Assembly: GCA_945881865.1 (NCBI GenBank)
Contig: CAMCVK010000009.1
Location: 1 to 64,000 of the forward strand
DNA length: 64,000 nt
Direction of reading: 5' to 3'
Source of the DNA: Fimbriimonas ginsengisoli Gsoil 348
GTDB taxonomy: Bacteria > Armatimonadota > Fimbriimonadia > Fimbriimonadales > Fimbriimonadaceae
Below are positions 1-64,000 of this stretch, piece after piece (positions within the stretch are counted from its first letter, which is position 1; each line of letters begins with the position of its first letter). Below the pieces are notes generated by a model. It was not told where the DNA came from, did no database searches, and saw nothing but the letters and a program-made list of their open reading frames with translations. The position numbers were made by a program, and so were the translations under genes.

Positions 1-1
1 G

Positions 2-844
2 GGAATCCAGATCGGACATGCCGGAGCGGTAGACCTGCCGTATATTTCGGATTACAACTACAACAGTCCGTCGCACTGGAACATCAGCGGACGGGTTGAA
101 CAGTGTCACTTGGGGTCTGTGGTCTCGTTCGCAAACGGCGATGCGCTGCAAATGGATGTCACCGCGACCACGCGATGCGGCATTTTCCACTACGGATTCA
201 CAACTTTCTACTTGGGTTCCGCCGCAGAAGCGTTGAGTAAAGTCTCTCATGATTACGACGACGTTCGCTTGGCTTGCTTCTTCGGCGAGGGGAACTTCTA
301 TCGCTATGCGCGGGCAAGCCGGGCAAGCATTTCGACGTCACGATTTGTTCAGTCCAACTTCACGGCCGACACCCAGTACAAGCTTAACCTCAGAGCCAGC
401 AGCATCTACTTACAGTCAGGCGGAACAACTTTGGCTGAGTGGCAAAAGTCGGCCGACTTGGACGGTACGAGATTCTACGCCTTCAATGTCGCAAATCGGG
501 GTGTGTTCCTGAACCGAGAGAAGAACGGCTATCTCGGTGCAGACGCATTCAACTTCCGGAACTACCTTTTCCTTTCTGACTCCCGTGCCCTCACTCCGGC
601 AGACTTTTGCTCCTTTGCGAGGTTTGAAGGGCCGTCCGGGAAAACGATTACGTTGCCTGATCTTAACGATATGCCCGCGCACTGCTACTTCAACATCTAC
701 AACGATGGGACACAGGATGTGACGCTGGCCGCGTTCGCTGGTCAGACGATTCTTGGTGCCGCGACATTCGTTCTTGCTGGAAAGTCCGGCGTGGCGCTCC
801 TCAGCAGCAACACCGCGCCCCGGGAGTGGATGCGGCAGGGCTGA
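2..844 (+). CDS. C-terminal part of a phage-tail-like structural protein (5' truncated by window edge)
   Basis: The frame is open from base 2, so the true start lies outside the window. A TTG at 110 is only an internal codon. The product is rich in Gly, Asn, Phe, Tyr and Thr without hydrophobic helices, which suggests a beta-rich extracellular or virion protein. The last 70 residues (after GKTITLPDL) follow a pattern seen at the ends of phage tail fibre or tailspike proteins: thermally 'pure' beta strands with QTILG, a GKSGVALL strand and a final W near the C-terminus. No enzyme motif is visible. It may be the end of a prophage or tailocin lying to the left, or a secreted surface protein. The family call is tentative. 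Confidence 0.5.
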   Translation, partial: GIQIGHAGAVDLPYISDYNYNSPSHWNISGRVEQCHLGSVVSFANGDALQMDVTATTRCGIFHYGFTTFYLGSAAEALSKVSHDYDDVRLACFFGEGNFYRYARASRASISTSRFVQSNFTADTQYKLNLRASSIYLQSGGTTLAEWQKSADLDGTRFYAFNVANRGVFLNREKNGYLGADAFNFRNYLFLSDSRALTPADFCSFARFEGPSGKTITLPDLNDMPAHCYFNIYNDGTQDVTLAAFAGQTILGAATFVLAGKSGVALLSSNTAPREWMRQG

Positions 845-935
845 CCCGATCTTCGACTCGGATGATCAAAGTCGCGTGCAGGCCCTCCATAAAGTATCTG
901 CGTAGCGACGGCTTCTGGTCGCAGTCCAGAGCCGC

Positions 936-949
936 TATACTTCGGGCGT
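936..949 (+). promoter_or_regulatory. Candidate -10 box for a leaderless GH26 transcript
   Basis: TATACT at 936-941 ends 8 bases before the ATG at 950. No Shine-Dalgarno sequence lies in between, so transcription would begin at or beside the start codon. No good -35 is visible (TTCTGG at 913-918 is weak). Confidence 0.4.
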
Positions 950-1927
950 ATGAAACAATGGCTGTTTCTGACGACCCTGATTCTTACCGCAGCCTTGAGC
1001 CCGGCCGCCGAGCCGTACCGGCCGGCGGACCCGAAGGCAACGAAGCAGGTTCGGGCCGTTCTCAATTTCCTTAAGCAACAGCAAGGAAAGGTGCTGATCA
1101 GCGGGCAAACCGACTTGAAGGACGCTAGGTGGATCGATGAAAACACCGGGCGGCTCCCCGTCATTTTGGCCCTTGATTTCATGCGAACCCCGGCAAGGAT
1201 GGGGCGGCAGGTCGCCGACACCGACACGGCCATCGACTGGTTCAAGAAGAAGGGCGGCATCGTTTCCTACCAGTGGCATTGGTCATCGCCGACCGGTGCC
1301 TCGGACCCGGAAAGTGGGTTCTACGCAAAGAGCACCACGTTTGACCTTCAAAAAGCCCTTCCAGATCCAAAGTCGCCGGAGTATCTGGGTTTGATCGCGG
1401 ACATTGACGACGTCGCGGTCGAACTCAAGCGCATGAACAAGGCCGGCGTGCCGATCATCTTTCGGCCGCTTCACGAGGCGCAGGGAACTTGGTTTTGGTG
1501 GGGTGCAAAGGGGCCGGAAGCCTGCCGCAAGCTCTACGATCTTCTGTTTGATCGGATGACAAAGCACCACCGCCTGCACAACATCATTTGGGCCTGGACG
1601 GCGTATCCGGATTCGCAGAATAAAGGGAAAGCGAAGGACTGGTACCCGGGCGATGACAAGGTCGACCTGGTGGTAAGCGACTACTGCGAGAAGAAGACTG
1701 AGTACGACGAGCTGGTTGCGCTGACCGGTGGCCGCAAAATGGTGGCGCTGTCCGAGACCATGAACGCCCCCGACCCGGACAAGGTGCTGACCGAAACCCC
1801 GTGGGCGTATTGGGTGACATGGGCTCGCCGCGACTGGAACTCGCGCAGTAACGACGATATGAAGCGGTCCATGGCGCATCCGAAGACGCTGACGCTCGAC
1901 AAGATGCCAAAGCGAGGAACAAGATGA
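950..1927 (+). CDS. Secreted GH26 endo-beta-mannanase-like glycoside hydrolase
   Basis: A 325-residue protein with a hydrophobic signal peptide (about residues 1-20, AAEP cleavage region) followed by a GH26 TIM-barrel. The acid/base Glu is E176 in FRPLHEAQGTWFWW and the nucleophile Glu is E269 in VALSETMN. Both sit in the usual family positions, and the SYQWHW segment (106-111) is also typical. GH26 enzymes mostly cleave beta-1,4-mannan, though some act on mixed-linkage glucan or xylan. It overlaps the following GH43 gene by ATGA, so the two are probably translated together and act on the same hemicellulose. There is no carbohydrate-binding module and the length is that of a bare catalytic domain. 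Confidence 0.9.
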   Translation: MKQWLFLTTLILTAALSPAAEPYRPADPKATKQVRAVLNFLKQQQGKVLISGQTDLKDARWIDENTGRLPVILALDFMRTPARMGRQVADTDTAIDWFKKKGGIVSYQWHWSSPTGASDPESGFYAKSTTFDLQKALPDPKSPEYLGLIADIDDVAVELKRMNKAGVPIIFRPLHEAQGTWFWWGAKGPEACRKLYDLLFDRMTKHHRLHNIIWAWTAYPDSQNKGKAKDWYPGDDKVDLVVSDYCEKKTEYDELVALTGGRKMVALSETMNAPDPDKVLTETPWAYWVTWARRDWNSRSNDDMKRSMAHPKTLTLDKMPKRGTR

Positions 1928-3594
1928 CTAGAACTTACTGCAATCCGATGGACCTGGACTACGGCTTTTGCCCGATCCCAAACTTCGTTACCTGTGGCAA
2001 GCATCGGGCGACGGCCGATCCGGCGATTGTGCGTTTTAGGGACGACTACTATCTATTCTCGACCAACCAGTGGGGCTACTGGTGGAGCACCGACCTCAGT
2101 GAGTGGACGTTCGTCCCGCGGCTTTTTCTGAAGCCGGACGCGAATGTTTTCGACGAGCTTTGCGCCCCGGCGATTTGGGTGATGGACGACGCCTTGTACG
2201 TCGTTGGCTCCACTTACACGAAGGAGTTCACGATCTGGCGCAGCCGAAACCCGAGGGTCGACGATTGGGAAGTCGCCTGCGAAAGCTTTGAAGGTGGAGC
2301 CTGGGACCCAGCATTCTTGCTGGACGACGATGGGCGGCTGTATCTCTACCATGGGTCAGGGAATGACAAGCCGCTCTACGGTCGTGAGATCGACCCCAAA
2401 ACCCTTCAGCCGCTGGGCGAGAACGTTCCGCTGGTGCACCTCGACCCCGAGAACCACGGATGGGAGCGATTTGGCGAGGCGAACGACAACACCTTTTTGC
2501 ATCCTTTCATGGAGGGTGCCTGGACCACGAAGCACGAGGGCCGCTACTACCTTCAGTACGGAGCACCGGCGACCGAGTTCTCGGGCTATGCCGACGGCGT
2601 CTACGTCGCGGATGCACCGCTGGGGCCATTTGTGTACCAGCGCCACAATCCGGTTTCGTACGTTCCGGGCGGGTTCGCCCGTGGTGCTGGGCACGGGGCG
2701 ACTTTCGTTGACCATGCTGACCGCTACTGGCACACCTCGACCATCGTGATTGGCGTCAAAAACAACTTCGAACGGCGAAATGGCCTTTGGCCGTGCGGGT
2801 TCGATGCCGAGGGCACCATGTGGTGCGATAGCGCGTATTCGGACTACCCGCGGGCTTTGCCAGCGACCGGCCACGGTGAATTAGCCGGTTGGATGTTGCT
2901 GAATTACGCCAAGCCGGTACGCGCCTCCAGCACGCTCGGCGGGTTTTCGGCCAACTTTGCGGTAGACGAAAACATCAAAACGTACTGGTCGGCCGAATCC
3001 GGCGGGCCGGATGAATGGTTCGAGTCGGACCTGGGTGCAGCTTCTACGGTGCACGCGATTCAGGTCAACTTTGCCGACCAAGACGCCGAGCTGATGGGGA
3101 AGGTACCGGGAATCTCGCAGGCGTACCGCGTGATGGGTTCGCTGGACGGCCAAACTTGGTTTCTCATCACGGAATCGGAAGGGCGAGACGCACCTCATGC
3201 CTACCATGAGTTGCCTGAGCCAGTCCGAGCGCGCTACGTTCGGATTGATGGAATTCGAGCGGCAACCGGCAAGGTTGCGCTTTCGGGTTTGCGAGTGTTC
3301 GGCCTCGGCGATGGGCTGCCGCCAAGGCAACCGGATCAGTTGGTGGTGCTACGCGGAGCTTCGGAGCCCCGAAACGCCTGGCTGAAATGGGCGGGGCAGG
3401 GCGATGCGACCGGCTATGTCATCCGCTCCGGCGTGGCGCCGGACAAGCTGTACCACTCGATGACCGTCTATACGGCTACGGAAGCGTGGTGGCGCGCCAT
3501 GACCCGCGACGAAACGTACTGGTTTACGCTGGAAGCGTTTAACGAAAACGGCATCTCGCCGCGAACCGCGCCGGTTGAATCGCCCGCACCGTAG
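1924..3594 (+). CDS. GH43-family glycosidase with F5/8 type C and fibronectin III domains
   Basis: A 556-residue protein starting in the ATGA overlap with the GH26 gene. Residues about 1-310 form a five-bladed propeller of the GH43 superfamily. The likely catalytic base is D32 (RATADPAI), D128 in AWDPAF is the probable pKa modulator, and E198 in FMEGAW is a candidate general acid. Residues about 325-460 resemble a discoidin/F5-8 type C (CBM32-like) domain (WSAESGGPDEW, RYVRIDGIR). Residues 470-550 resemble an fn3 domain ending ETYWFTLEAFNENG. No signal peptide is visible, although its partner is secreted. It may therefore act on oligosaccharides inside the cell, or the start may be misjudged. 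The exact activity (xylosidase, arabinofuranosidase or exo-mannan type) cannot be told from sequence. Confidence 0.85.
   Translation: MTRTYCNPMDLDYGFCPIPNFVTCGKHRATADPAIVRFRDDYYLFSTNQWGYWWSTDLSEWTFVPRLFLKPDANVFDELCAPAIWVMDDALYVVGSTYTKEFTIWRSRNPRVDDWEVACESFEGGAWDPAFLLDDDGRLYLYHGSGNDKPLYGREIDPKTLQPLGENVPLVHLDPENHGWERFGEANDNTFLHPFMEGAWTTKHEGRYYLQYGAPATEFSGYADGVYVADAPLGPFVYQRHNPVSYVPGGFARGAGHGATFVDHADRYWHTSTIVIGVKNNFERRNGLWPCGFDAEGTMWCDSAYSDYPRALPATGHGELAGWMLLNYAKPVRASSTLGGFSANFAVDENIKTYWSAESGGPDEWFESDLGAASTVHAIQVNFADQDAELMGKVPGISQAYRVMGSLDGQTWFLITESEGRDAPHAYHELPEPVRARYVRIDGIRAATGKVALSGLRVFGLGDGLPPRQPDQLVVLRGASEPRNAWLKWAGQGDATGYVIRSGVAPDKLYHSMTVYTATEAWWRAMTRDETYWFTLEAFNENGISPRTAPVESPAP
3511..3548 (+). 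repeat. Copy 1 of a 38-bp flank repeat (fn3 3' end of the GH43 gene)
   Basis: GAAACGTACTGG followed by a segment encoding TLEAF. A diverged copy occurs at 6409-6446, beyond the RHS island, with about 6-7 mismatches by eye. See the finding on island flanks. Confidence 0.5.
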
Positions 3595-3672
3595 CCTACG
3601 GTCGTACAAAGTTGGGACTAAAGATCGACCCGGCGATGGACGATACTTGTCACCGTATCGAGGTCACCGCAG

Positions 3673-4935
3673 ATGCTTACCCTTGAGGCTTGTCGCCCGA
3701 TACTCTCGCGTGCGAAATGCGACGCTCTGGGTCGGGTGAGCCGAAAGACGTTCTCGGCGGGGCAGTTGCTGACCGAGATCCGAACGGGTTATTCGGGTTC
3801 GTACACCTACGATGGCAACGGCAACCGCCTGACCCGCACCGTAGGCGGGGTGACCGAGACCTACGCCTACGACGACGGCGACAAGCTTCTGTCGGTTTCG
3901 GTGGGGGGTTCGGCAATTAAGAGCTACGGCTACGATGCGGCGGGGCGAACGACTTCGGTCGTTTCCTCGGCGGGAACTACGACGCTGGCGTACGACTTTG
4001 AGGGCCGCGCAACTTCGATCTCCGGGCCGGGCGTTTCGCAGAGCAACCTCTACAATGGCTTGGATACGCGAGTCGGTTCGACCACGAATTCGGTGGCGCG
4101 GACTTTCCTTCGCGACGGGGCATACGTCACCGACCCGGTTCTGTCCGACGGTGCGGCGACATACACGCCGGGCGTATCGGAGCGACGGGGTTCGGCAACG
4201 ACGTTCCTGCATAACGGCCTGAAGAACGCCGATGCGCAGAGCGGAACCGGGCAGACGGTGATCGCCGCGCGCCAGTACGATGCATTTGGCAACGTGGCTT
4301 CTTCTACCGGCACCTGGACCGGCCCCTTCGGCTACGCGGGCGGATTTGGCTACCAAGAAGACGCTACCGGGCTCAAGCTCCTGGGTCACCGCTACTACGA
4401 CAGCTCGACCGGCCGCTTCCTCACCCGCGACCCGATCAAGGACGGCCGAAACTGGTACGTCTACTGCGGCAACGATCCGGTCGGATTTGTTGACTCCGAC
4501 GGTCTGCAAATGCGGAGGCCGGGGCCACCGGCGCGGCCTCCAAGGGGAATCACGAAGTGGGTCATTGACTCTATTATCTCGCGGAGACCTCTCAAGCCAA
4601 ATCCAACACCAACTGTCAAGCCACCAACTCGGAAAGTACCTCCTATTCACCCGGGCAAACAGGGGAAGCATATTCCCGGTCACCGTAATTTCATCCCGGG
4701 TAAGAGCGAGATAACCACTGACCCCAAAAAATTAATCGAGGAAGGTGCGGGGCGTGGCGAGCCTGTTGGCGAGATCCCGCGGGGTAAGCCCGGTTTCAAG
4801 GAGAGATTTGACTTCGGTTACGTGATTGGGCAGCACGTAGATAGGGATAGCGGCAAAAAATCGCCCTCCACAGTTGGGATCATCGTGTACGATGGAAAAG
4901 GAGAGGTTCATGTCTACCCAGGGAAACCGAAGTAA
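3673..4935 (+). CDS. Truncated RHS-repeat protein with C-terminal polymorphic toxin type 50 domain
   Basis: 420 residues. Residues about 20-210 hold YD/RHS repeats (SYTYDGNGNRL, YGYDAAGR, AYDFEGRA). Residues 213-278 are the RHS-associated core, with HRYYDSSTGRFLTRDPI and the core end PVGFVDSDGL, close to the PxxxxDPxGL autocleavage motif but with Ser for the second Pro. A Pro-rich linker (about 283-327) leads to residues 328-420, which match the type-50 polymorphic toxin pattern: GKQGKHIPGH, a central RFDFGYVIG, and a final GIIVYDGKGEVHV. This domain is predicted to be a nuclease. Full RHS proteins are far longer and carry export regions; here an in-frame TAA at 3619-3621 precedes the ORF. 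It is thus an orphan tip without its own secretion part, perhaps kept for recombination onto a full RHS gene. Confidence 0.85.
   Translation: MLTLEACRPILSRAKCDALGRVSRKTFSAGQLLTEIRTGYSGSYTYDGNGNRLTRTVGGVTETYAYDDGDKLLSVSVGGSAIKSYGYDAAGRTTSVVSSAGTTTLAYDFEGRATSISGPGVSQSNLYNGLDTRVGSTTNSVARTFLRDGAYVTDPVLSDGAATYTPGVSERRGSATTFLHNGLKNADAQSGTGQTVIAARQYDAFGNVASSTGTWTGPFGYAGGFGYQEDATGLKLLGHRYYDSSTGRFLTRDPIKDGRNWYVYCGNDPVGFVDSDGLQMRRPGPPARPPRGITKWVIDSIISRRPLKPNPTPTVKPPTRKVPPIHPGKQGKHIPGHRNFIPGKSEITTDPKKLIEEGAGRGEPVGEIPRGKPGFKERFDFGYVIGQHVDRDSGKKSPSTVGIIVYDGKGEVHVYPGKPK
4156..4305 (+). repeat. RHS core segment, copy 1 of a ~150-bp direct repeat
   Basis: Encodes TYTPGVSERRGS through QYDAFGNVAS inside the RHS gene. 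A second copy lies at 5193-5342. By eye the two differ at about 18 positions, mostly silent, so both were once coding and under selection. Confidence 0.85.
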
Positions 4936-5191
4936 CGACGAAATTTTAGCAGCGCTCCCGGCGTCGATCAAGTGGGCGGTGCTTCCGCAGGAAGATTACG
5001 AGTTTCTAGACCGGGTGGAGATCATTGAAGCGACGTCAGAGCTGATTCATCTCAGGTTTTTCGTTAAGCGGCCGTTGAACGAAGAGGAAACAATCTTGGT
5101 TTATGACGCTGGAGGCGAAGTCATCGCGGACTTCACCGATTGCAAAATGATTCGAGAGGAAATCGTTGTGATTGGTCAACCCGTAAAGTAA
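4910..5191 (+). CDS. Putative immunity protein for the type-50 RHS toxin
   Basis: 93 residues, acidic, starting at ATG 4910 with a good Shine-Dalgarno (GGAGAGG at 4900-4906). It overlaps the 3' end of the toxin gene by 26 bases. Position, strand, small size and lower GC than the flanks are what is expected of a cognate immunity gene. The sequence (LPQEDYEFLDRVEIIE, then alternating strand-like stretches) has no membrane segment and no family I can name. The function is inferred from context only. Confidence 0.75.
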   Translation: MSTQGNRSNDEILAALPASIKWAVLPQEDYEFLDRVEIIEATSELIHLRFFVKRPLNEEETILVYDAGGEVIADFTDCKMIREEIVVIGQPVK

Positions 5192-5192
5192 C

Positions 5193-5342
5193 GCGACCTA
5201 CACGCCGGGCGTTTCGGAGCGGCGTGGTTCAGCGACGACGTTCCTGCATAGCGGCCTCAAGAACGCCGACGCGCAAAGCGGAACCGGACAGACGGTGGTG
5301 GCTTCGCGCCAGTACGAGGCATTTGGCAACGTAGCCAATTCC
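5193..5342 (+). repeat. RHS core segment, copy 2 of a ~150-bp direct repeat
   Basis: Partner of 4156-4305; homology ends abruptly at about 5342, where the decayed toxin tail begins. Confidence 0.85.
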
Positions 5343-5351
5343 AGAGGATAA
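5193..5351 (+). pseudogene. Displaced RHS core fragment (second tip)
   Basis: Begins right after the immunity stop codon (5189-5191). Reads TYTPGVSERRGS to QYEAFGNVAN in one frame, then meets TAA at 5349-5351. It is a diverged copy of 4156-4305 and has no start codon or upstream RHS sequence. It breaks off about 70 residues before the core end seen in copy 1. This is a remnant of an older RHS tip left behind when a newer tip replaced it, or a recombination donor. Confidence 0.8.
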
Positions 5352-5427
5352 TCACTGGAAGACAGAGATCAAGGCGTTCATGAAGAATGTCTGTAAAGAG
5401 CTAAAAAATGAACATCGAATGGTTTAA
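5335..5427 (+). pseudogene. Decayed C-terminal tail of a second RHS toxin
   Basis: In a frame shifted by +1 from the RHS fragment, 5335-5427 reads about 30 codons including EDNHWKTEIKAFMKN and ends at TAA 5425-5427, 20 bases inside the next small gene. The same toxin-end/immunity-start overlap is seen in the intact pair upstream (26 bases). I infer that most of a second toxin has been deleted, fusing mid-core to its last residues out of frame. The toxin family cannot be named from so short a tail. Confidence 0.5.
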
Positions 5428-5662
5428 AGCTAACCTCGAAGAGGCCATCGAAGCACTCCAAAGCATTTTGGAATCTCCGGAAGAGGCGCTGGAATCTCCA
5501 TCGATTTCTTTGGCACATGCTTACTACCATCTAAATGCCGCCTATCGGGGGGCTCACTATGAAGGAGACGCATTTGAGGCTGGTGGCTCGGGTGATGACT
5601 TCCCCTTCCGCTACTTCCCGACCGATCTCCCAGAGATTTATGGAAGTTGGACAAAAGAATAG
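5408..5662 (+). CDS. Putative orphan immunity protein of the second RHS tip
   Basis: 84 residues starting at ATG 5408. The start is preceded by AAAGAGCTAAAAA, a weak ribosome site. Strongly acidic and helix-rich at the N-terminus (FKANLEEAIEALQSILESPEEAL), with a Tyr/Phe-rich end (DDFPFRYFPTDLPEIYGSW). No known family is recognised. It follows the decayed toxin tail with a 20-base overlap, as an immunity gene would, and being intact while its toxin is dead fits retention for protection against kin. Function is inferred. Confidence 0.65.
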   Translation: MNIEWFKANLEEAIEALQSILESPEEALESPSISLAHAYYHLNAAYRGAHYEGDAFEAGGSGDDFPFRYFPTDLPEIYGSWTKE

Positions 5663-5855
5663 CTCTGTCTGGTCCCAAAGGTGTGCCTTCGACGCTTCGA
5701 GTGATAGCGCCTTGGCGAAAACTAAGGGGGTCGCCAAGGCGTGCCCAGATCTCACTACCACGAGATCAAAGGCAAGGCGGGCCAAGGGGACTCGACAAAG
5801 GTCAGGACCTAGATTGGCTGACCATCGTAGTTTTCATAAAGGAGATGAGCGATAA
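5663..5855 (+). other. Degenerate spacer with an 11-bp hairpin, possibly a third toxin remnant
   Basis: No convincing gene. A perfect inverted repeat (CGCCTTGGCGA 5708-5718, TCGCCAAGGCG 5731-5741, 12-base loop) could form a hairpin but has no T-run. One frame running to a TGA at 5857-5859 overlaps the next gene start by ATGA, as a toxin tail would; another frame contains SHYHEIKGKAG. Neither is long enough to call a toxin. Confidence 0.3.
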
Positions 5856-6359
5856 ATGACCCGTACGGCGACGCTGCGTGGCCGGTTGGATTACGACGGG
5901 CCGGAGGCGCCCCTTCGCATCACGCTGGTCGGAAGGCGGCTGCGTTCCCCTAAGGTTCAGATCACGATCCCAAGGCCAGAGGAGAGCCTCGTGACCGAGT
6001 GGAAGGCCAACGCCTTCGACTCCCTCCCGGCGCTGCGGAAGCTGGCGAGGACGGCTCTTGCCGTCCAGCAGTGGCGCAGCGCAAAGATCGAAATCCACGG
6101 GATCGAAGGGCTGGAACGGCTGCCCGTCAGCATCGACTACGCGATCGATTGCGGCTCCTTCTCCTTCCGCGCGGAGAGGACGCTCCCGTCCTTGCTGTTC
6201 AGCTTGACGAACTACCAGGAGTCCGGACTCGCTGAGATTCTGTTCCTCTACACAGAAGCCGATGCGGTGGAAGAGTTCGGGCGTTCGTTGGATGAAGCGC
6301 TCAGGGATTGGGGGGACTGGGACGAGCCGAAGCCGAAGTCGGCGGGACGAGGAAGCTAG
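5856..6359 (+). CDS. Hypothetical protein, third immunity-like gene of the RHS locus
   Basis: 167 residues; ATG 5856 with AAGGAG at 5838-5843. Pattern: N-terminal beta-rich part (TRTATLRGRLDYDG, PLRITLVGRR), a middle helix (SLPALRKLARTAL), and an acidic Trp-rich end (DWGDWDEPKPKS). There are no membrane segments or catalytic motifs. It sits third in a row of RHS-associated small genes on the same strand. I cannot name a family, so immunity is inferred from position alone. GC is higher than in the two preceding immunity candidates. Confidence 0.55.
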   Translation: MTRTATLRGRLDYDGPEAPLRITLVGRRLRSPKVQITIPRPEESLVTEWKANAFDSLPALRKLARTALAVQQWRSAKIEIHGIEGLERLPVSIDYAIDCGSFSFRAERTLPSLLFSLTNYQESGLAEILFLYTEADAVEEFGRSLDEALRDWGDWDEPKPKSAGRGS

Positions 6360-6408
6360 GTATGTGCGCCGCGTCCGGAGCCCCTAGGGCGGCGCCAGGA
6401 AGGGCCCG

Positions 6409-6446
6409 GAAACGTACTGGATTACGCTCGAAGCGTTCGCCGTAAA
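6409..6446 (+). repeat. Copy 2 of the 38-bp flank repeat (fn3-like remnant)
   Basis: Would encode ETYWITLEAFAVNK, the same fn3 end as at 3511-3548, but with no ORF around it. It marks the right side of the RHS island. Confidence 0.5.
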
Positions 6447-6480
6447 CAAAAAAGCCCTCCCAGATATTCTCCGGGAGGGC
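6447..6480 (-). terminator. Rho-independent terminator of the pseudopilin gene
   Basis: On the minus strand GCCCTCCC and GGGAGGGC (6480-6473 and 6461-6454) form an 8-bp GC stem with an 11-base loop, followed by TTTTTTG. It lies 16 bases past the stop of the pseudopilin gene. Confidence 0.9.
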
Positions 6481-6495
6481 GACGGGAACTGCCGA

Positions 6496-7437
6496 TTACT
6501 GCTTCAGACCGGCTTTGTACGGGTCCCAGGCCGAGTTCGTCGGGTTGTTGATGAGGTCATCAATCACGCGAACGTAGTTCTGGGATTTGGCGTGCGTGTC
6601 GGCGAAGACCACGTTTACCTGGCCGCCCATAACCTTCTTGCCCTTGTCCTCGATGGCACCCACGATGCTGGCCGTGTTGCCGTAGAAGGAGCCCGGAGCG
6701 ACGCCCGTTTGGTTGTAGCTGAGGCCGTAGTTGATGTACTTCCAGTAGTTGTAGTAGTACTTCAGGGTGTCGGCGTAGGTTGCCGGAACGTTCGGGTTCA
6801 TGCCGCTGGCGTCGCCGTTGAGCAGACCATCGATTGCCGGGGAGCCGTCCGGTCGGGTGTAGCGGGGAAGCACGTTGTAGTAGCGTGCGTTCATCATCAG
6901 GTAGGTGTTCGCCGATTCTGCGACCGCACCTGCGCTCAGGCCAACCGCTCGCTCTGCGCTGGAAAGCGAAGCACCGGCCGGGAACACGTAGTTGTTCACG
7001 CCGTAGCTGTTCTGGCCGCCGTAGCTGCAGCCGTCGCCCGCGTCCTGGTTGTCGTCGTTTCCGACGGCCGGGTCACAGGTCGTGTTTGCCGTAACCCAAG
7101 CGCTCGGGTTGATCGGGCTCTTCCACATGTCGAGGCTCTTCACGTACGGGTGAACGATCTGGTGGAAGAACGTTCGCCCGGCCGAGTTTCCGGTGATGTA
7201 CGGGCTGGGCAGGCCCGGGTTCGGCGTGTTTCGGGTTCGGTAGGGCGGCAACGTGTCGTCGTTGTCGCCAAGGTAGATCTGCAGGCCGGTTCCAATCTGC
7301 TTCTGGTTCGAGAGGTCCGCCGTCTTCTTGGCGGCCAGCTTGGCCTGGGCGAAGACAGGGAACAGAATGGCGGCAAGAATCGCGATGATCGCGATCACAA
7401 CAAGCAACTCAATGAGGGTGAAGGCTTTCTTGTTCAC
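6496..7437 (-). CDS. Type II secretion / prepilin-type pseudopilin (N-methylation domain)
   Basis: 313 residues from GTG 7437. This start gives the short leader NKKA and cleavage before F of [12 protein letters not shown], as prepilin peptidase needs; an upstream ATG at 7527 would add 30 residues and is less likely. Hydrophobic helix at about 5-27, then the FPVFAQAK segment and a large extracellular domain with Gly/Asn/Tyr-rich stretches and the end motif [11 protein letters not shown], typical of Armatimonadota and Planctomycetota DUF1559-like pseudopilins. Role: minor pilin-like or secretion-associated surface protein. It is monocistronic, with its own terminator. Three paralogues lie at 17337, 35776 and 36672. 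Confidence 0.85.
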
Positions 7438-7569
7438 CGAGCCAGTTTGATGGTTCCGCGTTAAGTGATGTTTAAGCTTTTCGCCGAACGGGATAATTGT
7501 TGGGAGATCGGCTATTTTGGCGTACACGTTTTATGGGCTTAAAGACTTAGCTTTCGCCTCGTGCGCGAT

Positions 7570-7604
7570 AAAAAAGCGGCCTGGAGATTTGCATCTCCAG
7601 GCCG
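7570..7604 (-). terminator. Terminator of the ribosomal protein operon
   Basis: A perfect 12-bp inverted repeat (7577-7588 and 7593-7604, CGGCCTGGAGAT arms, 4-base loop) followed on the minus strand by a run of T (7575-7570). It lies just beyond the rplE stop. Confidence 0.93.
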
Positions 7605-7617
7605 TTCGACTAAGTGC

Positions 7618-8220
7618 TTACTTCTCGCGGAGCGGAAAGCCCATGGCTTTCAAGAACACGCGGGCTTCGTTGTCGGTCTTGGCCGTCGTGCAGATGATGA
7701 TGTCCATACCGCGGATTCGGTCGAACGTGTCGTACGGAATCTCGGGGAACACCAGCTGCTCTTTAAGACCGAGCGAGTAGTTGCCGCGGCCGTCAAAGCT
7801 CTTGGCCGAAAGGCCTTGGAAGTCTCGGATTCGCGGGAGAACGACGGTCGCCAGTCGGTCGAAGAAGTGGTACATCCGGTCGCCGCGCAGGGTGACCTTA
7901 CAGCCGATCTTCATGCCTTCTCGGATCTTAAAGTTCGAAACGGCCTTCTTTGAAATGGTTGCGACCGGCTTCTGACCGGTGATGAGCGCCATGTCTCGAA
8001 TGGAGTTCTCGTGGTGCTTGTCGCCGCCCTTTTCCGGGGAGCCAGTTCCCATGTTGACCACGATCTTCTCGAGTCGCGGAACCTGCATTACCGACTTGTA
8101 CTTGAACTCTTCGCGGAGCTTCGGAATGACTTCCTCGGCGTACTTTTTGCGGAGACGAGGCTTCGGTAGAGCGACTTGCTCTCCGGTCTCAAATTGTGCT
8201 TCTTTATCTTTTCTTGCCAT
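7618..8220 (-). CDS. rplE: 50S ribosomal protein L5
   Basis: 200 residues, about 20 longer than usual because of an N-terminal extension ([18 protein letters not shown]). Recognised by [33 protein letters not shown] and the C-terminal block [13 protein letters not shown]. It binds 5S rRNA in the large subunit central protuberance. Last gene of this operon: rpsN, rpsH and rplF, which normally follow, are absent here and a terminator stands instead. Confidence 0.97.
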
Positions 8221-8282
8221 GATTTCCTTTGCCTGATGACTGACCAGGCGGGGGTGGGGAAGCCGAAGCTACCCCAGTAGAA

Positions 8283-8669
8283 TTACGGGAGGGTTTCTCC
8301 GCTCTTCTTGCCGTATCGAACGAGCTTGCCGTCTTCGAGTCGGCGTCCGACTCGGGTCGGGAGATTCGTCTTCGGGTCGATCAACATCAGGTTGCTGAGG
8401 TCGATCGGAACCGGAATCTTCACTCGCATCGACTTCTCGCCCTGCTGCTTTGCCTTACGGTGCTTGATCGCGGCGTTCAGGGGTAGCGGCTGGTTTGCAT
8501 CTTCCGGGTTCTCCTGAAGAATGATCGCCTTGCGCTCTCGCGGGGCAACGGCGGCAACGAAGCCGATCTCGCCTTTGTTCTTGCCGGCGATGATCAGAAC
8601 CTTATCACCGGTTTTGATCTTGACCTTGATGGGCTTGTTGGCGACCTTAAGTTGGGCTTTAGTTGGCAT
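8283..8669 (-). CDS. rplX: 50S ribosomal protein L24
   Basis: 128 residues from ATG 8669, chosen for its GGAGG site (8680-8684) and the family start. KOW motif KIKTGDKVLIIAGKNKGEIG near residues 15-35, then IKHRKAKQQGEKSM and a C-terminal NLMLIDPKTNLPTRVG. It starts one base after the rplN stop. L24 is an assembly initiator of the 50S subunit. Confidence 0.97.
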   Translation of the reverse strand: MPTKAQLKVANKPIKVKIKTGDKVLIIAGKNKGEIGFVAAVAPRERKAIILQENPEDANQPLPLNAAIKHRKAKQQGEKSMRVKIPVPIDLSNLMLIDPKTNLPTRVGRRLEDGKLVRYGKKSGETLP

Positions 8670-8670
8670 G

Positions 8671-9042
8671 TTAGAGAACCTCCGGCGCAAGCGAGACAAT
8701 CTTCATGAAGTTCTTGTCGCGGAGTTCGCGGGCCACCGGGCCGAAGATGCGCGTGCCGCGCGGCTCCAGGTTGGCGGGGTTGATGACGACGCAGGCGTTC
8801 TCGTCGAACCGAAGCGTGCTTCCGTCGGCGCGTCGCACCGCTCGCTTGCTTCGAACGATGACGGCTTTGATGACGTCGCCTTTCTTAACGGGCATGTTCG
8901 GGGTAGCCAGCTTAACGGCGGCAACGATCACGTCACCGATTCGGCCGTAGCGCGGCTGCGATCCTTTGAGAACGCGGATACACATGACCACGCGGGCGCC
9001 GCTGTTGTCGGCGACTTTTAATCTTGTAAATTGTTGAACCAT
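8671..9042 (-). CDS. rplN: 50S ribosomal protein L14
   Basis: 123 residues, the family length. Signature stretches: [39 protein letters not shown] and [12 protein letters not shown]. Located at the 30S/50S interface. It is separated from rpsQ by an 87-base gap that carries a hairpin. Confidence 0.98.
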
Positions 9043-9099
9043 ATCTTTTGCATCCCTCCAGAGGCCGCCACCGATATCCGGCTTGGGCGATGGAAAGTT

Positions 9100-9123
9100 C
9101 TGGGCGGCTCTTTTGCCGCCCAG
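9100..9123 (-). other. Intergenic hairpin between rpsQ and rplN
   Basis: A perfect 9-bp stem (CTGGGCGGC / GCCGCCCAG) with a 6-base loop and no T-run after it. It is a candidate attenuator or mRNA processing/stability element inside the operon. Confidence 0.55.
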
Positions 9124-9129
9124 ACTTGT

Positions 9130-9411
9130 TTACTTGACCTTTTCGATGATCTGGGTAACTCGGAATCGCTTGTCTCGCGACAGCGGCCGGGTTTCCATGA
9201 TCTCGACGGTATCTCCTTCGTCACAACCCAAAAGGTCGTGTGCTTTGAACTTCTCCGATCGAAGAACGACCTTTCCGTAAAGCGGGTGCTGAACGCGTCG
9301 CTCGATCTTCACGACGACGGTCTTGTCCATCTTGTTGGAGAGGACGATGCCGCGTCGGACCTTTCGCGAGCCTCTCGGCTCTTCTTGCGGAGTCTGCATC
9401 TCGTCAGACAT
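9130..9411 (-). CDS. rpsQ: 30S ribosomal protein S17
   Basis: 93 residues with a short extra N-terminus ([14 protein letters not shown]). Family core: [27 protein letters not shown] and [15 protein letters not shown]. Primary 16S rRNA binder. Its start overlaps the rpmC end by 8 bases, indicating coupled translation. Confidence 0.97.
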
Positions 9412-9616
9412 TGGTCTCGCCTCGCTTATTCTCGGTAATGACCGTCAGCATGCGGGCGATGTTGTGTCGCCGAACCTGCAGGCTTCGGGTGTCGGTCACG
9501 CGGCGAAACACGAGGTCTCGTCGCGCGTGAAAGAGGGCAAGTCGCTCCTGTCGAACCATTTCTTCGAGTTCGGGAACGGACTTCTCCTTCAAGTCTTTGG
9601 CTTTCAGATTTTTCAT
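9404..9616 (-). CDS. rpmC: 50S ribosomal protein L29
   Basis: 70 residues from ATG 9616 (an upstream in-frame start would overlap rplP and is not expected for this family). [18 protein letters not shown] and a two-helix hairpin ending [11 protein letters not shown] are typical. It lies near the exit tunnel. The gene sits 4 bases after the rplP stop. Confidence 0.95.
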
Positions 9617-9620
9617 TCTA

Positions 9621-10160
9621 TTATTCAGCCGCTCCTTCGATGACGGCTTCGGTCGCTTCGACCTCAATCACTTCGATGACCTCAACCGGGGCTTCCGGCG
9701 AGATGACCGCGACGGGTGCGGACGGCTTGCCGGGAACCGGCTCGAAGTCTCGCTTCGTCATAAACTTGCAGCGGATCGGCAGCTTGAAGATTGCCAGTCG
9801 CATGGCTTCTTTGGCAACATCCTCGGGAGGACCGGCCATTTCGAACATCACGCGGCCCGGCTTGACGACGGCTACCCAGCCTTCGACAGCAGCCTTACCC
9901 TTACCCATACGGGTCTCGAGCGGCTTCTTGGTGTAGGACTTGTCCGGGAAGACTCGGATCCAGACTTTTCCACCACGCTTGATGTGGCGGGTCATCGCAA
10001 TTCGAGCGGCTTCAATCTGTCGGCTGGTAATCCACGCCGGCTCCTGGGCGACGATCGCATATTCGCCGAAGGAGATTCGGTTGCCTTGCGTTGCACGGCC
10101 GGACATTCGTCCGCGGTGCATCTTTCGTCGTCCTTCTTTAACGCGCTTGGGCATTAACAT
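9621..10160 (-). CDS. rplP: 50S ribosomal protein L16 with acidic C-terminal tail
   Basis: 179 residues, about 40 more than normal. The start [17 protein letters not shown] is canonical and has AGGAGG nine bases upstream. Core motifs [23 protein letters not shown] (part) and [13 protein letters not shown] are intact. After about residue 145 there is a Val/Glu/Ala/Pro-rich acidic tail ([15 protein letters not shown]) absent from most L16 proteins. It overlaps the rpsC stop by one base (TAATG). Confidence 0.96.
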
Positions 10161-10981
10161 TAGGCGTTTCCTCCTGGGTTGGAATCGGGAGCCGGTCGGT
10201 CGCCGCCACGGTTGTCTCGGTTGTCACCGGTTCGGGTTGCGCCAAAGGCTCTGTCGTCTTCGCGTCGCGGGCGTCGCTCGCGTCGCTCGTTGTTTGCGGC
10301 CTGCTCTCGCGCGGCTTCCATTTCTCGAAGTCGCTTGTCGGGGAGAACTTCGCCCTTATAGACCCAGACCTTCACGCCAACCGATCCGTAGACCGTGTGC
10401 GCGGTGGCCGTGCCGTAGTCAATGTCGGCTCGGATGGTGTGGAGTGGAACCTTACCGCTTCGGTCGACTTCGCTTCGGGCGATTTCTGCGCCGTTCAATC
10501 GTCCGGCAACCATGATCTTGATGCCTCGGCCGTTCAGTCGAACGACGCGGGTCATCGCTTGTCGCATGGCGCGTCGGTGGCTAACTCGCTTTTCGAGCTG
10601 AGCGGCGACGTTCTCGGCAACGATCTGAGCGTCGAGCTCCGGCTGTCGAACTTCGGTGACGTTCACCTGAACGACCGAGGTCGGGTCGTCGCGGCGAACC
10701 ATACGGTTCAGGGCATCGTTCAATCGTCCGATGTCCTTTCCGCCCTTACCGATGATCGCGCCGGGGCGAGCGGTGAAGATGTTCACCTTGATCTGGTTGG
10801 CGGCTCGCTCGATCTCGACGCGGCTGATGTTGCCGAGCGCGGTCGAGTTCTTAACGAATCGTCGAATCTCGTGATCTTGCTTAAGCGCGGCGGCGTAGCC
10901 CTTCTTGTTGTAGAACCAGTGGCTATCGAAGCCACGGATGACGCCGACGCGAAGTCCGACTGGATGAATTTTCTGTCCCAT
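10160..10981 (-). CDS. rpsC: 30S ribosomal protein S3 with charged C-terminal tail
   Basis: 273 residues against about 210-235 usually. Opening [18 protein letters not shown] domain with [10 protein letters not shown], and C-domain [18 protein letters not shown]. The extension after about residue 220 is Arg/Asp/Gly-rich ([24 protein letters not shown]), like RGG-type RNA-binding tails. Forms the mRNA entry site. One-base TAATG overlaps at both ends tie it to rplV and rplP. Confidence 0.96.
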
Positions 10982-11538
10982 TACTTCGCTTCTCCTTCCA
11001 CGGCGGCCGGAGCAGTTTCTACTGCCGGCGTCTCAACCGCAACTTCCTGAACAACGACTTCTTCGACCGTCGGCTCTGCTACCGTTGGCTCTACCGGGGC
11101 AACCGGAGCTTCCGCGACGACCGGACCGGTCTTCTTGGTCCTTCCGCCCGAGAGCGTAGGTCGTGGCTTAGCCTTCGTACCGTGCGGCTTCACCTTCGCC
11201 TCCACGTCGTAGTCTTCGACTCCGACGGTGATGTGCGAGGTCTTCTTCAGAATCTTGTTGCCTCGACCCATGGCTCGAGCGCGCATTCGCTTGAGTCGCG
11301 GACCCTCGTCCACCATGATCGTCGAGATTCTCAACTGCTCTGGCGAGAGCTGTGCGTTCTCCTGTGCGTTGGCGATGGCCGAAATCAGGACCTTTCGTAA
11401 CGCGGCCGCACCCTTGCTGGTGTGGAAACGGAGGAGGGCGGCCGCCTTAAGTGCGTTCGTGCCGCGAACCTCGTCCGCTAGGATTCGAACCTTACGCGGT
11501 TGAACCCGAACATATTTTCCTACTGCTTTGACTTCCAT
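10981..11538 (-). CDS. rplV: 50S ribosomal protein L22 with long acidic tail
   Basis: 185 residues against about 110-115 usually. The core (YVRVQPRKVRILADEVRG, SAIANAQENAQL, RAMGRGNKILKKTSHITV) is complete. From about residue 120 a Val/Glu/Pro/Ala-rich tail follows, with repeats like EPTVAEPTVEEV. Loop of L22 lines the peptide exit tunnel; the tail would lie outside the core. One-base overlap with rpsC. Confidence 0.96.
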   Translation of the reverse strand: MEVKAVGKYVRVQPRKVRILADEVRGTNALKAAALLRFHTSKGAAALRKVLISAIANAQENAQLSPEQLRISTIMVDEGPRLKRMRARAMGRGNKILKKTSHITVGVEDYDVEAKVKPHGTKAKPRPTLSGGRTKKTGPVVAEAPVAPVEPTVAEPTVEEVVVQEVAVETPAVETAPAAVEGEAK

Positions 11539-11603
11539 TTTCTGTGCCCTTCCCTTGGGACGTGGGCTGTTTACGACCGTGCCGCAAACCGCCCATTATA
11601 CCG

Positions 11604-11891
11604 TTAGCGGAGTTTGGCCCCCCGTTCTGGCACGCCGCCTTGGTGACCCTTGTAGGTTCGCGTCGGGGCAAATTCGCCGAGTTTGTGTCCAACCATGTTC
11701 TCGGTGACGAAAACTGGAATGTGCTTGCGACCGTCATGCACCGCGAAGGTGTGGCCGATCATGTCGGGAATAATCGTGGAGCGTCGGCTCCACGTCTTAA
11801 TGAGCTTTTTCTCGCCCGACTCGTTGAGTGCGTCGACCTTTTCCATCAGGTGGTCGTCGACAAAGAACCCTTTCTTTAAACTTCTTGCCAT
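11604..11891 (-). CDS. rpsS: 30S ribosomal protein S19
   Basis: 95 residues, starting [15 protein letters not shown], then [31 protein letters not shown] and TRTYKGH, all canonical. First gene of this operon. In most bacteria rplB precedes it; here the upstream DNA is a 317-base non-coding region and a divergent helicase gene, so rpsJ-rplC-rplD-rplW-rplB must be elsewhere. Confidence 0.98.
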
Positions 11892-12208
11892 ATGTTTCCC
11901 TTGTTAACCCCTCCGGCCGTGCCGCGTGGGAGCAAGTTAAGCGGAGCCAGTCGTTTCATGCGACCGGCACAATTTGTGAATATACCCGCTACGGCCGATG
12001 GCGTGTCGACATTTTTGCTGTACAGCCGGCCCGGGTAATCTTATTGGGTTGTAACCGACAACGCAGGCAATCTCCCTCGGCGGGTTCGCACCTCAACACG
12101 TGCTCCCAAAGACTAACCTACGAATCGACGTAGGGCGCGAGTTGCGCTGTTGTTCCATCAAGCACCGGCATTGAGGTTCGGGTTGTGGGAGAGCAACCGA
12201 AAAACCAT
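11892..12208. promoter_or_regulatory. Divergent promoter region between rpsS and the DEAD-box helicase
   Basis: No ORF of note. On the minus strand TATATT (11984-11979) is a good -10 for the ribosomal operon with TCGACA (12009-12004) as a possible -35, though the 19-base spacing is long; the leader would be about 80 bases. On the plus strand a small stem (GGTTG 12181-12185 / CAACC 12193-12197) encloses the GGGAGAG that could serve the helicase start. Confidence 0.45.
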
Positions 12209-14005
12209 ATGCCAAAAAACAAAAACACCGGTGCGTTTCCTCCGAAGCGCAACAAGCCAACCTTTGCTAACGACTTCCGATCCCGTGGACCGGCCGGGCC
12301 GCGCGTCCGTCGCGAGTTTGCGCCGCCGGCCGCACCCGAGCCGACCGTGGTCGAAGCTACCACTTTCGCCGAACTCGGTCTCCACGAAACGACGCTTCGG
12401 GCAATCACCGATTTAGGTTTCGAGACCCCGACCCCGATCCAGGCGCTCGCGATTCCAGTTTTGCTTACGGGCTGCGATCTCATTGGTCTCGCCCAAACTG
12501 GAACCGGAAAAACTGCCGCCTTCGGCCTCCCGCTCATCGAGAAGATGGACGTGAATGAGCTGAAGACTCAGGCGCTGATTCTTGCCCCCACCCGCGAGCT
12601 TGCCGTGCAGGTCGCAAAGGGTATTCACGACTTTGCTAAAAATAGCGGCCTACGTGTGGTTCCGGTTTACGGCGGACAGCCGATTGACCGACAATTCCGG
12701 GCCCTGAAGTCTGGCGCTCACATTGTTATTGGTACGCCGGGACGCGTGCTCGACCACCTTCGCCGGGGTTCGCTCCATCTAGAATCGGTGAAGTTCTGCG
12801 TCTTGGACGAAGCCGACGAAATGATGGCGATGGGCTTTAAGGAAGACATGGAGGCGATTCTCGCCGAGCTTCCGGAGACCCGCCAGCTTGCGTTCTTCTC
12901 GGCAACGATGGCACCGCGCGTTCTTGCGATCACCAGCAAGTTCCTCCGCAATCCGCAGCGAATCGAGATCGTCGCGAAGCAGCGAACGCTTGAAACGACC
13001 AACCAAACCTACTATGAGGTTTCACCCGGCAAGAAGCAAGAGGCTTTGGCGCGGGTTCTCGACATGGAAACGCCGGGCTCGACCATCGTTTTCTGCAGAA
13101 CCAGGCTGGAAACCGCCGAGCTAAGCGAGTCGCTTCAGCTACGCGGCTACAGCGCGGAGCCGATTCACGGTGACATGAGCCAGCAGGAGCGCGAACGTGT
13201 GCTTCGGCGCTTCCGCGATGGCCTCGCCGACCTTCTGATTGCCACCGACGTTGCTGCCCGTGGGCTAGACATCGATAACGTCACCCACGTTATCAACTAC
13301 GATGTGCCGTACGACGTGGAGCAATACATCCACCGTATCGGCCGAACCGGTCGCGCGGGCCGCAAAGGCGATGCCATCACTTTGGTCTATAGCAAGGAGC
13401 GACGCCAGCTCGCCAACATCGAGCGGATGATCGGCTCGCGCATTGAGCCAGCGCGAATTCCGACCGTTGCGGACATCGCCACGCGCCGTCGCGAGGCGTT
13501 TGTCGAGTCGCTCCGCGAAGCCCTTGCGGCGCGGGAATTTGAAGCCATGTTGCCGTCGGTGGGTGAACTTGCAGAGGAGTTCGACGCGATGGAAGTCGCC
13601 GCCGCTGCGATGCACATGCTCTGGAAGGAGCGACACCAAAGCGAAGTGCCGGAGAACGAAGAGGCGCAGTTTGCTGACTTCGAGCAACCGGAGACCGGCA
13701 TGGTGCGAATCTTTGTCGGCATGGGCCGGAACGATGGGCTGCGGCCGGGCGATCTGGTGGGAGCCATCACCAACGAGAGCGGCCTCGCCGGCGCACAGAT
13801 CGGCGTGATTGAGATTCTCGACCGCTCCGCGTTCGTCGAAGTTCCGGCTTCCGAAGGCGCGCGGATCGTAGAGACGTTGAGCAACACGAAAATTCGAAAC
13901 CGAAAGGTGAAGATTCAGCTCGCGCAGCCGGCGTTTGGCAGCGAGCGGGAAGCCCCGCAAGAAGCGGCGTTCAAGCGTCCGCGCAAGTACGAAAAGCGCG
14001 CCTAG
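12209..14005 (+). CDS. DEAD-box ATP-dependent RNA helicase (DeaD/CsdA type)
   Basis: 598 residues from ATG 12209; a GTG at 12185 is possible. Q motif (FAELGLHETT...TPIQ, about 53-77), motif I AQTGTGKT (95-102), DEAD (200-203), SAT (231-233), and the helicase C motifs ATDVAARGLDIDNV and HRIGRTGRAGR. Residues about 500-580 (VRIFVGMGRNDGLRPGDLVGAI) are a DbpA-type RNA-binding domain, as in DeaD/CsdA. The N-terminal 45 residues are basic and disordered. It unwinds RNA in ribosome assembly and cold adaptation. It is divergent from the ribosomal operon, in keeping with that role. Confidence 0.95.
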   Translation: MPKNKNTGAFPPKRNKPTFANDFRSRGPAGPRVRREFAPPAAPEPTVVEATTFAELGLHETTLRAITDLGFETPTPIQALAIPVLLTGCDLIGLAQTGTGKTAAFGLPLIEKMDVNELKTQALILAPTRELAVQVAKGIHDFAKNSGLRVVPVYGGQPIDRQFRALKSGAHIVIGTPGRVLDHLRRGSLHLESVKFCVLDEADEMMAMGFKEDMEAILAELPETRQLAFFSATMAPRVLAITSKFLRNPQRIEIVAKQRTLETTNQTYYEVSPGKKQEALARVLDMETPGSTIVFCRTRLETAELSESLQLRGYSAEPIHGDMSQQERERVLRRFRDGLADLLIATDVAARGLDIDNVTHVINYDVPYDVEQYIHRIGRTGRAGRKGDAITLVYSKERRQLANIERMIGSRIEPARIPTVADIATRRREAFVESLREALAAREFEAMLPSVGELAEEFDAMEVAAAAMHMLWKERHQSEVPENEEAQFADFEQPETGMVRIFVGMGRNDGLRPGDLVGAITNESGLAGAQIGVIEILDRSAFVEVPASEGARIVETLSNTKIRNRKVKIQLAQPAFGSEREAPQEAAFKRPRKYEKRA

Positions 14006-14063
14006 TGCCTTACACTCTGCAACCCAAACCTAGCTGAAGCTTGGAAACAGCCGCGCAGTTCGA

Positions 14064-14100
14064 GACAGGGGATCGAGTTCCATGAACCCGATCCCCTGTC
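14064..14100 (+). terminator. Strong hairpin after the helicase gene
   Basis: GACAGGGGATCG (14064-14075) pairs with CGATCCCCTGTC (14089-14100), and the loop extends the stem by GTTC/GAAC with one mismatch. TTGTT follows, so the T-run is weak. Likely terminator for the plus-strand gene; it may also insulate the minus-strand pair. Confidence 0.65.
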
Positions 14101-14155
14101 TTGTTACAACTCGCTGCAAGATCTCGATGATGTTGACTTGATTCGTTGGAAAGGT

Positions 14156-14395
14156 CTAGGCTTTTTCGAATGTTACGGTCCGCGACATTTCGACCTGGAT
14201 GACGCGGAAACCTGCTTTCATCCATGAGTGCGCTTGCACGTGCTGCCCGTTTTCCTCATTTGACCACCAAGCCCGATGGTTGTAGGCCGATGCGGGCAGT
14301 TCCCCGACCAAGCTGCTGATCTCGTCAAACGTCATTGTGACGCTGCTATCTACACTTGATTGAAGCTTTTTAAATAAGGGCTCGTATTTGTGCAT
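14156..14395 (-). CDS. DUF7662-like small protein
   Basis: 79 residues. YEPLFKKLQ, then TMTFDEISSLVGELPASAYNHRAWWSNE and a Trp-Met-x-Ala-Gly end (SWMKAGFRVIQVEM) fit the small family in which HRAWW and W.AG.RV are invariant, often seen next to restriction or nuclease genes. It starts 3 bases after the GIY-YIG gene stop, so they form one transcript. AT-richer than its surroundings. Biochemical role unknown. Confidence 0.75.
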   Translation of the reverse strand: MHKYEPLFKKLQSSVDSSVTMTFDEISSLVGELPASAYNHRAWWSNEENGQHVQAHSWMKAGFRVIQVEMSRTVTFEKA

Positions 14396-14398
14396 GAA

Positions 14399-15205
14399 CT
14401 ACTCTTCTTCCTTGGCATCGATGGCCTTTGCCAAGACTCCAAGCAACTCTTGTTTGTGATGGTTCTTAAGGGCCGGGTCAGTTCGTTGCAAGTACTCAAT
14501 ACCGCCTAGACCCTTGCCTTGCTGCCGATTTTGAGGAGGCTCGTTTAGCTCAATCAAAACAGCTTCCAGAACGGAAATGACTCCATCTAAGTCAAGCTTC
14601 GCGTCACCAGGAGCCTCGAGCTTCCCATCAGCCTTTACTGCGTGGAAGCCGAACCAAGAGAAACGGTCCCAACGTGATCGGAGCCGATCAAGGGTGTGGT
14701 CTCGAATACGCGATCCAAGCGTCTGAGCCGTTGCACGCCCTACGTAAACCAGGTTCCGGTGGTCGAACAAAATGTAAATCCCGCGCTGCTCTCCCAAGTC
14801 AACAACGGCCGAATTCTCGAACTGCTGCCCAAGAAGCTTCGTACTCACCTTTTTCCAGTCCACGGCTGCTCGATCCCAATAGATGCCGTACGCCTGCACC
14901 GCAATTCCTAACGGTGTAACGGAAGGTTCTATTTCGATTTCATCAATTACAGGCTGATGGCCCTGCTGCTGCCATTTCCTGAGGCCATAGACGCCCCTCG
15001 ACGTCCTGACGAACCTGGAATTCTCTCCCTTCTTCTTGTCCTCTGAGAATTGCGCCGCAACCGTAAAGACCGGTGTTGCTCCTGCTTTTTTGCGAAGCTC
15101 TTGGCGGAGAATCTCCTCGGTAATGTCCAAGTAACTCATCGGCTCTCCAGCACCGTCCAGAACTCTTTCTATCGCCTCATCCCATGTCAAGTTGCCCAGT
15201 GCCAC
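14399..15205 (-). CDS. HARE-HTH domain protein fused to a GIY-YIG nuclease domain
   Basis: 268 residues, GTG start. Residues about 4-78 match the HARE-HTH (HB1/ASXL/restriction endonuclease) winged helix: LTWDEAIERVL, MSYLDITEEIL, SRFVRTSRGVYGL. Residues about 140-230 are a GIY-YIG fold: GIYILFD (142-148), VYVGRA (153-158), an Arg in RIRDH, catalytic Glu E214 in VLEAVLIEL and the EPPQN end (N226). The combination of a DNA-reading HTH with a nuclease resembles modification-dependent restriction. Lower GC than its neighbours. A possible -10, CATACT, lies six bases before the start. Anti-phage function is inference. Confidence 0.8.
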   Translation of the reverse strand: MALGNLTWDEAIERVLDGAGEPMSYLDITEEILRQELRKKAGATPVFTVAAQFSEDKKKGENSRFVRTSRGVYGLRKWQQQGHQPVIDEIEIEPSVTPLGIAVQAYGIYWDRAAVDWKKVSTKLLGQQFENSAVVDLGEQRGIYILFDHRNLVYVGRATAQTLGSRIRDHTLDRLRSRWDRFSWFGFHAVKADGKLEAPGDAKLDLDGVISVLEAVLIELNEPPQNRQQGKGLGGIEYLQRTDPALKNHHKQELLGVLAKAIDAKEEE

Positions 15206-15422
15206 AGGCTAAGTATGTCGAATCGCTTGAAAATGGATGGAAATCGAGAGCAACGGGACAATCACCAACGACGCGATCGCCAGGCTGACTGCGAAAGAAA
15301 TCCGTAGAGTTCCAAGATTATTCTCGCTGATATTCTTTAGGTATTGAATAAGTAAATCAAGTGTTATTTCTCATCCTCTGCGTGCCCTCAAGCACCCAGG
15401 TTTTGGCGTGATAGAAGGATTG
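15206..15422. other. AT-rich intergenic region
   Basis: 217 bases between a minus-strand start and a minus-strand stop. The stretch 15320-15370 is markedly AT-rich (TTGAATAAGTAAATCAAG) and may hold promoter elements. No gene, RNA or clear terminator is seen. Confidence 0.4.
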
Positions 15423-17138
15423 CTACGCCGACGGAACGACGTCGCGATTCGGGTGCATGATCGCGCTTTGGTCCGGACGTTCGAGCGGCAGATAGGCTGC
15501 CTCCGGATCGCAAGAGCACCGAACCCAGCCATCGTTGGCCATAGTTTCTAACGCGCTGAAAGCGGAAGACAGCCACTGGTTCGCCTCGGCGGGGCCGATC
15601 CCGGCTTGCCAGCATTTCTCATCAACCGCCGTGTAGAAGTGCTCCAGCGTCGGATTCTTCTTGAGAATCTCAACCACCAAGCCGTAGATGCCTTCGAGCG
15701 GCAAGCGGCGAGAATCGCGCTCGTAGGCGCGGTACCGATCGATGCGGCCGCCCGTCATTCGCGCCACCCAAATCTTTTCGCTACCGTCAAGATCAAGCGC
15801 AAAGACGTTCATGCCGCCAATCGCCCACTTGCCGTCGGTGTGACCCCACCAGGTCGTCAGCTCTCGGACCGCGATTAAGTTGTAGCCGGCCAGACCGTTT
15901 AGGCCGGAGTCTTCGTCCAAAAAGCCGCCCGTACCCAGCCATCGCCATGCCTCTTTCGGATCCAACTCCAGCCCCGCGTCGCGTGCAATCTCGCTGGTGA
16001 ACGCTTGCAGCTCGCTGAACTGGCCGTTCGCGGTGTACCAGTAGTCAGCGAAACGAATATGTTGGTTGATCTTTCGCCGTTGCGCGTCGTCGTAACGATG
16101 GCGGAGCCAATCCTCCGGGTAGTCCCGTCGTTCCAGGGCCAGAATCGTGTAGGCAACGTCGCGCGCCCCCACGTGGGCGAGCGTCATTCCCGCAGCCAGG
16201 ATCGGATCGGCAAAACCGGCACTTTCGCCGGCGAGGAACCAGTTTTCGCCAACCATCCGGTCACTGATGAACGACCAATCCTTCGTCGTCGCGAGTTGAC
16301 CCTCGGAGGTTGCGTTCTTCAGCAAGCGAGCAATGTTTGGCTCCTCGGCGATCGCGTTGGCATACAGTTCCGCGGGCTTGATGCCTCGGCGTTTGTACTC
16401 GGCAGCGGGGAGAATGAGGCCCACGCTGGTGCGCGTTGGGCCAAGCGGGATGAACCAGATCCATCCGTAACCCAGCGACATGACTTGTACTCGCGTCCCG
16501 CCGACGCCAATCTTTACCGCCCATTCGGCGTTCTGCCAGTAATCCCAAATGGCAATGTTCTGCAACGAGGTCGGGGCCTTGACCTCGACGCCCATCGCGC
16601 GACGAATCAGCCCGGCGTGGCCGCTGCAATCCACAAAGTGCTTTGCCGTCACGGTTTCGCCGTCACCCAAGGTCAGAGATTCAACACGATCGCCGTCTCG
16701 TTGGATGTGCGTAACCCGCATGCCTTCAAAAACTTTCGTACCAAGTTCTTTGGCATGGTCCAAAAGGATCTTGTCGTAAATGGCGCGGTCGACTTGGAAT
16801 GCGGTCTCCCGGCGCTGCCCCTCATATTTGCCGGGGCGGGGCGCGTCATGAAAATTGCCGTTCGGCAGAAATTCGAAGTCCCAAAGCTCCGGCGTTGTGC
16901 CCCATCGGTAGGTCGCTCCGATCTTGATGGGGAAGTTTGCGCGCTCAACCTTGTCCCAAACCCCCATTTCGTCGAGGATCACGGAGATGTACGGCAACTG
17001 GCTTTCACCCACGTGGTCCCGCGGGAAGTTCTCCCGCTCGAACACCGCAACCGAGAGCCGAGGGTTGTACTTTCGCAGAAGGGAAGCACACGTAGAACCC
17101 GCCGGGCCACCGCCAATGATCACTACGTCGTAATGCAC
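15423..17138 (-). CDS. FAD-dependent halogenase / oxidoreductase
   Basis: 571 residues from GTG 17138. N-terminal Rossmann motif IIGGGPAGST (7-16), then RDHVGESQLPYI as in FADH2-dependent halogenases, and GYGWIWFIPL, which contains the WxWxIP signature that blocks mono-oxygenation in halogenases. GESAGFADPILAAGM is the second FAD motif. These features point to the variant-B/phenolic halogenase branch, but no natural-product genes are next door, so the substrate is unknown; a non-halogenating monooxygenase remains possible. TATCAT five bases before the start suggests a leaderless mRNA. Confidence 0.75.
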   Translation of the reverse strand: MHYDVVIIGGGPAGSTCASLLRKYNPRLSVAVFERENFPRDHVGESQLPYISVILDEMGVWDKVERANFPIKIGATYRWGTTPELWDFEFLPNGNFHDAPRPGKYEGQRRETAFQVDRAIYDKILLDHAKELGTKVFEGMRVTHIQRDGDRVESLTLGDGETVTAKHFVDCSGHAGLIRRAMGVEVKAPTSLQNIAIWDYWQNAEWAVKIGVGGTRVQVMSLGYGWIWFIPLGPTRTSVGLILPAAEYKRRGIKPAELYANAIAEEPNIARLLKNATSEGQLATTKDWSFISDRMVGENWFLAGESAGFADPILAAGMTLAHVGARDVAYTILALERRDYPEDWLRHRYDDAQRRKINQHIRFADYWYTANGQFSELQAFTSEIARDAGLELDPKEAWRWLGTGGFLDEDSGLNGLAGYNLIAVRELTTWWGHTDGKWAIGGMNVFALDLDGSEKIWVARMTGGRIDRYRAYERDSRRLPLEGIYGLVVEILKKNPTLEHFYTAVDEKCWQAGIGPAEANQWLSSAFSALETMANDGWVRCSCDPEAAYLPLERPDQSAIMHPNRDVVPSA

Positions 17139-17248
17139 GCCTTATGATACGAGACATCGCGGTTCTTGTTTGCACACCGCCGCGTCCGAATTTTCCCGTT
17201 TACATGCTAGCTTTTTCGCGAATTCGGTAGCCGCCGCTGCATATTTGC

Positions 17249-17254
17249 TATCAT
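17249..17254 (+). promoter_or_regulatory. Possible -10 of the pseudopilin gene
   Basis: TATCAT, 82 bases before ATG 17337; no clear -35. It would give a leader of about 75 bases. Confidence 0.3.
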
Positions 17255-17336
17255 CTCGGGACGAGGTCAAAGATGACCCCCGGTTCTGGGTTGCGCGTTG
17301 CATCCGCACTCGCTCCCAAAACTGTCTCGGAGAATA

Positions 17337-18134
17337 ATGAAGAAAGCCTTCACCCTAATTGAATTGCTCGTCGTCATCGCCATCATCGCGATTCTTGCCG
17401 CCATCCTGTTCCCGGTTTTTGCCCAAGCCAAGGCCGCCGCGAAGAAGACCGCCGCTCTTAGCAACCTGAAGCAGAACGGCACCGCCGTGTTGATGTACAC
17501 CGCCGATTACGACGGTAGCTTTGCACAGAGCGCCTACGCCACCAACATGCCGAACGGCATCGTTCAGCCCGGCGCACGCGTGTTCTCCATGTTCGACGCG
17601 ATGTTGCCGTACACCAAGAACCGCGACATTTACATGGACTCGGCTGCTCCGGAAGCCATCAAGTGGCAGGAACTGCTTGCGCGAATTGGCATGACGCCAG
17701 ACGGCGCCATCAGGCTTGCGAGCTTTGCTCCGAACTTTGCCCTTTTTGAAGATCCGGCGGTTGCCCCGAACTTGTTCGACGCCGACCCGGTCATCAACGA
17801 AGGTCAGCTGGACGTTCCGGCCGACACGTCGATGTTCTTTACCGCGCGATACATCTTCGCCGGCGTTGTAAACATGGATGCGCCTTCGACCAGCCCGTAC
17901 TACCAGCCAACCGGACCGTTCTCGGCCGTCAACTTCCCGGGCACCGCACGGCACAACGAGACGTTGATCATCAACTTCGCCGATGGCCACGCTAAGTCCT
18001 ACTCGAAGAAGGGAAGCATTCCCGGCGAAGCGAAGCGCGGCTACGGTGCCGGCGAAACCGATATCACGAAGGTCTATAACCTTCCTTACGACGTTGCCGG
18101 AATCCCGAGCCTCGTCGGCGACCCTCGCCCGTAA
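17337..18134 (+). CDS. Prepilin-type pseudopilin
   Basis: 265 residues; ATG 17337 chosen because it leaves a three-residue leader (MKKA) before FTLIELL and has GGAG five bases upstream. Same N-terminal helix and FPVFAQAK as the other three pseudopilins in this window, then a globular domain rich in Phe/Pro/Asn and the end motif [15 protein letters not shown]. Followed by a strong terminator hairpin. Confidence 0.88.
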
Positions 18135-18145
18135 GGCGATGGTTT

Positions 18146-18169
18146 CGGGGAGGGCTCGGTCCCTCCCCG
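18146..18169. terminator. Terminator hairpin between convergent genes
   Basis: CGGGGAGGG (18146-18154) pairs with CCCTCCCCG (18161-18169), loop CTCGGT, followed by GTTATT. Ends the pseudopilin transcript; the minus-strand lipoprotein stop is two bases away. Confidence 0.8.
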
Positions 18170-18170
18170 G

Positions 18171-18500
18171 TTATTGCACCGGGCCTGGCCCGGTTGGGTT
18201 CTGAACCCGGATCAAGAGAATAACGGATCGCGGAATCCAGATCGAGTCGTTGCCTTTCTTGATCCACACCCACTCGGCGTTCGAACTAACGAGGGTGCCC
18301 GAGATATTGACCGTGGCTCCGTTGATGCCGCCGACCGTTGGCGACGTCGGCAGATCGGCCGACTGCCCAAGGGCATCTCGCCGGAATTGAATGTCGCACT
18401 CTTGCCCGATTGGCAACTCTGCCCTGCCGCCAACGACATTGTCCGAGCCGCAGCCGAGAAGCAGCACCGCTGTCAATGTGGAAAAAATGTTCTTTGCCAT
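18171..18500 (-). CDS. Small lipoprotein, unknown function
   Basis: 109 residues from ATG 18500. Signal peptide with lipobox VLLLGC (Cys about 17), followed by SDNVVGG. The mature part has a likely small beta-barrel or OB-like character (GATVNISGTLVSSNAEWVWIKKGNDSIWIP), as in signal-transducing or membrane-anchored accessory proteins. It lies 32 bases downstream of the alcohol dehydrogenase. No family is recognised. Confidence 0.75.
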   Translation of the reverse strand: MAKNIFSTLTAVLLLGCGSDNVVGGRAELPIGQECDIQFRRDALGQSADLPTSPTVGGINGATVNISGTLVSSNAEWVWIKKGNDSIWIPRSVILLIRVQNPTGPGPVQ

Positions 18501-18532
18501 GCCGTTTAACCGAATTGTAACCCACCGGCGAT

Positions 18533-19660
18533 TTAGGCCCATGGGTCGGTAACCAGCTTGAACGCCCCTTTTTCGCCCGGGTTGTGATGAATCTTTTCAA
18601 ACCAATGCGGCACCTGATCGAGTGAAATGGTTGTTAGCCATTCCTTAACCGACACCCGCCCGGCTTCTAGAAACGCTAGTGCCCGCGGATAGTCGCCAAC
18701 TTCGAAGTTGCAGCTCGTCGCGATTCGCCGCTCCGATCCCAGTTTTAGGAAGTTGATTGGGATCTCTTCGTCATGCACGGCCAGGTTCACCAGTGTTGCG
18801 GCTTTGCCAAGCACCTGAACTCCGAGGTTGAGAGAGTCTCGGGTGCCGACGGTGTCAAAAACCGTCCCGAATCCGTTCGGGGCTAATTTCTTTAGCGCGT
18901 CGCGGGCGTCAGCATTCGACATGCCAGCGTTGTTCGTTGCGAAGCCAACGTTTTGTTGCCGGGCGATGTCGAGTGCCGATGCCGAGCGATCCAGTAACAC
19001 CACTTGAGACGCACCCAGGGCTCGGGAAAATTGCGCAACGCCGTTGCCCGCCGGACCGGCACCGATGCACAGAACCGGACGGCCGGGTTGAATCCCGCCC
19101 GTTTCGGCAACATGCAGGCAAACGGCGAGAATGTCCAGCATCGCGGCTTCGGCGAACGGGAGTTCATCCGAGATCTCAAAGCAAGACGCACCCCACGCGG
19201 GAGCATAGCGGCCGTAGGCGCCGGGGAAGAAAAGGCGGTCTCCCCACCCCTGACCGTGACCCAGGTGTACGGTGTTCGGGCACAGCCGCGACCGTCCGGT
19301 ACGGCAGTCTTCGCACGCGCCGCACGTTTTGCTGCATACCGGGGCGACGCGCTTGCCCAAAAGGTGACGGTTTGCTTCTGAGACGACGGCTACGACGGTG
19401 CCCGCGTATTCGTGCCCGAGAACCATGTTCGGCGGGTTCGGGACGAACTGGCCCAGCGTGTGTTGCGCCCAAGGGTTTTCGCCGGCGTAGTACCGAAAGT
19501 CCGACCCGCACACTCCGCAGGCCGCAACCTTGATGAGGACGAGGTCCGGGTCGCCGTAGTCGTCAATTGGCCACTGCGGGATCTCTGTGATGCGCAGGTG
19601 CTGCGGGGCGAAGAGGACACCGGCGTCCAAGTGAGTCGGGATGGGTTCAACAGTGAACAC
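18533..19660 (-). CDS. Zinc-dependent alcohol dehydrogenase (MDR family)
   Basis: 375 residues, GTG start. Catalytic zinc ligands in ACGVCGSD (C48) and LGHEYAG (H83, E84); structural zinc site C113-C116-C119-C127 (CGACEDCRTGRSRLC). Nucleotide-binding GAGPAGNGVAQ in the Rossmann half. Resembles the threonine/sorbitol dehydrogenase branch that oxidises polyols or sugar alcohols with NAD. No pathway partner is adjacent. The start codon context is weak, with no Shine-Dalgarno. Confidence 0.88.
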   Translation of the reverse strand: MFTVEPIPTHLDAGVLFAPQHLRITEIPQWPIDDYGDPDLVLIKVAACGVCGSDFRYYAGENPWAQHTLGQFVPNPPNMVLGHEYAGTVVAVVSEANRHLLGKRVAPVCSKTCGACEDCRTGRSRLCPNTVHLGHGQGWGDRLFFPGAYGRYAPAWGASCFEISDELPFAEAAMLDILAVCLHVAETGGIQPGRPVLCIGAGPAGNGVAQFSRALGASQVVLLDRSASALDIARQQNVGFATNNAGMSNADARDALKKLAPNGFGTVFDTVGTRDSLNLGVQVLGKAATLVNLAVHDEEIPINFLKLGSERRIATSCNFEVGDYPRALAFLEAGRVSVKEWLTTISLDQVPHWFEKIHHNPGEKGAFKLVTDPWA

Positions 19661-19684
19661 GATGGGTGAATTTTGGCACGTCCT

Positions 19685-21064
19685 TTAGTCGCCGCCGCCT
19701 CCGCAGCCGCCGCAACCTCCTCCGCCTCCGCCACCACCGCCGTCTCCTCCGCTCGAGCCACAGGACGAGCCAACGACATCTCCTCCGGCCGCGGCAGCCG
19801 CTTCATTGCGTCGCATCGTCGTGTGCATCTCGCCGTACGGGCTTCCGGCCATCGCGGCGAACCCGAACAACGCCATGCCGCCGGCGAGCTCCATCGGATC
19901 CGCCTGGCTCTGCTGACCGATCTGGCGAAGGCTGCCGTTCTGATTCCGAAGGTCTGCCAGTACCTTGTCGCCGTAGCGGCTTCGGGTCGGATTCAGAAGG
20001 AAAAATAGGTTCAAGAGCGTAGCGAATATGCACCCGATGATCAGAAACCCGATAGGCTTTCCGCGATCCATTCCCACAAACATTTTGGCAATCGCCAGCG
20101 GAATTGGGAGGGAAGCGATGACCAAGGGAAGCCACCGCACCGACATCACGTTGTCTTCCGGAACCCAAAGTCTCCGCCGCCGAAGACTTGCTTCGATCTC
20201 TTTCAACAGAGGCGAGACTCGCTTGCGAACGGTGCCGTAAAGAAGTCCTCCCTCGGTTGCGGCCAGATTCAAGATTGCGCGGGGCAGGGTTTCCATTCCG
20301 GCGGCACCGTTACTTGCCGCGCGCATCCGACCTGTCTTCGCGTCCATCGCCAGGCTGCCGTCGGCCACCAATTGGGTTACGGTTGTTGCGAAGGCAAGCC
20401 CACTGCCACCATTCAAATAGGCCATCTCAATGGGGTCAAGTTGCCAGTCTTGGGCGGGCGGTCCGTCCCCCGGCGTCCGAAGCAGGAACCGGATGAGGAT
20501 CGCAAGGCCTGCGCAAACGAGATACAGCGTGAAGAAAAGCTGGAGAAACTCGGGTCCGCGCCAGTCCAGCAGGTTCGATGGCTGGTCGCATCCGGCCAGG
20601 ATCAGTGGGAGAATCGCCAGCCAGGGCAGCCAGCGTTTTTTCTTGGGTGCAGGGCCGGTTGGCCAAATGTCAGCCGGGGGCTTTTCGCTAAAGAACTGCT
20701 CGTAGCTTGCAAGCGTTTCCTGGTACCAGTTTTGAAATTTCATGTCTTCCTCCGTATTGCCGTTCGAGGGCTGGTGGTGAAGGGGACGGCCAAGGGCGAG
20801 CGGGCAGAACTGCTCCCAGTAGTTTCGGGTGTACAGCAGGTGTAAGTGCCACGCTTCGTCGACCGCCTTGGATGGTGAGACGCCGTGGCCAGCGGCCACG
20901 GCGAGAAAGGCGAACTTTCGGTATTCGTCGATGACTCGTCCGGTGTAAACCGGGGTCCAACCCCGTTCCCGGGCGAGTCGTTTGCTATAGGTTTGGGACG
21001 CGTTCTCTGCGTCGAAGTTGAAATCACGAATGCGGTGCCAGAGGGCGGTTTGCTCGTGCGTCAT
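19685..21064 (-). CDS. Membrane protein: glycine-rich-protein domain fused to TIGR04222-like domain
   Basis: 459 residues. Residues about 1-115 match the glycine-rich domain-containing protein (GRDP-like) family, with SKAVDEAWHLHLLYTRNYW and a following GRPLHHQP. Residues about 145-380 carry four hydrophobic segments and the TIGR04222-type middle (DPIEMAYLNGG, then ATEGGLLYGTV). The last 30 residues are Gly/Cys-only (GGGGGGGCGGCGGGG), as in TIGR04222 proteins. Topology suggests an inner membrane protein with the Gly/Cys tail near the surface. A TATAAA box lies 30 bases upstream, followed by an A-rich leader. Confidence 0.75.
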   Translation of the reverse strand: MTHEQTALWHRIRDFNFDAENASQTYSKRLARERGWTPVYTGRVIDEYRKFAFLAVAAGHGVSPSKAVDEAWHLHLLYTRNYWEQFCPLALGRPLHHQPSNGNTEEDMKFQNWYQETLASYEQFFSEKPPADIWPTGPAPKKKRWLPWLAILPLILAGCDQPSNLLDWRGPEFLQLFFTLYLVCAGLAILIRFLLRTPGDGPPAQDWQLDPIEMAYLNGGSGLAFATTVTQLVADGSLAMDAKTGRMRAASNGAAGMETLPRAILNLAATEGGLLYGTVRKRVSPLLKEIEASLRRRRLWVPEDNVMSVRWLPLVIASLPIPLAIAKMFVGMDRGKPIGFLIIGCIFATLLNLFFLLNPTRSRYGDKVLADLRNQNGSLRQIGQQSQADPMELAGGMALFGFAAMAGSPYGEMHTTMRRNEAAAAAGGDVVGSSCGSSGGDGGGGGGGGGCGGCGGGGD

Positions 21065-21124
21065 CTGTTTTTTCTTTTTTGTACAGCCGCATTTTATATC
21101 GTGTTTTCGCGTTCGTTGGGACTT

Positions 21125-21154
21125 CTGGCACAGCGGCTCAAAACCGCCTATAAT
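21125..21154 (+). promoter_or_regulatory. Promoter for leaderless DUF1801 gene
   Basis: CTGGCA (21125-21130) as -35, 18-base spacer, consensus TATAAT (21149-21154), then six bases to the ATG. There is no room for a ribosome-binding site. Confidence 0.7.
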
Positions 21155-21160
21155 TCGCCC

Positions 21161-21625
21161 ATGGTGAGTAAAGCGGCGACGGTGGAAGAGTATTTGGCGG
21201 AGCTTCCGGAGGATCGACGGTTAGCGATTTCGGCCCTGCGGGAGCTGGTTCTTCAGAATCTGCAACCGGGTTTTGAGGAAGGGATGGAGTACGGGATGAT
21301 CGGCTACTACGTTCCGCATTCGATCTATCCCGCGGGGTACCACTGCGACCGAACGAAGCCGCTGTCGTTTGTCAGCCTCGCCTCGCAAAAGAACCACATG
21401 AGCCTTTATCTCACCTTCGGTCTTGCGGACACAAACCGGAGGGCAGAATTTGAGGCCGCTTGGGCCGCCGCCGGCAAGAAGCTAGACGCCGGAGTTAGCT
21501 GCATCCGCTTCAAAAAGCTAGACCAACTGGCGCTTGACGTCGTCGCGGAACATATCCGGTCGTTCACATGCGAGGGCTACATTGAAGGGTACGAGCATGC
21601 CCTCGCGATGTCGAAAAAGAAGTGA
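21161..21625 (+). CDS. DUF1801 family protein
   Basis: 154 residues. Starts VSKAATVEEYLAELPEDRR, with EGMEYGMIGYYVP in the middle and FKKLDQLALDVVAEHI near the end, typical of DUF1801 (YdhG-like, frataxin-like fold suggested for some members). Start at ATG 21161 because the promoter -10 is only six bases before it. Function in the cell is not established; some relatives are linked to iron handling. Confidence 0.85.
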   Translation: MVSKAATVEEYLAELPEDRRLAISALRELVLQNLQPGFEEGMEYGMIGYYVPHSIYPAGYHCDRTKPLSFVSLASQKNHMSLYLTFGLADTNRRAEFEAAWAAAGKKLDAGVSCIRFKKLDQLALDVVAEHIRSFTCEGYIEGYEHALAMSKKK

Positions 21626-21627
21626 TC

Positions 21628-22308
21628 TTAGAGCGCTGAGGCTAGGGAAGCGTACGTCGTCCGAGCCTTGGCCAACAGCTGAACTTCGGACATATGGCTT
21701 TGATCGATGGAGATTTTCGCCACAATCCGGTCGCAAATCTTCGGCTCGTGCTTTCGGAGCCAGTTCACAAGGAGCTCCATTGCGCTGCTTGCGCCAACGC
21801 CAGATCCGAAGATGACGATCTGCTCGACGTCCTTAAGGCTCGTTCCAATGGCACGAAAGTAGCTTTCGTAGGTCGGTTGTTGATTGTGCCCGGAGTCTTC
21901 GTGCTTCCGGTGATGCACGTGGGTTTTGTCACCGTTCGGGTCGTACGGGCGGATCGTCTCGGGGGCCGAATCATTCAACTCAAGGTGATAGATTCGCGCC
22001 TCGCGGTGGTCAATCACGATGAGGACGTGCGGTGCCTCGATCGATGAGACGTCGCTGTGAGCGGTGCGAAGGAAGTGCCGAATGCTGGTCACGGTCTCCA
22101 CGCTCGCATTCTCCGAAAGGTCCGGGGACTGAAAGACAATGGTGTGAGTCCCAATTGTGACTTTCAGATTTCCGTTGTGCTCTTCCTCGATTTCACCGAG
22201 GTGGGCAAACATCGCCTTCAGATCTCGCCACTCCAGGTTGTGCGTAATCGGATGCTGGAAGATTTGGTCGAACGTGCCCTGAGTTTTTGAATTCAAAATA
22301 GGTCTCAA
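21628..22308 (-). CDS. Conserved hypothetical protein with release-factor-like C-terminal domain
   Basis: 226 residues from a TTG (22308); a later start cannot be excluded. Residues about 15-65 (HPITHNLEWRDLKAMF, NLKVTIGTHTIVF) look like a small RNA-binding HicA-like fold. From about residue 95, PHVLIVIDHREARIYHLEL and DVEQIVIFGSGVGASSAME resemble bacterial eRF1-domain (baeRF) proteins. The resulting order would be an RNA-binding plus release-factor-like protein, perhaps ribosome-associated. This is read by eye and is uncertain. Confidence 0.55.
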   Translation of the reverse strand: MRPILNSKTQGTFDQIFQHPITHNLEWRDLKAMFAHLGEIEEEHNGNLKVTIGTHTIVFQSPDLSENASVETVTSIRHFLRTAHSDVSSIEAPHVLIVIDHREARIYHLELNDSAPETIRPYDPNGDKTHVHHRKHEDSGHNQQPTYESYFRAIGTSLKDVEQIVIFGSGVGASSAMELLVNWLRKHEPKICDRIVAKISIDQSHMSEVQLLAKARTTYASLASAL

Positions 22309-22321
22309 TGCTCTTACGCCG

Positions 22322-22615
22322 CTAAGGTGTCGGCTGTCGCCTAGTCCCGAACTTCCCCGTGATCGCTTCGGTTGCCGCGTCGATCCATTCAGCCTCGCGG
22401 TTCTTGGCGACTTTGATCCAAAAGCGCTCCTTTCGAGGCCACCACGTCAGTTCCAGCGTGCCCGGAAGGCCGAGGTGTTTCACATGCCAGTGCTGGCTTC
22501 CCGGGTAGCTCTTCAACTCAACGGCAGGTGAGAGGATCAAGCCCAGACCACGCAGAGTGGATTGCAGTTCGGCTTCTGGATTCTGGGCTGAGAAGGCAAG
22601 TTCGACGGACCGCAT
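22322..22615 (-). CDS. Hypothetical protein
   Basis: 97 residues, start two bases after the upstream lipoprotein stop, so co-transcribed. The sequence PGTLELTWWPRKERFWIKVAKNRE and ATEAITGKFG suggests a small alpha/beta protein; no family is recognised. Confidence 0.65.
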   Translation of the reverse strand: MRSVELAFSAQNPEAELQSTLRGLGLILSPAVELKSYPGSQHWHVKHLGLPGTLELTWWPRKERFWIKVAKNREAEWIDAATEAITGKFGTRRQPTP

Positions 22616-22617
22616 CG

Positions 22618-23073
22618 CTACGGGGCGGCTTGCGTAAACGTTCCGATCCGGCTGACGAACGGAACCGGCGCGGCGGAGGAATCGCGCGCCGTGATGCTCA
22701 ATGTGTACGTTCGAACAGAAGTGGAAGTGTTCGCAGGAACGCCCAACGCGGCCGAGAACTCGCCGTTAAACGCGTTGTAGTCCATCGTCGCCGGCGAGCC
22801 AGAGAGGGCCACCGAATCGTCGCGAACCACCGACATCCGCGCGCTAGTGAAGTCCACGTCTAAACCGGGATTCAGCCGAATGCGGCCGGTGACGACACCG
22901 GCCGGGGTACCGGTCGCCGGAATCACGGCTACCGCCGTGCCGCTGCCGTTCGTGAGAGATATCGAAGAAGAGATGATGTTGGCATCTGGGTCAAGAGCCT
23001 GCCCGTCGGAGCCGCCGCAACCGTAGGCCAGTAGTCCGGCAGACAAGTAAAGGAAAAAGCGGGCACTCTTCAT
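22618..23073 (-). CDS. Lipoprotein with Ig-like fold, unknown function
   Basis: 151 residues from ATG 23073. Signal peptide ends in a lipobox (LLAYGC) followed by a GGSDGQ linker. The mature part (ISLTNGSGTAVAV, YTLSITARDSSAAPVP) has strand patterns of one Ig or cadherin-like domain. Pairs with the small downstream gene. Probably outer-surface anchored; role unknown. Confidence 0.7.
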   Translation of the reverse strand: MKSARFFLYLSAGLLAYGCGGSDGQALDPDANIISSSISLTNGSGTAVAVIPATGTPAGVVTGRIRLNPGLDVDFTSARMSVVRDDSVALSGSPATMDYNAFNGEFSAALGVPANTSTSVRTYTLSITARDSSAAPVPFVSRIGTFTQAAP

Positions 23074-23158
23074 GAGATGGCGCAAACCTTACCGCATGGA
23101 CGTCTGAGGCGCTGATTTACCTGTAAATATCCCCCTTCCCTTGAGGGCGGCAGAGTGA

Positions 23159-23170
23159 TAGAATCCGGGC
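23159..23170 (+). promoter_or_regulatory. -10 box of leaderless GH9 gene
   Basis: TAGAAT at 23159-23164, six bases before ATG 23171. Confidence 0.45.
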
Positions 23171-25027
23171 ATGATGCTTGCCGCTCTTGGCGTTCTCCTC
23201 CTTCAAGGTCAAACGGGCTACCCAGCCTACGCTGTTCCGCGCATCGTCGGGGTCACCATTCGGAATCATCCGGCGCTCACCGGACGAATCCATGTTGATC
23301 AGTTTGGCTACTTGCCAGACAGTCCAAAGTTTGCGGTCATCTCGGACCCGCAGAAAGGTTACAACGCCATCGACGCGTATGTGCCGGGAAAAACTCTGGA
23401 GGTCCGCCGGCTGAAGGATAGCGTCACGGTCTTCACCGGCGCGCCGGTGATCTGGAAAGCCGGAGCGACGCACGACGACTCCGGCGATCGCGGCTGGTGG
23501 TTCGACTTCACGGCGGTCAACGCCCCCGGCGAATACTACATTTACGATGCTCTAACCAAGCGGCGCTCGGTGGTTTTCAAGATCGACGCCGCAGTCTTCA
23601 GCCCGATCTTAACGGTCGCAAGCCGAACGTTCTATTACCAGCGCCTCGGGGTTCCGCTAACTGCCGCGTACGCCGGGGCCTGGGCCGAACCTGCCGCACT
23701 CACCCAGGACGCCAAAACGCGAAACGTGCTGGCGAAGAACGACGTCACGCAAGAGCGCGATCTCTCCAAAGGCTGGATGGACGCCGGCGACACGAACAAG
23801 TACCCGCCGTTCAATGGCGATGTGTTGCATCCGTTGCTATTCGCCTACACCGCGAATCCGAGCGCGTTTGGCGACGCCAACAAGATTCCAGAATCTGGAA
23901 ACGGTCTGCCAGACATCTTGGACGAGGTTAAAATTCAACTCGATTGGCTCGTGCGAATGCAGTTCCCCGACGGCGCCGTGCCGGTAAAGATGGGCAACAT
24001 CGACTACAACGGCAAGTACCCGATCTCGGAAGATAGGCGACCGCGATACTATGGCCCGAAGGACAGCGGCGCGGCTATCTACACGGCCGCAAACTTCGCC
24101 CACGCGGCTCGGGTTTACGGGAAGTTTCCGGCTTGGAAGACGTTTGCGACCGATCTTCAGCGACGAGCGATCCTCTCGTGGAACTGGTTCCAAACGAACC
24201 CCCGCACCTACAACAGCGATACGGGTGAGATCAAGAGCGGCATCGCCAATCGATCCAAGGAGGAGCAGGACCACTTTGAAGTGTTCTGCGCGATCCACCT
24301 TTTTGCCCTCACCGGTGAGAAGAAGTACCACGACGTGATCAAGGCCAAGGCGGGATCTACCCGCCAGCTCGCGGAGTACAACTGGAGCCCGTACGAAGCC
24401 GGGGCCGGGGAGGCGTTGATCTCGTACACGAAGCTGCCTGGAGCCGACGCGACGCTAGTGGCGAAGATCAAGGCTCAGCTGCTGCGGTCCGCCGAGAACA
24501 ACCAATGGGCGCCCGATCCATCTGCCGACCTCTACCGTGCTTGGATGGTGCCGGGCAGCTACCACTGGGGCAGCAACCTGGTCCGGGCCAGCTACGGATT
24601 CATCTCTCTGCTCGCAGCGGATAACAGCAACGTAAGTGCCGCCACCAAGATCCGCCTCAAGACCCGCGCGGCGGACATGCTGCACTCGTTCCACGGTGTG
24701 AACCCGCTGAACCTCGTTTACCTCTCGAACATGAAGGCGTACGGTGCGGAGTTGTCGATCACGCGGATCTATCACGAGCGCTACAACGTGAACTCGCCGT
24801 TTGCCGCAAACCCGGCTCCGGGATACGTCGTCGGCGGTCCGAACCAAAGTTTCACTGGCAAAGCAGCCGACGGCGCTCCCTCGGTCGAGTGGATCAAGAC
24901 CCAGCCACGGGCAAAGGCCTACGCCGATTTCAATCGCGTATGGCCAGAAAGTAGCTGGGAACTGAGCGAACCGGCAATTTATTATCAGGCGATGTACATT
25001 CGCTTGCTCTCTGCCTTCGCGAAGTAG
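23171..25027 (+). CDS. GH9 endoglucanase/cellulase with N-terminal Ig-like domain
   Basis: 618 residues. A short hydrophobic N-terminus acts as signal peptide. Residues about 35-138 form the CelD-N type Ig-like domain (IHVDQFGYLPDSPKFAVI). The (alpha/alpha)6 catalytic domain follows: GWMDAGD (D204, D207, base side), the substrate-cleft GVNPLN, and the acid Glu E600 in LSEPAIYYQ. Probably hydrolyses beta-1,4-glucan outside the cell. Stands alone, just before a transporter on the same strand, with 12 bases between. Confidence 0.93.
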   Translation: MMLAALGVLLLQGQTGYPAYAVPRIVGVTIRNHPALTGRIHVDQFGYLPDSPKFAVISDPQKGYNAIDAYVPGKTLEVRRLKDSVTVFTGAPVIWKAGATHDDSGDRGWWFDFTAVNAPGEYYIYDALTKRRSVVFKIDAAVFSPILTVASRTFYYQRLGVPLTAAYAGAWAEPAALTQDAKTRNVLAKNDVTQERDLSKGWMDAGDTNKYPPFNGDVLHPLLFAYTANPSAFGDANKIPESGNGLPDILDEVKIQLDWLVRMQFPDGAVPVKMGNIDYNGKYPISEDRRPRYYGPKDSGAAIYTAANFAHAARVYGKFPAWKTFATDLQRRAILSWNWFQTNPRTYNSDTGEIKSGIANRSKEEQDHFEVFCAIHLFALTGEKKYHDVIKAKAGSTRQLAEYNWSPYEAGAGEALISYTKLPGADATLVAKIKAQLLRSAENNQWAPDPSADLYRAWMVPGSYHWGSNLVRASYGFISLLAADNSNVSAATKIRLKTRAADMLHSFHGVNPLNLVYLSNMKAYGAELSITRIYHERYNVNSPFAANPAPGYVVGGPNQSFTGKAADGAPSVEWIKTQPRAKAYADFNRVWPESSWELSEPAIYYQAMYIRLLSAFAK

Positions 25028-25039
25028 CGTAGCAACGGG

Positions 25040-26323
25040 GTGGACGCCCCCGAAACCAAAACGAAGCCGAGCCTCATGAGTCTTTTGGGGCCCGGCTTGG
25101 TTACGGGTGCCTCCGACGACGATCCAAGCGGAATCGCGACCTATTCGCAGGTCGGGGCGCAGTTTGGCTACGGCATGCTTTGGACGATGCTGTTCTCGTA
25201 CCCGCTGATGGCCGGGATTCAGGAGACAAGCGCGGACATCGGTCGGGTCACCGGCCACGGGATCGCGGGAAACCTGGTTCGACACTATCCGCGCTGGCTT
25301 GCGCTTTCGCTCGTTGCCACGTTGGTGGTAGCGAATGTCATCAACATCGGTGCGGATATCGGTGCAATGGGCGCGGCAGTGTCGTTGCTCGTCGGCGGGC
25401 CCGCGGCAATCTATGCGGTGCTGTTGGCGGTTGCTGCTCTTCTGCTACAAGTTTTTGTGCCCTACCACCTTTACGTGAAGGGGTTGAAGTGGCTCACCCT
25501 GGCGTTATTCGCGTACGTGGGAACGGTTCTTGTGGTGCACGTCGATTGGGCAGCGGCACTGCGGGCAACCCTGATCCCTTCCATCAAGTTTGATGCGGCT
25601 ACGATTACGGCTTTGGTTGCGGTTCTGGGAACGACCATCAGCCCGTACCTCTTCTTTTGGCAGGCGTCCGAGGAAGTTGAGGAGGAGAAACTCTCCGTAC
25701 CAGACCGGCCGTTGAAGTTTGCGCCGGAGCAGGCTCCCGCCCAGTTGCGAAGGATCAAGCTGGACACCTACGTGGGGATGGGGTTCTCGAACCTCGTGGC
25801 ATTCTTCATCATCCTTGCCGTGGCGGCGACACTCCATGCGAACGGAATCACGCAGATTGAGACGGCATCTCAGGCGGCGCAAGCCCTCAAGCCCGTCGCG
25901 GGGCCGCTCGCGTCACTTTTGTTCACCATCGGAATTGTCGGAACCGGCATGCTTGCGATTCCCGTTTTGGCCGGATCGGCGGCTTACGCACTCGGGGAGG
26001 CGATGGGCTGGAGGGTCGGGCTTGAGCGAAACCCAAGGCAGGCGTGGCAGTTCTACTGCGTCATCGCCGCCAGCATTCTGGTTGGCTTGGGTTTGAGCCT
26101 GTCAAAGGTTGACCCGATCCAGGCCCTCTTCTGGACGGCCGTGATCAACGGCGTTACGGCCGGCCCCATCATGATCCTGCTGATGCTTATGGCAACCAAC
26201 CGAAAGGTGATGGGGGAGTTCTGCGTTGGGCGGACTCAGCGCATTTTAGGCTGGACCGCCACTGCCGTGATGCTCCTTTGCATCGTTTCCATGGTCACTC
26301 TTTGGGCGACTTCGCGCCAGTAA
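25040..26323 (+). CDS. NRAMP-related divalent metal transporter
   Basis: 427 residues, GTG start 25040. About eleven transmembrane helices. The first helix has DDDPSGIATYSQVGA in place of the NRAMP DPGN motif that binds transition metals, which recalls the NRAMP-related magnesium transporter branch. Helix 6 region contains GIVGTGMLAIPVLAGSAAY, and the metal-binding Met of canonical NRAMPs is not obvious. Substrate may therefore be Mg2+ or Mn2+. The 3' end overlaps the convergent ThuA gene by 29 bases. Confidence 0.88.
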   Translation: MDAPETKTKPSLMSLLGPGLVTGASDDDPSGIATYSQVGAQFGYGMLWTMLFSYPLMAGIQETSADIGRVTGHGIAGNLVRHYPRWLALSLVATLVVANVINIGADIGAMGAAVSLLVGGPAAIYAVLLAVAALLLQVFVPYHLYVKGLKWLTLALFAYVGTVLVVHVDWAAALRATLIPSIKFDAATITALVAVLGTTISPYLFFWQASEEVEEEKLSVPDRPLKFAPEQAPAQLRRIKLDTYVGMGFSNLVAFFIILAVAATLHANGITQIETASQAAQALKPVAGPLASLLFTIGIVGTGMLAIPVLAGSAAYALGEAMGWRVGLERNPRQAWQFYCVIAASILVGLGLSLSKVDPIQALFWTAVINGVTAGPIMILLMLMATNRKVMGEFCVGRTQRILGWTATAVMLLCIVSMVTLWATSRQ

Positions 26324-26921
26324 CAACCCAAGCAAGCGCGTTGGCCAGCAAGCTTTGGAACGCCGCGTGCTGCCAGACCTCCGCGAAGTGCCCAGGCGTA
26401 AGAACGCACACCCGGGTGTCGCCCGACTGACGAACCCAGCCCGCCGGCTGAACCCCGTGCTCTGAGTGTGATTCCAAAAACACATCCAGTCCATCGCGGC
26501 TCTCCATGAAGTAATGCTCGTCGTGAATCGTAAAGCCGCTAGTGGCAAGTTCGTGTGAGCCCGTCGGTTGAAACGTCACGTCCAGCGGCTCCGGATGATG
26601 CAAAAATTTGCCGCCGACGATCTCCTGGATCGGTTCTGGGTATCCGACGTTGCCGGCATGAACCACCAGAAGCGCCATGCAATCGCGTACGGCATCGAGA
26701 AACCATTCCAGGCCGTCATCGGTCCACAAGTTGGCGCCTTTCGGCGCCTGAGCGTTCAGCTTTGCCAGCACGATGGCTGCGGAGCCGACGGCCGGTTCGC
26801 TAAAATCGCCGCCGAAGAGTTCGAACTCGAATTGATCTCCCGCGGCAGCGCGAAATCCGGCGACTACCGGCTCGGCGGGGTGGTGGCGGTCACCTGCGAT
26901 CACCAAAATACGTGGCTTCAC
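26295..26921 (-). CDS. ThuA-domain protein
   Basis: 208 residues from GTG 26921, chosen because GGAG lies ten bases upstream and it begins two bases after the SDR stop. ILVIAGDRHHPAEPV start, LLVVHAGN with VGYPEPIQEIVGGKFLHHP, and DEHYFMES near residue 140 are typical of ThuA (class I amidotransferase-like fold, linked to trehalose and disaccharide use). Last gene of the LacI-led operon, so it probably serves carbohydrate catabolism. Reads into the NRAMP gene end. Confidence 0.85.
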   Translation of the reverse strand: MKPRILVIAGDRHHPAEPVVAGFRAAAGDQFEFELFGGDFSEPAVGSAAIVLAKLNAQAPKGANLWTDDGLEWFLDAVRDCMALLVVHAGNVGYPEPIQEIVGGKFLHHPEPLDVTFQPTGSHELATSGFTIHDEHYFMESRDGLDVFLESHSEHGVQPAGWVRQSGDTRVCVLTPGHFAEVWQHAAFQSLLANALAWVVTGAKSPKE

Positions 26922-26923
26922 CG

Positions 26924-27634
26924 TTAGATCTCCGTTCCTGCCCAATCTTGCGCGCGGAACAGTTTTCCGGCGGTGCCGTCGTCAAGGAGGACCGGTACCA
27001 ATGCTCCCGGCAGCACGGATTCCACAGAGCCCGGCGCATTCGGACCACCGAGATCTGTTCGCAACCAGCCCGGATCGAGCAGGTTCATCAAGACTCCGCT
27101 TGGCGTCAGCTTCCCGGCGGTGTCGTACACGTACTTATCGACTGCGCCCTTCGAAACGGCATAAGCAATGAGCTCCGGCTGATCCGCGATTCCCGAGGTG
27201 ACGTTTACGATGCGGCCCCACTTGCGATCGACCATGCCGGGAATGACGGCGTGGCAGATGCGGATGAGCGCGATCACGTTGACTTCGAAGCTCGCTCGGA
27301 AATCCTCCGCCGGGACGGTTGTCCACTCCGACAGGTACGAGGTCATGATGGCGGCGTTGTTGTAGAGAATGTCGATGGCCGGGCCGGTAGCCAGTATCTC
27401 GGCCATCATCGCATCCACCTGCGCGGAGTCGCTTAGCTCGGCTGCGACTTGGAGGGTCTTCACTCCAGTGGCGGAGAGTTCGGTGGCAAGCGCGTCGGTG
27501 TTTGCCAACTGCCGACTATGGAGAATGATGTTGCATCCGTAGCTTGCCAGCCCTAGCGAAACCTGGCGACCAATGCCCCGACTCGCTCCCGTTACAAGTG
27601 CCCATTTCCCGTTGATATCTGCTTTGTTTTCCAT
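26924..27634 (-). CDS. Short-chain dehydrogenase/reductase
   Basis: 236 residues. Cofactor motif TGASRGIGR (15-23), NNAA (about 92-95), catalytic Ser in VTSGIAD, and YAVSK (Tyr-x-x-x-Lys). C-terminal LLDPGWLRTDLGG is typical. Sits between GH5 and ThuA in the operon, 23 bases after the former. Likely reduces a sugar or sugar-derived ketone; substrate unknown. Confidence 0.9.
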   Translation of the reverse strand: MENKADINGKWALVTGASRGIGRQVSLGLASYGCNIILHSRQLANTDALATELSATGVKTLQVAAELSDSAQVDAMMAEILATGPAIDILYNNAAIMTSYLSEWTTVPAEDFRASFEVNVIALIRICHAVIPGMVDRKWGRIVNVTSGIADQPELIAYAVSKGAVDKYVYDTAGKLTPSGVLMNLLDPGWLRTDLGGPNAPGSVESVLPGALVPVLLDDGTAGKLFRAQDWAGTEI

Positions 27635-27657
27635 GTTGTGAGTTCTTTTGTGGTTAA

Positions 27658-29382
27658 TCAGTTCTTGTAGACTTCGATTTCGAAGTTGTCGTTAAAGACA
27701 GTCGCCCGCTTCATCAGTCGGTTGGTGTACAGGCCCATGTGGGCTCCTGCCAGGCCGGGCTTTCCCGTGTAGGGCCCGCTACTTGCCAGCTTTCCATCTA
27801 GATAAACACGCACTTGCTTTGAAGTGACGTTCGCTTCCACTCGCACCTCAGACCACCGCCCGAGACGTAGCAACGGGCCATCTTCCATCTCGGGGAAAAA
27901 TGTCCCGCTACCTTTCGAGTCGATCGAGAAGGCGCGCAGTCGATACTGGCCCGGCAATCCCACGAGGTTTACCATGATCGCCGGATGCCAGGATTTTCCT
28001 CCCGATGGCACGGTCTCATCAAAGGCCGTAACCAAGTTCACCCACGGCGCCTCTCGGTAAGGACCGATGGCCGCAGGATCAAGATTCTCAACCTTGACGT
28101 CAAATTTCAGAGTAAAGCTACCCGGATAGAAGCGGTCAAAGTAGATGTCCGGATGGAGGTGCACGCTCTCCGGGTCCGTCACTTTGAAATCGGGGGTCAG
28201 CCTTCCGGCGAAAACAAGTCCGCGCTCGGGCTGGCTGAGATCTAGCTCATAGCCGTAATGACCTGGAATCAACGGATGGTTGGAGCCGACAAAGCTAGCC
28301 TCGCTGGAACTGTCGCTTCGCCAGCGCAGTTGCGTCGTCTTCTTTTGCGTCGGAGCGAGCGCTTTCTTCACGTACGCCCCCCAATATGGGGTTGGTTTGT
28401 AGTCCCAACCGGTGATGATGCACGGATTCGCCGTCGGGTGGAAGCTCCAGGCCGTCCAGCTGAGTTGGTGCTTCTCCATGTAGGCGATCACCGCGGGCGC
28501 CCAAGACTCCGTGTAGACATTTTCGTGCGGCGGGTCACCCTCTTTCCAAGGTTTCGTTCCAACTTCACCGACGAACACCGGGTGCTTTTTGGCAACCGGC
28601 GTCATACATCCGTCCCAGTCCTTCTTCCAGGGATAAATGTGGGCTCCGTAGACGATTCCGTTTCCAGATTTGTCGGTGAGCGCGTACCCATCCAATATTC
28701 CGCGCAGATCGTATCCCCAGTCGAGGCCGCCCGCAACGACGACGTTCTTGGCACCGGTTGAACGGACGGTATTCAGCAGCTTCTGCATTCCTGGCGACTG
28801 GTAAACCACGCCTTTGCTCTGATCCTCTACTAATCCACCGTTCTTCCAGATATCCCAAGATACGCTGTGCGTCTCGTTGTACAGGTCGAAGAGAACCGCC
28901 GGATGGTTGGCATATCGCTTGCCAAGGTCCTTCCAAAACGTGACGCTGTTCGCGTCGGGCATCTTGTGTTGGCCCACGTTTTGGCCCCACTTTCCGGCGT
29001 TCGACCAGTGCAGATCCAGCAACACGTAGCAGTTCTTGTCCGAGATCTTTTTAACAATCGAGTCGACCAGCTTTCGGTATGCCTGGCCCCGGTCTGCTGC
29101 GCGTTGGCCGCGGTAGTAGCCATACCAAAGATCCTGAGTCAGGGGGATGCGAATCACGTTCGAGTTCCATCCGTCGATGGCAACGTCGATGGAACGCATC
29201 ACGTTCTCGCCAACCGGGCTCCAATCGAGGCTTGGAACGTTGACGCCTTTCAGCCGCACTACTTGGCCGCTTGAGTTTTTCAGCTTGTTCCCTTCAACCC
29301 GGAGAGATTTGGGAGCGGCGAGAGCGGTGCTGGCGATTGCAGTTAGTCCGAGAACGGAGATCAGAACGTTGATGAGATTCAT
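27658..29382 (-). CDS. Secreted GH5 endoglucanase/mannanase with C-terminal sandwich domain
   Basis: 574 residues with signal peptide (cleavage near ALAAP). Residues about 25-345 form the GH5 barrel: acid/base E170 in FDLYNETHS and nucleophile E273 in VFVGEVGTK, with HWSNAG and GAHIYPW loop motifs. Residues about 355-574 look like a concanavalin/LamG-type jelly roll (YGYELDLSQPERGLVFAG, VRVYLDGKLASSG), likely for polysaccharide binding. Start overlaps the preceding gene by ATGA. Product of the LacI-controlled operon. Confidence 0.92.
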   Translation of the reverse strand: MNLINVLISVLGLTAIASTALAAPKSLRVEGNKLKNSSGQVVRLKGVNVPSLDWSPVGENVMRSIDVAIDGWNSNVIRIPLTQDLWYGYYRGQRAADRGQAYRKLVDSIVKKISDKNCYVLLDLHWSNAGKWGQNVGQHKMPDANSVTFWKDLGKRYANHPAVLFDLYNETHSVSWDIWKNGGLVEDQSKGVVYQSPGMQKLLNTVRSTGAKNVVVAGGLDWGYDLRGILDGYALTDKSGNGIVYGAHIYPWKKDWDGCMTPVAKKHPVFVGEVGTKPWKEGDPPHENVYTESWAPAVIAYMEKHQLSWTAWSFHPTANPCIITGWDYKPTPYWGAYVKKALAPTQKKTTQLRWRSDSSSEASFVGSNHPLIPGHYGYELDLSQPERGLVFAGRLTPDFKVTDPESVHLHPDIYFDRFYPGSFTLKFDVKVENLDPAAIGPYREAPWVNLVTAFDETVPSGGKSWHPAIMVNLVGLPGQYRLRAFSIDSKGSGTFFPEMEDGPLLRLGRWSEVRVEANVTSKQVRVYLDGKLASSGPYTGKPGLAGAHMGLYTNRLMKRATVFNDNFEIEVYKN

Positions 29383-30065
29383 CGCCCGGCCCTCACAGCA
29401 ATAGCGGTTTGAGTTTTCGTCGGGTTCACCACACGAAGCCCGCCGGGGTTTACGGTCGATTGGGTGATCGCCTTCTTCAGGGTCGGTACTTTAGGCGGGT
29501 TCGATTGCAGGGAGATATTCGAGAACCGATACGTCTGGCCAGGCGTGGTTGCCAGGTTCGTGAAAGTCACCCGGGCGTTGGCATCCTTCCATGGTCCAGA
29601 AAAATTAAACGTCATCTGCTTCCACGTGGTCGTTACCGCCGTTTCCATTGCGGCTCCGTGGTGCTCCCACGGCTCATGGTTTTGCATGCAGTTGACGGTG
29701 ATCAATCCCGGTCGGTCGGCCTTAACCCAATACGTAAGCCGGTACGGTCGCCCCTTTTCGATCTTGAGTCCGCCTTGATGAAGCTGAACTTGCCAGGACT
29801 GCTCGCCTTTCGCCAGGATCTTTACCTTCAGCGAAGAAATGCCTTTCGGTCCTTCCTTCGTAACCTCCATCGTTCCCTTGGCCGAACCTGCTTCTTCAAG
29901 CGTCCATTTTTGGGTGCCGGCGGCGAAGGATCCATTGGTGAGCATTTCCTTCGGCTTTACGGAAACGCGGGAAGTTGGACTCGGTGCCTGTGCAAGGCAC
30001 AGGCAAGGCACGGCGGCCATCAAGATGGCGAAGCGGCGGATAAGAGTAGACAGTTTATGAGGCAC
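29379..30065 (-). CDS. Secreted carbohydrate-binding (CBM4/9-like) protein
   Basis: 228 residues from GTG 30065, which has AGGAG eight bases upstream; an ATG at 30089 is an alternative. Signal peptide ends at CLAQA. The mature part is one beta-sandwich: EMLTNGSFAAGTQKWTLEE, YRLTYWVKAD and TFTNLATTPGQTYRFSNISL match CBM4/9/CBM22-type modules that bind xylan or glucan. There is no catalytic part. It is translated with the LacI gene end (11-base overlap) and with GH5 (ATGA). Confidence 0.8.
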   Translation of the reverse strand: MPHKLSTLIRRFAILMAAVPCLCLAQAPSPTSRVSVKPKEMLTNGSFAAGTQKWTLEEAGSAKGTMEVTKEGPKGISSLKVKILAKGEQSWQVQLHQGGLKIEKGRPYRLTYWVKADRPGLITVNCMQNHEPWEHHGAAMETAVTTTWKQMTFNFSGPWKDANARVTFTNLATTPGQTYRFSNISLQSNPPKVPTLKKAITQSTVNPGGLRVVNPTKTQTAIAVRAGR

Positions 30066-31113
30066 GGGGCTTGCTCCTAAGAAGTGCATGGGATCTTGGC
30101 GAGTTGCTAGACTCGCGAACGATGATCTTTGGGGTGATGACAATGGTCTGGGGCGGGAGTTCAGGATCGATGCCCTGAATCCTTCGCACCAAAAGGCTAA
30201 CGAACGCTGAGCACAAGGGCGTGATGTGCGTTCCGACCGTCGTGAGACGCGGGGATAGGTAAGTTGCGAGATCAAGATTGTCGAATCCCACAACCGAGAT
30301 GTCGTCGGGAATCGACAGGCCCGATTGCTGGACCTGCCGATAGACGGTCGCGGCGAGCGAATCCTGATAGGCGAATATGGCGGTGGGCGGCGCAGACAAA
30401 CCTAGTAGCTTCGCGACACCCGACCGAACGTCGTTCTCGTTTTCAACCACGATGTTCAGCTCTGGATGGAGAGGAAAGCCGCGAACCGCTAACTCCTCGC
30501 GAAATCCGACCATCCGGTCAAATGCCCCCCGATGTGCCGCCTTGCCGAGGACGGCAATTCGGACGTGGCCGAGGGCAACAAGGTGGGCCGCTAAGGATCG
30601 GCCGCCGGCGGCGTCATCTCCGGCCACGAGATCAAAGTGGTCGGCGTCCTCAACCCAACCCATCACGACTACGGGTTTGCCGGCCGCTACCAGCGTGTTG
30701 ACTTGGCTTCGTGCGACGAGTCCGTGTTCGCCGGTGACGATCAAAATACCATCCGCGCGACTTCCGCTTAGTGAGCCTACACACGCCGATTCTAGTTCCT
30801 GATTTCGACCGCTGAGTTGAAGTTGCAGGGTGAAACCGGCATTGCGGGCTTGGTCTGCGACCTGTTGGACGAGCTCCGGATAGAACGGATTGGAAACCTC
30901 GGGAACGACCAGCCCGATCATCTTGGTCGCGCGTACCTTTAGGTTTCTCGCAACCTGGTTGAGTTCAAATCCTGATTCCAGCGCCAATTTCTGGATCCGA
31001 GCTTTGGTCTCGGCGTTCACGAGCGGACTATCTGCTAGCGCCCTCGAAACCGTGGAGTGAGATACGCCTGCCTTTCGGGCCAAGTATTCGAGCGTGATCA
31101 CTTCTTCATTCAC
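30055..31113 (-). CDS. LacI-family transcriptional regulator
   Basis: 352 residues from GTG 31113, which places the HTH (VITLEYLARKAGVSHSTVSRAL) at the usual distance from the N-terminus; a GTG at 31134 would lie in a putative operator. Periplasmic-binding-protein-like domain (VVPEVSNPFYPELVQQ, SVVGFDNLDLATYL) for a sugar inducer. First gene of the operon with CBM-like, GH5, SDR and ThuA genes, so probably a repressor of its own operon, released by a cello- or manno-oligosaccharide. Confidence 0.9.
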   Translation of the reverse strand: MNEEVITLEYLARKAGVSHSTVSRALADSPLVNAETKARIQKLALESGFELNQVARNLKVRATKMIGLVVPEVSNPFYPELVQQVADQARNAGFTLQLQLSGRNQELESACVGSLSGSRADGILIVTGEHGLVARSQVNTLVAAGKPVVVMGWVEDADHFDLVAGDDAAGGRSLAAHLVALGHVRIAVLGKAAHRGAFDRMVGFREELAVRGFPLHPELNIVVENENDVRSGVAKLLGLSAPPTAIFAYQDSLAATVYRQVQQSGLSIPDDISVVGFDNLDLATYLSPRLTTVGTHITPLCSAFVSLLVRRIQGIDPELPPQTIVITPKIIVRESSNSPRSHALLRSKPRAS

Positions 31114-31129
31114 CGGAGATTGGAGTCTT

Positions 31130-31177
31130 TGCACACGATTGTAGCCATCCTACCTTCCGGCATTGCAATCGTGTGCA
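31130..31177. promoter_or_regulatory. Twin LacI-type operators and -10 of the LacI-led operon
   Basis: Two 14-bp sites, 31130-31143 and 31164-31177, are inverted copies of each other differing at one base (TGCAATCGTGTGCA), centre CG as in LacI/GalR operators, centres 34 bp apart. A -10 candidate TACAAT (31143-31138, minus) lies inside the first site, so binding would block the promoter. Effective loops or cooperative binding are possible. Confidence 0.7.
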
Positions 31178-31235
31178 GAGGGGGATGAAACTCAGCCGAC
31201 GAGGCTGGTCTCGCTTGTGTTGGTAGTCTTGCGGC

Positions 31236-31610
31236 ATGGCCACCCAGGATGATGTCCGAAAAATTGCATCGGAGCTGCCGGGTGCGATCGAGGGGGATGA
31301 CCGCTTTGCTTTCTCGGTGATGGTAAAGGACAAGCCGAAGGGATTCCTTTGGAGCTGGATGGAAAGGGTGGACCCGAAGAAGCCGAAGGTGATAAACGAC
31401 GGCGTTATTGCCGTGGTCGTGCCAAACGAGATGGCGAAGGAAATGCTCATCGCCTCGAACCCGGCGATCTATTTCACGGAGCCTCATTACGACGGCTACT
31501 TAGCCGTTCTAGTCAGGCTCGATGCGATTTCCGTAGAGGACCTCCGACCGCTGATCCAAGAAGCCTATAGCTGCAAATTGGCTGCGCCGAGCAAAAGGAA
31601 GACCTCGTGA
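31236..31610 (+). CDS. MmcQ/YjbR family protein
   Basis: 124 residues. ASELPGAIEGDDRFAFSVMVKDKPKGFLWSW and VAVVVPNEMAKEML, with PAIYFTEPHYDGYLAVLVRL, follow the MmcQ/YjbR family of double-stranded-DNA-binding-like proteins. ATG 31236 has the box TAGTCT six bases upstream and no ribosome site. Overlaps the next gene by GTGA. Confidence 0.85.
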   Translation: MATQDDVRKIASELPGAIEGDDRFAFSVMVKDKPKGFLWSWMERVDPKKPKVINDGVIAVVVPNEMAKEMLIASNPAIYFTEPHYDGYLAVLVRLDAISVEDLRPLIQEAYSCKLAAPSKRKTS

Positions 31611-32062
31611 ATCCAACCTTCAAGAAGCTGAATTTTGGCAACCAGACGTCAATCACGGTGCTCGACGTGCCGCCGTCGTTCGCCGACGCGCTGACGGAGA
31701 TGCGGGCGATCACAAACGTTTCAGAGGAAGCCGGCGCTGGGCCGGTCGAGTTTGCACTGGCGTTTGCCACCACCAAAGTCCAAGTGGACGCGTTCGCCGA
31801 ATGGGTTGGCAAGGCAACGGTGGGTGACGCCATCGTCTGGGTTGCCTATCCCAAGGGCACTTCGAAGAAGTACCGCTGCGAGTTCAACCGCGACAACGGC
31901 TGGGACCGGTTCGGTGAAAACGGATTCGAACCGGTCCGTATGGTAGCGATCGACCAAGATTGGTCCGCACTCCGCTTCCGCCGCGTCACCTTCATCAAGA
32001 AGATGACGCGGTCGTTTGCGATGACCGAGGAAGGGAAAGGAAAGAGCCGAAGCGAAGCTTAG
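31607..32062 (+). CDS. Conserved hypothetical protein (DUF3052-like)
   Basis: 151 residues from GTG 31607 in a four-base overlap. VWVAYPKGTSKKYRCEFNRDNGWD and VAIDQDWSALRFRRVTFIKKMTR are conserved-looking blocks like those in DUF3052-type proteins found alongside MmcQ. Function unknown; the pair may be co-expressed. 3' end overlaps the convergent hydrolase gene by four bases. Confidence 0.65.
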   Translation: MNPTFKKLNFGNQTSITVLDVPPSFADALTEMRAITNVSEEAGAGPVEFALAFATTKVQVDAFAEWVGKATVGDAIVWVAYPKGTSKKYRCEFNRDNGWDRFGENGFEPVRMVAIDQDWSALRFRRVTFIKKMTRSFAMTEEGKGKSRSEA

Positions 32063-33429
32063 GACTTCTCCGCGAGAATCCCGCGAATCCATTCCATCAT
32101 CACCTTGCTAAACGCCGGGTTGTACGTGCCCCGGCTGTAGTTCCGTTGTGCCTCGGCTTCGGTCGGGAACTTGTGGAACAAGTGATCCGACTCGGGCACG
32201 CTCACGAACTTCCCCTTGCCCGGACGGGCCTTGTTCACGATGTCCGCGATCAGCTTGTGGTCGACTTCGTAGCTGACAAAGTCAACTGCGCCGTGGACGG
32301 AGAGCACGTGGGTGTCGAGCTTTGCCCAGTACTTGGCAAAGTTGATCTCGGCAAGCTGTGCCCAGAACTTCGGAGTTTTGCCGTTAAAGAGGCCGCCGGG
32401 CATGAGGCTGTCGGCAAAGGGGGCCAGCTCAGGGTGCGATTTCTTCACCTGGGCAACGGTTTTGCCCTCACCAAGAACAAGGGCCATGATCCGGCCGCCT
32501 TGCCGCACCTGTTCGTCAACCGACTCATACGTGTCGCCGGCCAAGAGCGACTGGTACCGCAGGGTGTCTTGCAGGTATTCCATCCAAGTTCGGGCAGCCG
32601 TGCCATACACGGCGATGCCGCGCACCGGGTCGTCTAGGGCAACCATCGGGCCGAACGCGCCGCCCATGCTGTGCCCGAAAATGAATACGTTCTTCGCGTC
32701 AACCGAAGGCAGGCTCTTGAGCTGCTTCAAAGCCTCGCGGTAGATGCCGATCTCGTCCATGTAGTTCAGCTGGGCAAACGGGCCACCCTCGCTGTCACCC
32801 ACGCCCGGCTTTTCCACCCGAATCGTAACGAAGCCCGAGTTTGCAAAGTCGAAGAGAATCGGACCGTCGAGAGACTGCACGTTGCCTGTAGCCGTTTCCA
32901 GCGGGAAGTCATAGGAGATCGGCGAGAAGCCTTGGATGAAGAAGAACCCAGGATGCTTACCGGGCTTCTTCGGCGTGGTGATGATCGTCCGCATCCGCTG
33001 GCCGTTGTTGACGATGTGCGAGTAGGTCACTTCGTAGTTCGCGTTGCCCGGGTCGCGATGGCGTTCCTGCAGGTTGGCGCGCAGTTCCACCTGTTTGCCG
33101 TCGCGAATTGCGGTGAGCCTCAATTCCTTTCCGGAGGGTGCAATGCGCACGGCGGCTGCAACGGTGGCGGGGCCGACTGACTTTCCGTTAAGGCGAACAA
33201 TGATGTCGCCTTCGCGAACGCCAGCGGCCTCGGCGGTGAGTCCGGGCAACGGCTTCTGCGCCACCAAGCCTTCGCCGGCTTTCAGCTTCAGCTTTGTGGC
33301 TAGGTCGGGCGGAACCGGCGCAAAAGGCACGCCGAGGGCGCCGCGGCGGGGAAGGGAATCGGCCGAGCTGGTTTGCGGCGTTTCCGAACTAAGATGAAGG
33401 CTGAAGAGAAGGGCGGCAGAGAGAATCAT
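32059..33429 (-). CDS. Secreted PDZ-domain alpha/beta hydrolase
   Basis: 456 residues with N-terminal signal peptide. Residues about 35-115 form a PDZ domain (GVREGDIIVRLNGKSV). The rest is an alpha/beta hydrolase with nucleophile elbow GHSMGG, a His near the C-terminus (PESDHLFHKFP) and an earlier Asp/Glu; peptidase or esterase activity likely. PDZ would hold a protein or peptide C-terminus. The gene is divergent from the PadR-like gene and carries an operator over its -10 box. Confidence 0.82.
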   Translation of the reverse strand: MILSAALLFSLHLSSETPQTSSADSLPRRGALGVPFAPVPPDLATKLKLKAGEGLVAQKPLPGLTAEAAGVREGDIIVRLNGKSVGPATVAAAVRIAPSGKELRLTAIRDGKQVELRANLQERHRDPGNANYEVTYSHIVNNGQRMRTIITTPKKPGKHPGFFFIQGFSPISYDFPLETATGNVQSLDGPILFDFANSGFVTIRVEKPGVGDSEGGPFAQLNYMDEIGIYREALKQLKSLPSVDAKNVFIFGHSMGGAFGPMVALDDPVRGIAVYGTAARTWMEYLQDTLRYQSLLAGDTYESVDEQVRQGGRIMALVLGEGKTVAQVKKSHPELAPFADSLMPGGLFNGKTPKFWAQLAEINFAKYWAKLDTHVLSVHGAVDFVSYEVDHKLIADIVNKARPGKGKFVSVPESDHLFHKFPTEAEAQRNYSRGTYNPAFSKVMMEWIRGILAEKS

Positions 33430-33437
33430 GGCTTCCT

Positions 33438-33456
33438 GTATTACAAAATGTAATAC
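33438..33456. promoter_or_regulatory. Palindromic operator over the hydrolase promoter
   Basis: GTATTACA and TGTAATAC flank AAA, a perfect 19-bp palindrome nine bases upstream of the hydrolase ATG. TAATAC (minus strand, 33443-33438) can be the -10. It stands between the hydrolase and a PadR-family gene 53 bases away, so PadR is the likely binder. Confidence 0.7.
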
Positions 33457-33508
33457 GGTGGGCGGCTAACGGTTCAGTTCCCGAACGCGCAATTTCTGAA
33501 GGAGAACG

Positions 33509-34096
33509 GTGGACGCGAGAAAACTTTCGACAATCGAGATGACGGTGCTGGGTCTCGCGTGGCTGCGAGGGCCGTGCACGACCTACGCGATTATGAAAGA
33601 GCTGTCGGCGTCCGCGTCTTCTTTCCATAAGTCGCGCGCGGGTACCGCTTACTCGGTTTCTAAGCGGTTGCTGAAGTTTGGGCTTCTGGAGGCAACCTCA
33701 AATGGCGACCAGATTCAGATTTCGCCCGCCGGCGTGGTAGCTCTACAAGGCTGGATGGCGGTGCCCGTTCCGCAAAGAGATATCGCCCACTCAGCGGACC
33801 TCTTGCGGCTGCGCTTTTTCTTCCTGGGAGTGATCGACCAGCCTTCGCGGCTGCGCTTCATCGACAGCTCGATCGACGGCTTGCAGCAATTCCTTCGCCG
33901 CTGCGAGGAGCTCGTTCCCGCGAACGAGGCGATCGGCGACTACTTCGGCGTGCTCGCAACCCTCTCCACCATTCTCGAGACTCAGGCGCGAATCGAGTGG
34001 CTTCGCATCGTGCGGAAATGGGTTGAAAACCCGATGGCCGAGGACCAGTCGTGGTCGGAAATCGCGCTCAAGGCAACTCGAAAAGCCGCCGACTAG
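33509..34096 (+). CDS. PadR-family transcriptional regulator
   Basis: 195 residues, GTG start with GAAGGAG five bases upstream. Winged helix: MTVLGLAWLRGPCTTYAIMKEL, GTAYSVSKRLLKFGLLEA, then a C-terminal helical dimerisation part (RLRFIDSSIDGLQQFLRR), as in PadR proteins. Likely represses the divergent PDZ-hydrolase, as the palindrome suggests. The signal it responds to is unknown. Ends four bases inside the convergent Dus gene. Confidence 0.85.
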   Translation: MDARKLSTIEMTVLGLAWLRGPCTTYAIMKELSASASSFHKSRAGTAYSVSKRLLKFGLLEATSNGDQIQISPAGVVALQGWMAVPVPQRDIAHSADLLRLRFFFLGVIDQPSRLRFIDSSIDGLQQFLRRCEELVPANEAIGDYFGVLATLSTILETQARIEWLRIVRKWVENPMAEDQSWSEIALKATRKAAD

Positions 34097-35076
34097 ACGG
34101 CAACCAAGGCTGGTTCCGACAGGCGCCGGAGTTCGGCCATGAATTCCGGTTCAGTTTTGATCTTCTTCAGCGTATCGAAGTGCGCGAACTCTCCGAAGCT
34201 ACCCGCGAAGTTCAGCCACTGCTTCATGCGCACCATGGCGTAGTGCGGCGAGCCCTTGCCGTAGGCATCGAGCCAGTAAAGGAACCGGCTGGTGATGCGT
34301 AGCCAATCCAAGGGCGGCGGCGACTGGGTGGTCAGGCCGAGTTCCTTTGCGATCTGCCACGAGAGTTCGGGCCGCGCAAGAGCACTTCGGCCGAGCATGT
34401 AGTGTCGGCAGCCCGTCATGTCCTGGCACCGGCGAAAGTCGTCCAGCGTCCAGATGTCGCCATTCGCGATCACCGGAACGCCAATCCGCGCCCGAACCTC
34501 GCCAATCGGAAGCCAAAAAACGGGTGGCTTGTAGTTTTGTACTTTGGTGCGGGCGTGAATGGTGATCCAGCTAGCCCCGCCTTCGGTCGCCATGTCCGCG
34601 TTCAGGTGGACCGCCTCGGCGTCATCCCACCCCAGGCGCATCTTGGCCGAAACGGGAATCTCGGGCGGCACCGCCCACCGGACCTCGCGCACGATCTCGC
34701 GAATGCGCTCCGGGTGCCGAAGCAGCGACGCCCCACCGTCGTGCCGGTTCACCGTCGGTGCAGGGCACCCAAAATTGATGTCGATTGCGGTTGCTCCAGC
34801 GCGGCAGGCAGTCGCAGCCGACTCCGCCATCCTACCGGCATGACCCCCAAGAATTTGGACGACGACCGGCAACCCGGTGGGAGTGGCAGCCCCGCGATTA
34901 AGTTCTGGAACTTCGCGGCGAAACACCTTCCCGGGGATCGGAACGATGCTAACGCGCAGAAACTCCGTGACGGCAAACGTGAAGGCCCCGATTTCGCCCT
35001 GGAGGGCGCGCATGGGAGCGTCGGTCACGCCCTCCATCGGCGCAAGGATCAGTGCCGGGTGGTCCGGTCGAAGCAT
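34093..35076 (-). CDS. tRNA-dihydrouridine synthase
   Basis: 327 residues. FMN-binding LAPMEGVTDAPMR (11-22), the active-site block INFGCPAPTVN with catalytic C104, and VIANGDIWTLDD near residue 215. Reduces uridine to dihydrouridine in tRNA, NADPH-dependent. Sequence start and APMEGV place it near the DusC/DusA side; the exact subfamily is not settled. Monocistronic. Confidence 0.92.
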   Translation of the reverse strand: MLRPDHPALILAPMEGVTDAPMRALQGEIGAFTFAVTEFLRVSIVPIPGKVFRREVPELNRGAATPTGLPVVVQILGGHAGRMAESAATACRAGATAIDINFGCPAPTVNRHDGGASLLRHPERIREIVREVRWAVPPEIPVSAKMRLGWDDAEAVHLNADMATEGGASWITIHARTKVQNYKPPVFWLPIGEVRARIGVPVIANGDIWTLDDFRRCQDMTGCRHYMLGRSALARPELSWQIAKELGLTTQSPPPLDWLRITSRFLYWLDAYGKGSPHYAMVRMKQWLNFAGSFGEFAHFDTLKKIKTEPEFMAELRRLSEPALVAV

Positions 35077-35095
35077 TCCTCCTATAGTTTGGCGT

Positions 35096-35776
35096 CTATT
35101 TGCCGATCAACGGCTCATAGGGCCAGCAGGGCTGATCTTTTCCGGCGGTGAAAAAGTCGAGTCGGTTCCTCGTCTGCTCCGTTTTCGCGTGTCCGTCCAC
35201 GTACACCAGGGCGGTCTTGCCAAAGTGCCACGTCGCAAAAGCATCCACGATGGGGTGGAAAAACCCGTCGTTCGTGCCGCCGTCGCCCGACGCTTCCTCG
35301 GCGAACAGGAACTGCCCGGCGGGAAACTCGGCTTCGGTGGCCGTCTGCGTGGGCATCAGGCCAGGCGGCGGAGGGAAAACGGTGAGACAGCCATTGAAGG
35401 CAAAGCTCTGGCCGCTCTTCGAAGCGGTGGGATCAAGCGGAGAGACGTACACGCCAACGCTTGTGGTGTATGGGAAGAGGCTCCCGAGCTCGGGGGAAAA
35501 CTTGCCGGCCTCGGTTGAGCCAAACTCGGTGGCGACGGTGTATCCGCTTCGTTCCAGGGATCCGCGGAACCCTTCCGTAACAAGCGGATATCGGTCGTCG
35601 GCGTCACCGCCATACAGAAACGTAGCCTGCGAGAGCTGACGCACGTTCGAGAGCGTGGCCGAAGTCTTTGCAGATTGCTTTGCCTTGGCGAAAACGGGGA
35701 AGAGAAGCCCGGCCAGGATCGTGATGATCGCAATGACGATGAGCAGTTCGATCAGTGTAAATCCGCGGCGATTCAT
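35096..35776 (-). CDS. Prepilin-type pseudopilin
   Basis: 226 residues. NRRG then FTLIELLIVIAI, so a true Gly at the cleavage site, unlike its paralogues (Ala). Hydrophobic helix, FPVFAKAKQSAK segment, then a short globular domain with ALVYVDGHAKTEQ. GATAAT lies nine bases upstream of ATG. Smallest of the four pseudopilins here. Confidence 0.85.
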   Translation of the reverse strand: MNRRGFTLIELLIVIAIITILAGLLFPVFAKAKQSAKTSATLSNVRQLSQATFLYGGDADDRYPLVTEGFRGSLERSGYTVATEFGSTEAGKFSPELGSLFPYTTSVGVYVSPLDPTASKSGQSFAFNGCLTVFPPPPGLMPTQTATEAEFPAGQFLFAEEASGDGGTNDGFFHPIVDAFATWHFGKTALVYVDGHAKTEQTRNRLDFFTAGKDQPCWPYEPLIGK

Positions 35777-35841
35777 CCTGCCGTCATTATCGGACGGCTT
35801 TCCGTAAACCGGGGAGAGCGTGGGCAGAACGTCCCGCCAGA

Positions 35842-36498
35842 CTATCTCCGAAGGATGTAGCCGATCACGAGACCGTAATTTGCCCGGTTACCGGGGTTTG
35901 AGTGTGTGATCCTGTAGTCTCCGGCCGGAAGCAACTGTCCGGGAAGCCCGAGGTACCCGCTTTCGGAGATAGAGGACTGTTTGAAAAACGTTCTGAACAC
36001 CGTGCCGTCCTTTCGGAGAAGCGTTCCGCGAACGAAAAGCAACGAAACCGTGTTTGCGGCCACGGAAAACGTTTCACCGTCCGCCGGGACGAATCGGTGC
36101 CACAAGCGATCTGCCGAAAGGTAATGGTCTTGCCATGCGGCACCGGTGGCAGTTTTCGGCGCGAGATAGCCGTTCCAAAAGCGATTTGTGGTGGCGGTGG
36201 AAGGCGAGAGCGCGACCATCCGGTAGGTTCCGTTGCGAAGCGCGACGCCCCCGCCGAACGAACCGTCGTAAAGGTATGGAATGAAGTTCGCCCCGACCTT
36301 CAGCTCCAGCCGAAAGTCGTCCGCTGAGGTAGTTGTAATGACCGGAATCGTGGTTTCGCGGGTGCGGTCAACTCCGAAGGTGAAGTTATGGATGGCTTCC
36401 AGGCTTAGGAAGTTTGCGGCAGGAAGGGCAGCCGGTCCGTTTTGCGGAACGCCAACCTGCGTGATTATCATCGAAGCAAGCAAGGTGGAGGCCAACAT
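35842..36498 (-). CDS. Secreted hypothetical protein
   Basis: 218 residues; N-terminal hydrophobic segment (about 1-14) as signal peptide. Tyr/Gly/Asn-rich mature part with beta-character (LRNGTYRMVALSPSTA, LLPAGDYRITHSNPG). Possibly a structural or binding protein at the cell surface. No family known. It has a near-perfect promoter with a palindrome, so it is tightly regulated. Confidence 0.7.
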   Translation of the reverse strand: MLASTLLASMIITQVGVPQNGPAALPAANFLSLEAIHNFTFGVDRTRETTIPVITTTSADDFRLELKVGANFIPYLYDGSFGGGVALRNGTYRMVALSPSTATTNRFWNGYLAPKTATGAAWQDHYLSADRLWHRFVPADGETFSVAANTVSLLFVRGTLLRKDGTVFRTFFKQSSISESGYLGLPGQLLPAGDYRITHSNPGNRANYGLVIGYILRR

Positions 36499-36505
36499 GC
36501 CTCAA

Positions 36506-36534
36506 ATTCTACAAGCTAACCGGTAGCTTGTCAA
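36506..36534 (-). promoter_or_regulatory. Near-perfect sigma-70 promoter with nested palindrome, leaderless
   Basis: Minus strand: TTGACA (36534-36529), 17-base spacer, TAGAAT (36511-36506), seven bases, ATG 36498. In the spacer and partly over both boxes lies ACAAGCTA-ACCGG-TAGCTTGT (36511-36531), a perfect 8-bp-arm palindrome, fit for a repressor. Confidence 0.85.
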
Positions 36535-36671
36535 TATAATCTGCGGGTCGACCCGGCAGATTTTGACGACGACTTCTCCCATTTGACGCAGATCATTCTC
36601 ACCAACATCTGAGAGAAGGCCCCATCAAATTTGCGGGGTGCCAGCCTCGGCCCAAACCGAAGAATGAAAGC

Positions 36672-37508
36672 ATGTCCAAGCGGTACGCCTTCACGCTCAT
36701 CGAGCTTCTTGTGGTCATCGCCATCATCGCCATCCTGGCTGCGATCCTTTTCCCGGTTTTTGCACAGGCGAAACAAGCGGCAAAGAAATCCGTATCGCTC
36801 GCCAACATGCATCAGATCGGGCTGGGTTCGATGCTCTACCTGGGCGATCATGATGACGTGATTCAACCGCTGCGCTGGTACAACCCGAACGATGGCGCGC
36901 GAAGCAGCTATCCAAGCACGCAAGGGTTCTTCTTCTATCCGTTACTCTTGCAGCCCTACACGAAGAGCGTGCAGGTTTTCTACGATCCGACCGACACCTC
37001 GGACGACCAGGCGATGCACTACTCCGAGTGTCCGGAAGACGGACGATTTGACAAAGATGGTTGCGCCTATTGGTATCTCACCGGCGCCTATCCCAGCTAC
37101 GGATTCAACCGTCGCTACTTGAACGACTCGGTTGCCGGCGCGTTTGGGGCACTGTCATACAGCGGAAAATCGGCGACGTCGTTCGGAAGCCCGGCCCAGA
37201 CGGTGATGTACGCCGAGGCAACCGGAAAAGATGTGGTCTCCCCCGGACAGCCGATCGTCCGTCAACCAGTGGGTTACCACCGAGTAGATGCGCCAAGCTT
37301 CTGGCGAAACCCTGCAAATTCCGACCCAGCCGCACTTTTCGGGATCGATGCCCGAACGCAGGGGCAACTTTGGGGTCGTTACGACAAGAATAAGGTGACC
37401 GTCACCTGGCTTGACGGTCACGTGAAGTACGTTGCTATCCGCGGACTTGTTGGCGCCGGTTCGACTCCTACCGAAGTTGACCGATTATGGAACGGGGTCG
37501 GGGAGTAG
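36672..37508 (+). CDS. Prepilin-type pseudopilin
   Basis: 278 residues. SKRYA before [29 protein letters not shown], then an aromatic-rich domain and end motif [18 protein letters not shown] 36672 has AATGAAAG upstream, a weak ribosome site. The 3' end overlaps the convergent cytochrome gene by 41 bases. Confidence 0.88.
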
Positions 37509-38805
37509 AAGCGTCCTTGAAAGTGTAATACGTGATGAGAAGGAACATTTCGTCCGTGGTTTCTTCTCCCCACGTCACGCGCTTCGGCGGGTTGTTCGGG
37601 TTCCGAGGATTGTTCGTCGAGTTGTCATAAGTCGCCTCGACGATCTGCTTCGTACCAGCGGGAATCGCCATCGGCTCCTTGAGTCGGTAAACCAGCTGCC
37701 AGTTGAAGTCCCAGTCATCCACGAAGACCAGGGACTTCTTCGTACCATCTGGCAACTCGAACCAAGATTTCATGTCCTTTCCAACAAGATGCATGTGTGG
37801 CATCGCACCATAGATGGTCACGTCCTTCTGGTAAGTGAACGTTTGCCGCATCTTGTGCTGCTTCTCCCCGGCCGGGATGTTCACCATGAAGTTGAAGATC
37901 CAGTTCAGATTCATCTCGCGCGTTGGTGGCGTTTCGGTGGTGTAGAGCCCAACCCGGGTCAGGTCGGTCTCCGGCTTTCCGGTCTTGTGATAGTGGACCT
38001 GAACGATGTAGTTCGATTTTGGCGGCACCACAAATGCGGTGCCCTCAGGCAGAAGCCGACCGGCGACTCCCGGGGCCCAACCACCTAGACTTCCGGTCGG
38101 GAGAAGACCAACTCCCCCGCCCGGAGCAGAATAGCCTTCTTGGCCATCCTTCACGCGATCCAAATACCGCTGGGCTTGGTTCATGCCGTCTAGGTAAATG
38201 ATGACGTGGTGAACGACTTTCCGATTGCCGGGCTTCACGTCCGTTCCGCGGATATAAATGGGCTTGTCACTGGTGTTCTTCACCACGAAGTTGCGGTAAA
38301 CGTCTTCACCGTCTGCTTCCAGCTTAAACGGCTTCGTCGGTGCCAGCAAAATGTCTGGCGTGCCGAGCGACCACTCCGTCGCGGGGAAGGTCGGGGCCGC
38401 CGGCTCGAGCTTCTTGTCGCCGCGTGGCGCACCGGCGTCGACCCAGGTTTTGAGCATCTGAATTTGGGTTGCCGAAAGTCGGTTCTCATCCTCAAACTCG
38501 CCGAAGCCTTCAACGGCTTTCCAAGGCGGCATGCGCTTCGAATGCGTGACGGCCGCAACCATCGGCGCCCACTTCTTGGCATTTTCGTAGCCGATCAGAG
38601 AGAACGGCGCTACTTCGCCGGGCCGATGGCAAGAAACACATTTATCATTCAGCAATGCGGCAACGCCGTTGGCGTAGCTGACCTTCGCGGCCGTCTTCTT
38701 TGCGGTTGCCGGCTTGGGCGGATCGATTGGCGCGGTCTTCGCAGACGAGATTACACCGATTGCAGAAACGACTCCAAATGCTGAAAATGCCCAAATCCAG
38801 TTCAT
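37468..38805 (-). CDS. Cytochrome c / copper type II monooxygenase-like fusion
   Basis: 445 residues with N-terminal membrane/signal helix. C-type heme site CVSCH (about 55-60) in the [20 protein letters not shown] block. Downstream, [18 protein letters not shown] and [10 protein letters not shown], with a Met in TTDEMFLL, fit the PHM/DBM-type copper monooxygenase fold. Together they suggest a periplasmic oxidase with an electron entry domain. GAGGG upstream of the ATG acts as ribosome site. Substrate unknown; heme-Cu monooxygenase function is inference. Confidence 0.8.
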
Positions 38806-38867
38806 ATTTTCCCTCGGCTGAGTTTACGAGATAGACGTGTGGAATCTAAAAGGTTTCGCGCGGAAAG

Positions 38868-38879
38868 TAGACTTTTGGC
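38868..38879 (+). promoter_or_regulatory. -10 box before leaderless SDR
   Basis: TAGACT (38868-38873), six bases before GTG 38880; no -35 seen. Confidence 0.4.
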
Positions 38880-39647
38880 GTGCAACTTGTTTCTGACCGC
38901 TCTGAGCCGCTACCCCGCGTTCTCGTCACCGGCTCTTCCAGAGGAATCGGGCGGGCGATTGCTCTGCGTCTGGCCGCCAGCGGATGGCGCGTTGCGCTGC
39001 ACTTTGCTCATGACGAACGCGCCGCAGCCGAAACGCTTGCCGCGCTCGGCCCGGCGGCGTCCGGCTGCTACCGAGCCGACCTCTCCGATCCGGAACAAGC
39101 ACCGCGCCTGTGGGCAGCGGCGTCCGCGGATGGTCCGTTCGATGCTCTGGTGAACAACGCCGGAATCTACATTCCGCATGGCTTTCTTGAGGGTGACGAA
39201 GCGGCTTTTCTCGAAAACTACCGTTCCATCATGGCGGTGAACTTGGAGTCGCCCTTGAGGTTGATGCGGGCGGCCGCCGCCGATTTTGCCGCAGCCGGAG
39301 CAGGCCGAATCGTAAATGTTGCAAGCCGAGTCGGATTCAAAGGCGAAGCAAACGCGGCAACTTACGCCGCCAGCAAGGCGGCGCTCATCAACTTCACCCG
39401 TAGCTTGGCGGTGGAACTCGCCCCCAAGAACGTGCAGTTGTTCGGCATTGCTCCGGGCTGGGTGGAGACCGCGATGGCCCGCGATGGCATGGGTGAACGA
39501 CTTCCGGAGATTCTGGCTTCGTTGCCGCTCGGTCGCATGGCGAGCCCCGAAGATTGCGCGAACGCAACCGAGTTCTTTCTGCGCCCTGAGTCGTCCTACC
39601 TTAGTGGCGTGACGCTTGATATCAACGGCGCGAGCTACTTTCACTGA
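38880..39647 (+). CDS. Short-chain dehydrogenase/reductase (FabG-like)
   Basis: 255 residues from GTG 38880. TGSSRGIGRAIALRL (cofactor), NNAGIY, catalytic Ser in VASRVGFKG, YAASKAAL, PGWVETAM. Resembles 3-oxoacyl reductases and broad SDRs. Stop overlaps the M16 start by one base (TGATG), so translated with it. The link to peptidases is unclear. Confidence 0.9.
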   Translation: MQLVSDRSEPLPRVLVTGSSRGIGRAIALRLAASGWRVALHFAHDERAAAETLAALGPAASGCYRADLSDPEQAPRLWAAASADGPFDALVNNAGIYIPHGFLEGDEAAFLENYRSIMAVNLESPLRLMRAAAADFAAAGAGRIVNVASRVGFKGEANAATYAASKAALINFTRSLAVELAPKNVQLFGIAPGWVETAMARDGMGERLPEILASLPLGRMASPEDCANATEFFLRPESSYLSGVTLDINGASYFH

Positions 39648-40798
39648 TGCTGACCACACTTTTAGCGATTGTCGCCCTTGAACCGCAGTTCGAGCCACCG
39701 CGATTGCAGACCCAATTGCCAAACCGCGCGATCGTGTTGGTCGAGCGTTTGCCGTCCGCCAGCTACGTCTCTGTCCAACTCGTCGTTGCCGCGCGGGAGT
39801 TTCGCGATGCGCCCGGCTCCCACGGACTTCGCCACCTAACGGAGCACCTTTGGGCGCGCGGCAAGGACGGGCGGATTGACAGCGATTTGGAATCGATGGG
39901 TTGTTTCCTGTCGGCGCAAACTAGCCGGGAAGACATGATTTTCGAGATATCGGGCCCGACGCAAGCCTTGCCCAAGATCCTGCCGTTCTTCGCGGGGCTG
40001 TTAAAGGGGTTTCGGGCCGCTCCCGAGAGAATCGCCGCCGAGTGCGTCACGATTGGGGAAGAGGATGCGCTCCGCGATCCGAGCAGCCTGCTCATTTCGG
40101 ACGCATTTCAAATTGCGACGGCCGGTCGCCAGCTCGACCCGTTTGGCGACCTGCAGACGATGCGTGCCGCATCTCCGGATTTGCTCCTGAACCGCTGGAA
40201 GCGCATGGCGCGCGGTGAGAATGTGGCGATGGTGATTGCCGGAAACGTGGACCTGGATGCGGCAACCGCGATGGCGCGGCCGTTGCTGGCGGGATTGCCG
40301 TCTGCCGGGCCGGTAACGTTGCCGGCCCAGGCACCTGGGAAAATGCTCTCGATTGAGCTGCCGTCTCTCCAGGGTTTGCGCGCGACAACTGGCGTAGCGT
40401 TGGCGAGCCAAACATCCGGATTCCGCGAGCGATCAACCGCGGCGCGGATTGCGGCCGGCCTGGCGATGGCCAGTTTGACGCCGGGCGCCTTCTTCGTTTA
40501 CACCCCCAGCAATATGGAGTCCGTCATCGTGATCGGATCTGAGACCCGCGACCCTGGCTTCTTGAAGCGATGCCGCACCGCCGATCCAGCCGAAATGTTT
40601 ACGAGGGCGAAATCGCTTGCCCAGTCCTGGATTACGCAGAAGCTCGACGATCCCCGGGCGGCGGCGACGATTCGCGGACGACTGCTGGCGCAGAGCCCGG
40701 CCCTGCGGCCCGAGACGTTATTGGAAAACTTGCGACTTGTCACGGCTTCCGAGTTGGCCGAAGCGTTCAAGTCCTTTACGATCGAGGTGAACCCATGA
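39647..40798 (+). CDS. M16 family metallopeptidase (active subunit)
   Basis: 383 residues. Inverted zinc motif H63-x-x-E66-H67 in GLRHLTEHLWARG, with further Glu at about 132-139 (ECVTIGEE) as third ligand. One M16 N-terminal and C-terminal half. An N-terminal signal peptide-like stretch suggests a cell-envelope location. Overlaps the next gene by ATGA; the two would form a hetero-dimer like mitochondrial-processing or PqqF-type peptidases. Confidence 0.85.
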   Translation: MLTTLLAIVALEPQFEPPRLQTQLPNRAIVLVERLPSASYVSVQLVVAAREFRDAPGSHGLRHLTEHLWARGKDGRIDSDLESMGCFLSAQTSREDMIFEISGPTQALPKILPFFAGLLKGFRAAPERIAAECVTIGEEDALRDPSSLLISDAFQIATAGRQLDPFGDLQTMRAASPDLLLNRWKRMARGENVAMVIAGNVDLDAATAMARPLLAGLPSAGPVTLPAQAPGKMLSIELPSLQGLRATTGVALASQTSGFRERSTAARIAAGLAMASLTPGAFFVYTPSNMESVIVIGSETRDPGFLKRCRTADPAEMFTRAKSLAQSWITQKLDDPRAAATIRGRLLAQSPALRPETLLENLRLVTASELAEAFKSFTIEVNP

Positions 40799-41970
40799 TC
40801 TTTGCCCTCGCGATGCTTCTCGCGCAACCGGCTGCTGCCTTTCAGGAGTTTCCAGATCGGACGACCGACACGGTGACGTATCAGGTGATCATCCCGACGC
40901 CGAATCTCTCGCCCCGGGAGACGCTAGCGGCGCAGGTTTTGGCGGATACGGCAACTTTGGGCTCGGCTTCCTATTCGCGACAGGCCGCTTCCGAAATCGC
41001 CGGGGGCCGCCGCATCGAGATGTATCGGCTGCCGGATCACCTGCGGTATTCGATCACGGTGGATGCGGAGTATTGGCGAACCGGGCTTTCCATCGTTGAA
41101 GGCACGATGTTCTATCCCCGCTTTGAAACCGATTGGGTAGACGCGGCGGCGGCAAACCTGCCCATCTACCGCGCGGAGGCATCGGTCACGCAGCGTGGAA
41201 ACATTAACCGGGCCGACGTTCTGGCACTCTATCGACGACTTTTCCGCAGCGAGAACCTAAAGCTTGCGGTCGGTGGGCGGTTCGTTCCGGGTGAAGTCTC
41301 AAAATCCTGGCAGCAGCGGGTTGCGGACCGCCCTCGCACTACGGCGCCGCTGGAGAACGTTCCCCCGGAAGTCACGATTGGAGAAGACGAGATCGGCGCG
41401 CCGGAAGCCATCATCGCGGCTCCGCCGGTCGATTGGTCCAAGGAGGGTGCGGTTGCGCTCGCGGCGACGATCGCCCTCGGAACCGGGAAGGGAAGTGCTC
41501 TTTTCGCGGTGGCCCGCGAAAAACTACGCCTTTCGTATGTCCAGGAATCTCGCTGGGTGCCGACCGAAGTCGGGATGACCCCCGAGTTGTCGGTGATCAG
41601 CGTTCAGTCGAACTTCGAGAGTCGGATCCCGGAGCTTCGGGAGGCGCTGGTGGCCGAAATAGCAACCTGGACGCCGGCTACGCTAGATCGGGCAGCCGGT
41701 GCACTTGAAGGAGCCCTCGACCGCGGGCTTCCGCCAGGGCCGTTTTGGTTCCGGCCCGGCCGAACGCTTGGCCAAGACATCGCGGATCGAACCTACCTGG
41801 CGCATTATTGGCAGTGGAAAACCGGTCAGGTTTTCTCACGGGGTGCTTTGCCCGCGCTGGTGCGCGAAGCGGACCTAGCCGCGGTCCAGGCCTACGCAAC
41901 GGGTTGGGCGAAAGACGGGAAGCTGAGATTCCGCCGGGGCTCGATTCAGGCTGGCAAAAGCGGCTCGTAA
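40795..41970 (+). CDS. M16-like protein lacking the zinc motif (regulatory subunit)
   Basis: 391 residues from ATG 40795 with hydrophobic N-terminus (LAMLLAQPAAA). Fold repeats of M16 are visible (AAQVLADTATLGSASYS, EATATQRGN-type) but HxxEH is absent, so likely the non-catalytic partner of the preceding peptidase. Partner proteins often hold substrates. Ends 25 bases into the convergent nuclease gene. Confidence 0.75.
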   Translation: MIFALAMLLAQPAAAFQEFPDRTTDTVTYQVIIPTPNLSPRETLAAQVLADTATLGSASYSRQAASEIAGGRRIEMYRLPDHLRYSITVDAEYWRTGLSIVEGTMFYPRFETDWVDAAAANLPIYRAEASVTQRGNINRADVLALYRRLFRSENLKLAVGGRFVPGEVSKSWQQRVADRPRTTAPLENVPPEVTIGEDEIGAPEAIIAAPPVDWSKEGAVALAATIALGTGKGSALFAVAREKLRLSYVQESRWVPTEVGMTPELSVISVQSNFESRIPELREALVAEIATWTPATLDRAAGALEGALDRGLPPGPFWFRPGRTLGQDIADRTYLAHYWQWKTGQVFSRGALPALVREADLAAVQAYATGWAKDGKLRFRRGSIQAGKSGS

Positions 41971-42734
41971 TCCGGGTGTTGGCGGCAAAGCGGAAGGAAG
42001 TCGCATCGCTCGCAAAGTGGCTTCGCGACGGGAGTCATCTCGTCCCAATTTCGGCGCAGGATCTCTTGGCCGATGGCGACGAGGTCTTGCTCTAGTTCGG
42101 TGAGCTGTGCTGACGAGAGGCGCACCGTGGCTTCTTCACCACTTCGCAGTGCGACGATCGAAGCTTCAACTCGACGGTCATCAAACCGGCGGCTAAGGAT
42201 GAGCTGGTAAATGCTCATCGCAATGTCGTTCCGCACGTCGTCTTCGGAAACCGACTCACGGCCCGACTTGTAGTCGACAATTCGGTAGGTTCCGTCGGGT
42301 TGCTCATCCACACGGTCGACCCGTCCGATGAGCACGAACTCGCCTAAGTCGTGGCGGAATTGTCGCTCGATGAAGACCGTCTTTCCCGATGGGGGCTGTT
42401 GTTCCACGGCTTCTAGGTGCCGGGCGAGGATCTCTTTTCCTTCGCTCAGGGCGTCCGCCATTTGGTCCGGCGTCTCATAGCCGCTGTCGATCCAGCTTTC
42501 TTCCAGCGCGGCGACGGCCTCAGACGCGGTCGTCACACCGGTATCCCCGGCGTCATAGAACCGCTGGAGTGCCTGGTGCAGCGACGTTCCGAAGCTGAAA
42601 TAGCTTTTCGCCCGCATGTAATAGCGTCCGCGTGGGTTCACGTAGGTCCACATGTACTTGGTTGGGCAAGCCAAGTACGTGGTGATCTTTGTGGGACTCA
42701 GCGACGGTTTTCGCTCGGGACTCTTCTTCGGCAC
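41946..42734 (-). CDS. PD-(D/E)XK nuclease with Fe-S cluster (RecB/Cas4-like)
   Basis: 262 residues. FGTSLHQALQRFY (49-60, motif with His), GRVDRVD (D140), IVDYKSG (D154, K156): RecB-type PD-(D/E)XK nuclease. Four Cys, C23 in LACPTKY and C241-C244-C250 near the C-terminus (CERCDFLPLC), fit an AddB/Cas4-type iron-sulfur cluster. No CRISPR or AddA gene is near. Probably a DNA repair or processing nuclease. Confidence 0.88.
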   Translation of the reverse strand: MPKKSPERKPSLSPTKITTYLACPTKYMWTYVNPRGRYYMRAKSYFSFGTSLHQALQRFYDAGDTGVTTASEAVAALEESWIDSGYETPDQMADALSEGKEILARHLEAVEQQPPSGKTVFIERQFRHDLGEFVLIGRVDRVDEQPDGTYRIVDYKSGRESVSEDDVRNDIAMSIYQLILSRRFDDRRVEASIVALRSGEEATVRLSSAQLTELEQDLVAIGQEILRRNWDEMTPVAKPLCERCDFLPLCRQHPDYEPLLPA

Positions 42735-42793
42735 GTGGAATCAGTTTGCCACGCCGCCCGGTAACGATGGGGGCGGCGTGGCAAACTCCCGGA

Positions 42794-44563
42794 TTAGGAG
42801 CTCTTCTTCTTCGGTGCCGCTGGCTTCTTTGGCTTCGCCGGTGCCGCCTTCAACCGCTTCACCATTTTTGCATGCGGTCGCTGGATAATGACCTTTGTCC
42901 CATCCTCAAGCACAATCACGTTCTGGCTGATATACCGAACTCCGTTTACAGAAGCCGGAGCCGGAAATTCGTGCAATCCCAGAGGTGCGGTAATGATCGG
43001 AGGGAGACCGGGCTCGCTTGTCGCTAGCGGGGGCAGGCTAGGCTCTTCAGTCCGGGAAATCGGCGGGAGCAGGCCAGGTGCTTGTCCAGGTAGCGCTCCG
43101 ACTGCAACTTCGATTGCAACTGCCGGGTCGGCGACAGCGGGAAGAGTCATGCCGCTTGGCAAAGGAGGCAACTGCCCTGGCCGAAGGACCCCCATGTCTG
43201 CCTTTCTTCCCTTTAGAAGCTGCGGCATGGTCGCCCGCACCTCGGCCAGCTGGCGACGCACGCTTTCAACGCTGACCTCACGGCTGCCTAAGGGGGACAC
43301 GGGCCCAAGAGCGCGCTCTTGCCCTCGTCGGCTCCGTTCCATCTCTTGTCGAACCTTGCGGAGTTGTGCAGTTACTTCAAGCAACTGCTTTCGAAGACGC
43401 TCGACTTCGGCGGTTGAGGTCGGCTTGCTATTCTTTGCGCCAGGCTTCTTGTTGCGCTCCGCGGCAGTTTTTGCTGCTTTCCGCGCCTTTTCAATTGCTG
43501 GTGAAGCGAGGCGAATCTTCTTGGCTGCTTCGGCGGCCTGAATCCTTGCTTTAGCGACTTCGACTTCTGCAAGTCGAACTTCTGCCTCTACCTGGCGGAT
43601 CGTTTCCTCCGGCCCTGTCCCGGTTGCAAAGCTTTGCGCTTTTTCGGGTTCTTCCTGGGCAACCAACAGGGTGGAATCAATTTGCCGGGCTTCAACCGGA
43701 CGGATCGGAGCGATGACGAGAATGCCGAGCGCGAGCGTTATGGCCAGCGCGCCGAGTTGACGAGACTGCGAGGGTTTGTTCATGGCTTTGAGTCTTCGGG
43801 AGAGGTCGGCATGGGAGCCGGTCATAAAGACCGCCGCCGCCCCGACTTGTGGGTTGCGGGCGGTGCCAGTAGCCAACGCTACCAGCATTCCGCCGTATTG
43901 TCGAGGGGAGACCGAACACGACCGCATTGCGCGGCGGTCGCAGTCGATCTCTACCTGCACGGCGTACTCGCGCAACGCCCACCGCACCGGTAAAACGAAC
44001 CAAAACAGTGCCGACACGGCAAAGTTTGGGAGTGAGAAAAGAGGATCAAGTCGCTGCGCATGGGCCCGTTCGTGAGCGAGTGCCAACGCGCGGTCCTTGG
44101 CGTCCAGGCTGGCTGGCAACACGATGCGCCCGCCGATAAGAAACGGCAGTTCCGATTCGGCTGTTAGCCGGAAACCGTCGGGATGGGGAAGTGCGCGCTG
44201 GGAGACCAGCCACAACTGGAACGTTCTCGCGATGGCGATCGCGGCGACCACGGCGGTTCCCACCAGCCAGCAGGCGGTGAAAACGGTCGGCCAAAGGGAC
44301 GGCGCTTCCGGCACCAACATTGCCATCGGCAAGTCGGCGACTTCGTAGGAAATGGATTCTGCTGCCGGAACGCGAGCCGCCGAAGGCAAGAGCGGCAACG
44401 GGATTTCGAAAAACAACGCGATCAGAAAGCGGCCGAGGGCGAGACGCCAAATCCATGCTTGCAGGTTCGCCGGAAGCTTCCGGAACAAGCGCGTGATCGC
44501 GAAAGCAAACGCGAGCGCGACCAACCCGTGGACGCTGGCCGGAAGCACGCGGTCCAGAAACAC
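42794..44563 (-). CDS. M56 (BlaR1-type) membrane metallopeptidase with coiled-coil extension
   Basis: 589 residues, GTG start. Three or four N-terminal helices, HERAH zinc motif (H164, E165, H168) in ALAHERAHAQRLDPL, and a fifth helix (LGALAITLALGILVI) about residue 275. No penicillin-binding sensor follows; instead residues about 310-450 are a Glu/Lys/Arg/Ala coiled coil, then a Pro/Leu/Gly-rich stretch, and a basic C-terminus (KPKKPAAPKKKSS). Paired with BlaI by a TAGTG overlap. Likely degrades or activates a repressor when a signal is sensed through the coiled coil. Confidence 0.82.
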   Translation of the reverse strand: MFLDRVLPASVHGLVALAFAFAITRLFRKLPANLQAWIWRLALGRFLIALFFEIPLPLLPSAARVPAAESISYEVADLPMAMLVPEAPSLWPTVFTACWLVGTAVVAAIAIARTFQLWLVSQRALPHPDGFRLTAESELPFLIGGRIVLPASLDAKDRALALAHERAHAQRLDPLFSLPNFAVSALFWFVLPVRWALREYAVQVEIDCDRRAMRSCSVSPRQYGGMLVALATGTARNPQVGAAAVFMTGSHADLSRRLKAMNKPSQSRQLGALAITLALGILVIAPIRPVEARQIDSTLLVAQEEPEKAQSFATGTGPEETIRQVEAEVRLAEVEVAKARIQAAEAAKKIRLASPAIEKARKAAKTAAERNKKPGAKNSKPTSTAEVERLRKQLLEVTAQLRKVRQEMERSRRGQERALGPVSPLGSREVSVESVRRQLAEVRATMPQLLKGRKADMGVLRPGQLPPLPSGMTLPAVADPAVAIEVAVGALPGQAPGLLPPISRTEEPSLPPLATSEPGLPPIITAPLGLHEFPAPASVNGVRYISQNVIVLEDGTKVIIQRPHAKMVKRLKAAPAKPKKPAAPKKKSS

Positions 44564-44940
44564 TACTCGGCCTCCGTTCGCAACGATTCCAAAAGTTCGA
44601 ACAGTTCGCGTCGCTGGTCTGGCGTCAGGGTCGGTCGCTCCAGCAGGTAGCTCACCAACGGTGAAATCGACCCGTTAAGGCTTTGCTGGACGAACTGATG
44701 AACGGTACCGCGGAGATGCGAGCGTCCGGCATCGGATAGGAAATACTGGAATCCTTCGGCGGTTTCCACTCGGTCCAGCAAGTTCTTTTTGCGCAGACGA
44801 TCCATCATCTGCTGCACCGTGGTTCGCACCAGCCCCAGCGGCTCGCCGTAGAATTCGTGCGCCGCCCGCACGGTGGAGGGTCCGGCCTCTTCCAGGGCCC
44901 TCAAAAGCTTCATCTCTGCGCTACCGATTCGTGTTTCCAT
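44563..44940 (-). CDS. BlaI/MecI-family repressor
   Basis: 125 residues. Winged helix MKLLRALEEAGPSTVRAAHEFY, TVQQMMDRLRKKNLLDR, and a C-terminal dimerisation helix (TPDQRRELFELLESLR). Represses its own operon through the twin palindromes upstream. Its usual partner, a BlaR1-type peptidase, is the next gene. No beta-lactamase is adjacent, so the controlled regulon is unknown. Confidence 0.9.
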   Translation of the reverse strand: METRIGSAEMKLLRALEEAGPSTVRAAHEFYGEPLGLVRTTVQQMMDRLRKKNLLDRVETAEGFQYFLSDAGRSHLRGTVHQFVQQSLNGSISPLVSYLLERPTLTPDQRRELFELLESLRTEAE

Positions 44941-44941
44941 G

Positions 44942-44984
44942 GTTGACGACGTCTGTCGTCAACTCACTATACGACATTTGTCGT
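44942..44984. promoter_or_regulatory. Twin BlaI-type operators and promoter
   Basis: Two 14-bp sites ACGAC-NNNT-GTCGT, 44946-44959 and 44971-44984, centres 25 bp apart; site A extends to GTTGACGAC/GTCGTCAAC (44942-44963). A -10 TATAGT (44970-44965, minus strand) lies between them, 24 bases from the BlaI ATG. Binding would block transcription start. Confidence 0.85.
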
Positions 44985-45084
44985 CAGCCAGATCCCGTTT
45001 CTCAAGGAATTTTTTTGGCGCGTTGGAGGCAGGCATTTGGCCCCGGACAGGCAAACGTCGGGGCGAAACGAGTAGCTTGTTTCA

Positions 45085-45231
45085 ATGGAACGAAAATCTC
45101 GCGAAGAGATCCGCGCGGCCCTCGACAAGATGAAAGAGCCGAAGGACGGAACGAACCCGCCTGACTATGTGGTGCCGAAAGCGCCCGCAAAGAAAGGCAA
45201 CAAGAATCGGATCCGCAAGCAGGGCGTTTAA
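45085..45231 (+). CDS. 48-residue basic protein
   Basis: Short ORF starting at ATG 45085: SREEIRAALDKMKEPKDG then a KK/KR-rich end (KKGNKNRIRKQGV). It has TAGCTT (45073-45078) six bases before the ATG, like other leaderless genes here. Its stop overlaps the convergent DUF1579 gene by four bases. Being Lys/Arg-rich with an N-terminal helix, it may bind nucleic acid or ribosome; unknown. Confidence 0.6.
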   Translation: MERKSREEIRAALDKMKEPKDGTNPPDYVVPKAPAKKGNKNRIRKQGV

Positions 45232-45698
45232 GCCCGCTTGTAGATCCCTTCGACCGCCCACTCTTCCGGCCCATCTGGCATGATGTTGAACATCCGGAGG
45301 GTCAGGGTTTCGTCGTCGGTTTCGATCTCGATTCGCCAACCCCAAAACGTTCCGTCTCCGGCCGGATACTTGCCGTTGAGCTTTGCCGGATTCTCCTCGA
45401 ACGACGTCGCCGTCAGGTGAAGCACGCCGCCGGATTGGTGCCAAGAGTCGGACCATCCTGCCTCGAGAGTTTCGCCATCGCGGTCGCCGGCCACCAGCAT
45501 TTGCCCAAACTGGGTCTCGCCTTCGTACTCCCAGGCGTAAGAGAGGGTCACGTACTTCCGGTTGCCGTCTGCCTCTACCGTGAGGGTTGACGGCGAAGAC
45601 TTGATCCGGTCGGCTTCATCGGGGAGCCAGGAGAGGTGAAGGCGGGAGTCGCCTTTCCAACTTCCTTCGGTCGTTAGGATGTGCTTCGGAATTGCCAT
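45228..45698 (-). CDS. DUF1579-like protein
   Basis: 156 residues from ATG 45698. Lipocalin-like barrel pattern: TEGSWKGDSRLHLSW, EWEYEG-type and DSWHQSGGVLHL with a WGWRIEIET end, typical of DUF1579 family proteins. May bind a hydrophobic ligand. Monocistronic. Confidence 0.75.
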   Translation of the reverse strand: MAIPKHILTTEGSWKGDSRLHLSWLPDEADRIKSSPSTLTVEADGNRKYVTLSYAWEYEGETQFGQMLVAGDRDGETLEAGWSDSWHQSGGVLHLTATSFEENPAKLNGKYPAGDGTFWGWRIEIETDDETLTLRMFNIMPDGPEEWAVEGIYKRA

Positions 45699-45744
45699 TT
45701 CATCGCATTCTCGCATGTCAGCCGTCCGATGTCAATTGTTTTGG

Positions 45745-45757
45745 TAGGCTCTCGGGA
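45745..45757 (+). promoter_or_regulatory. -10 box of the epimerase gene
   Basis: TAGGCT (45745-45750), seven bases before ATG 45758. Confidence 0.45.
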
Positions 45758-46906
45758 ATGACCGCCGCCGATCTAAGGGCTTCGTTGAAGCACTACCTCA
45801 TCGACCGCTGGTTTCCGGCCTGCGTTTCGCCCGATGGCGGGTTCCATCAAGAGTTCGACGTGCAGTTTCGACCGCTACCAACCGAGGGTCGAATGATCAT
45901 TTTTCAGGCGCGCATGACGTGGGTCTGCGCGACGCTGGGAATGGATGACTATGCGCAGCACGGCGTCCGCTTCCTTCGCGACCATCTTTGGGATGCCAAT
46001 CGGCGCGCGTTTCGATGGAGTCCATTGCGGGACGACGAGTATCACGCCTACGCCGGCGCGTTTGCCATCTATGGCCTGGCGGCGGCCGGTGCCGTCGATC
46101 TGGCAGCTGAGGCGTTTCACGGGCTGGAGGCTCTCTACGACCCAGAGTTCGGTGGGTACTTCGAGTGCATGGAGTCCTCCGGTCAGGTTTTGCTAAACCC
46201 AGTCGGCGGGAAAGTTTCGGATGGAATTGGGACGCCGCTCGGACAGAAGTCGCAGAACTCCCTGCTGCACCTGATGGAGGCGTTCACCGAGTTGTATACC
46301 GTTTGGCCGGACCCGCTTCTGCGCGCTCGGCTCGCCGAGTTGCTTGATTGGTTTCGTGGCCGATTGATGAACCCGGCCGGAGGACAATTCGGGTTTAGCA
46401 CCCGGGAAGGAGTTGGAATTCCTGGTTCCGTATCCTACGGACACGACATCGAAGCCGCGCACCTAATGCTGGCCGCCGGAGACGTGCTGGGAGTGGATTG
46501 TCTTGCCGAAGCCGTTACCCTTGGAGAGAATGTTCTCGCTTTTGGGTGGGACGAAGTTCACGGCGGGACGTTCTTTTCGGGCCCCCCGGGGCACGTGGCA
46601 GACCGAAGGTTCAAAAACTGGTGGGTTCAGGCCGAGGCGTTGCTCGGATTCGCAATATTGGCGACACGGACCGGCGACCAACGGTTCGCCCGCGCGGCAG
46701 AGCGACAGTGGGACTGGATTCGTCAGCATCAAATCGATTCCAAGTTTTGCGGCTGGCACGAGAACGTTTCGGAAGCCGGGGTTCCTGTGATCGCAAGGAA
46801 GGGTCACTCGTGGAAGGCGGCATACCATGACGGCCGGGCACTTCTTTTCACGGCCCGCCTGCTGGACGACCCCAAACATGCCGAGCTTTTCCAAGCAGGC
46901 GCGTAA
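45758..46906 (+). CDS. AGE-family sugar epimerase (cellobiose 2-epimerase-like)
   Basis: 382 residues from ATG 45758. (alpha/alpha)6 barrel of the N-acylglucosamine 2-epimerase family: SQNSLLHLMEAFTELY, SYGHDIEAAHLM (His-Asp/Glu), KNWWVQAEALLGF and a late WKAAYHDGRALLFTARL. Relatives convert cellobiose or mannobiose at the reducing end (Glc<->Man). With GH26, GH5 and GH9 in the same window, a role in mannan or cellulose use is likely. Cytoplasmic. Followed after ten bases by a deaminase gene. Confidence 0.87.
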   Translation: MTAADLRASLKHYLIDRWFPACVSPDGGFHQEFDVQFRPLPTEGRMIIFQARMTWVCATLGMDDYAQHGVRFLRDHLWDANRRAFRWSPLRDDEYHAYAGAFAIYGLAAAGAVDLAAEAFHGLEALYDPEFGGYFECMESSGQVLLNPVGGKVSDGIGTPLGQKSQNSLLHLMEAFTELYTVWPDPLLRARLAELLDWFRGRLMNPAGGQFGFSTREGVGIPGSVSYGHDIEAAHLMLAAGDVLGVDCLAEAVTLGENVLAFGWDEVHGGTFFSGPPGHVADRRFKNWWVQAEALLGFAILATRTGDQRFARAAERQWDWIRQHQIDSKFCGWHENVSEAGVPVIARKGHSWKAAYHDGRALLFTARLLDDPKHAELFQAGA

Positions 46907-46916
46907 CTAGACGTTG

Positions 46917-47420
46917 ATGCCCTCCGTTTCCTCTCCCGAGCAGCAAGAGTTCCTGATTGGCGAAGCCATTCGAGAGGCACATCTTGGCGTCGAGAGTGGC
47001 GGCTCCCCCATCGGATGCGTTATTGCTCGGGTGGAAGGAGCCGACCTCACGATCTTGGCCAGAGGATTCAATGAAGGCAAACTTACAGGGAATGCCGTTT
47101 CCCACGCGGAGATCGTCGCTCTCGGGCGGCTTCGAAACTCTCCGGGCGGGCCGGTGGTCTTGGCAACCACGCTTGAGCCGTGCTTGATGTGCTTTGGCGG
47201 TTGCCTCTGTGCCGGAGTCTCAGAGATCATTTACGCTCAGCCTGCGCTCGGGGACTTTGGAGCGTCTCGGGTCGCATTGCCGGCCGACGGCCTGTACGCG
47301 ACCGCGAATCTGGTCGGCGGAATCCGTGAGGTGGAGTGCCACACCATGTGGCGCGAGTGGATGGCGGAGCGTGAAGGGGAGGACCTTTCCTTCATCCGCC
47401 GGTTGCTGGGCTACGAGTAG
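46917..47420 (+). CDS. Cytidine/deoxycytidylate-type deaminase
   Basis: 167 residues from ATG 46917. Zinc motifs HAEIVAL (about 57-63) and EPCLMCFGGC (PCxxC). Typical of tRNA-adenosine/guanine deaminase-like nucleoside deaminases. Ten bases after the epimerase stop, so possibly one transcript. Confidence 0.88.
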   Translation: MPSVSSPEQQEFLIGEAIREAHLGVESGGSPIGCVIARVEGADLTILARGFNEGKLTGNAVSHAEIVALGRLRNSPGGPVVLATTLEPCLMCFGGCLCAGVSEIIYAQPALGDFGASRVALPADGLYATANLVGGIREVECHTMWREWMAEREGEDLSFIRRLLGYE

Positions 47421-47446
47421 ACGGTCCGCGAGGTAGCCTGCCCGGC

Positions 47447-47908
47447 ATGTCTCAGGCCGCCGAAAGTCGAGAACTTCGCACCGCATGTATGCTCTTCACG
47501 AAAGACCTGAATGCCCTGCCCGAGTCGGTTTTTGACCAAAAACTAGGCGGGACGGCCCGGACGGTTGCGGACATCGTTTATGAGGTGAACCTGGTCAATG
47601 ACCACGTTGGACTCACCATTCGGGGCGAGGAGCTTTTTCCGTGGCCGGACGGCGGATGGATCACCGCGCCGGAGAACCTCCGCACCAAGGACGTCGTCCT
47701 GGAATCGTTTCGTGACTCTTCGGCAAAAATCATCGCAACCGCGAGGGGCTTTAGCGAAGCCGAGTTGGACGAAAGCGTCGTTACGGAACAGGGAGAAAAG
47801 ACGCGCCGCGAGCGCATCCGCTTCCTCACGCTTCACCTTTGGTATCACTGCGGCCAGCTCAATTTCATCCAAACGCTGCTGGGCGACGGCGAATGGCACT
47901 GGAAATGA
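47447..47908 (+). CDS. DinB-family protein
   Basis: 153 residues. Four-helix bundle with metal His: NLVNDHVGLTI (His about 52), HLWYHCGQLNFIQ (two His), fitting the DinB/YfiT-type metal-dependent hydrolase or thiol transferase group. TAGCCT lies seven bases before the ATG. Function usually stress or thiol-related; substrate unknown. Confidence 0.85.
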   Translation: MSQAAESRELRTACMLFTKDLNALPESVFDQKLGGTARTVADIVYEVNLVNDHVGLTIRGEELFPWPDGGWITAPENLRTKDVVLESFRDSSAKIIATARGFSEAELDESVVTEQGEKTRRERIRFLTLHLWYHCGQLNFIQTLLGDGEWHWK

Positions 47909-47946
47909 GGGCCGTGTGATATGATGGCGACGTGGGTAGGTGATAT

Positions 47947-49551
47947 GTGGGCAACGTCGCTAAACAGATTTTATCGATTCTTCTAACTTTTGCAACGCTA
48001 TTCGTGCTCTTCGGGTGCGGCGGAAGCGGCGGCGGAGAAGCGGTTTCGGCGGCGCGAGTTTCGATTGACTGGTCTGCCCGAAGCCGGGGCTTTACCGGCC
48101 TGGCGTCGGCGCAATCGGTAGAGATCACCATCCGGGGTGGCGGGAACCTAATCTTCAAGCAGGACCGAGCCGCGACGCCCGGGGGCTACACGGCCGACTA
48201 CGTCTCGCCCACGCCGGTAACCGTTGGCACGCATCAAATCGATTTGAAGTTCTTTGGTGAACAGGGCTGTGCGGGGGCCGTGGTCGGAACTGCATCCGTG
48301 GCGGCAAAGGTTGCCGCCGATGGCACGCTTCAACGCCCAGACGGCACGCCGCTCGGAAGTATCCAGACCGATGCGACGGTTGCGAGCGTCGAGGTCGTCG
48401 CGGGCCAGACCGTCGTTGCGGGTTCCAGCAAGCAGCTTAGCATTACGGCAAAGGATTCAGCGAGCCAGGTCGTGGCGGTTTCGGCGGGCTCTGCCTTTTT
48501 TACGATTTCGGCCGGGGCAACCCGCATGGAGCTTTCCGCTTCCGGCGTTGCCCAGGGACTTGCTCCCGGTGACTCCAGCATCATCGTGACCGTCGATGGC
48601 AAAGCGAGTGCGGCCACGGCCGTGGTGGTTACGGCCCCGGAACCCACCGTGCGCAGCTTCGCCGCGAACGCGAACCGGCTCGCCTACGATCCCAGCCGCA
48701 GCCTTCTCTATGCCACGGTTCCGGCCATCGACGCCACCCACCCCAACTCGCTCGTTGCCTTCAACCCGACGACGGGAGCGGTGACGAACTCGATCAGCCT
48801 TCCATCCGAGCCGTACGAACTGGCGGTCTCGGACGACTTCCAGTTTGCCTACGCAGCCCTGAACGCGACAGGCGAGATCGTCCAAATCAACCTAGGAACG
48901 TTTACGATAGAGCGGACCTTCCCCATTTCGCCAGTGCGAAAAGACTGGATCGGCCAGATGAAAGTTCGGCCCGGACATCCGTCGCAGCTTGCGGTGAGCC
49001 ACAACATCGGCGGCGGAAGTGAGTCGGCGGTTACGCTTTTCGACTCTGGCGTGGCCTTGCCGAACGGCAGCAACCCGGCCCAGGCCCTGGCGTTTGGCGA
49101 TGCATCGACCCTGTACGTGGGCAACTTTGGCAAGATGAAGCGATACTCGGTGGATTCCAACGGCCTCACGCAAACGCTCTCCAACGACAATGCGCCGGGC
49201 TACTCCTACGCCTACTTGGCCCATGCGGGCGGCCGACTGTTTGTGAACTCCTACGGGGTCTTGAGCGGCACCACGATGAGTATTCTTGGCACGTTTCCGA
49301 ACCGGCTCAAGAACTCGCTGGTGGTTCCGGACCAGAGCCGAGATTACGCCTTCGGGCTGACGTGGGACATTCAACCCGGCCGCACATTTCAGGTCTTCCG
49401 GCCATCGAACTTCTCAAAGGTCCTTGAGGTCGCGATTCCGGACGTCGGTGCGAGCACCAGCGCTCTGGTTCAGACTGGCCCAACGAGCTTCGCCTTCAAC
49501 TCGGCCGGCGGAGCGAAGATCTACGTGGTCGAGAACGTCTATCTGCCGTAG
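47947..49551 (+). CDS. Lipoprotein with Ig-like and beta-propeller domains
   Basis: 534 residues from GTG 47947. Lipobox VLFGC. Residues about 100-230 contain a BIG2/Ig-like domain (VEVVAGQTVVAGSSKQLSITAKDSAS). From about 235, YncE-like repeats (RLAYDPSRSLLYATVPA, LAVSDDFQFAYAALN) form a seven-bladed propeller-like part. Surface anchored, likely binding or adhesion. No enzyme motif. Confidence 0.8.
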   Translation: MGNVAKQILSILLTFATLFVLFGCGGSGGGEAVSAARVSIDWSARSRGFTGLASAQSVEITIRGGGNLIFKQDRAATPGGYTADYVSPTPVTVGTHQIDLKFFGEQGCAGAVVGTASVAAKVAADGTLQRPDGTPLGSIQTDATVASVEVVAGQTVVAGSSKQLSITAKDSASQVVAVSAGSAFFTISAGATRMELSASGVAQGLAPGDSSIIVTVDGKASAATAVVVTAPEPTVRSFAANANRLAYDPSRSLLYATVPAIDATHPNSLVAFNPTTGAVTNSISLPSEPYELAVSDDFQFAYAALNATGEIVQINLGTFTIERTFPISPVRKDWIGQMKVRPGHPSQLAVSHNIGGGSESAVTLFDSGVALPNGSNPAQALAFGDASTLYVGNFGKMKRYSVDSNGLTQTLSNDNAPGYSYAYLAHAGGRLFVNSYGVLSGTTMSILGTFPNRLKNSLVVPDQSRDYAFGLTWDIQPGRTFQVFRPSNFSKVLEVAIPDVGASTSALVQTGPTSFAFNSAGGAKIYVVENVYLP

Positions 49552-49611
49552 GGTCATTCCATTCATGCAAAAGTTGAGTGAGAAGTGCTTATCAGGCTTC
49601 GGAACCGGACG

Positions 49612-49623
49612 CATAATGTTTCC
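49612..49623 (+). promoter_or_regulatory. Promoter of the MNT/HEPN pair
   Basis: TTATCA (49589-49594), 17-base spacer, CATAAT (49612-49617), then six bases to ATG 49624. Confidence 0.55.
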
Positions 49624-49941
49624 ATGAGTCCGCTCGCGATGACAGAGTCGAAGCGCGATGAAGTGGCGGCACTATGCCGCCGATATGGTGTGCTCCGGCT
49701 TCGCCTGTTTGGCAGCGCCGTCCGGAGCGATTGGAATCCGGATAAGAGTGATCTGGACTTTCTTGCGGAGTTTGGACCCCCGCCAGAAGGCATCAACCTG
49801 TTCGACCAGCAGTTCGGACTCTTGGCGGACCTGGAACGACTCTTTGGACGATCGGTGGATGTCGTGGACTGGAACGCGGCAAAGAAGCCGATTTTTCGCC
49901 AACTAGCAGAGGCCGAGGCCCGAGAGCTGTATGCGGCTTGA
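49624..49941 (+). CDS. MNT-type nucleotidyltransferase antitoxin
   Basis: 105 residues from ATG 49624. Minimal nucleotidyltransferase motif LFGSAVRSD ... SDLDFLAEF (GSx..DxD) with a later Asp in VDVVDW. In MNT/HEPN modules this enzyme AMPylates the toxin's RNase domain. Start at 49639 also possible. Overlaps the HEPN gene by 11 bases. Confidence 0.88.
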   Translation: MSPLAMTESKRDEVAALCRRYGVLRLRLFGSAVRSDWNPDKSDLDFLAEFGPPPEGINLFDQQFGLLADLERLFGRSVDVVDWNAAKKPIFRQLAEAEARELYAA

Positions 49942-50254
49942 AACACGCCAAAGTCTCACCGACGCCCTTGGTGCCGCAGAGGAAGTTGTCCGAATCGCCT
50001 TACCCGGTTGGCAAGAAGATCGAATCTTGGCTCCATCTGTGGAGCGACTCCTTATGATCATGGGTGAGGCTCTCGCTCGGATTCGGGTTTCCGAAGAAGT
50101 CGTCCTGGAGGGTGTCACAGATGCGCACAAGATCATTGGAATGAGAAACGTCCTCACCCACGGCTACGACTCGGTCGATGTTTCACGCATCCAGGACGCC
50201 ATCGAGCGGAGCTTGCCGAAGTTGATCCAAGAGATCGAACGGCAGCTTGAATGA
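49931..50254 (+). CDS. HEPN-domain (DUF86/HepT-like) RNase toxin
   Basis: 107 residues. HEPN motif RxxxxH in MRNVLTHGY, a four-helix domain preceded by ERLLMIMGEALARI. Cuts RNA when not neutralised by its MNT partner upstream. Complete pair, no nearby defence genes. Confidence 0.88.
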   Translation: MRLETRQSLTDALGAAEEVVRIALPGWQEDRILAPSVERLLMIMGEALARIRVSEEVVLEGVTDAHKIIGMRNVLTHGYDSVDVSRIQDAIERSLPKLIQEIERQLE

Positions 50255-50412
50255 AGGCTGCCAACCAACGCCTGCCGTCGTCAATGTGGAACCCGCGGAC
50301 GGAGCCATCACCGGATCCTGATCGGCCGCGCTCCGTTTATCGAGGCCCTCGTACTGCCGGCCTCTGAGGTCGCGCGGTGACTAGAGAAAATGAAGCGCTC
50401 GTTGGCAAAGCC

Positions 50413-50847
50413 TTAGTCGAGAGCTGGGATTCCCGTTCCGAAGCGGAGGTCGGGCCCCATCCAGTTGGAGGCATCTCGCCATTTCATTCGCTCGAAGGCA
50501 ACTTCCGCGTTCTCAAAATCAAGCGTCAGCAACTGGCGACTCGGGCCGAGCTCAACCGAGGATTCCTCTGTCCCGGCCGTGGTAGAGAATACAAATCCAA
50601 CGGTTTCAAGCTTGAGGCGCCAAATGGACTCGAAAACGATTTCGACGGCCGACGGCTCCCGCCATTGGCGCTGGACTAGCATCCGTGCGTCCGAGAGGGT
50701 GTACGGCGTCATCATCAAGTTCTCAGCAATTGAATCCCGGTTGACCCAATGCACTTCTTTGATGATGCCGTCGTGAAATCCACCAACGACGCGCAGGAAA
50801 GCCTCCAATTCATCGAGGGTAGTAACGCTGTTCCAAACCTGGTCCAT
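50413..50847 (-). CDS. Hypothetical protein
   Basis: 144 residues from ATG 50847, TATCAT ten bases upstream. GGFHDGIIKEVHWVNRD and FDNAEVAFERMKWRDASNW-type segments look like a small immunity or SMI1-like fold, but no clear family is known. Stands alone. Confidence 0.55.
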   Translation of the reverse strand: MDQVWNSVTTLDELEAFLRVVGGFHDGIIKEVHWVNRDSIAENLMMTPYTLSDARMLVQRQWREPSAVEIVFESIWRLKLETVGFVFSTTAGTEESSVELGPSRQLLTLDFENAEVAFERMKWRDASNWMGPDLRFGTGIPALD

Positions 50848-50916
50848 TTCTGTTTCGATGATACTTGAGCCTCAGATGTCGCGAACGCAAAAGTTGCGTG
50901 ATCCCGCGATGGCGCC

Positions 50917-52095
50917 CTATGCAGCTGCCTTGGTTGCCCACTTCGACCGAACGCCCCAGTACTTCGCGAGTACCGGCCCCAAAATCGCCAGACTGAGGAC
51001 ATAGGCGGCGGAAAGCGGCCCGAGTCGTGGTTCCACGGCTGCGCCTAGGCCAGCAATGACGATCGAAAATTCGCCCCGGGGGATCAGGGTGACGCCGGCG
51101 CGGATGCCTTCCGAGTTCGTCATGCCCTCCGTTCGGGCCGCCCACCAGGTGCTTGCCACCTTCGTCAGCCCGGTAATGGCCGCCAGAAGGAGCGCTACCG
51201 GCAGGGCCGGCGGCAATGTCGCCGGATTGATCTGCAATCCGAAAAACAGGAAGAAGGTAGCCGCGAATAGGTCCCGCAAGGGGGCGATCAGCCGACCGGC
51301 GCGCTCGGCAAGGGTGTCAGAAGTCGCCACGCCAACCAGGAATGCGCCGACTGCTGCCGAGACTTGCAGTTTGCTCGCCACGCCCGACACCAAAAGGATC
51401 AAACCAAGAATCGAAAGAAGAACTACTTCGTCGTTCTGACTACTGATGATGTTGCTGAGCCGGTTGCCGAAGCGAACCGCGCAGAAAAGAATCACAAAGA
51501 CGGTGCCAAGCGCGACCATGACCGCAATCGAAGCCTCGCCGAGGCCCTTTCCGGAGAGCAATACGGCCAGAATTGGGAGGTAAACCGCCATCGCGAGGTC
51601 CTCGAGAACGAGCACGCGAACGACGAGACCTTCCGATCTCGAGCCGGTTCCGCCCGACTCGCCCAGTATCTTGGCGACGACCCCGCTAGAGGAAATGTAT
51701 GTGACGCCGCCAAGAACGAGCGCGCCCATTGGCGGCATGGCAAGCAAATACGCACAGATCGCCCCGGGAGCAAAGTTGAGCACCAGATCCGTCGCACCGG
51801 CCACGAAGCCGGTCCGCAACGTGTTCACGAGCTTCTTGCCGGAATACTCCACGCCCAGCATGAACATGAGGAGAACGACGCCAACTTCGGCCCCGACCCG
51901 GATGAACTCCTCGCCGAACTGCAGCGGGACGATGCCCCCGTTTCCGAAGGCGAGGCCAGCAAGCAGGTAAAGCGGGATGGCCGAGAAGCCGAACTTGGTC
52001 GCGAATCGCGCCAGAATGGCGAGCCCGATCACGGCGATTCCGAGCTCGATGAAGAGGAGCGAGGTTTCGGTTGATGCGCTTGCCAGTAGCTCCAT
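50917..52095 (-). CDS. CPA2-type cation/proton antiporter (KefB-like)
   Basis: 392 residues, 11-13 transmembrane helices. SSSGVVAKIL, AVGAFLVGVATSDT and FFLFFGLQINP are hallmarks of CPA2 exchangers. No TrkA-N/RCK domain is attached. Probably K+ or Na+/H+ antiport at the inner membrane. Ends without a visible terminator. Confidence 0.9.
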   Translation of the reverse strand: MELLASASTETSLLFIELGIAVIGLAILARFATKFGFSAIPLYLLAGLAFGNGGIVPLQFGEEFIRVGAEVGVVLLMFMLGVEYSGKKLVNTLRTGFVAGATDLVLNFAPGAICAYLLAMPPMGALVLGGVTYISSSGVVAKILGESGGTGSRSEGLVVRVLVLEDLAMAVYLPILAVLLSGKGLGEASIAVMVALGTVFVILFCAVRFGNRLSNIISSQNDEVVLLSILGLILLVSGVASKLQVSAAVGAFLVGVATSDTLAERAGRLIAPLRDLFAATFFLFFGLQINPATLPPALPVALLLAAITGLTKVASTWWAARTEGMTNSEGIRAGVTLIPRGEFSIVIAGLGAAVEPRLGPLSAAYVLSLAILGPVLAKYWGVRSKWATKAAA

Positions 52096-52241
52096 CTATG
52101 GATTCTGTCATATTTACTAGGTTCTTTCATGTCTCCTGGGTACGTTGCGACTCGGTTGCCCTTCGACAACGGGCCGCCAAAAGGGAGTAGCATTCCCCGA
52201 ATCATGGGAATCACCTTGCGACGAACCGAGGCGACTTTTAG

Positions 52242-53141
52242 ATGAGCATCTGCGTGGTGGGAAGCGCAAATCTCGACTTCGTTTTCCGCGCCGATCGCTT
52301 TCCGGCCGCGGGAGAAACCGTGCTGGGCGGCGATTTTGCCAGCTTCCCGGGCGGGAAAGGCGCCAACCAGGCGGTGGCGATCGGCAAGCTAGGTGGCGAG
52401 GTTCACTTTGTCGGTTGCGTCGGTGACGACCGGTTTGGGGACGTGCTTATCGACAGTTTGCGGGCCGCCGGTGTCGATACCGCTTTGCTTCGTCGGGTTG
52501 AGGGAGTTGCCTCAGGTTGCGCGGGCATCGTGCTGGATAAAACCGGCCAAAACCGAATCATCGTGGCCCCCGGCGCAAATCTGCACGTCTCGGCCGAGCA
52601 GGTCCAGAGTGCGTTGGCGGCTTTTCCGGATGCGGCGTTTCTGGCCCAGCTTGAGATTCCGCTGGAAGCGGCGAGCGAGATTGGACACAGCCAGCGGGCC
52701 TATCTGAACCCGGCTCCAGCCGCTCCGCTCCCGGATTCGCTGTTGTCCCAGCTTTTTGCGATCACCCCCAACGAGACCGAGACCGAGGTCCTCACCGGGA
52801 TCCGACCCGACGATCTCGATTCCAGCCGTGCGGCGGCAAAGGTGCTGCTGGAGAAAGGTGCGAAAAACGTGGTGATCACCCTCGGCGAGAACGGCTGCTT
52901 CTGGACGTCAGGGAAGCAAGAACTCCTCGTTCCTTCGCCCAAAGTGAAAGCGATCGACACCGTCGCCGCGGGGGACTGCTTCACCGGCGCGCTGGTCTAC
53001 TTCCTTTCTGATGGCCGGGATTGGGAGAATTCACTCAACCTTGCCGCCCACGCGGCGGCGCTCTCGGTAACCCGCGAGGGTGCGCAGGCTTCGATGCCGA
53101 CGCGCGACGAACTCCGAGCGTTCGCCGGTGCCTTCTGGTGA
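52242..53141 (+). CDS. rbsK: Ribokinase
   Basis: 299 residues. PfkB family: N-terminal ICVVGSANLDFVFRADRFPAAGET, SFPGGKGANQAVA, GVDTALLRR, and ATP site VAAGDCFTGALV with catalytic Asp. Phosphorylates D-ribose (or another pentose). No transporter gene beside it. Confidence 0.93.
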   Translation: MSICVVGSANLDFVFRADRFPAAGETVLGGDFASFPGGKGANQAVAIGKLGGEVHFVGCVGDDRFGDVLIDSLRAAGVDTALLRRVEGVASGCAGIVLDKTGQNRIIVAPGANLHVSAEQVQSALAAFPDAAFLAQLEIPLEAASEIGHSQRAYLNPAPAAPLPDSLLSQLFAITPNETETEVLTGIRPDDLDSSRAAAKVLLEKGAKNVVITLGENGCFWTSGKQELLVPSPKVKAIDTVAAGDCFTGALVYFLSDGRDWENSLNLAAHAAALSVTREGAQASMPTRDELRAFAGAFW

Positions 53142-53142
53142 G

Positions 53143-53250
53143 CTAGCCCCTTCGGGCGGCTTCGATGGCGGCGATGTCGATCTTAGTCATCGTCATCATG
53201 GCTTCGAACGCCCGTTTCGCTTCGTCACCGCCCGCCGCCATCGCATCGGC
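53143..53250 (-). pseudogene. C-terminal tail of a broken VOC/PhnB-like gene
   Basis: Minus-strand frame ending at 53143 gives ADAMAAGG..KRAFEAMMTMTKIDIAAIEAA, the typical last helix of 3-demethylubiquinone-methyltransferase-like VOC proteins. No start codon of its own within the homologous part. The middle of a similar protein lies at 54899-55045. This is a decayed gene end. Confidence 0.75.
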
Positions 53251-53295
53251 AAGAATAAGACTGACGGGGCTCCGTCCGTCGACATCATCAATTAC

Positions 53296-53466
53296 CGGTA
53301 TCTTCCGGCTCTTATCGTTCCCATAACGACGACGCTTCGGCCTTTTCTTGCCAAGAAAGGGCATTCGGCAGAAGACGTAGAGAAGATGAATGCCGCGTGG
53401 GGGAAGTCCGTCACGCTGCAGTTGATCCTTTGGAGCTACCCGTACGTTAAAGACGGAGACTTCTAA
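53296..53466 (+). pseudogene. Orphan C-terminal-like fragment
   Basis: Plus-strand frame RYLPALIVPITTTLRPFLA ... NAAWGKSVTLQLILWSYPYVKDGDF with stop at 53464-53466. Hydrophobic segments look like a membrane protein end. No start or upstream gene, and it lies between VOC remains, so probably debris. Identity unknown. Confidence 0.35.
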
Positions 53467-53473
53467 ACACCGG

Positions 53474-53503
53474 ACTTGGGAGCCGGTCCGACGGCTCCCA
53501 AGT
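53474..53503 (-). terminator. Hairpin after the phosphoesterase gene
   Basis: ACTTGGGAGCCG (53474-53485) and CGGCTCCCAAGT (53492-53503), perfect 12-bp stem, 6-base loop. On the minus strand GTGTTTAGAAG follows, so only a weak T-run. Confidence 0.6.
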
Positions 53504-53520
53504 TGAAAGTTGAAGGAGAG

Positions 53521-54813
53521 TTAGTTGCCGCGCCTTTCTTTTGCGGGCGTCTTTTCGATTCTCTCGGGGGACTTAATCCGCTTCGCGACGACCCGGTTGG
53601 TGCCGTCCGGGTTTTTCGAAATCTCGAACGCGTCGTACAGGTCGCCGGTAGAAAGGTACGCCTCGAACCGGATCTTCTGCTGGCTCACTCGCACTATCTG
53701 ATAGAGTTGAGAGAACTCTGCGCGTCTCGGCATCGTCACCCCCGTCTCCTTGCCCAGCCGATACATTTTCGGTCCACTGACCGAAACGACGTACACCGTT
53801 CCGCTGGCCTTAGCCTTCCCGGAAGTACCAACCGACAAGTTCTTTCGTCCGTAGGTATGGTCATGGCCTTGCAGCACAAGAGGAACATTGTGCTTTTCGA
53901 GCACCGGAGCCCACGCATCGCGCACTACTTTGTTATCTCGTCCCAGAGCGGTGCTGTGGACGGGGTGGTGGAATGAAACGATCGCCCACTTATGTGGGTT
54001 GTTCTTCAAGGTCCGATCCAACCAAACCGCCTGTTCCTTGATTCGCTCGTTCGAGTTCAAGGCGATGATTCGTGCACCTTGGTAGTCGATGTAGTAGCAG
54101 CTGCCTTCGAGGCCACGCAGTCCATTTTCTGGGTTCGCGAACTGAGGTTTCCAGAACGGCGAGATCACCTTTTTCCCGTTCACGGTCTGATACTCGTGGT
54201 TACCCGGGATCGCGACCACAGGAGTTTGGTTATGAATCCAGCCTCCCGCATAGAACCACTCGGCCCACTCGTCGTCTGCCATGTCCTCATTGATGAGGTC
54301 ACCTGCGTGGAGAAAAAACGCCGACTCTGGCACGTTCTTGAACGCCTGGCGAACGACCCGCGACCACAGCGACTTGATATCGTTTTGGGCATCGCCAAAG
54401 TATGTGAAGGCGAACGGTGCGGTGTCGGCACGCGCGGTTTGAAACTGGATCCATTCGCTCCAGCCCTGGGGACTTCCAACCCGATAGGTGTATTTTCGTC
54501 CCGGCGTCAAACCGTTGAACCTAACCGTGTTGTAATACACTTTTGAACCACCAGGCAGGACTAACTCTTGAGATTCAGCTGGATAGGACTTTGCCGACGC
54601 GGTAAATCGCGGATCGGGGCTGGCCTCGGCCAGTTCACCGCCCGCTCGTTGCGTCGGTGCCTCGGTTCGCCAAGAGACGACCGCAGAAGTCGAGAGGTCC
54701 TGAGTGGCCGTGAGCACAATCCGGTGCGGCGTCACATTAGACTGAGGAGTTTGGAGCCCACCCAGGCCCGGGACGATGAGACTCATAGAGGCGAGCAAAG
54801 TGAGTAGGGCCAT
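53521..54813 (-). CDS. Secreted metallophosphoesterase (purple acid phosphatase-like)
   Basis: 430 residues with signal peptide. N-terminal fn3-type domain (residues about 28-120) as in purple acid phosphatases, then metal motifs FGDAQND, AGDLINED, PGNHEYQ, FHHPVHS, GHDHTYGR. Likely hydrolyses phosphate esters outside the cell. Lies between the two fragments of a VOC gene. Confidence 0.9.
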   Translation of the reverse strand: MALLTLLASMSLIVPGLGGLQTPQSNVTPHRIVLTATQDLSTSAVVSWRTEAPTQRAGGELAEASPDPRFTASAKSYPAESQELVLPGGSKVYYNTVRFNGLTPGRKYTYRVGSPQGWSEWIQFQTARADTAPFAFTYFGDAQNDIKSLWSRVVRQAFKNVPESAFFLHAGDLINEDMADDEWAEWFYAGGWIHNQTPVVAIPGNHEYQTVNGKKVISPFWKPQFANPENGLRGLEGSCYYIDYQGARIIALNSNERIKEQAVWLDRTLKNNPHKWAIVSFHHPVHSTALGRDNKVVRDAWAPVLEKHNVPLVLQGHDHTYGRKNLSVGTSGKAKASGTVYVVSVSGPKMYRLGKETGVTMPRRAEFSQLYQIVRVSQQKIRFEAYLSTGDLYDAFEISKNPDGTNRVVAKRIKSPERIEKTPAKERRGN

Positions 54814-54898
54814 AGCGCGGACCGAATTCTACCGTGCCCATTTGGAGATGTCGTTAAGGTGCGACGGCTTGAAAGTAGACGGCGGGACCTGCTGAGGT

Positions 54899-55045
54899 TT
54901 ACCCGCCGCTGCCGACAATAGCATCCCAGTAGCGGTCCGTTTCTTCCTGGTCGTCGGTGGCCACCTGGAACGAGAATGCCCCGGAATGCTTCAAGACGGG
55001 GCCGCCGTTGAGGCCGAAGCGGGGAAAACCTAAAAGAACGGCTCG
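54899..55045 (-). pseudogene. Central fragment of a broken VOC/PhnB-like gene
   Basis: Minus-strand frame ending in TAA at 54899-54901 gives LNGGPVLKHSGAFSFQVATD then DQEETDRYWDAIVGSGG, characteristic of VOC PhnB/3-demethylubiquinone-methyltransferase-like proteins. It stops at the point where the family continues with a CGWCKDKWG-type segment. No start. Companion C-terminus lies at 53143-53250, 1.6 kb away. Confidence 0.75.
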
Positions 55046-55105
55046 CGAGGTTCTGGAATTCGGTGACCAACAGATTCGGCATCCGCTATCACACGCGTCA
55101 GCGCA

Positions 55106-55339
55106 TTAGAAGAGTGCCTCGCACGGTTCGTCCATGGGAGCGATGAGATCGCCGACGATCGACGCAGAATCCCGAAATTGGCCCAGCTTCCACTTCTTTC
55201 CGTTCAGCGCCTGCGGGGACACGACCATAGCCAAAGGCTTTCCATGCTTCGTCAAAACCAAGGGCTCTCCAGTCCGCCCCACCGCATTGAGGAGTCTATG
55301 GAAGTCAGCCCTAAACTCGGTTACGGAAACGGTTTTCAT
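55106..55339 (-). CDS. Phd/YefM-family antitoxin, no toxin partner
   Basis: 77 residues. Starts VSVTEFRADFHRLLNAVGRTGEPLVLTKHGKPLAMVV, typical Phd/YefM. No PIN, Doc or YoeB gene follows; downstream is a VOC fragment. TATCAT seven bases before the ATG suggests leaderless synthesis. May be a solitary regulator or remnant of a lost toxin-antitoxin pair. Confidence 0.85.
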   Translation of the reverse strand: MKTVSVTEFRADFHRLLNAVGRTGEPLVLTKHGKPLAMVVSPQALNGKKWKLGQFRDSASIVGDLIAPMDEPCEALF

Positions 55340-55377
55340 AGTGACTATGATACTTAGCCAGTGCGTGATTCGCGTAA

Positions 55378-56073
55378 CTACCCAAGCTCTGCCGAATACT
55401 CCTCCTCCAAGTCGCGCAACGCGACTTCGACCCTTGCCCAGGGATCGTCGACATCTCGGTCGGTGCTCGAAACGCCGACCAGCGACCAGCCCCAGATCCT
55501 CGAACGGTGTAGCTGCAAGAGTTCCGCCAGCCGATCGATTCGCCGACGCAAGCTCCCCAAAAGGTCAGGTTCGGACCCAATGGTCTCGATCGGGTTTCGA
55601 ATGAAAGCCGCCGCCTCGTAGGCCGGGTCACCAAATACGCCCTTCGGGTCGATGATCCGCCAGCCATCCTGGCCGCGAAGGATGTTGTAGTGATGCAAGT
55701 CGCCGTGCAGGAAAACAGGTTCCGGCGAGGTGGCAAGAAGCCGGTCGGCCAGCGGGGAAGGAGTCACGAATTGGCTTAGCGGAAGCATCCCTTCGGTAGA
55801 AGCGCCTCGCAAACCGAGCGCGAGCGAAGCGAAAACCGCCTCGGCGTCGCCATCGAATCCCGCCAACGAGGTCCCGGGCCGCAGACGTTCCATCAGCACG
55901 CCTCCAGCCGCCTCCTCGATTTCGTAAATCTGCGGACCCAGACCGACGGGCAACCGCACCAGCGCTCGCCAGCCGGAATCCATTTCCTCGCCGCGAAACG
56001 GAACCTTCAGAACCCGGTGCGCATCGGCGTAGACCCGGGAGCAGTGCCCGCCGGGCAATTCCTCCTCGGGCAC
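55378..56073 (-). CDS. Aminoglycoside/hydroxyurea phosphotransferase-like kinase
   Basis: 231 residues, GTG start. FLHGDLHHYNILRG (Brenner motif, catalytic Asp), IIDPKGVFGDPAYEAAAFIRNP as in the APH(6)/StrB kinases. Probably phosphorylates a small-molecule substrate with ATP; aminoglycoside resistance cannot be assumed. A preceding WGF run without start suggests a slightly longer N-terminus in relatives. Confidence 0.82.
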   Translation of the reverse strand: MPEEELPGGHCSRVYADAHRVLKVPFRGEEMDSGWRALVRLPVGLGPQIYEIEEAAGGVLMERLRPGTSLAGFDGDAEAVFASLALGLRGASTEGMLPLSQFVTPSPLADRLLATSPEPVFLHGDLHHYNILRGQDGWRIIDPKGVFGDPAYEAAAFIRNPIETIGSEPDLLGSLRRRIDRLAELLQLHRSRIWGWSLVGVSSTDRDVDDPWARVEVALRDLEEEYSAELG

Positions 56074-56121
56074 AAAGCCCCACTGCCAAGCTAGCCGGCG
56101 TGCGATTTCATCGATTGCTGG

Positions 56122-56511
56122 TTACCCCGGGCCCATCAGGGCTTTCAGTGCTTTTGCCGCCCCAGAGGCATTGTGGTAAGCGGTGTGGTCCAACGCAGTC
56201 TTCCCGCTCAAGTCCAGCGCATGAAGGTCCGCACCTTTTTCGGCGAGAAATTTTACCAAGGCAGAGTTGTTGCTATGCGCGGCAGCATGGAGCGGCGTCG
56301 TGCCCCAGTGGTCGTTCGCGTTTTGCGCATTGACGTCCGCACCGCTTTCCAGGAGCAGTTCCACAAGCTCGCGATGGCCCTTCCAAACGGCGTAGTGCAA
56401 TGCTGTTGACTCTTCTGCATCGCGAAAGTGAATAAGCGAAGGATCGGCCGCAAGGAGGGACCGCACCACATTCACGTCGCCCTTCTTGCTCGCGCGGATA
56501 ATTTCGCTCAT
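56122..56511 (-). CDS. Ankyrin-repeat protein
   Basis: 129 residues. Three to four repeats: TALHYAVWKGHRELVELLLESGADVN, TPLHAAAHSNNSALVKFLAE, KTALDHTAYHN. Protein-protein interaction unit. Overlaps the upstream gene by ATGA. Ends without a terminator. Confidence 0.9.
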   Translation of the reverse strand: MSEIIRASKKGDVNVVRSLLAADPSLIHFRDAEESTALHYAVWKGHRELVELLLESGADVNAQNANDHWGTTPLHAAAHSNNSALVKFLAEKGADLHALDLSGKTALDHTAYHNASGAAKALKALMGPG

Positions 56512-56924
56512 ACCGTCTCTTTGCCGTCCGGCGCGACGACCAAAATTTCTTCCTCACTCACGTCAAGGCAAACCGTGGTTTCGTCGCCGAGCTCCAGCAT
56601 CAGTTCCACCGACTCGGCATCGAGCACGTCACAGCCGTCGTCGGCTCCGAAGCACTCCTCCTTGACTTCGTACCAATCATCCGGATCCGTGTTTGGGTTC
56701 ACCTCGCGGGCATAGGCGACGAAGATCTTCGGTTCGCCTTCCTGCGGGTTTTCTCGTTCCAGGGCGTCGGCCGCAGCCGACATCAGATAGATGCCCCGGT
56801 CACCAACGAGAAGGAGGTCGCCGGGTCCGGTCTCAATTTCGTTGTAGAGCACGATGTGCTCCTCTGCCTGCTGGCTATGAGCGATGAGTTTTTCGACTTC
56901 CAGACGGTCAAAGTGTAGTTTCAT
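56508..56924 (-). CDS. Conserved hypothetical protein
   Basis: 138 residues, strongly acidic. FDRLEVEKLIAHSQQAEEHIVLY start, then DLLLVGDRGIYLMS and ECFGADDGCDVLD, ending EEILVVAPDGK. I recognise no certain family (resembles DUF3085-type proteins). Second gene of the globin operon. Confidence 0.65.
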   Translation of the reverse strand: MKLHFDRLEVEKLIAHSQQAEEHIVLYNEIETGPGDLLLVGDRGIYLMSAAADALERENPQEGEPKIFVAYAREVNPNTDPDDWYEVKEECFGADDGCDVLDAESVELMLELGDETTVCLDVSEEEILVVAPDGKETV

Positions 56925-56930
56925 GAGGTG

Positions 56931-57683
56931 TTAAGGATTGAGTTCAGACTCGGCCATAAGTACGACGAAGTAGGAGGCGTTCCGGGTGACGGCCTGATAA
57001 TCGGCCGGACGCTTACTCCTGCATTCATTGTAGAGGGCCAAGAAACGCTGCGCAGCGAGGCGGCCGTCACTCCGGCCATGGCCGGTAGATGCAGGGGTGA
57101 AAAATGGGCAGTCTTTAAAGACGCCAACCGTGAATTCGTTGCCTCGGGCTGTCCGGAGAACCTTGCCCTTCAGGCGGTGGGCCGTTGCGATCATTTGTTC
57201 GTAGCTAATTTGTGTGCCTGTACCTTGCCCATCGGAACCAGAAGGGGATTTCTGCGCCAAGTTGAACGGCAAAGCGTTGGGCACCTGAGAGGCGGAGACG
57301 GAATACTTCCGCTGCTCCTCCGTCGCTCGGCGAAAGTACGCACTCGCCTTGGCCGCCGGATCGCCGGTGACGCCTACGTCCGCGAGCGCGCGGTCGAATT
57401 CCAGTAGACAGGCTTCGTCCAACTCGATATGCACGCCGTTCCCGGCATGCAGTCGTTGCACCGACGACTCATCCCCGTAGCCCGCTGAATATAGCGACGG
57501 CCCGCCGAACGCCTCGGCGAGATAGGCGGCCAGCCGAACGTCGTGGTGCGGATGAACGCCGCGCTCGAACGGGTGGGCTGCCTCCGGGTTCGCCAGGCAA
57601 AGCTCATGCCACCGGCGGCACAAAGCAAGAACGACATCGAAACCACCAACTGCCTGATACAAGGTCCGTTCCACGAAATTCAC
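56931..57683 (-). CDS. Truncated-hemoglobin domain fused to an unknown C-terminal domain
   Basis: 250 residues, GTG start. Residues about 5-110 match group II truncated globins: AVGGFDVVLALCRRW, HPHHDVRLAAYLAEAFGGPSLYSAGYG, and ELDEACLLEFDRALADVGV. A distal linker (VPNALPFNLAQKSP) leads to residues about 155-250 (VLRTARGNEFTVGVFKDC, PASTGHGRSDGR, NASYFVVLMAES), which I cannot place. First gene of a three-gene minus-strand operon with a hypothetical and an ankyrin gene. Confidence 0.7.
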   Translation of the reverse strand: MNFVERTLYQAVGGFDVVLALCRRWHELCLANPEAAHPFERGVHPHHDVRLAAYLAEAFGGPSLYSAGYGDESSVQRLHAGNGVHIELDEACLLEFDRALADVGVTGDPAAKASAYFRRATEEQRKYSVSASQVPNALPFNLAQKSPSGSDGQGTGTQISYEQMIATAHRLKGKVLRTARGNEFTVGVFKDCPFFTPASTGHGRSDGRLAAQRFLALYNECRSKRPADYQAVTRNASYFVVLMAESELNP

Positions 57684-58061
57684 GATACCCAGCGAGAAAA
57701 TCTAGAAATCTGTGTCGAATGGGGCGGGGTTATTCGCTCGTCTTTCGGAGCCGAATTATTGCTCCGAGGAAAACATGCTGAGAACCTTTACGATCCTTGC
57801 CGCGATGACTGGTAAAGTTGACACGGCCGTTCCGCTCGAATTCAACAAATCGATGAAGCGCGGCTCCCCTTCGTGGATGATCTGGAACTTGCGCCCGGTG
57901 CCTCGGGCCGGATCGACCAAGGCACCCGGAGGTCGTCCATAGATGAGCCGAGGTCAGCCTAATGCTCAACGCCAGCGAAATCCGATGCAGACGGAGGAGT
58001 AGGAAGCGGATTTGAAAACTGGGGAAAAGCAGGCTAAAGAACGAATTGCGGGATTGGGGAA
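57684..58061 (+). other. Non-coding or degenerate region with a possible toxin tail
   Basis: No intact gene. In one plus-strand frame, 57948-58065 reads MSRGQPNAQRQRNPMQTEE, a TAG, then EADLKTGEKQAKERIAGLGK with a TGA that overlaps the next gene's ATG by four bases. It looks like a decayed end of an effector gene, as at the RHS locus, but the evidence is short. Confidence 0.35.
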
Positions 58062-58514
58062 ATGACAAAGCGACTTCAAGCCGATGAGGTTATCTTTCTC
58101 GACTGGTACGACGGTATCGTGACGGGGGCCGTCCGAACCATTGATGCGGGTTGGTTCTATCTGAAATTGCATTGGTGGAGCCATGATCAGGATCAACGCG
58201 TTTTTCTCACCAGGCCGGTTTCTGATGAATTGATGATGGCCTACCTAGCGGACACCCAGGACCTGCTCTCGGGCCCCAGCCGCAAAAGACATGCGCCGCA
58301 CGCGTCGGACGAACTTACTAGGTTGACCGACGAGTTGGTGGCTCGCGTGGGAGACTGGAGCGCCGCAACAGATGCCGTTTTGCTCGCGGACCCCTTCCTG
58401 GAAAGTGGTTGGTGGTTATCGGAAGATGGAATTCTCATGGATGGTGACGGGCTCAGCCGGAACGATGAATACTGGTCGCAACAGTTCGCACATGAATGCG
58501 AAAATGACGGGTAG
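58062..58514 (+). CDS. Hypothetical protein, immunity-like
   Basis: 150 residues, acidic. VIFLDWYDGIVTGAVRTIDAGWFYLKLHWW, then QRVFLTRPVSDELMM and a Trp-rich end. Family unknown. Starts in an ATGA overlap with a possible toxin tail and heads a run of small genes, hence the immunity suggestion. GGGG five bases upstream as ribosome site. Confidence 0.5.
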   Translation: MTKRLQADEVIFLDWYDGIVTGAVRTIDAGWFYLKLHWWSHDQDQRVFLTRPVSDELMMAYLADTQDLLSGPSRKRHAPHASDELTRLTDELVARVGDWSAATDAVLLADPFLESGWWLSEDGILMDGDGLSRNDEYWSQQFAHECENDG

Positions 58515-58523
58515 GAAAACAGG

Positions 58524-58772
58524 ATGCGAAATCGTGACTTGATCGTCAGCAATCTTCAAGAAGCAAACGAGTAGCTTGAACAGTTAATTCAGGACGTTCC
58601 AGAATGGACGCAGGAGGACGAGGAGGAATTTGATGCCGGTCTCCTGGTTGGTCTGCGCCATGCCATCCACCACATCGCATACGCGTGGAACGCCAAAAAT
58701 CTCACCTACGAAGAAGCGAACCAGCAGTTTGATCGACTGGCGATTGTGGGCACCGAATTGACCGAATTCTAA
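58524..58772 (+). pseudogene. Small gene disrupted by an in-frame TAG
   Basis: ATG 58524, 10 bases after the previous stop. 83 codons open but for TAG at 58572-58574, where the frame reads EANE-stop-LEQ, likely a former Glu codon. After it: WTQEDEEEFDAGLLVGLRHAI and HHIAYAWNAKNLTYEEANQQFDRL to TAA 58770-58772. Clean reading frame after the stop suggests recent inactivation, or a sequencing error. Confidence 0.7.
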
Positions 58773-58781
58773 GGCTCCGAG

Positions 58782-59096
58782 ATGCCAATGGAACCGACGA
58801 CAGACGTCGAAGAGCACGGAAGGAGCCTGATCGGGGTGGCACGGCGCGTGCTGTTCGAATGCATGGCAGAGTCGCGGCCGGAAATGCAGTGCCGGCTGGA
58901 AGTGGCGAAATGGAATGAGGCGTCCGGTCGCCACAGCTCTGAGCTACGGATGTATTTCTACCATGGTGATCATTTAGAAGACGCGTTGGAGCTAGTCTTG
59001 GTGGTTGATGGCAATCCCGCTGGGTCCTGCGAGGAGGCCGAAGCGTGGCGACGCACAAACATCCCCGACATCGTGGTGACCCTGAACAAGCTTTAG
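58782..59096 (+). CDS. Hypothetical protein
   Basis: 104 residues. VARRVLFECMAESRPEMQCRLEVAKWNEASGRHS and LELVLVVDGNPAG are compatible with a small alpha/beta fold. Third in the array, nine bases after the pseudogene stop. Family unknown; immunity-like by context. Confidence 0.5.
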   Translation: MPMEPTTDVEEHGRSLIGVARRVLFECMAESRPEMQCRLEVAKWNEASGRHSSELRMYFYHGDHLEDALELVLVVDGNPAGSCEEAEAWRRTNIPDIVVTLNKL

Positions 59097-59194
59097 GCAC
59101 CCGGCATTTGGGCTAACAAGCTTAGGGTTAGGTTCAATGGAACAAGCGTTGCGAGCGCGAACTTAGTTCGGCGACGGCCGGAATTGAGAGAAAG

Positions 59195-59731
59195 ATGACT
59201 TCGGATCACAACCTAGCAAGCGTCTCCGTCTTACAGCGCGACTATCCGGCGGCAGGTCTGGATGCGACCGGCTGGTTCAAACTGTCGCCGCACGATACCA
59301 ACGTTTGGGGGGCGTATTCGGTTGCGGTTAACGGCGAAGCGCAGGCGAACTACTTCCTGGGGTTCGGTAGCAGTGATCTCACCGTAGAGTGGATAGAGTT
59401 CGGCAATTTGGCCCTTAAGGTGCTGGACGGTTTCGCCTATGCTGTCGATGGCAGCGGAAATGTAACCTGCCTACCTTGCAACGGTTTGGGCTACGAATCG
59501 ATCTATGTCGCTGAAAAATACCTGGTGTTCGCCGGCAGTTGGGAAATCCTGGCGATTTCTAGGGACGGTACGATCCGCCGCGAGCCGGAGGCGGCCTACG
59601 ACCGGCTGGAGGCTTTGGGCGTCGGCCAAGACCAGATTTTTGTTCGCGGAGTGCGCAATCCTCCAGATGAGGAAGATTGGTCCATTTCGGTAATCGACCT
59701 TCCCGAATGGTCACCGTTAATCGGACGTTAG
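59195..59731 (+). CDS. Hypothetical protein
   Basis: 178 residues; ATG 59195 with GAGAGAAAG upstream. Acidic, rich in aromatic residues with beta-propeller-like pieces (GFAYAVDGSGNVTCLPC, YLVFAGSWEILAISRDG). No family recognised. Fits the immunity-like array by size and position. Confidence 0.55.
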   Translation: MTSDHNLASVSVLQRDYPAAGLDATGWFKLSPHDTNVWGAYSVAVNGEAQANYFLGFGSSDLTVEWIEFGNLALKVLDGFAYAVDGSGNVTCLPCNGLGYESIYVAEKYLVFAGSWEILAISRDGTIRREPEAAYDRLEALGVGQDQIFVRGVRNPPDEEDWSISVIDLPEWSPLIGR

Positions 59732-59814
59732 CGGATCAACTCGAGCCGAAGGTATCGGGGTCGGAGAGAATCGGCACTTCAATCGCCGGACTGGCGCGGA
59801 TAATCTGGGCAACG

Positions 59815-60450
59815 ATGAAGGTGGTGGCGATTCAAAGTGCCTACTCGCTGTCATGGGGGGAAGAGGTGGAAGTGCACCGGGACTCCCATCCCTTCCTGCT
59901 TGCTGGAAAGGAGTACGAAGTCCTCGCCGTATGGATGCGTGGCGACGAAATCAGCTACCTCGTGAATACCGAATGGGGGAACGGCATGATGCCGTACCGC
60001 GCATCTTCACGGTTCTTTTCGGTCGTTGATGGCACCGTTCCGGCAAGCTGGCATTTTCACATGACGCAGGGCCAAGACGATGTGCGAGAAATACTGCTTG
60101 GGCCGGCCTGTCTCGTCTATGACCAGATGTTCTATGAGAACCTGCTGAACGGCGAGGATGAAGCATACGAGGTTTGGGCGAGCTACCTGGAGGGTCTTTG
60201 GAACCCGGCAGACGAAGTCATCGCCTGCTCCCGCCGGTATCTGAAGTTGTTTGAGGAGGGAAGAAATGACCATCCGTTCCTGTCTGATGCCAAGCTCGTT
60301 AAGGTCGGCACGGACGGAGTTGGCCTTTGGTTTATGATCAACCGCGACATCACGCCCGAGGAGGTCACGCTGCTGAACATCCTGGAGGCCGAGATTCTTT
60401 GGCAGTTCTCAAACGAGGCCCGGTTTGGCTACAAGCTGATCAGACTCTGA
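59815..60450 (+). CDS. Hypothetical protein
   Basis: 211 residues from ATG 59815 with TAATCT (59801-59806) eight bases before it. YEVLAVWMRGDEISYLVNTEWG and YLEGLWNPADEVIACSRRYLKLFEEG, ending NILEAEILWQFSN. No family recognised. Overlaps the end of pyrC by 11 bases. Last gene of the array. Confidence 0.55.
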   Translation: MKVVAIQSAYSLSWGEEVEVHRDSHPFLLAGKEYEVLAVWMRGDEISYLVNTEWGNGMMPYRASSRFFSVVDGTVPASWHFHMTQGQDDVREILLGPACLVYDQMFYENLLNGEDEAYEVWASYLEGLWNPADEVIACSRRYLKLFEEGRNDHPFLSDAKLVKVGTDGVGLWFMINRDITPEEVTLLNILEAEILWQFSNEARFGYKLIRL

Positions 60451-61495
60451 AGTTCGTTGGCGCGGTCAGGAGCTTCCAGTCGAGAGTTTCGCCCGCGTGG
60501 AACGGAACCACCGAGTCCGCACCCTCGCCGTAGGTTGCAGGGACTTCGGAGCCGGACCGCTCCAGCGTGATCGTTCCTTCGTTCAGCGGCAGGCCGTAAA
60601 AGGTCGCGCCGTTGACCGAGGCAAAGGCATCGAGGCTGGCCAAAGCATTCTCTTCTTCAAAGGTCTTGGCGTATGACTCCAGCGCGAATGGTGCGTTAAA
60701 AATTCCTGCGCAACCGCAGGCCGACTCCTTGTCGCCGATTCGATGCGGGGCAGAGTCGGTCCCAAGGAAGAACTTCGGCGCGCCAGAAGTGGCCGCCCGA
60801 CGAATCGCAAGCCGGTGCGACTCCCGCTTCGCCACGGGCAAGCAATAAAAGTGGGGCCGGAAGCCTCCCCTGAACATGGCGTTCCGGTTGAATTCCAGGT
60901 GATGCGGAGTGATGGTCGCACCGACGTTTGCGCCGGCAGACTCGACAAAAGCGACCCCATCGCTGGTCGTAATGTGCTCCATAACAACCTTCAGGGAAGG
61001 GAAGGCCGCGATGATTTTCGACAGAACGCGCTCGATGAAGACCGCTTCGCGGTCAAAAATGTCCACCTCGGGGTCAGTAACTTCACCGTGAATCAGAAGG
61101 GGCATGCCGATGCGCTCCATCTTCGCCAGCACCCCGAAAACCCGCGAGAGGTCGCGGACGCCGTGGGCGGAGTTCGTGGTCGCACCGGCCGGGTAGAGCT
61201 TGCACGCCGTTAGAACTCCCTCTGCGTGCCCAGCGGCTACATCATCGGGGTCAGAATCCTCCGTCAGATATGCCGTCATGAGCGGGACAAAGCTGCTGGA
61301 GGTGGGCAGGGCGGCGGCGATTCGCGCCCGATAAGCCACCGCGTGGGCCGTTGTCACCACCGGCGGCACAAGGTTCGGCATGATGATCGCCCGGCCAAAC
61401 TGGTTCGCCGTAAAGTGGGCCACCGCCGTCAGCATCGCGCCGACCCGAAGGTGGACGTGGAAGTCGTCGGGCGTGCGGATGGTTAGGCGATCCAT
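60440..61495 (-). CDS. pyrC: Dihydroorotase
   Basis: 351 residues. HVHLRVG (zinc His pair, about 13-18), KLYPAGATTN with carboxylated Lys, HGEV, MEHITTSDGV, and GTDSAPH (catalytic Asp). Type-II (E. coli-like) dihydroorotase of pyrimidine synthesis. Third gene of a nadC-birA-pyrC cluster, 12 bases after birA; TAGACT near the birA stop could be an extra internal promoter. Confidence 0.95.
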   Translation of the reverse strand: MDRLTIRTPDDFHVHLRVGAMLTAVAHFTANQFGRAIIMPNLVPPVVTTAHAVAYRARIAAALPTSSSFVPLMTAYLTEDSDPDDVAAGHAEGVLTACKLYPAGATTNSAHGVRDLSRVFGVLAKMERIGMPLLIHGEVTDPEVDIFDREAVFIERVLSKIIAAFPSLKVVMEHITTSDGVAFVESAGANVGATITPHHLEFNRNAMFRGGFRPHFYCLPVAKRESHRLAIRRAATSGAPKFFLGTDSAPHRIGDKESACGCAGIFNAPFALESYAKTFEEENALASLDAFASVNGATFYGLPLNEGTITLERSGSEVPATYGEGADSVVPFHAGETLDWKLLTAPTNFRV

Positions 61496-61507
61496 GGGTA
61501 AATGAGT

Positions 61508-62242
61508 CTACACTGCGGGCAAGTGGGGGTCTTGCGGCCCAAAAATCGCGTCGGCGGCAAGGACGGTTCGCTCCGCGTCGCCCACCGTGCAGATCAGCTC
61601 GCCGCTCGGGCCGACCGCCTTCGCCACGGCCGTTTCGCCGGTTGGCAGCAAGAACCGCTTCCCTGGCGTGGAATCGAGCGGCTCCCAGTGGGGCCGCAGG
61701 TCGGGCCAATTCCGCGCTTCAGGAAGCGCGGAAAGCTGCGCTAGAATTGCATCCACTACGGCGGAAGGTGCATACACCTGTCCGGTGATCATGCGCAGGC
61801 TGGCGGCACGGTGGGCGATTTCATCGGGAAAACGAAGTTGGTTTAGGTTAAGACCGATGCCGACCAACGCCACCGATTGTCCATCCGCATCGCGCTGAAC
61901 CTCAGTCAGAATTCCGCCAACTTTAAACCCATCAAGCACCAAATCGTTTGGCCACTGAACCCGGCAGCCCATTGTGCCGGCGGCGGCCACGCCAAGCGCC
62001 ATGCCGAGTAGGTACGGCTTGGGGTGGTTCGCTTGCTCGCGAAAGATGAGCGTCGCCGTGAGTGATGCGTCGGGTTCCGAGTGCCATTCCCGGCCAAGCC
62101 GTCCCCGGCCGGCCTTTTGGTTTCGGGCCAAAACCCCACCAAACGACCTGTTATCGCGGAGGATCCTTAGCGCGGTGTTCTGGGTTGAATCCACCTCTTC
62201 GACGGTGTACCAAGGAAATGCTTCCGAAATTGGGACGTTCAT
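61508..62242 (-). CDS. birA: Biotin--[acetyl-CoA-carboxylase] ligase
   Basis: 244 residues, catalytic domain only. NQKAGRGRLGREW (biotin-AMP loop), WPNDLVLDGFKVGGILTEV, then a C-terminal SH3-like domain (TGETAVAKAVGPSGELICTVG). No HTH, so not a repressor. Overlaps nadC by four bases. Confidence 0.95.
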   Translation of the reverse strand: MNVPISEAFPWYTVEEVDSTQNTALRILRDNRSFGGVLARNQKAGRGRLGREWHSEPDASLTATLIFREQANHPKPYLLGMALGVAAAGTMGCRVQWPNDLVLDGFKVGGILTEVQRDADGQSVALVGIGLNLNQLRFPDEIAHRAASLRMITGQVYAPSAVVDAILAQLSALPEARNWPDLRPHWEPLDSTPGKRFLLPTGETAVAKAVGPSGELICTVGDAERTVLAADAIFGPQDPHLPAV

Positions 62243-63093
62243 TCGAACTCCAAGTGCATCGCAAGGGCGGGCGCGGAGTGGGTCAAGGCTCCTACCGAGA
62301 TGATATCGACTCCGGTTTGCGCGACCTGCCGCACCGTGTCAAGGTTAATTCCGCCGCTGGCTTCCAGCAAAATTTGGCCCGAGAACTGCTTCACTGCGGC
62401 CCGCATCTGGAACGGATCCATGTTGTCCAGAAGCGCAATATCGGCCCGGGCTCGAACGGCCTCATCCAACTGCTCTAGCGACTCAACCTCGACCTCGATC
62501 TTAGTGACGTGCGAGGCAAACCGGCGAATCTTTTCGATGGCGGCGGTGATGCTTCCGGCCGCCGCGATGTGGTTGTCCTTGATCATCACCGCGTCGTACA
62601 GACCCATGCGGTGGTTAAAGCCGCCTCCGCAGCGAACCGCATACTTCTGAAGTCCGCGCAGGCCGGGCAAGGTTTTGCGCGTGTCCACGATCCGTGCACC
62701 GGTTCCGTCCACCTTGGAAACGAAGTGCGCGGTCAGAGTGGCGACTCCGCTGAGGTGCATCAAGAAGTTCAGACCGGTTCGCTCGGCGGTCAATATTCGG
62801 CGTGCGTTGCCGTAGCCCGAAGCGAGGACGTCGCCCCTCGAAACCTGCGAACCATCCGCCAGGTCGATAATGATGCGGCAGTTTTCCGGGTCGTTGCCGG
62901 CCGGAGCGAAAAGATATTCGGCGATGCCGAGCCCGCAAACCACGCCGTCGGCCTGAGCCTCAATCTTCCAATGAACCAAGTCCTCATCAGGAATGGCGAC
63001 GGCGGAAAGGTCGCCGGTGCCGATGTCCTCGGCCAGGGCCTCGTCCACAAGGAACCACCAGCTCTGGGGTTCCGGATCTAACCAAATGCCCAT
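62239..63093 (-). CDS. nadC: Nicotinate-nucleotide diphosphorylase (quinolinate phosphoribosyltransferase)
   Basis: 284 residues. TRKTLPGLRGLQKYAVRCGGG (active-site Arg and Lys), HRMGLYDAVMIKDNH and a TIM-barrel end (EASGGINLDTVRQVAQTGVD). NAD synthesis from quinolinate. TAAACT six bases before the ATG suggests a leaderless mRNA; starts the nadC-birA-pyrC operon. Confidence 0.96.
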   Translation of the reverse strand: MGIWLDPEPQSWWFLVDEALAEDIGTGDLSAVAIPDEDLVHWKIEAQADGVVCGLGIAEYLFAPAGNDPENCRIIIDLADGSQVSRGDVLASGYGNARRILTAERTGLNFLMHLSGVATLTAHFVSKVDGTGARIVDTRKTLPGLRGLQKYAVRCGGGFNHRMGLYDAVMIKDNHIAAAGSITAAIEKIRRFASHVTKIEVEVESLEQLDEAVRARADIALLDNMDPFQMRAAVKQFSGQILLEASGGINLDTVRQVAQTGVDIISVGALTHSAPALAMHLEFE

Positions 63094-63119
63094 GGCATCA
63101 GTTTAGCCAACCGTCGGCT

Positions 63120-63620
63120 TCAGGACCTTTTGGTCATCGTGAGGCCGGCGCGAGCGGAGATCTCCTCGATGAGCAGTTCGAAAGGCGCGTCCATGCCGTT
63201 TCGCTGCCAACCCAAAGGAACTTTAGCGCTGCCGGCAGAAAGGAACGCGATCGGGTGGATCGTCAGGTATCCACGGTCCAACGTTAGCACTCCTTTATCC
63301 GAGTGCAACTCGACCGCCTTCACGCGATCGTAAGGAACGGTCTTGATGCTTCCGCCTTTCACGATATCAAAGTGGTCTTTCAGTAACACGTATTCGCTCG
63401 CCTGCGCTGACTGATGAACTCGATCCGTGTAGGCACCTTTTCCAAAGTCGAAGATCGCGCCGGCGGCGGTGCGAACGTTGTCCACAAATTTCTTTTGGTC
63501 GGTGCCCGTTTGTCCCATCACGCTTCGGCCGCGCTCTGCCGCCGATTTACGAATGGCCTCCGCGCTGGTTTGTAGCCACCGCACGGCGGAGTCGGGGCGG
63601 TACCGGATCACTTCACTCAT
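63120..63620 (-). CDS. Hypothetical PH-like domain protein
   Basis: 166 residues. YVLLKDHFDIVKGGSIKTVPYDRVKAVELHSDKGVLTLDRG suggests a PH-like (bPH) strand pattern with a preceding helix. No membrane part. TAAACT seven bases before the ATG. Function unknown. Confidence 0.6.
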   Translation of the reverse strand: MSEVIRYRPDSAVRWLQTSAEAIRKSAAERGRSVMGQTGTDQKKFVDNVRTAAGAIFDFGKGAYTDRVHQSAQASEYVLLKDHFDIVKGGSIKTVPYDRVKAVELHSDKGVLTLDRGYLTIHPIAFLSAGSAKVPLGWQRNGMDAPFELLIEEISARAGLTMTKRS

Positions 63621-63627
63621 AGAAAAC

Positions 63628-63633
63628 AGTTTA
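63628..63633 (-). promoter_or_regulatory. -10 box of the PH-like gene
   Basis: TAAACT on the minus strand, seven bases from ATG 63620. Confidence 0.45.
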
Positions 63634-63698
63634 TGGCATGTTGGGCCCGCATCGGGCCTATCGGCGAAGGCGAATCATTGGGAGTAACCTCAAGCGTG

Positions 63699-64000
63699 AT
63701 GAAGCACACGTACCTTGGCCGCACCGGCTTAAAAGTCAGCCGACTATGTCTTGGCACCATGAACTTTGGCCCGAAGACAATTGAAGCCGACTCCCACGCG
63801 ATCATGGATCGCGCCCACGAGCTGGAACTGAACTTTTTCGACACCGCCGACGTTTACGGCTGGGAGCAAAAGGGCTGGACCGAAGAGATCATCGGCCGGT
63901 GGTTCGCCCTCGGCGGCGGTCGCCGCGAGAAGACGGTCATCGCGACCAAGGTCTACGGCGATATGGGCAAGTGGGCAAACGAGTCTCGTCTTTCGGCGCT
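63699..64000 (+). CDS. Aldo/keto reductase (3' end beyond window)
   Basis: First 100 residues only. YLGRTGLKVSRLCLGTMNFGP, NFFDTADVYG (catalytic Asp/Tyr) and TVIATKVYG (catalytic Lys region). NADPH-dependent oxidoreductase. TAACCT eight bases before ATG 63699. Confidence 0.9.
   Translation, partial: MKHTYLGRTGLKVSRLCLGTMNFGPKTIEADSHAIMDRAHELELNFFDTADVYGWEQKGWTEEIIGRWFALGGGRREKTVIATKVYGDMGKWANESRLSA

What the first reader, a model, noticed from the sequence alone, without database searches (positions are those of the whole stretch)
3595..6446. Orphan RHS tip island with a type-50 toxin, three immunity-like genes and remains of an older tip
3673-4935 is a short RHS C-terminal piece without export domains, ending in a type-50 polymorphic toxin domain that overlaps its immunity gene. 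Behind it lies a second copy of part of the same RHS core, a decayed toxin end and a second small gene, then a third. The array records tip displacement: new toxin-immunity tips pushed in ahead of old ones. Full RHS proteins are known to vary this way, but the organism-specific toxin, the retained immunity genes and a missing parent RHS gene deserve attention.
Basis: partly seen in the sequence, partly recalled or inferred. Interest (0 to 1): 0.75.

Follow-up and report, generated by a model that had tools for sequence, protein, structure and literature searches.

The report
Orphan RHS toxin tip with immunity
A stray toxin end with its probable antidote gene, followed by the ruins of an older pair, sits in a little-studied bacterium in which no complete gene of this toxin family could be found; such stray ends are well known elsewhere, but the antidote family and an altered toxin active site are worth a bench test.

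Summary
The island at 3595-6447 is real and is an orphan RHS tip array, a well-known kind of structure. ORF 3673-4935 is an RHS core fragment (TIGR03696, E 5.5e-19) ending in an Ntox50 RNase domain (PF15542, E 4.3e-18). It overlaps by 26 bases a 93-aa gene, imm1. Imm1 is the cognate immunity gene on good genomic evidence: of 291 genomes of the phylum, Ntox50 occurs in 2, and imm1 relatives (E up to 0.01) in the same 2, adjacent in both. Distantly similar genes follow Ntox50 in Actinopolymorpha and Caballeronia. No Pfam or NCBIfam model covers imm1. A second core fragment follows (88% over 143 bases; mostly silent differences), then a probable toxin tail and an 84-aa gene, as tip displacement predicts. 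The 167-aa third gene has no immunity evidence. No full-length RHS gene was found: the 10 RHS cores detected, at four loci of this 98%-complete draft, lie in frames of 263-486 aa. The toxin has valine for one of three histidines shown to be essential in two relatives, coupled to a tyrosine at a nearby site; it may be dead or re-wired. Known kind, new member.

The parts
3673..4935 (+). Orphan RHS tip: RHS core fragment plus Ntox50 toxin, 420 aa, no other family matched over cut-off
   Evidence: TIGR03696 E 5.5e-19; PF15542 E 4.3e-18; 84% aa identity over residues 29-280 to a 1285-aa RHS frame in another genome of the family (G054)
4276..4506 (+). RHS-associated core end (delimits the tip)
   Evidence: TIGR03696 match, 76 of 76 positions
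4645..4920 (+). Ntox50 toxin domain
   Evidence: PF15542 70 bits at genome level; sequence match to solved MafB2 8hhj E 1.4e-9 and YxiD 9v8i E 3.8e-5
4910..5191 (+). imm1: probable cognate immunity gene of the Ntox50 tip, 93 aa
   Evidence: 26-base overlap with the toxin; strong Shine-Dalgarno-like site; found in the same 2 of 291 genomes as the toxin, adjacent in both; distantly similar genes behind Ntox50 in other phyla
5193..5335 (+). Second, truncated RHS core fragment of an older tip
   Evidence: 88% identity over 143 nt to 4156-4298; 14 of 17 differences at third codon positions
5344..5427 (+). Probable last 27 codons of the older toxin (remnant; inferred)
   Evidence: Frame translation; overlaps the next start by 20 bases, much as in the first pair; no convincing match
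5408..5662 (+). 84-aa gene, possible retained immunity gene of the older tip
   Evidence: Position. Relatives in G035 (E 1.8e-14) and G003 (E 9.6e-6), a third at E 0.008 in G043 not seen again; no RHS core in the stretches read around them; weak Shine-Dalgarno-like site
5856..6359 (+). 167-aa gene of unknown function; immunity role not supported
   Evidence: No family over cut-off; weak matches in 2 of 291 genomes besides its own; strong Shine-Dalgarno-like site
3511..3539 (+). Left copy of a flank repeat, inside the 3' end of the GH43 gene 1924-3594
   Evidence: 93% identity over 29 bases with 6409-6437; E 3.5e-4 in the genome
6409..6437 (+). Right copy of the flank repeat: fragment resembling the GH43 3' end, behind the island
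   Evidence: As above; 77% over 56 nt

Best explanation
The island is an orphan RHS tip array left by tip displacement, now apparently stranded without a full-length RHS gene. The front module (3673-5191) is an RHS core fragment fused to an Ntox50 domain, an RNase A-like/BECR-fold ribonuclease that in relatives cuts RNA or tRNA, followed by its own immunity gene imm1. Behind it lies an older module whose core was cut short and whose toxin was lost down to a probable tail, while its small downstream gene was kept. Without RHS body or export parts the toxin is not expected to leave the cell by itself. The likeliest present use is protection, by the retained immunity genes, against kin or neighbours that carry the matching toxin. 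Shown here: domains, overlaps, the imm1-Ntox50 pairing in two genomes, the mode of core divergence, and the lack of a detectable parent. Inferred: immunity function, order of events, present use.
For: Toxin and core matches. Pairing: PF15542 in 2 of 291 genomes of the phylum (E up to 0.001) and imm1 in the same 2 of 291 (E up to 0.01), adjacent in both. Distantly similar genes directly behind Ntox50 in Actinopolymorpha (two loci) and Caballeronia; profile comparison E 6.8e-5, probability 64%, 37 columns. Kept immunity with lost toxin elsewhere: two imm1 paralogues (66%, 60%) on contig C5, with 25 bases of toxin-end similarity before the first, and a Rhizobium plasmid with a 22-aa frame resembling the end of Ntox50 (profile 74-92, E 0.098, under cut-off) before an imm relative. 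Core copies differ mostly silently. Tandem tips in relatives, some behind frames over 1200 aa; in G057 the Ntox50 pair is followed by a further core that breaks off. Parent not found: 10 TIGR03696 sites, frames 263-486 aa; five RHS bodies matched none of 48 contig-end stretches.
Against: No functional data. The older toxin tail and the 84-aa immunity role rest on position; relatives of the 84-aa gene are not next to RHS cores in the stretches read. The genome is a 26-contig draft, so a collapsed or unassembled parent cannot be excluded; the last 2 kb of C25 was not read. Direct similarity of imm1 to the other phyla's genes is weak: identities 14-20% in the alignment, L036 E 0.045 over 31 residues, no hit in the plasmid records even at E 1 although the Caballeronia record is among them. 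One of the two further plasmid relatives opened, Paraburkholderia, has no Ntox50 gene directly before it but an Imm33-like gene. The Actinopolymorpha and Caballeronia toxins showed no RHS match. The structure model of imm1 was poor (pLDDT 54.7).
Confidence: 0.85

Rival explanations
1. The whole island is a decaying relic with no present function; the toxin is catalytically dead and the immunity genes are on the way out.
For: Second module truncated; valine at a histidine that alanine tests found essential in MafB2 and YxiD; parent not found.
Against: The toxin and imm1 frames are open, imm1 keeps a strong start site, and two further imm1 paralogues persist elsewhere. The valine comes with tyrosine at a second site also in a Bacillus-order member with an open 461-aa frame.
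Confidence: 0.25
2. The first pair is an intracellular toxin-antitoxin-like module: the orphan toxin is translated from its own start and acts inside the cell, restrained by imm1, as proposed for RHS elements in Salmonella.
For: The ORF has its own ATG with a moderate Shine-Dalgarno-like site (-6.6 kcal/mol, among the strongest 8% of 830 ATGs) and imm1 a strong one. PMC7043789 (search listing and start of abstract only) reports such a role in Salmonella.
Against: No promoter-like site on the + strand between 3400 and 5322 by simple consensus. One histidine essential in relatives is missing. In E. coli EC93 the orphan CDI toxin does not appear to be made (PMC3150448, passages).
Confidence: 0.12
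3. The array is a silent cassette store that re-arms a full-length RHS gene by recombination through the shared core.
For: Cores give homology; exchange of this kind is described for CDI/Rhs (PMC3150448, passages).
Against: No full-length RHS was found in this genome, and the other own cores are only 29-42% identical in protein, too far for ordinary homologous recombination (recalled). It could still serve after gene transfer.
Confidence: 0.08

Closest known systems
Orphan cdiA-CT/cdiI and rhs-CT/rhsI modules (Poole et al. 2011, PMC3150448)
   Same: Core or marker fragment, variable toxin end, immunity gene directly behind, arrays of such modules, remnants lacking export parts
   Different: There they are described downstream of full-length genes; here no parent was found in the held genome
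Sequential effector displacement with retained immunity genes in Vibrio T6SS clusters (PMC5361080)
   Same: New pair in front, old effector lost, old immunity gene kept
   Different: RHS core fragments mark the steps here; a T6SS was not looked for
Ntox50 toxins MafB2-CT/MafI2 (8hhj, PMC9970974) and YxiD/YxxD (9v8i, PMC12700104)
   Same: Ntox50 domain with detectable sequence similarity, immunity gene downstream
   Different: The window toxin has V in place of a His essential there, and Y in the neighbouring motif; the imm1-family profile found no significant PDB chain (best E 0.7; that the copy holds the MafI2 and YxxD chains is assumed)

Membership tests
Ntox50 (PF15542) | Profile match over the curated cut-off | tested here: met
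   66.3 bits against a cut-off of 22.2, 92 of 92 positions
Ntox50 (PF15542) | Three active-site histidines (MafB2 H335/H402/H409; YxiD H447/H521/H528) | tested here: not met
   Window has H, V, H; 5 of 16 aligned domains lack the middle His. This lowers the claim of identical chemistry, not family membership by profile
Ntox50 (PF15542) | RNase activity | not testable with these tools
   No bench data
Orphan rhs-CT/rhsI module | RHS core fragment joined to a variable tip without the RHS body | tested here: met
   437-aa open frame; match to the 1285-aa frame begins at residue 29 of 420
Orphan rhs-CT/rhsI module | Cognate immunity gene immediately downstream | tested here: met
   By genome pairing only; neutralisation itself not testable
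Orphan rhs-CT/rhsI module | Full-length parent RHS upstream or elsewhere in the genome (usual, not obligatory) | tested here: not met
   10 core sites, frames of 263-486 aa; no RHS body at the contig ends read. Draft genome
Full-length RHS polymorphic toxin | Frame of about 1000 aa or more | tested here: not met
   437-aa open frame
Known immunity families | Match of imm1 to a Pfam or NCBIfam immunity model | tested here: not met
   No match at E up to 5 for imm1

The most novel reading that the evidence does not exclude
A bacterium that has lost its full-length RHS genes but keeps ten RHS tips at four loci, plus separate immunity genes, as an intracellular immunity or regulation store; its Ntox50 tip is an alternative, still active RNase in which the catalytic role of the lost histidine has moved to the tyrosine of an HxYP motif, and imm1 belongs to an undescribed immunity family that pairs with a branch of Ntox50 in several phyla.
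Probability: 0.15. Interest if true: 0.55.

Novelty: new member of a known kind. Interest (0 to 1): 0.34.

Why it matters
If right, imm1 gives a new immunity family for Ntox50 toxins besides the Bacillus and Neisseria partners already solved; the relatives seen are unannotated or called hypothetical. The paired V/Y replacement poses a clear question for RNase A-like toxins: can the acid of the reaction move between neighbouring side chains? A genome with only orphan tips would also be a natural case for asking what immunity genes do when the weapon is gone.

Tried and rejected
Parent RHS elsewhere in the genome: not found as far as the draft allows. Third gene as immunity: no support. Tail peptides before the 84-aa and 167-aa genes: no convincing matches in 187 loci. 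Structure of imm1 from a two-sequence alignment: pLDDT 54.7, not used further. Viral contigs for the Actinopolymorpha toxin domain: none confirmed. Imm1 in plasmid records directly: no match; plasmid relatives were reached only through the Caballeronia gene. Empty-site comparison: the GH43 gene has clear relatives in 9 other genomes (57-74% over the aligned pieces), but no GH26 or ribosomal L5 neighbour in the held stretches, so the insertion could not be dated; the flank repeat stays unexplained. My first thought, that the missing histidine proves a dead toxin, was dropped when a Bacillus-order member with an open 461-aa frame showed the same V and Y. Eight own tips on C10 and C12 gave no Pfam match at E 0.01, and the first G057 tip only a sub-threshold RHS repeat. 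A blastn of the first core stretch alone against L027 printed nothing, although a longer alignment covers it at 74%; not relied on. Rows dropped before the 16-domain count: four broken pieces in G334 and G386, the Paenibacillus hit, whose genome has no Pfam match, and three Clostridioides plasmid hits.
Full report
What is there. The window is the first 64 kb of contig 9 of a 3.23-Mb, 26-contig genome of 98% completeness. The best named hits of the core search are Chthonomonadaceae, Fimbriimonadaceae and other Armatimonadota records. Between a GH26/GH43 pair of genes (950-3594) and a reversed prepilin-like gene (6496-7527; so named from its N-terminus, from recall) lies the island. ORF 3673-4935 has an RHS core and a full Ntox50 domain. 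Its G+C drops from 63% in the core to 55% in the tip and 50% in the next gene, as is usual for RHS tips (recalled). The next gene, imm1 (4910-5191), overlaps it by 26 bases. Right behind imm1 the sequence returns to RHS core (5193-5335; 88% to 4156-4298), breaks off, and after a 27-residue tail in another frame reaches an 84-aa gene (5408-5662). A 167-aa gene (5856-6359) follows.

The toxin. The domain matches solved Ntox50 structures by sequence: MafB2 (8hhj, E 1.4e-9) and YxiD (9v8i, E 3.8e-5). Papers: PMC9970974, section 13 and passages, reports that H335A, H402A and H409A each remove toxicity and that V411A does not; PMC12700104, section 23 and passages, reports loss of activity for alanine at H447, H521 and H528; PMC3482391, passages only, predicts the BECR fold and lists no immunity family for Ntox50. 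In an alignment of 16 Ntox50 domains the first His is kept in 16 of 16, the middle His in 11 of 16, the last His in 13 of 16. The window has H-V-H, with HVYP where most have HIVP. The only two sequences with V at the middle site, the window and G473 (Bacillus order), are also the only two with Y at the V411 site. PMC9970974 notes that this site in CdiA-CT Ykris is a tyrosine (Y278), which with T276 stands in for a catalytic histidine of RNase A. So the toxin may be dead, or its acid may have moved. The 16 sequences are a convenience sample, some of them near-duplicates; rows left out are listed under Tried and rejected.

The immunity gene. Imm1 has no Pfam or NCBIfam match. Across 291 genomes of the phylum, PF15542 occurs in 2 (own and G057; E up to 0.001) and imm1 in the same 2 (E up to 0.01); in G057 the relative (32% over residues 16-81, E 0.0021) also overlaps the toxin's end. 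The gene directly behind Ntox50 in Actinopolymorpha alba (two loci) and Caballeronia sp. NK8 looks alike by eye, but identities to imm1 are only 14-20%. Comparing the two groups as profiles gave E 6.8e-5, probability 64%, over 37 columns; a direct tblastn finds the first Actinopolymorpha gene at E 0.045 and nothing in the plasmid records. The link is fair, not certain. The Actinopolymorpha and Caballeronia toxins were not shown to be RHS-borne. From the Caballeronia gene, 8 plasmid records were reached, itself included. Of the other seven I opened two. The Rhizobium leguminosarum one has a 22-aa frame before the immunity relative that resembles the last 19 positions of the Ntox50 profile (E 0.098, under cut-off). 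The Paraburkholderia phymatum one lies in a two-partner-secretion locus (hemagglutinin-repeat gene, ShlB-type transporter) behind a gene with an Imm33-like domain, with no Ntox50 gene directly before it. The Ntox50 genes of the Bacillus order have other small neighbours, judged by eye. The own genome has two more imm1 copies (66% and 60%) on contig C5, where the DNA similarity of the first begins 25 bases before imm1's start, in the toxin's last codons; they sit among small unknown genes, one with a sub-threshold Imm11 match, without an RHS core in the 14 kb read.

Displacement. The two core copies differ at 17 of 143 bases, 14 of them third positions; 12 changed codons are silent and 4 are not. 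They thus seem to have diverged as working coding sequence before the second was broken, which fits the arrival of a new tip with its own core better than a local duplication followed by decay. Tandem short RHS tips, some behind a frame of 1200 aa or more, occur in several held Armatimonadota loci, and 77 of 85 genomes of the family (own included) have RHS relatives. PMC3150448 (passages) and PMC5361080 (passages) describe orphan modules and sequential displacement with kept immunity genes; the original RHS displacement paper (Jackson et al. 2009) I know from recall and a cut reference-list line only.

Missing parent. In the own genome TIGR03696 is found at 10 sites at four loci: the window (1), C12 (3), C10 (5), C11 (1); the open frames are 263-486 aa. 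By protein search the other own cores are 29-42% identical, apart from the window's own second copy. In one search's truncated listing I count 36 of 85 genomes with a frame of 1000 aa or more, so the lack here stands out. The bodies of five RHS frames of 1249-1442 aa, searched against 48 contig-end stretches, the window and three own stretches, matched only the window and the C10 and C12 stretches. The last 2 kb of C25 was not read, and collapse of repeats in assembly remains possible.

Flanks. A 29-base piece of the GH43 3' end recurs behind the island (93%, E 3.5e-4 in the genome), 77% over 56 nt. GH43 ends of relatives differ more, judged by eye and blastn. The island may have come in at, or duplicated, the gene's end; the event cannot be dated with the held loci.

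Start sites. Shine-Dalgarno pairing is strong before imm1 and the 167-aa gene (top 2% of 830 ATGs), moderate before the toxin (top 8%) and weak before the 84-aa gene. The only + strand promoter-like site in 3400-6600 lies at 5323-5352, before the 84-aa gene; such matches are weak evidence.

Verdict. An orphan RHS-Ntox50 tip with its probable cognate immunity gene and the remains of an older module: a known kind. New here are the imm1 family, the coupled active-site replacement and the lack of any detected full-length RHS gene. A search for papers holding Armatimonadetes, Rhs and toxin gave none (one spelling of the phylum, open-licence library only).

Noticed in passing
L017 (G000:C10:68056-74348): Five short RHS tips in tandem, 1.2-1.5 kb apart, with very similar core starts and different ends, each overlapped or closely followed by a different small gene; no Pfam match at E 0.01 in the five.
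   Followed up: partly
L016 (G000:C12:1684-5276): Three short RHS tips in tandem on the minus strand, cores 36-39% identical to the window core, no Pfam match at E 0.01.
   Followed up: partly
L018 (G000:C5:49039-52696): Cluster of small unknown genes with two imm1 paralogues, a duplicated 172-aa gene and a gene with a sub-threshold Imm11 match (E 0.00073): looks like an immunity-gene store without toxins.
   Followed up: partly
L209 (G000:C11:14145-14384): A tenth RHS core, alone in a 336-aa frame.
   Followed up: no
L188 (Rhizobium leguminosarum pRlBT01c, 2918-3294): A 22-aa annotated CDS resembles the bare tail of an Ntox50 domain (E 0.098), directly before an imm1-like gene annotated as hypothetical.
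   Followed up: partly
L187 (Caballeronia sp. NK8 pNK81, 2260-3584): A 342-aa frame with Ntox50 (E 1.5e-29), not in the collection's gene table, and a distantly imm1-like gene behind it.
   Followed up: partly
window 3511-3539 and 6409-6437: A piece of the GH43 3' end recurs behind the island; origin unexplained.
   Followed up: partly

Follow-up and report, generated by a model that had tools for sequence, protein, structure and literature searches.

The region at positions 14,156 to 15,205 of the window (the whole stretch of 64,000 nucleotides that was analysed) is best explained, in our view, as encoding a restriction-like endonuclease that works as a single gene and is possibly modification-dependent, together with a small DUF7662 protein that would be an interchangeable accessory DNA-binding subunit. 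We give this reading a probability of about 0.45. The nuclease joins a HARE-HTH domain to a GIY-YIG domain and has relatives in many phyla. The DUF7662 family is recurrently fused or adjacent to nucleases of differing folds: HNH, GIY-YIG, DUF4268, PD-(D/E)XK-like, and PIN. This association is a more interesting result than the specific pair found here. The parts are ordinary; the architecture is a new variant.

The nuclease and its active site

The preliminary description of this locus proposed that a HARE-HTH/GIY-YIG nuclease and a DUF7662 protein form a small defence pair. Both open reading frames are real, their coordinates are exact, and the domain assignments were upheld. The features are as follows.

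14399..15205, minus strand: HARE-HTH / GIY-YIG endonuclease gene; open reading frame of 268 amino acids, GTG start, TAG stop; 81 full-length relatives, catalytic residues conserved
14972..15187, minus strand: HARE-HTH winged-helix domain, residues 7-78; PF05066, 60.5 bits
14471..14899, minus strand: GIY-YIG catalytic domain, about residues 103-245; motifs, relative L009 passing PF01541, weak Foldseek matches
14774..14782, minus strand: GIY motif G142-I143-Y144; G in 82/82, Y in 81/82
14738..14746, minus strand: YIG-type motif Y154-V155-G156; Y and G in 82/82
14708..14710, minus strand: R166, expected catalytic arginine; 82/82
14564..14566, minus strand: E214, expected metal-binding glutamate; 82/82
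14528..14530, minus strand: N226, expected active-site asparagine; 81/82
14393..14401, minus strand: junction TAG-TTC-ATG, nuclease stop and DUF7662 start, read from the sequence
14156..14395, minus strand: DUF7662 gene; open reading frame of 79 amino acids, ATG start; PF24698, 82.9 bits; AlphaFold pLDDT 91.4
14063..14101, no strand: 18-bp inverted repeat from a repeat search, fold z -6.6, between the convergent helicase gene and DUF7662

The HARE-HTH domain lies far above its Pfam cut-off (60.5 bits against 25.9), and its model has a winged-helix fold resembling those of linker histone H1/H5, Z-alpha, and RNAP delta (Z 8-9.5). Support for the GIY-YIG domain is indirect. This part of the window protein falls below the Pfam cut-offs (GIY_YIG_2, E 0.12), and the PF01541 matches in its own genome do not include it. 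Plasmid pDMC2 of Solidesulfovibrio magneticus encodes a full-length relative (L009) that shares 35% identity with the window protein; it scores 31.7 bits with PF05066 and 28 bits with PF01541 (cut-off 22.6), above the threshold in both cases. Furthermore, in an alignment of 82 full-length sequences (80 relatives, L009, and the window protein), G142, Y154, G156, R166, H170, and E214 are invariant, while Y144 and N226 are present in 81. Since the active site is essentially invariant among the relatives, we regard the assignment made from these motifs as firm. The glutamate singled out earlier as catalytic, E214, is one of the invariant residues. The subfamily is also marked by a WDRFSWFG block.

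The AlphaFold model of the nuclease is confident (mean pLDDT 88.8). Foldseek matches it weakly to the GIY-YIG structures of UvrC (prob 0.35-0.44), and a second structure comparison was dominated by the HARE-HTH part. Sequence searches of the PDB, with the nuclease and DUF7662 as queries, gave no match.

From these features we infer how the enzyme might work. The N-terminal winged helix would bind duplex DNA, most likely at a modified base, and the C-terminal GIY-YIG domain, using one metal ion, would cut near the bound site through Tyr144, Tyr154, Arg166, Glu214, and Asn226. As in type IV systems, a candidate modified-base reader and a nuclease are combined in one protein with no obligate methylase partner. 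By analogy, it is probably a modification-dependent enzyme of the restriction type, which would destroy foreign DNA carrying unusual marks. PF00145 and PF02384 methylases are absent from the host, which shows one partial PF01555 match. This lack fits the tolerance of a modification-dependent nuclease, and proves nothing.

Relatives and neighbourhoods of the nuclease

When used alone as a query, the window protein gave no close relative in the genome contigs or in the viral contigs. A profile made from four relatives was needed. It revealed 229 confirmed nuclease loci in a set of 84,980 species, a lower bound that comes from a pattern scan. The best 80 of the 229 were kept, and every one holds a full-length copy (252-362 amino acids as called). 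The full-length architecture is preserved in 81 relatives, which share about 35-56% identity with the window protein. The family is scattered over about 19 phyla and is patchy at closer range, with copies in 1 of 61 near genomes and in 3 of the 291 genomes of Armatimonadota. On the tree, the phylum label changes 30 times, where the minimum would be 18 and shuffling gives a mean of 51. Hence, the labels are clustered without being clean, a pattern compatible with vertical descent combined with repeated transfer.

The nearest relative (56% identical) comes from an Armatimonadota bin, and the same protein also occurs in a genome of the same family (L155). Immediately downstream of it is a type I hsdM gene. 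Across the 80 loci there is no recurrent methylase neighbour, and no single family of neighbours is shared by more than 6 of them. The enrichment beside known defence genes that the preliminary description suggested looking for is not clear: PADLOC finds few restriction-modification genes among the 147 nearest neighbours and a similar number among 147 genes further away, a weak comparison, since the caller of open reading frames was crude and the distant genes lay on the same contigs.

This HARE-HTH/GIY-YIG family is widespread and little-described. The fusion may have been noticed earlier, possibly in the founding HARE-HTH paper (Aravind and Iyer 2012). With at least 229 loci in about 19 phyla, the family would offer ready candidates for modification-dependent restriction enzymes, whose reader domain differs from that of the enzymes tested so far.

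A few related sequences deserve mention in their own right. In another genome of the phylum, a stop codon stands in place of the GIY tyrosine of the nuclease copy (L154, G221:C20:6006-6764), reflecting either a broken gene or an assembly error. Methylorubrum extorquens AM1 has a relative devoid of HARE (L010:4001-4522), which has no annotation in the plasmid table and is flanked by an open reading frame for a DinB-like polymerase and by a convergent one with an NPPY adenine-methylase-like motif. Other HARE-less relatives (L011:4001-4495, L098-L101) occur as lone genes in Synechococcus phages, where they sit amid structural genes and next to that for the portal, and in viral contigs.

The gene pair and its setting

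The two genes are tightly packed. At the junction (...GAAGAG-TAG-TTC-ATG) the start of DUF7662 lies 3 nt downstream of the nuclease stop, and the two open reading frames share the same frame, so that a single TAG separates them. The sequence GGAAGAAGAG, just 5' of the DUF7662 start, may be a ribosome-binding site. We infer that the genes are co-transcribed, because the gap is 3 nt and both are on the same strand. A scan for sigma-70 promoters found none.

GC content is 0.49-0.55 across the pair versus about 0.57-0.65 on the flanks, as expected from the claim of lower-GC DNA. The DEAD-box helicase gene is convergent with the pair, and between them is a strong 18-bp hairpin (14063-14101), which is likely to be a bidirectional terminator or to have a stabilising role. 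In a synteny comparison, five relatives had no window gene from beyond the helicase downstream of their helicase, so an empty insertion site cannot be demonstrated. The neighbouring halogenase gene (window positions 15423-17138) is tryptophan-halogenase-like. Its family is greatly expanded in some genomes of the same genus, with up to 18 matches in one of them; this genome has 5, two of which lie next to each other and may be fragments of a single broken copy.

The pair does not recur in the loci and genomes covered. DUF7662 was found near the nuclease in none of the 80 neighbourhoods, which extend up to 8 kb on each side and less at contig ends. Among the 291 genomes of Armatimonadota, 3 have the nuclease, 17 have DUF7662, and one, the genome of the window, has both; an overlap of at least one genome is expected by chance with a hypergeometric P of 0.17. 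In the wider set, 2 of 50 other nuclease-bearing genomes hold DUF7662, in neither case adjacent to the nuclease. Co-occurrence, the check set beforehand, is thus not above chance, and the proposal of an undescribed two-gene system joining this nuclease to DUF7662 in defence is not supported. This particular combination is a single case, perhaps an incidental one. Since DUF7662 is missing from all other nuclease neighbourhoods examined, it is not needed for the basic activity of the nuclease. What stands of the proposed partnership is a looser form, in which DUF7662 is a module that recurrently accompanies nucleases by fusion or adjacency, the present pair being one example.

DUF7662 as a partner of nucleases

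The family assignment of the small protein is clear, with a match to PF24698 over almost its entire length (cut-off 26 bits). Its AlphaFold model is confident and consists of a helix, a strand, helices, and then a two-strand hairpin. The best structural match is the winged helix of the RepE/Pi plasmid initiators. This match is weak (Z about 5) and may merely reflect a common arrangement. DUF7662 is accordingly described here as a predicted small winged-helix-like domain. A kinship with HARE-HTH was considered, as both resemble winged helices in the models, but profile comparison gave no sign of it (hhalign probability 0.2%). Our literature search found no paper mentioning DUF7662.

Fusions of DUF7662 to nucleases are of several kinds. 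Both domains exceed their Pfam cut-offs in the fusions to HNH_2 (L012, L184) and to DUF4268 (L183), and the cut-offs are also exceeded in L013, where DUF7662 is joined to DUF6884 and GIY_YIG_2. Two further arrangements with GIY-YIG fall below the cut-off and show recognisable motifs: one is represented by L163 and L182 (E 0.078 and 0.0077), and the other by L008, detected by motif only, and L180 (E 0.0011). Three proteins (L158, L162, L164) carry an N-terminal part that is PD-(D/E)XK-like by motif, with a DpnII-MboI match at E 0.025 in L162. L172 probably carries such a part at its C-terminal side, judging by motif. Against these stand fusions of DUF7662 to GNAT (L181), to CBS (L170), and to a beta-helix protein (L167). 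One protein has two tandem DUF7662 domains (L165:1180-1986).

The association extends to separate genes. DUF7662 genes directly adjoin an HNH_2 gene (L152, in which DUF7662 contains a stop), a DUF4268 gene (L157), and a gene that is GIY-YIG-like by motif (L151). In Bosea (L171:1438-2345), the DUF7662 gene occupies the antitoxin position and has a 4-bp overlap with a PIN-domain gene. When the window is excluded, 4 of the 14 stand-alone copies (L015, L017, L150-L152, L157, L159, L161, L166, L171, L173-L175, L177) adjoin a nuclease gene. The corresponding P of about 0.004 rests on an assumed background of 5% and on a hand count in which some copies are mutually related. With that background, it is suggestive only of stand-alone DUF7662 being near nucleases more than expected. 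Others, among them L150, L159, and L174, have no nuclease in view.

How could DUF7662 act in the window? Presumably translated from the same message as the nuclease, it would serve as an additional DNA-binding subunit of winged-helix-like fold, helping to target or restrain the enzyme, in the same role as in the DUF7662-nuclease fusions. Because it is fused in cis to nucleases, it would act on the DNA of the nuclease and would not be a pure inhibitor. The two proteins may interact physically. More generally, DUF7662 may be a helper of nucleases. A bolder and rather doubtful idea is that it is an interchangeable DNA-targeting module, used in cis or in trans by nucleases of at least four folds to attack invading DNA that bears a particular mark or structure. 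The pair described here would then have two readers, one built into the nuclease and one supplied as a separate subunit. If DUF7662 is a targeting module, its binding target would assign functions to many small unannotated genes.

Alternative explanations

The main competitor to our preferred reading shares with it a restriction-like nuclease that works alone, and takes the adjacent DUF7662 gene to be incidental and separately acquired. We consider this a live possibility. It accounts for the distribution in the 80 neighbourhoods, in the 291 genomes, and in the 50 other nuclease-bearing genomes described above, and for the occurrence of DUF7662 away from any visible nuclease. It sits less well with the spacing of 3 nt on the same strand and with the four stand-alone copies that adjoin nucleases elsewhere, under the background assumed for them. 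The same adjacency of a small protein to a nuclease could recall a toxin-antitoxin-like pair, in which DUF7662 inhibits or represses a nuclease that harms its host, and the arrangement in Bosea resembles that of such operons. Yet the regular small partner of a type II toxin-antitoxin system was not found, as DUF7662 is near none of the 80 nuclease loci and such an antitoxin is therefore not generally required. The fusions in cis to nucleases and the gene order here, with the nuclease first, also argue against this idea, which we regard as improbable.

Two other explanations concern the nuclease itself, and both seem to us very unlikely. GIY-YIG is a common fold of homing endonucleases, and the domain-only relatives occur singly among phage structural genes (L011) and in viral contigs, as a free-standing homing or selfish enzyme might. 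However, the 80 loci share no recurrent target gene or flank, and to our knowledge HARE-HTH is not the usual DNA-binding domain of homing endonucleases. A role in host DNA repair or recombination could be suggested by the presence of the GIY-YIG fold in UvrC and the weak match of the model to it, but the family is too patchy in the near genomes and in the phylum for housekeeping repair. Hence, of the two functions offered in the preliminary description, modification-dependent restriction agrees with the union of DNA-reading and DNA-cutting domains, and DNA repair is less likely. We retain as the preferred reading a single-gene, restriction-like nuclease with DUF7662 as an accessory subunit.

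Comparison with known systems

The closest likeness is at the level of architecture, with the type IV enzymes Ahi29725I and Apa233I. These wH-GIY-YIG proteins have been shown experimentally to be 6mA-dependent nucleases, which cleave DNA containing G6mATC, at a distance that varies (PMC11037411). As here, a single gene encodes an N-terminal winged-helix reader followed by a GIY-YIG nuclease. The readers differ: theirs is a DpnI-type wH that senses G6mATC, whereas ours is a HARE-HTH, a putative reader. For HARE-HTH, cytosine modifications are thought to be a more likely target (PMC11037411).

HARE-HTH domains on restriction nucleases have been proposed to read modified bases (PMC10853773). The HARE-HTH-PD-(D/E)XK restriction enzymes of Dnd and BREX neighbourhoods (PMC10853773, PMC12839542) thus have the same proposed reader of modified DNA as the enzyme described here. 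They differ in the fold of the nuclease and in their context, since our enzyme is usually alone and was seen in no Dnd or BREX setting. The EVE-GIY-YIG fusions, which are putative type IV systems (PMC7641849), also join a modified-base reader to a GIY-YIG nuclease, with EVE in the place of HARE-HTH. Finally, the DUF7662-GIY-YIG fusions that we identified (L163/L182, L008/L180, and L013) bring together DUF7662 and a GIY-YIG nuclease, as in the window. They do so within one polypeptide, with other GIY-YIG subfamilies and without HARE-HTH, unlike the pair described here.
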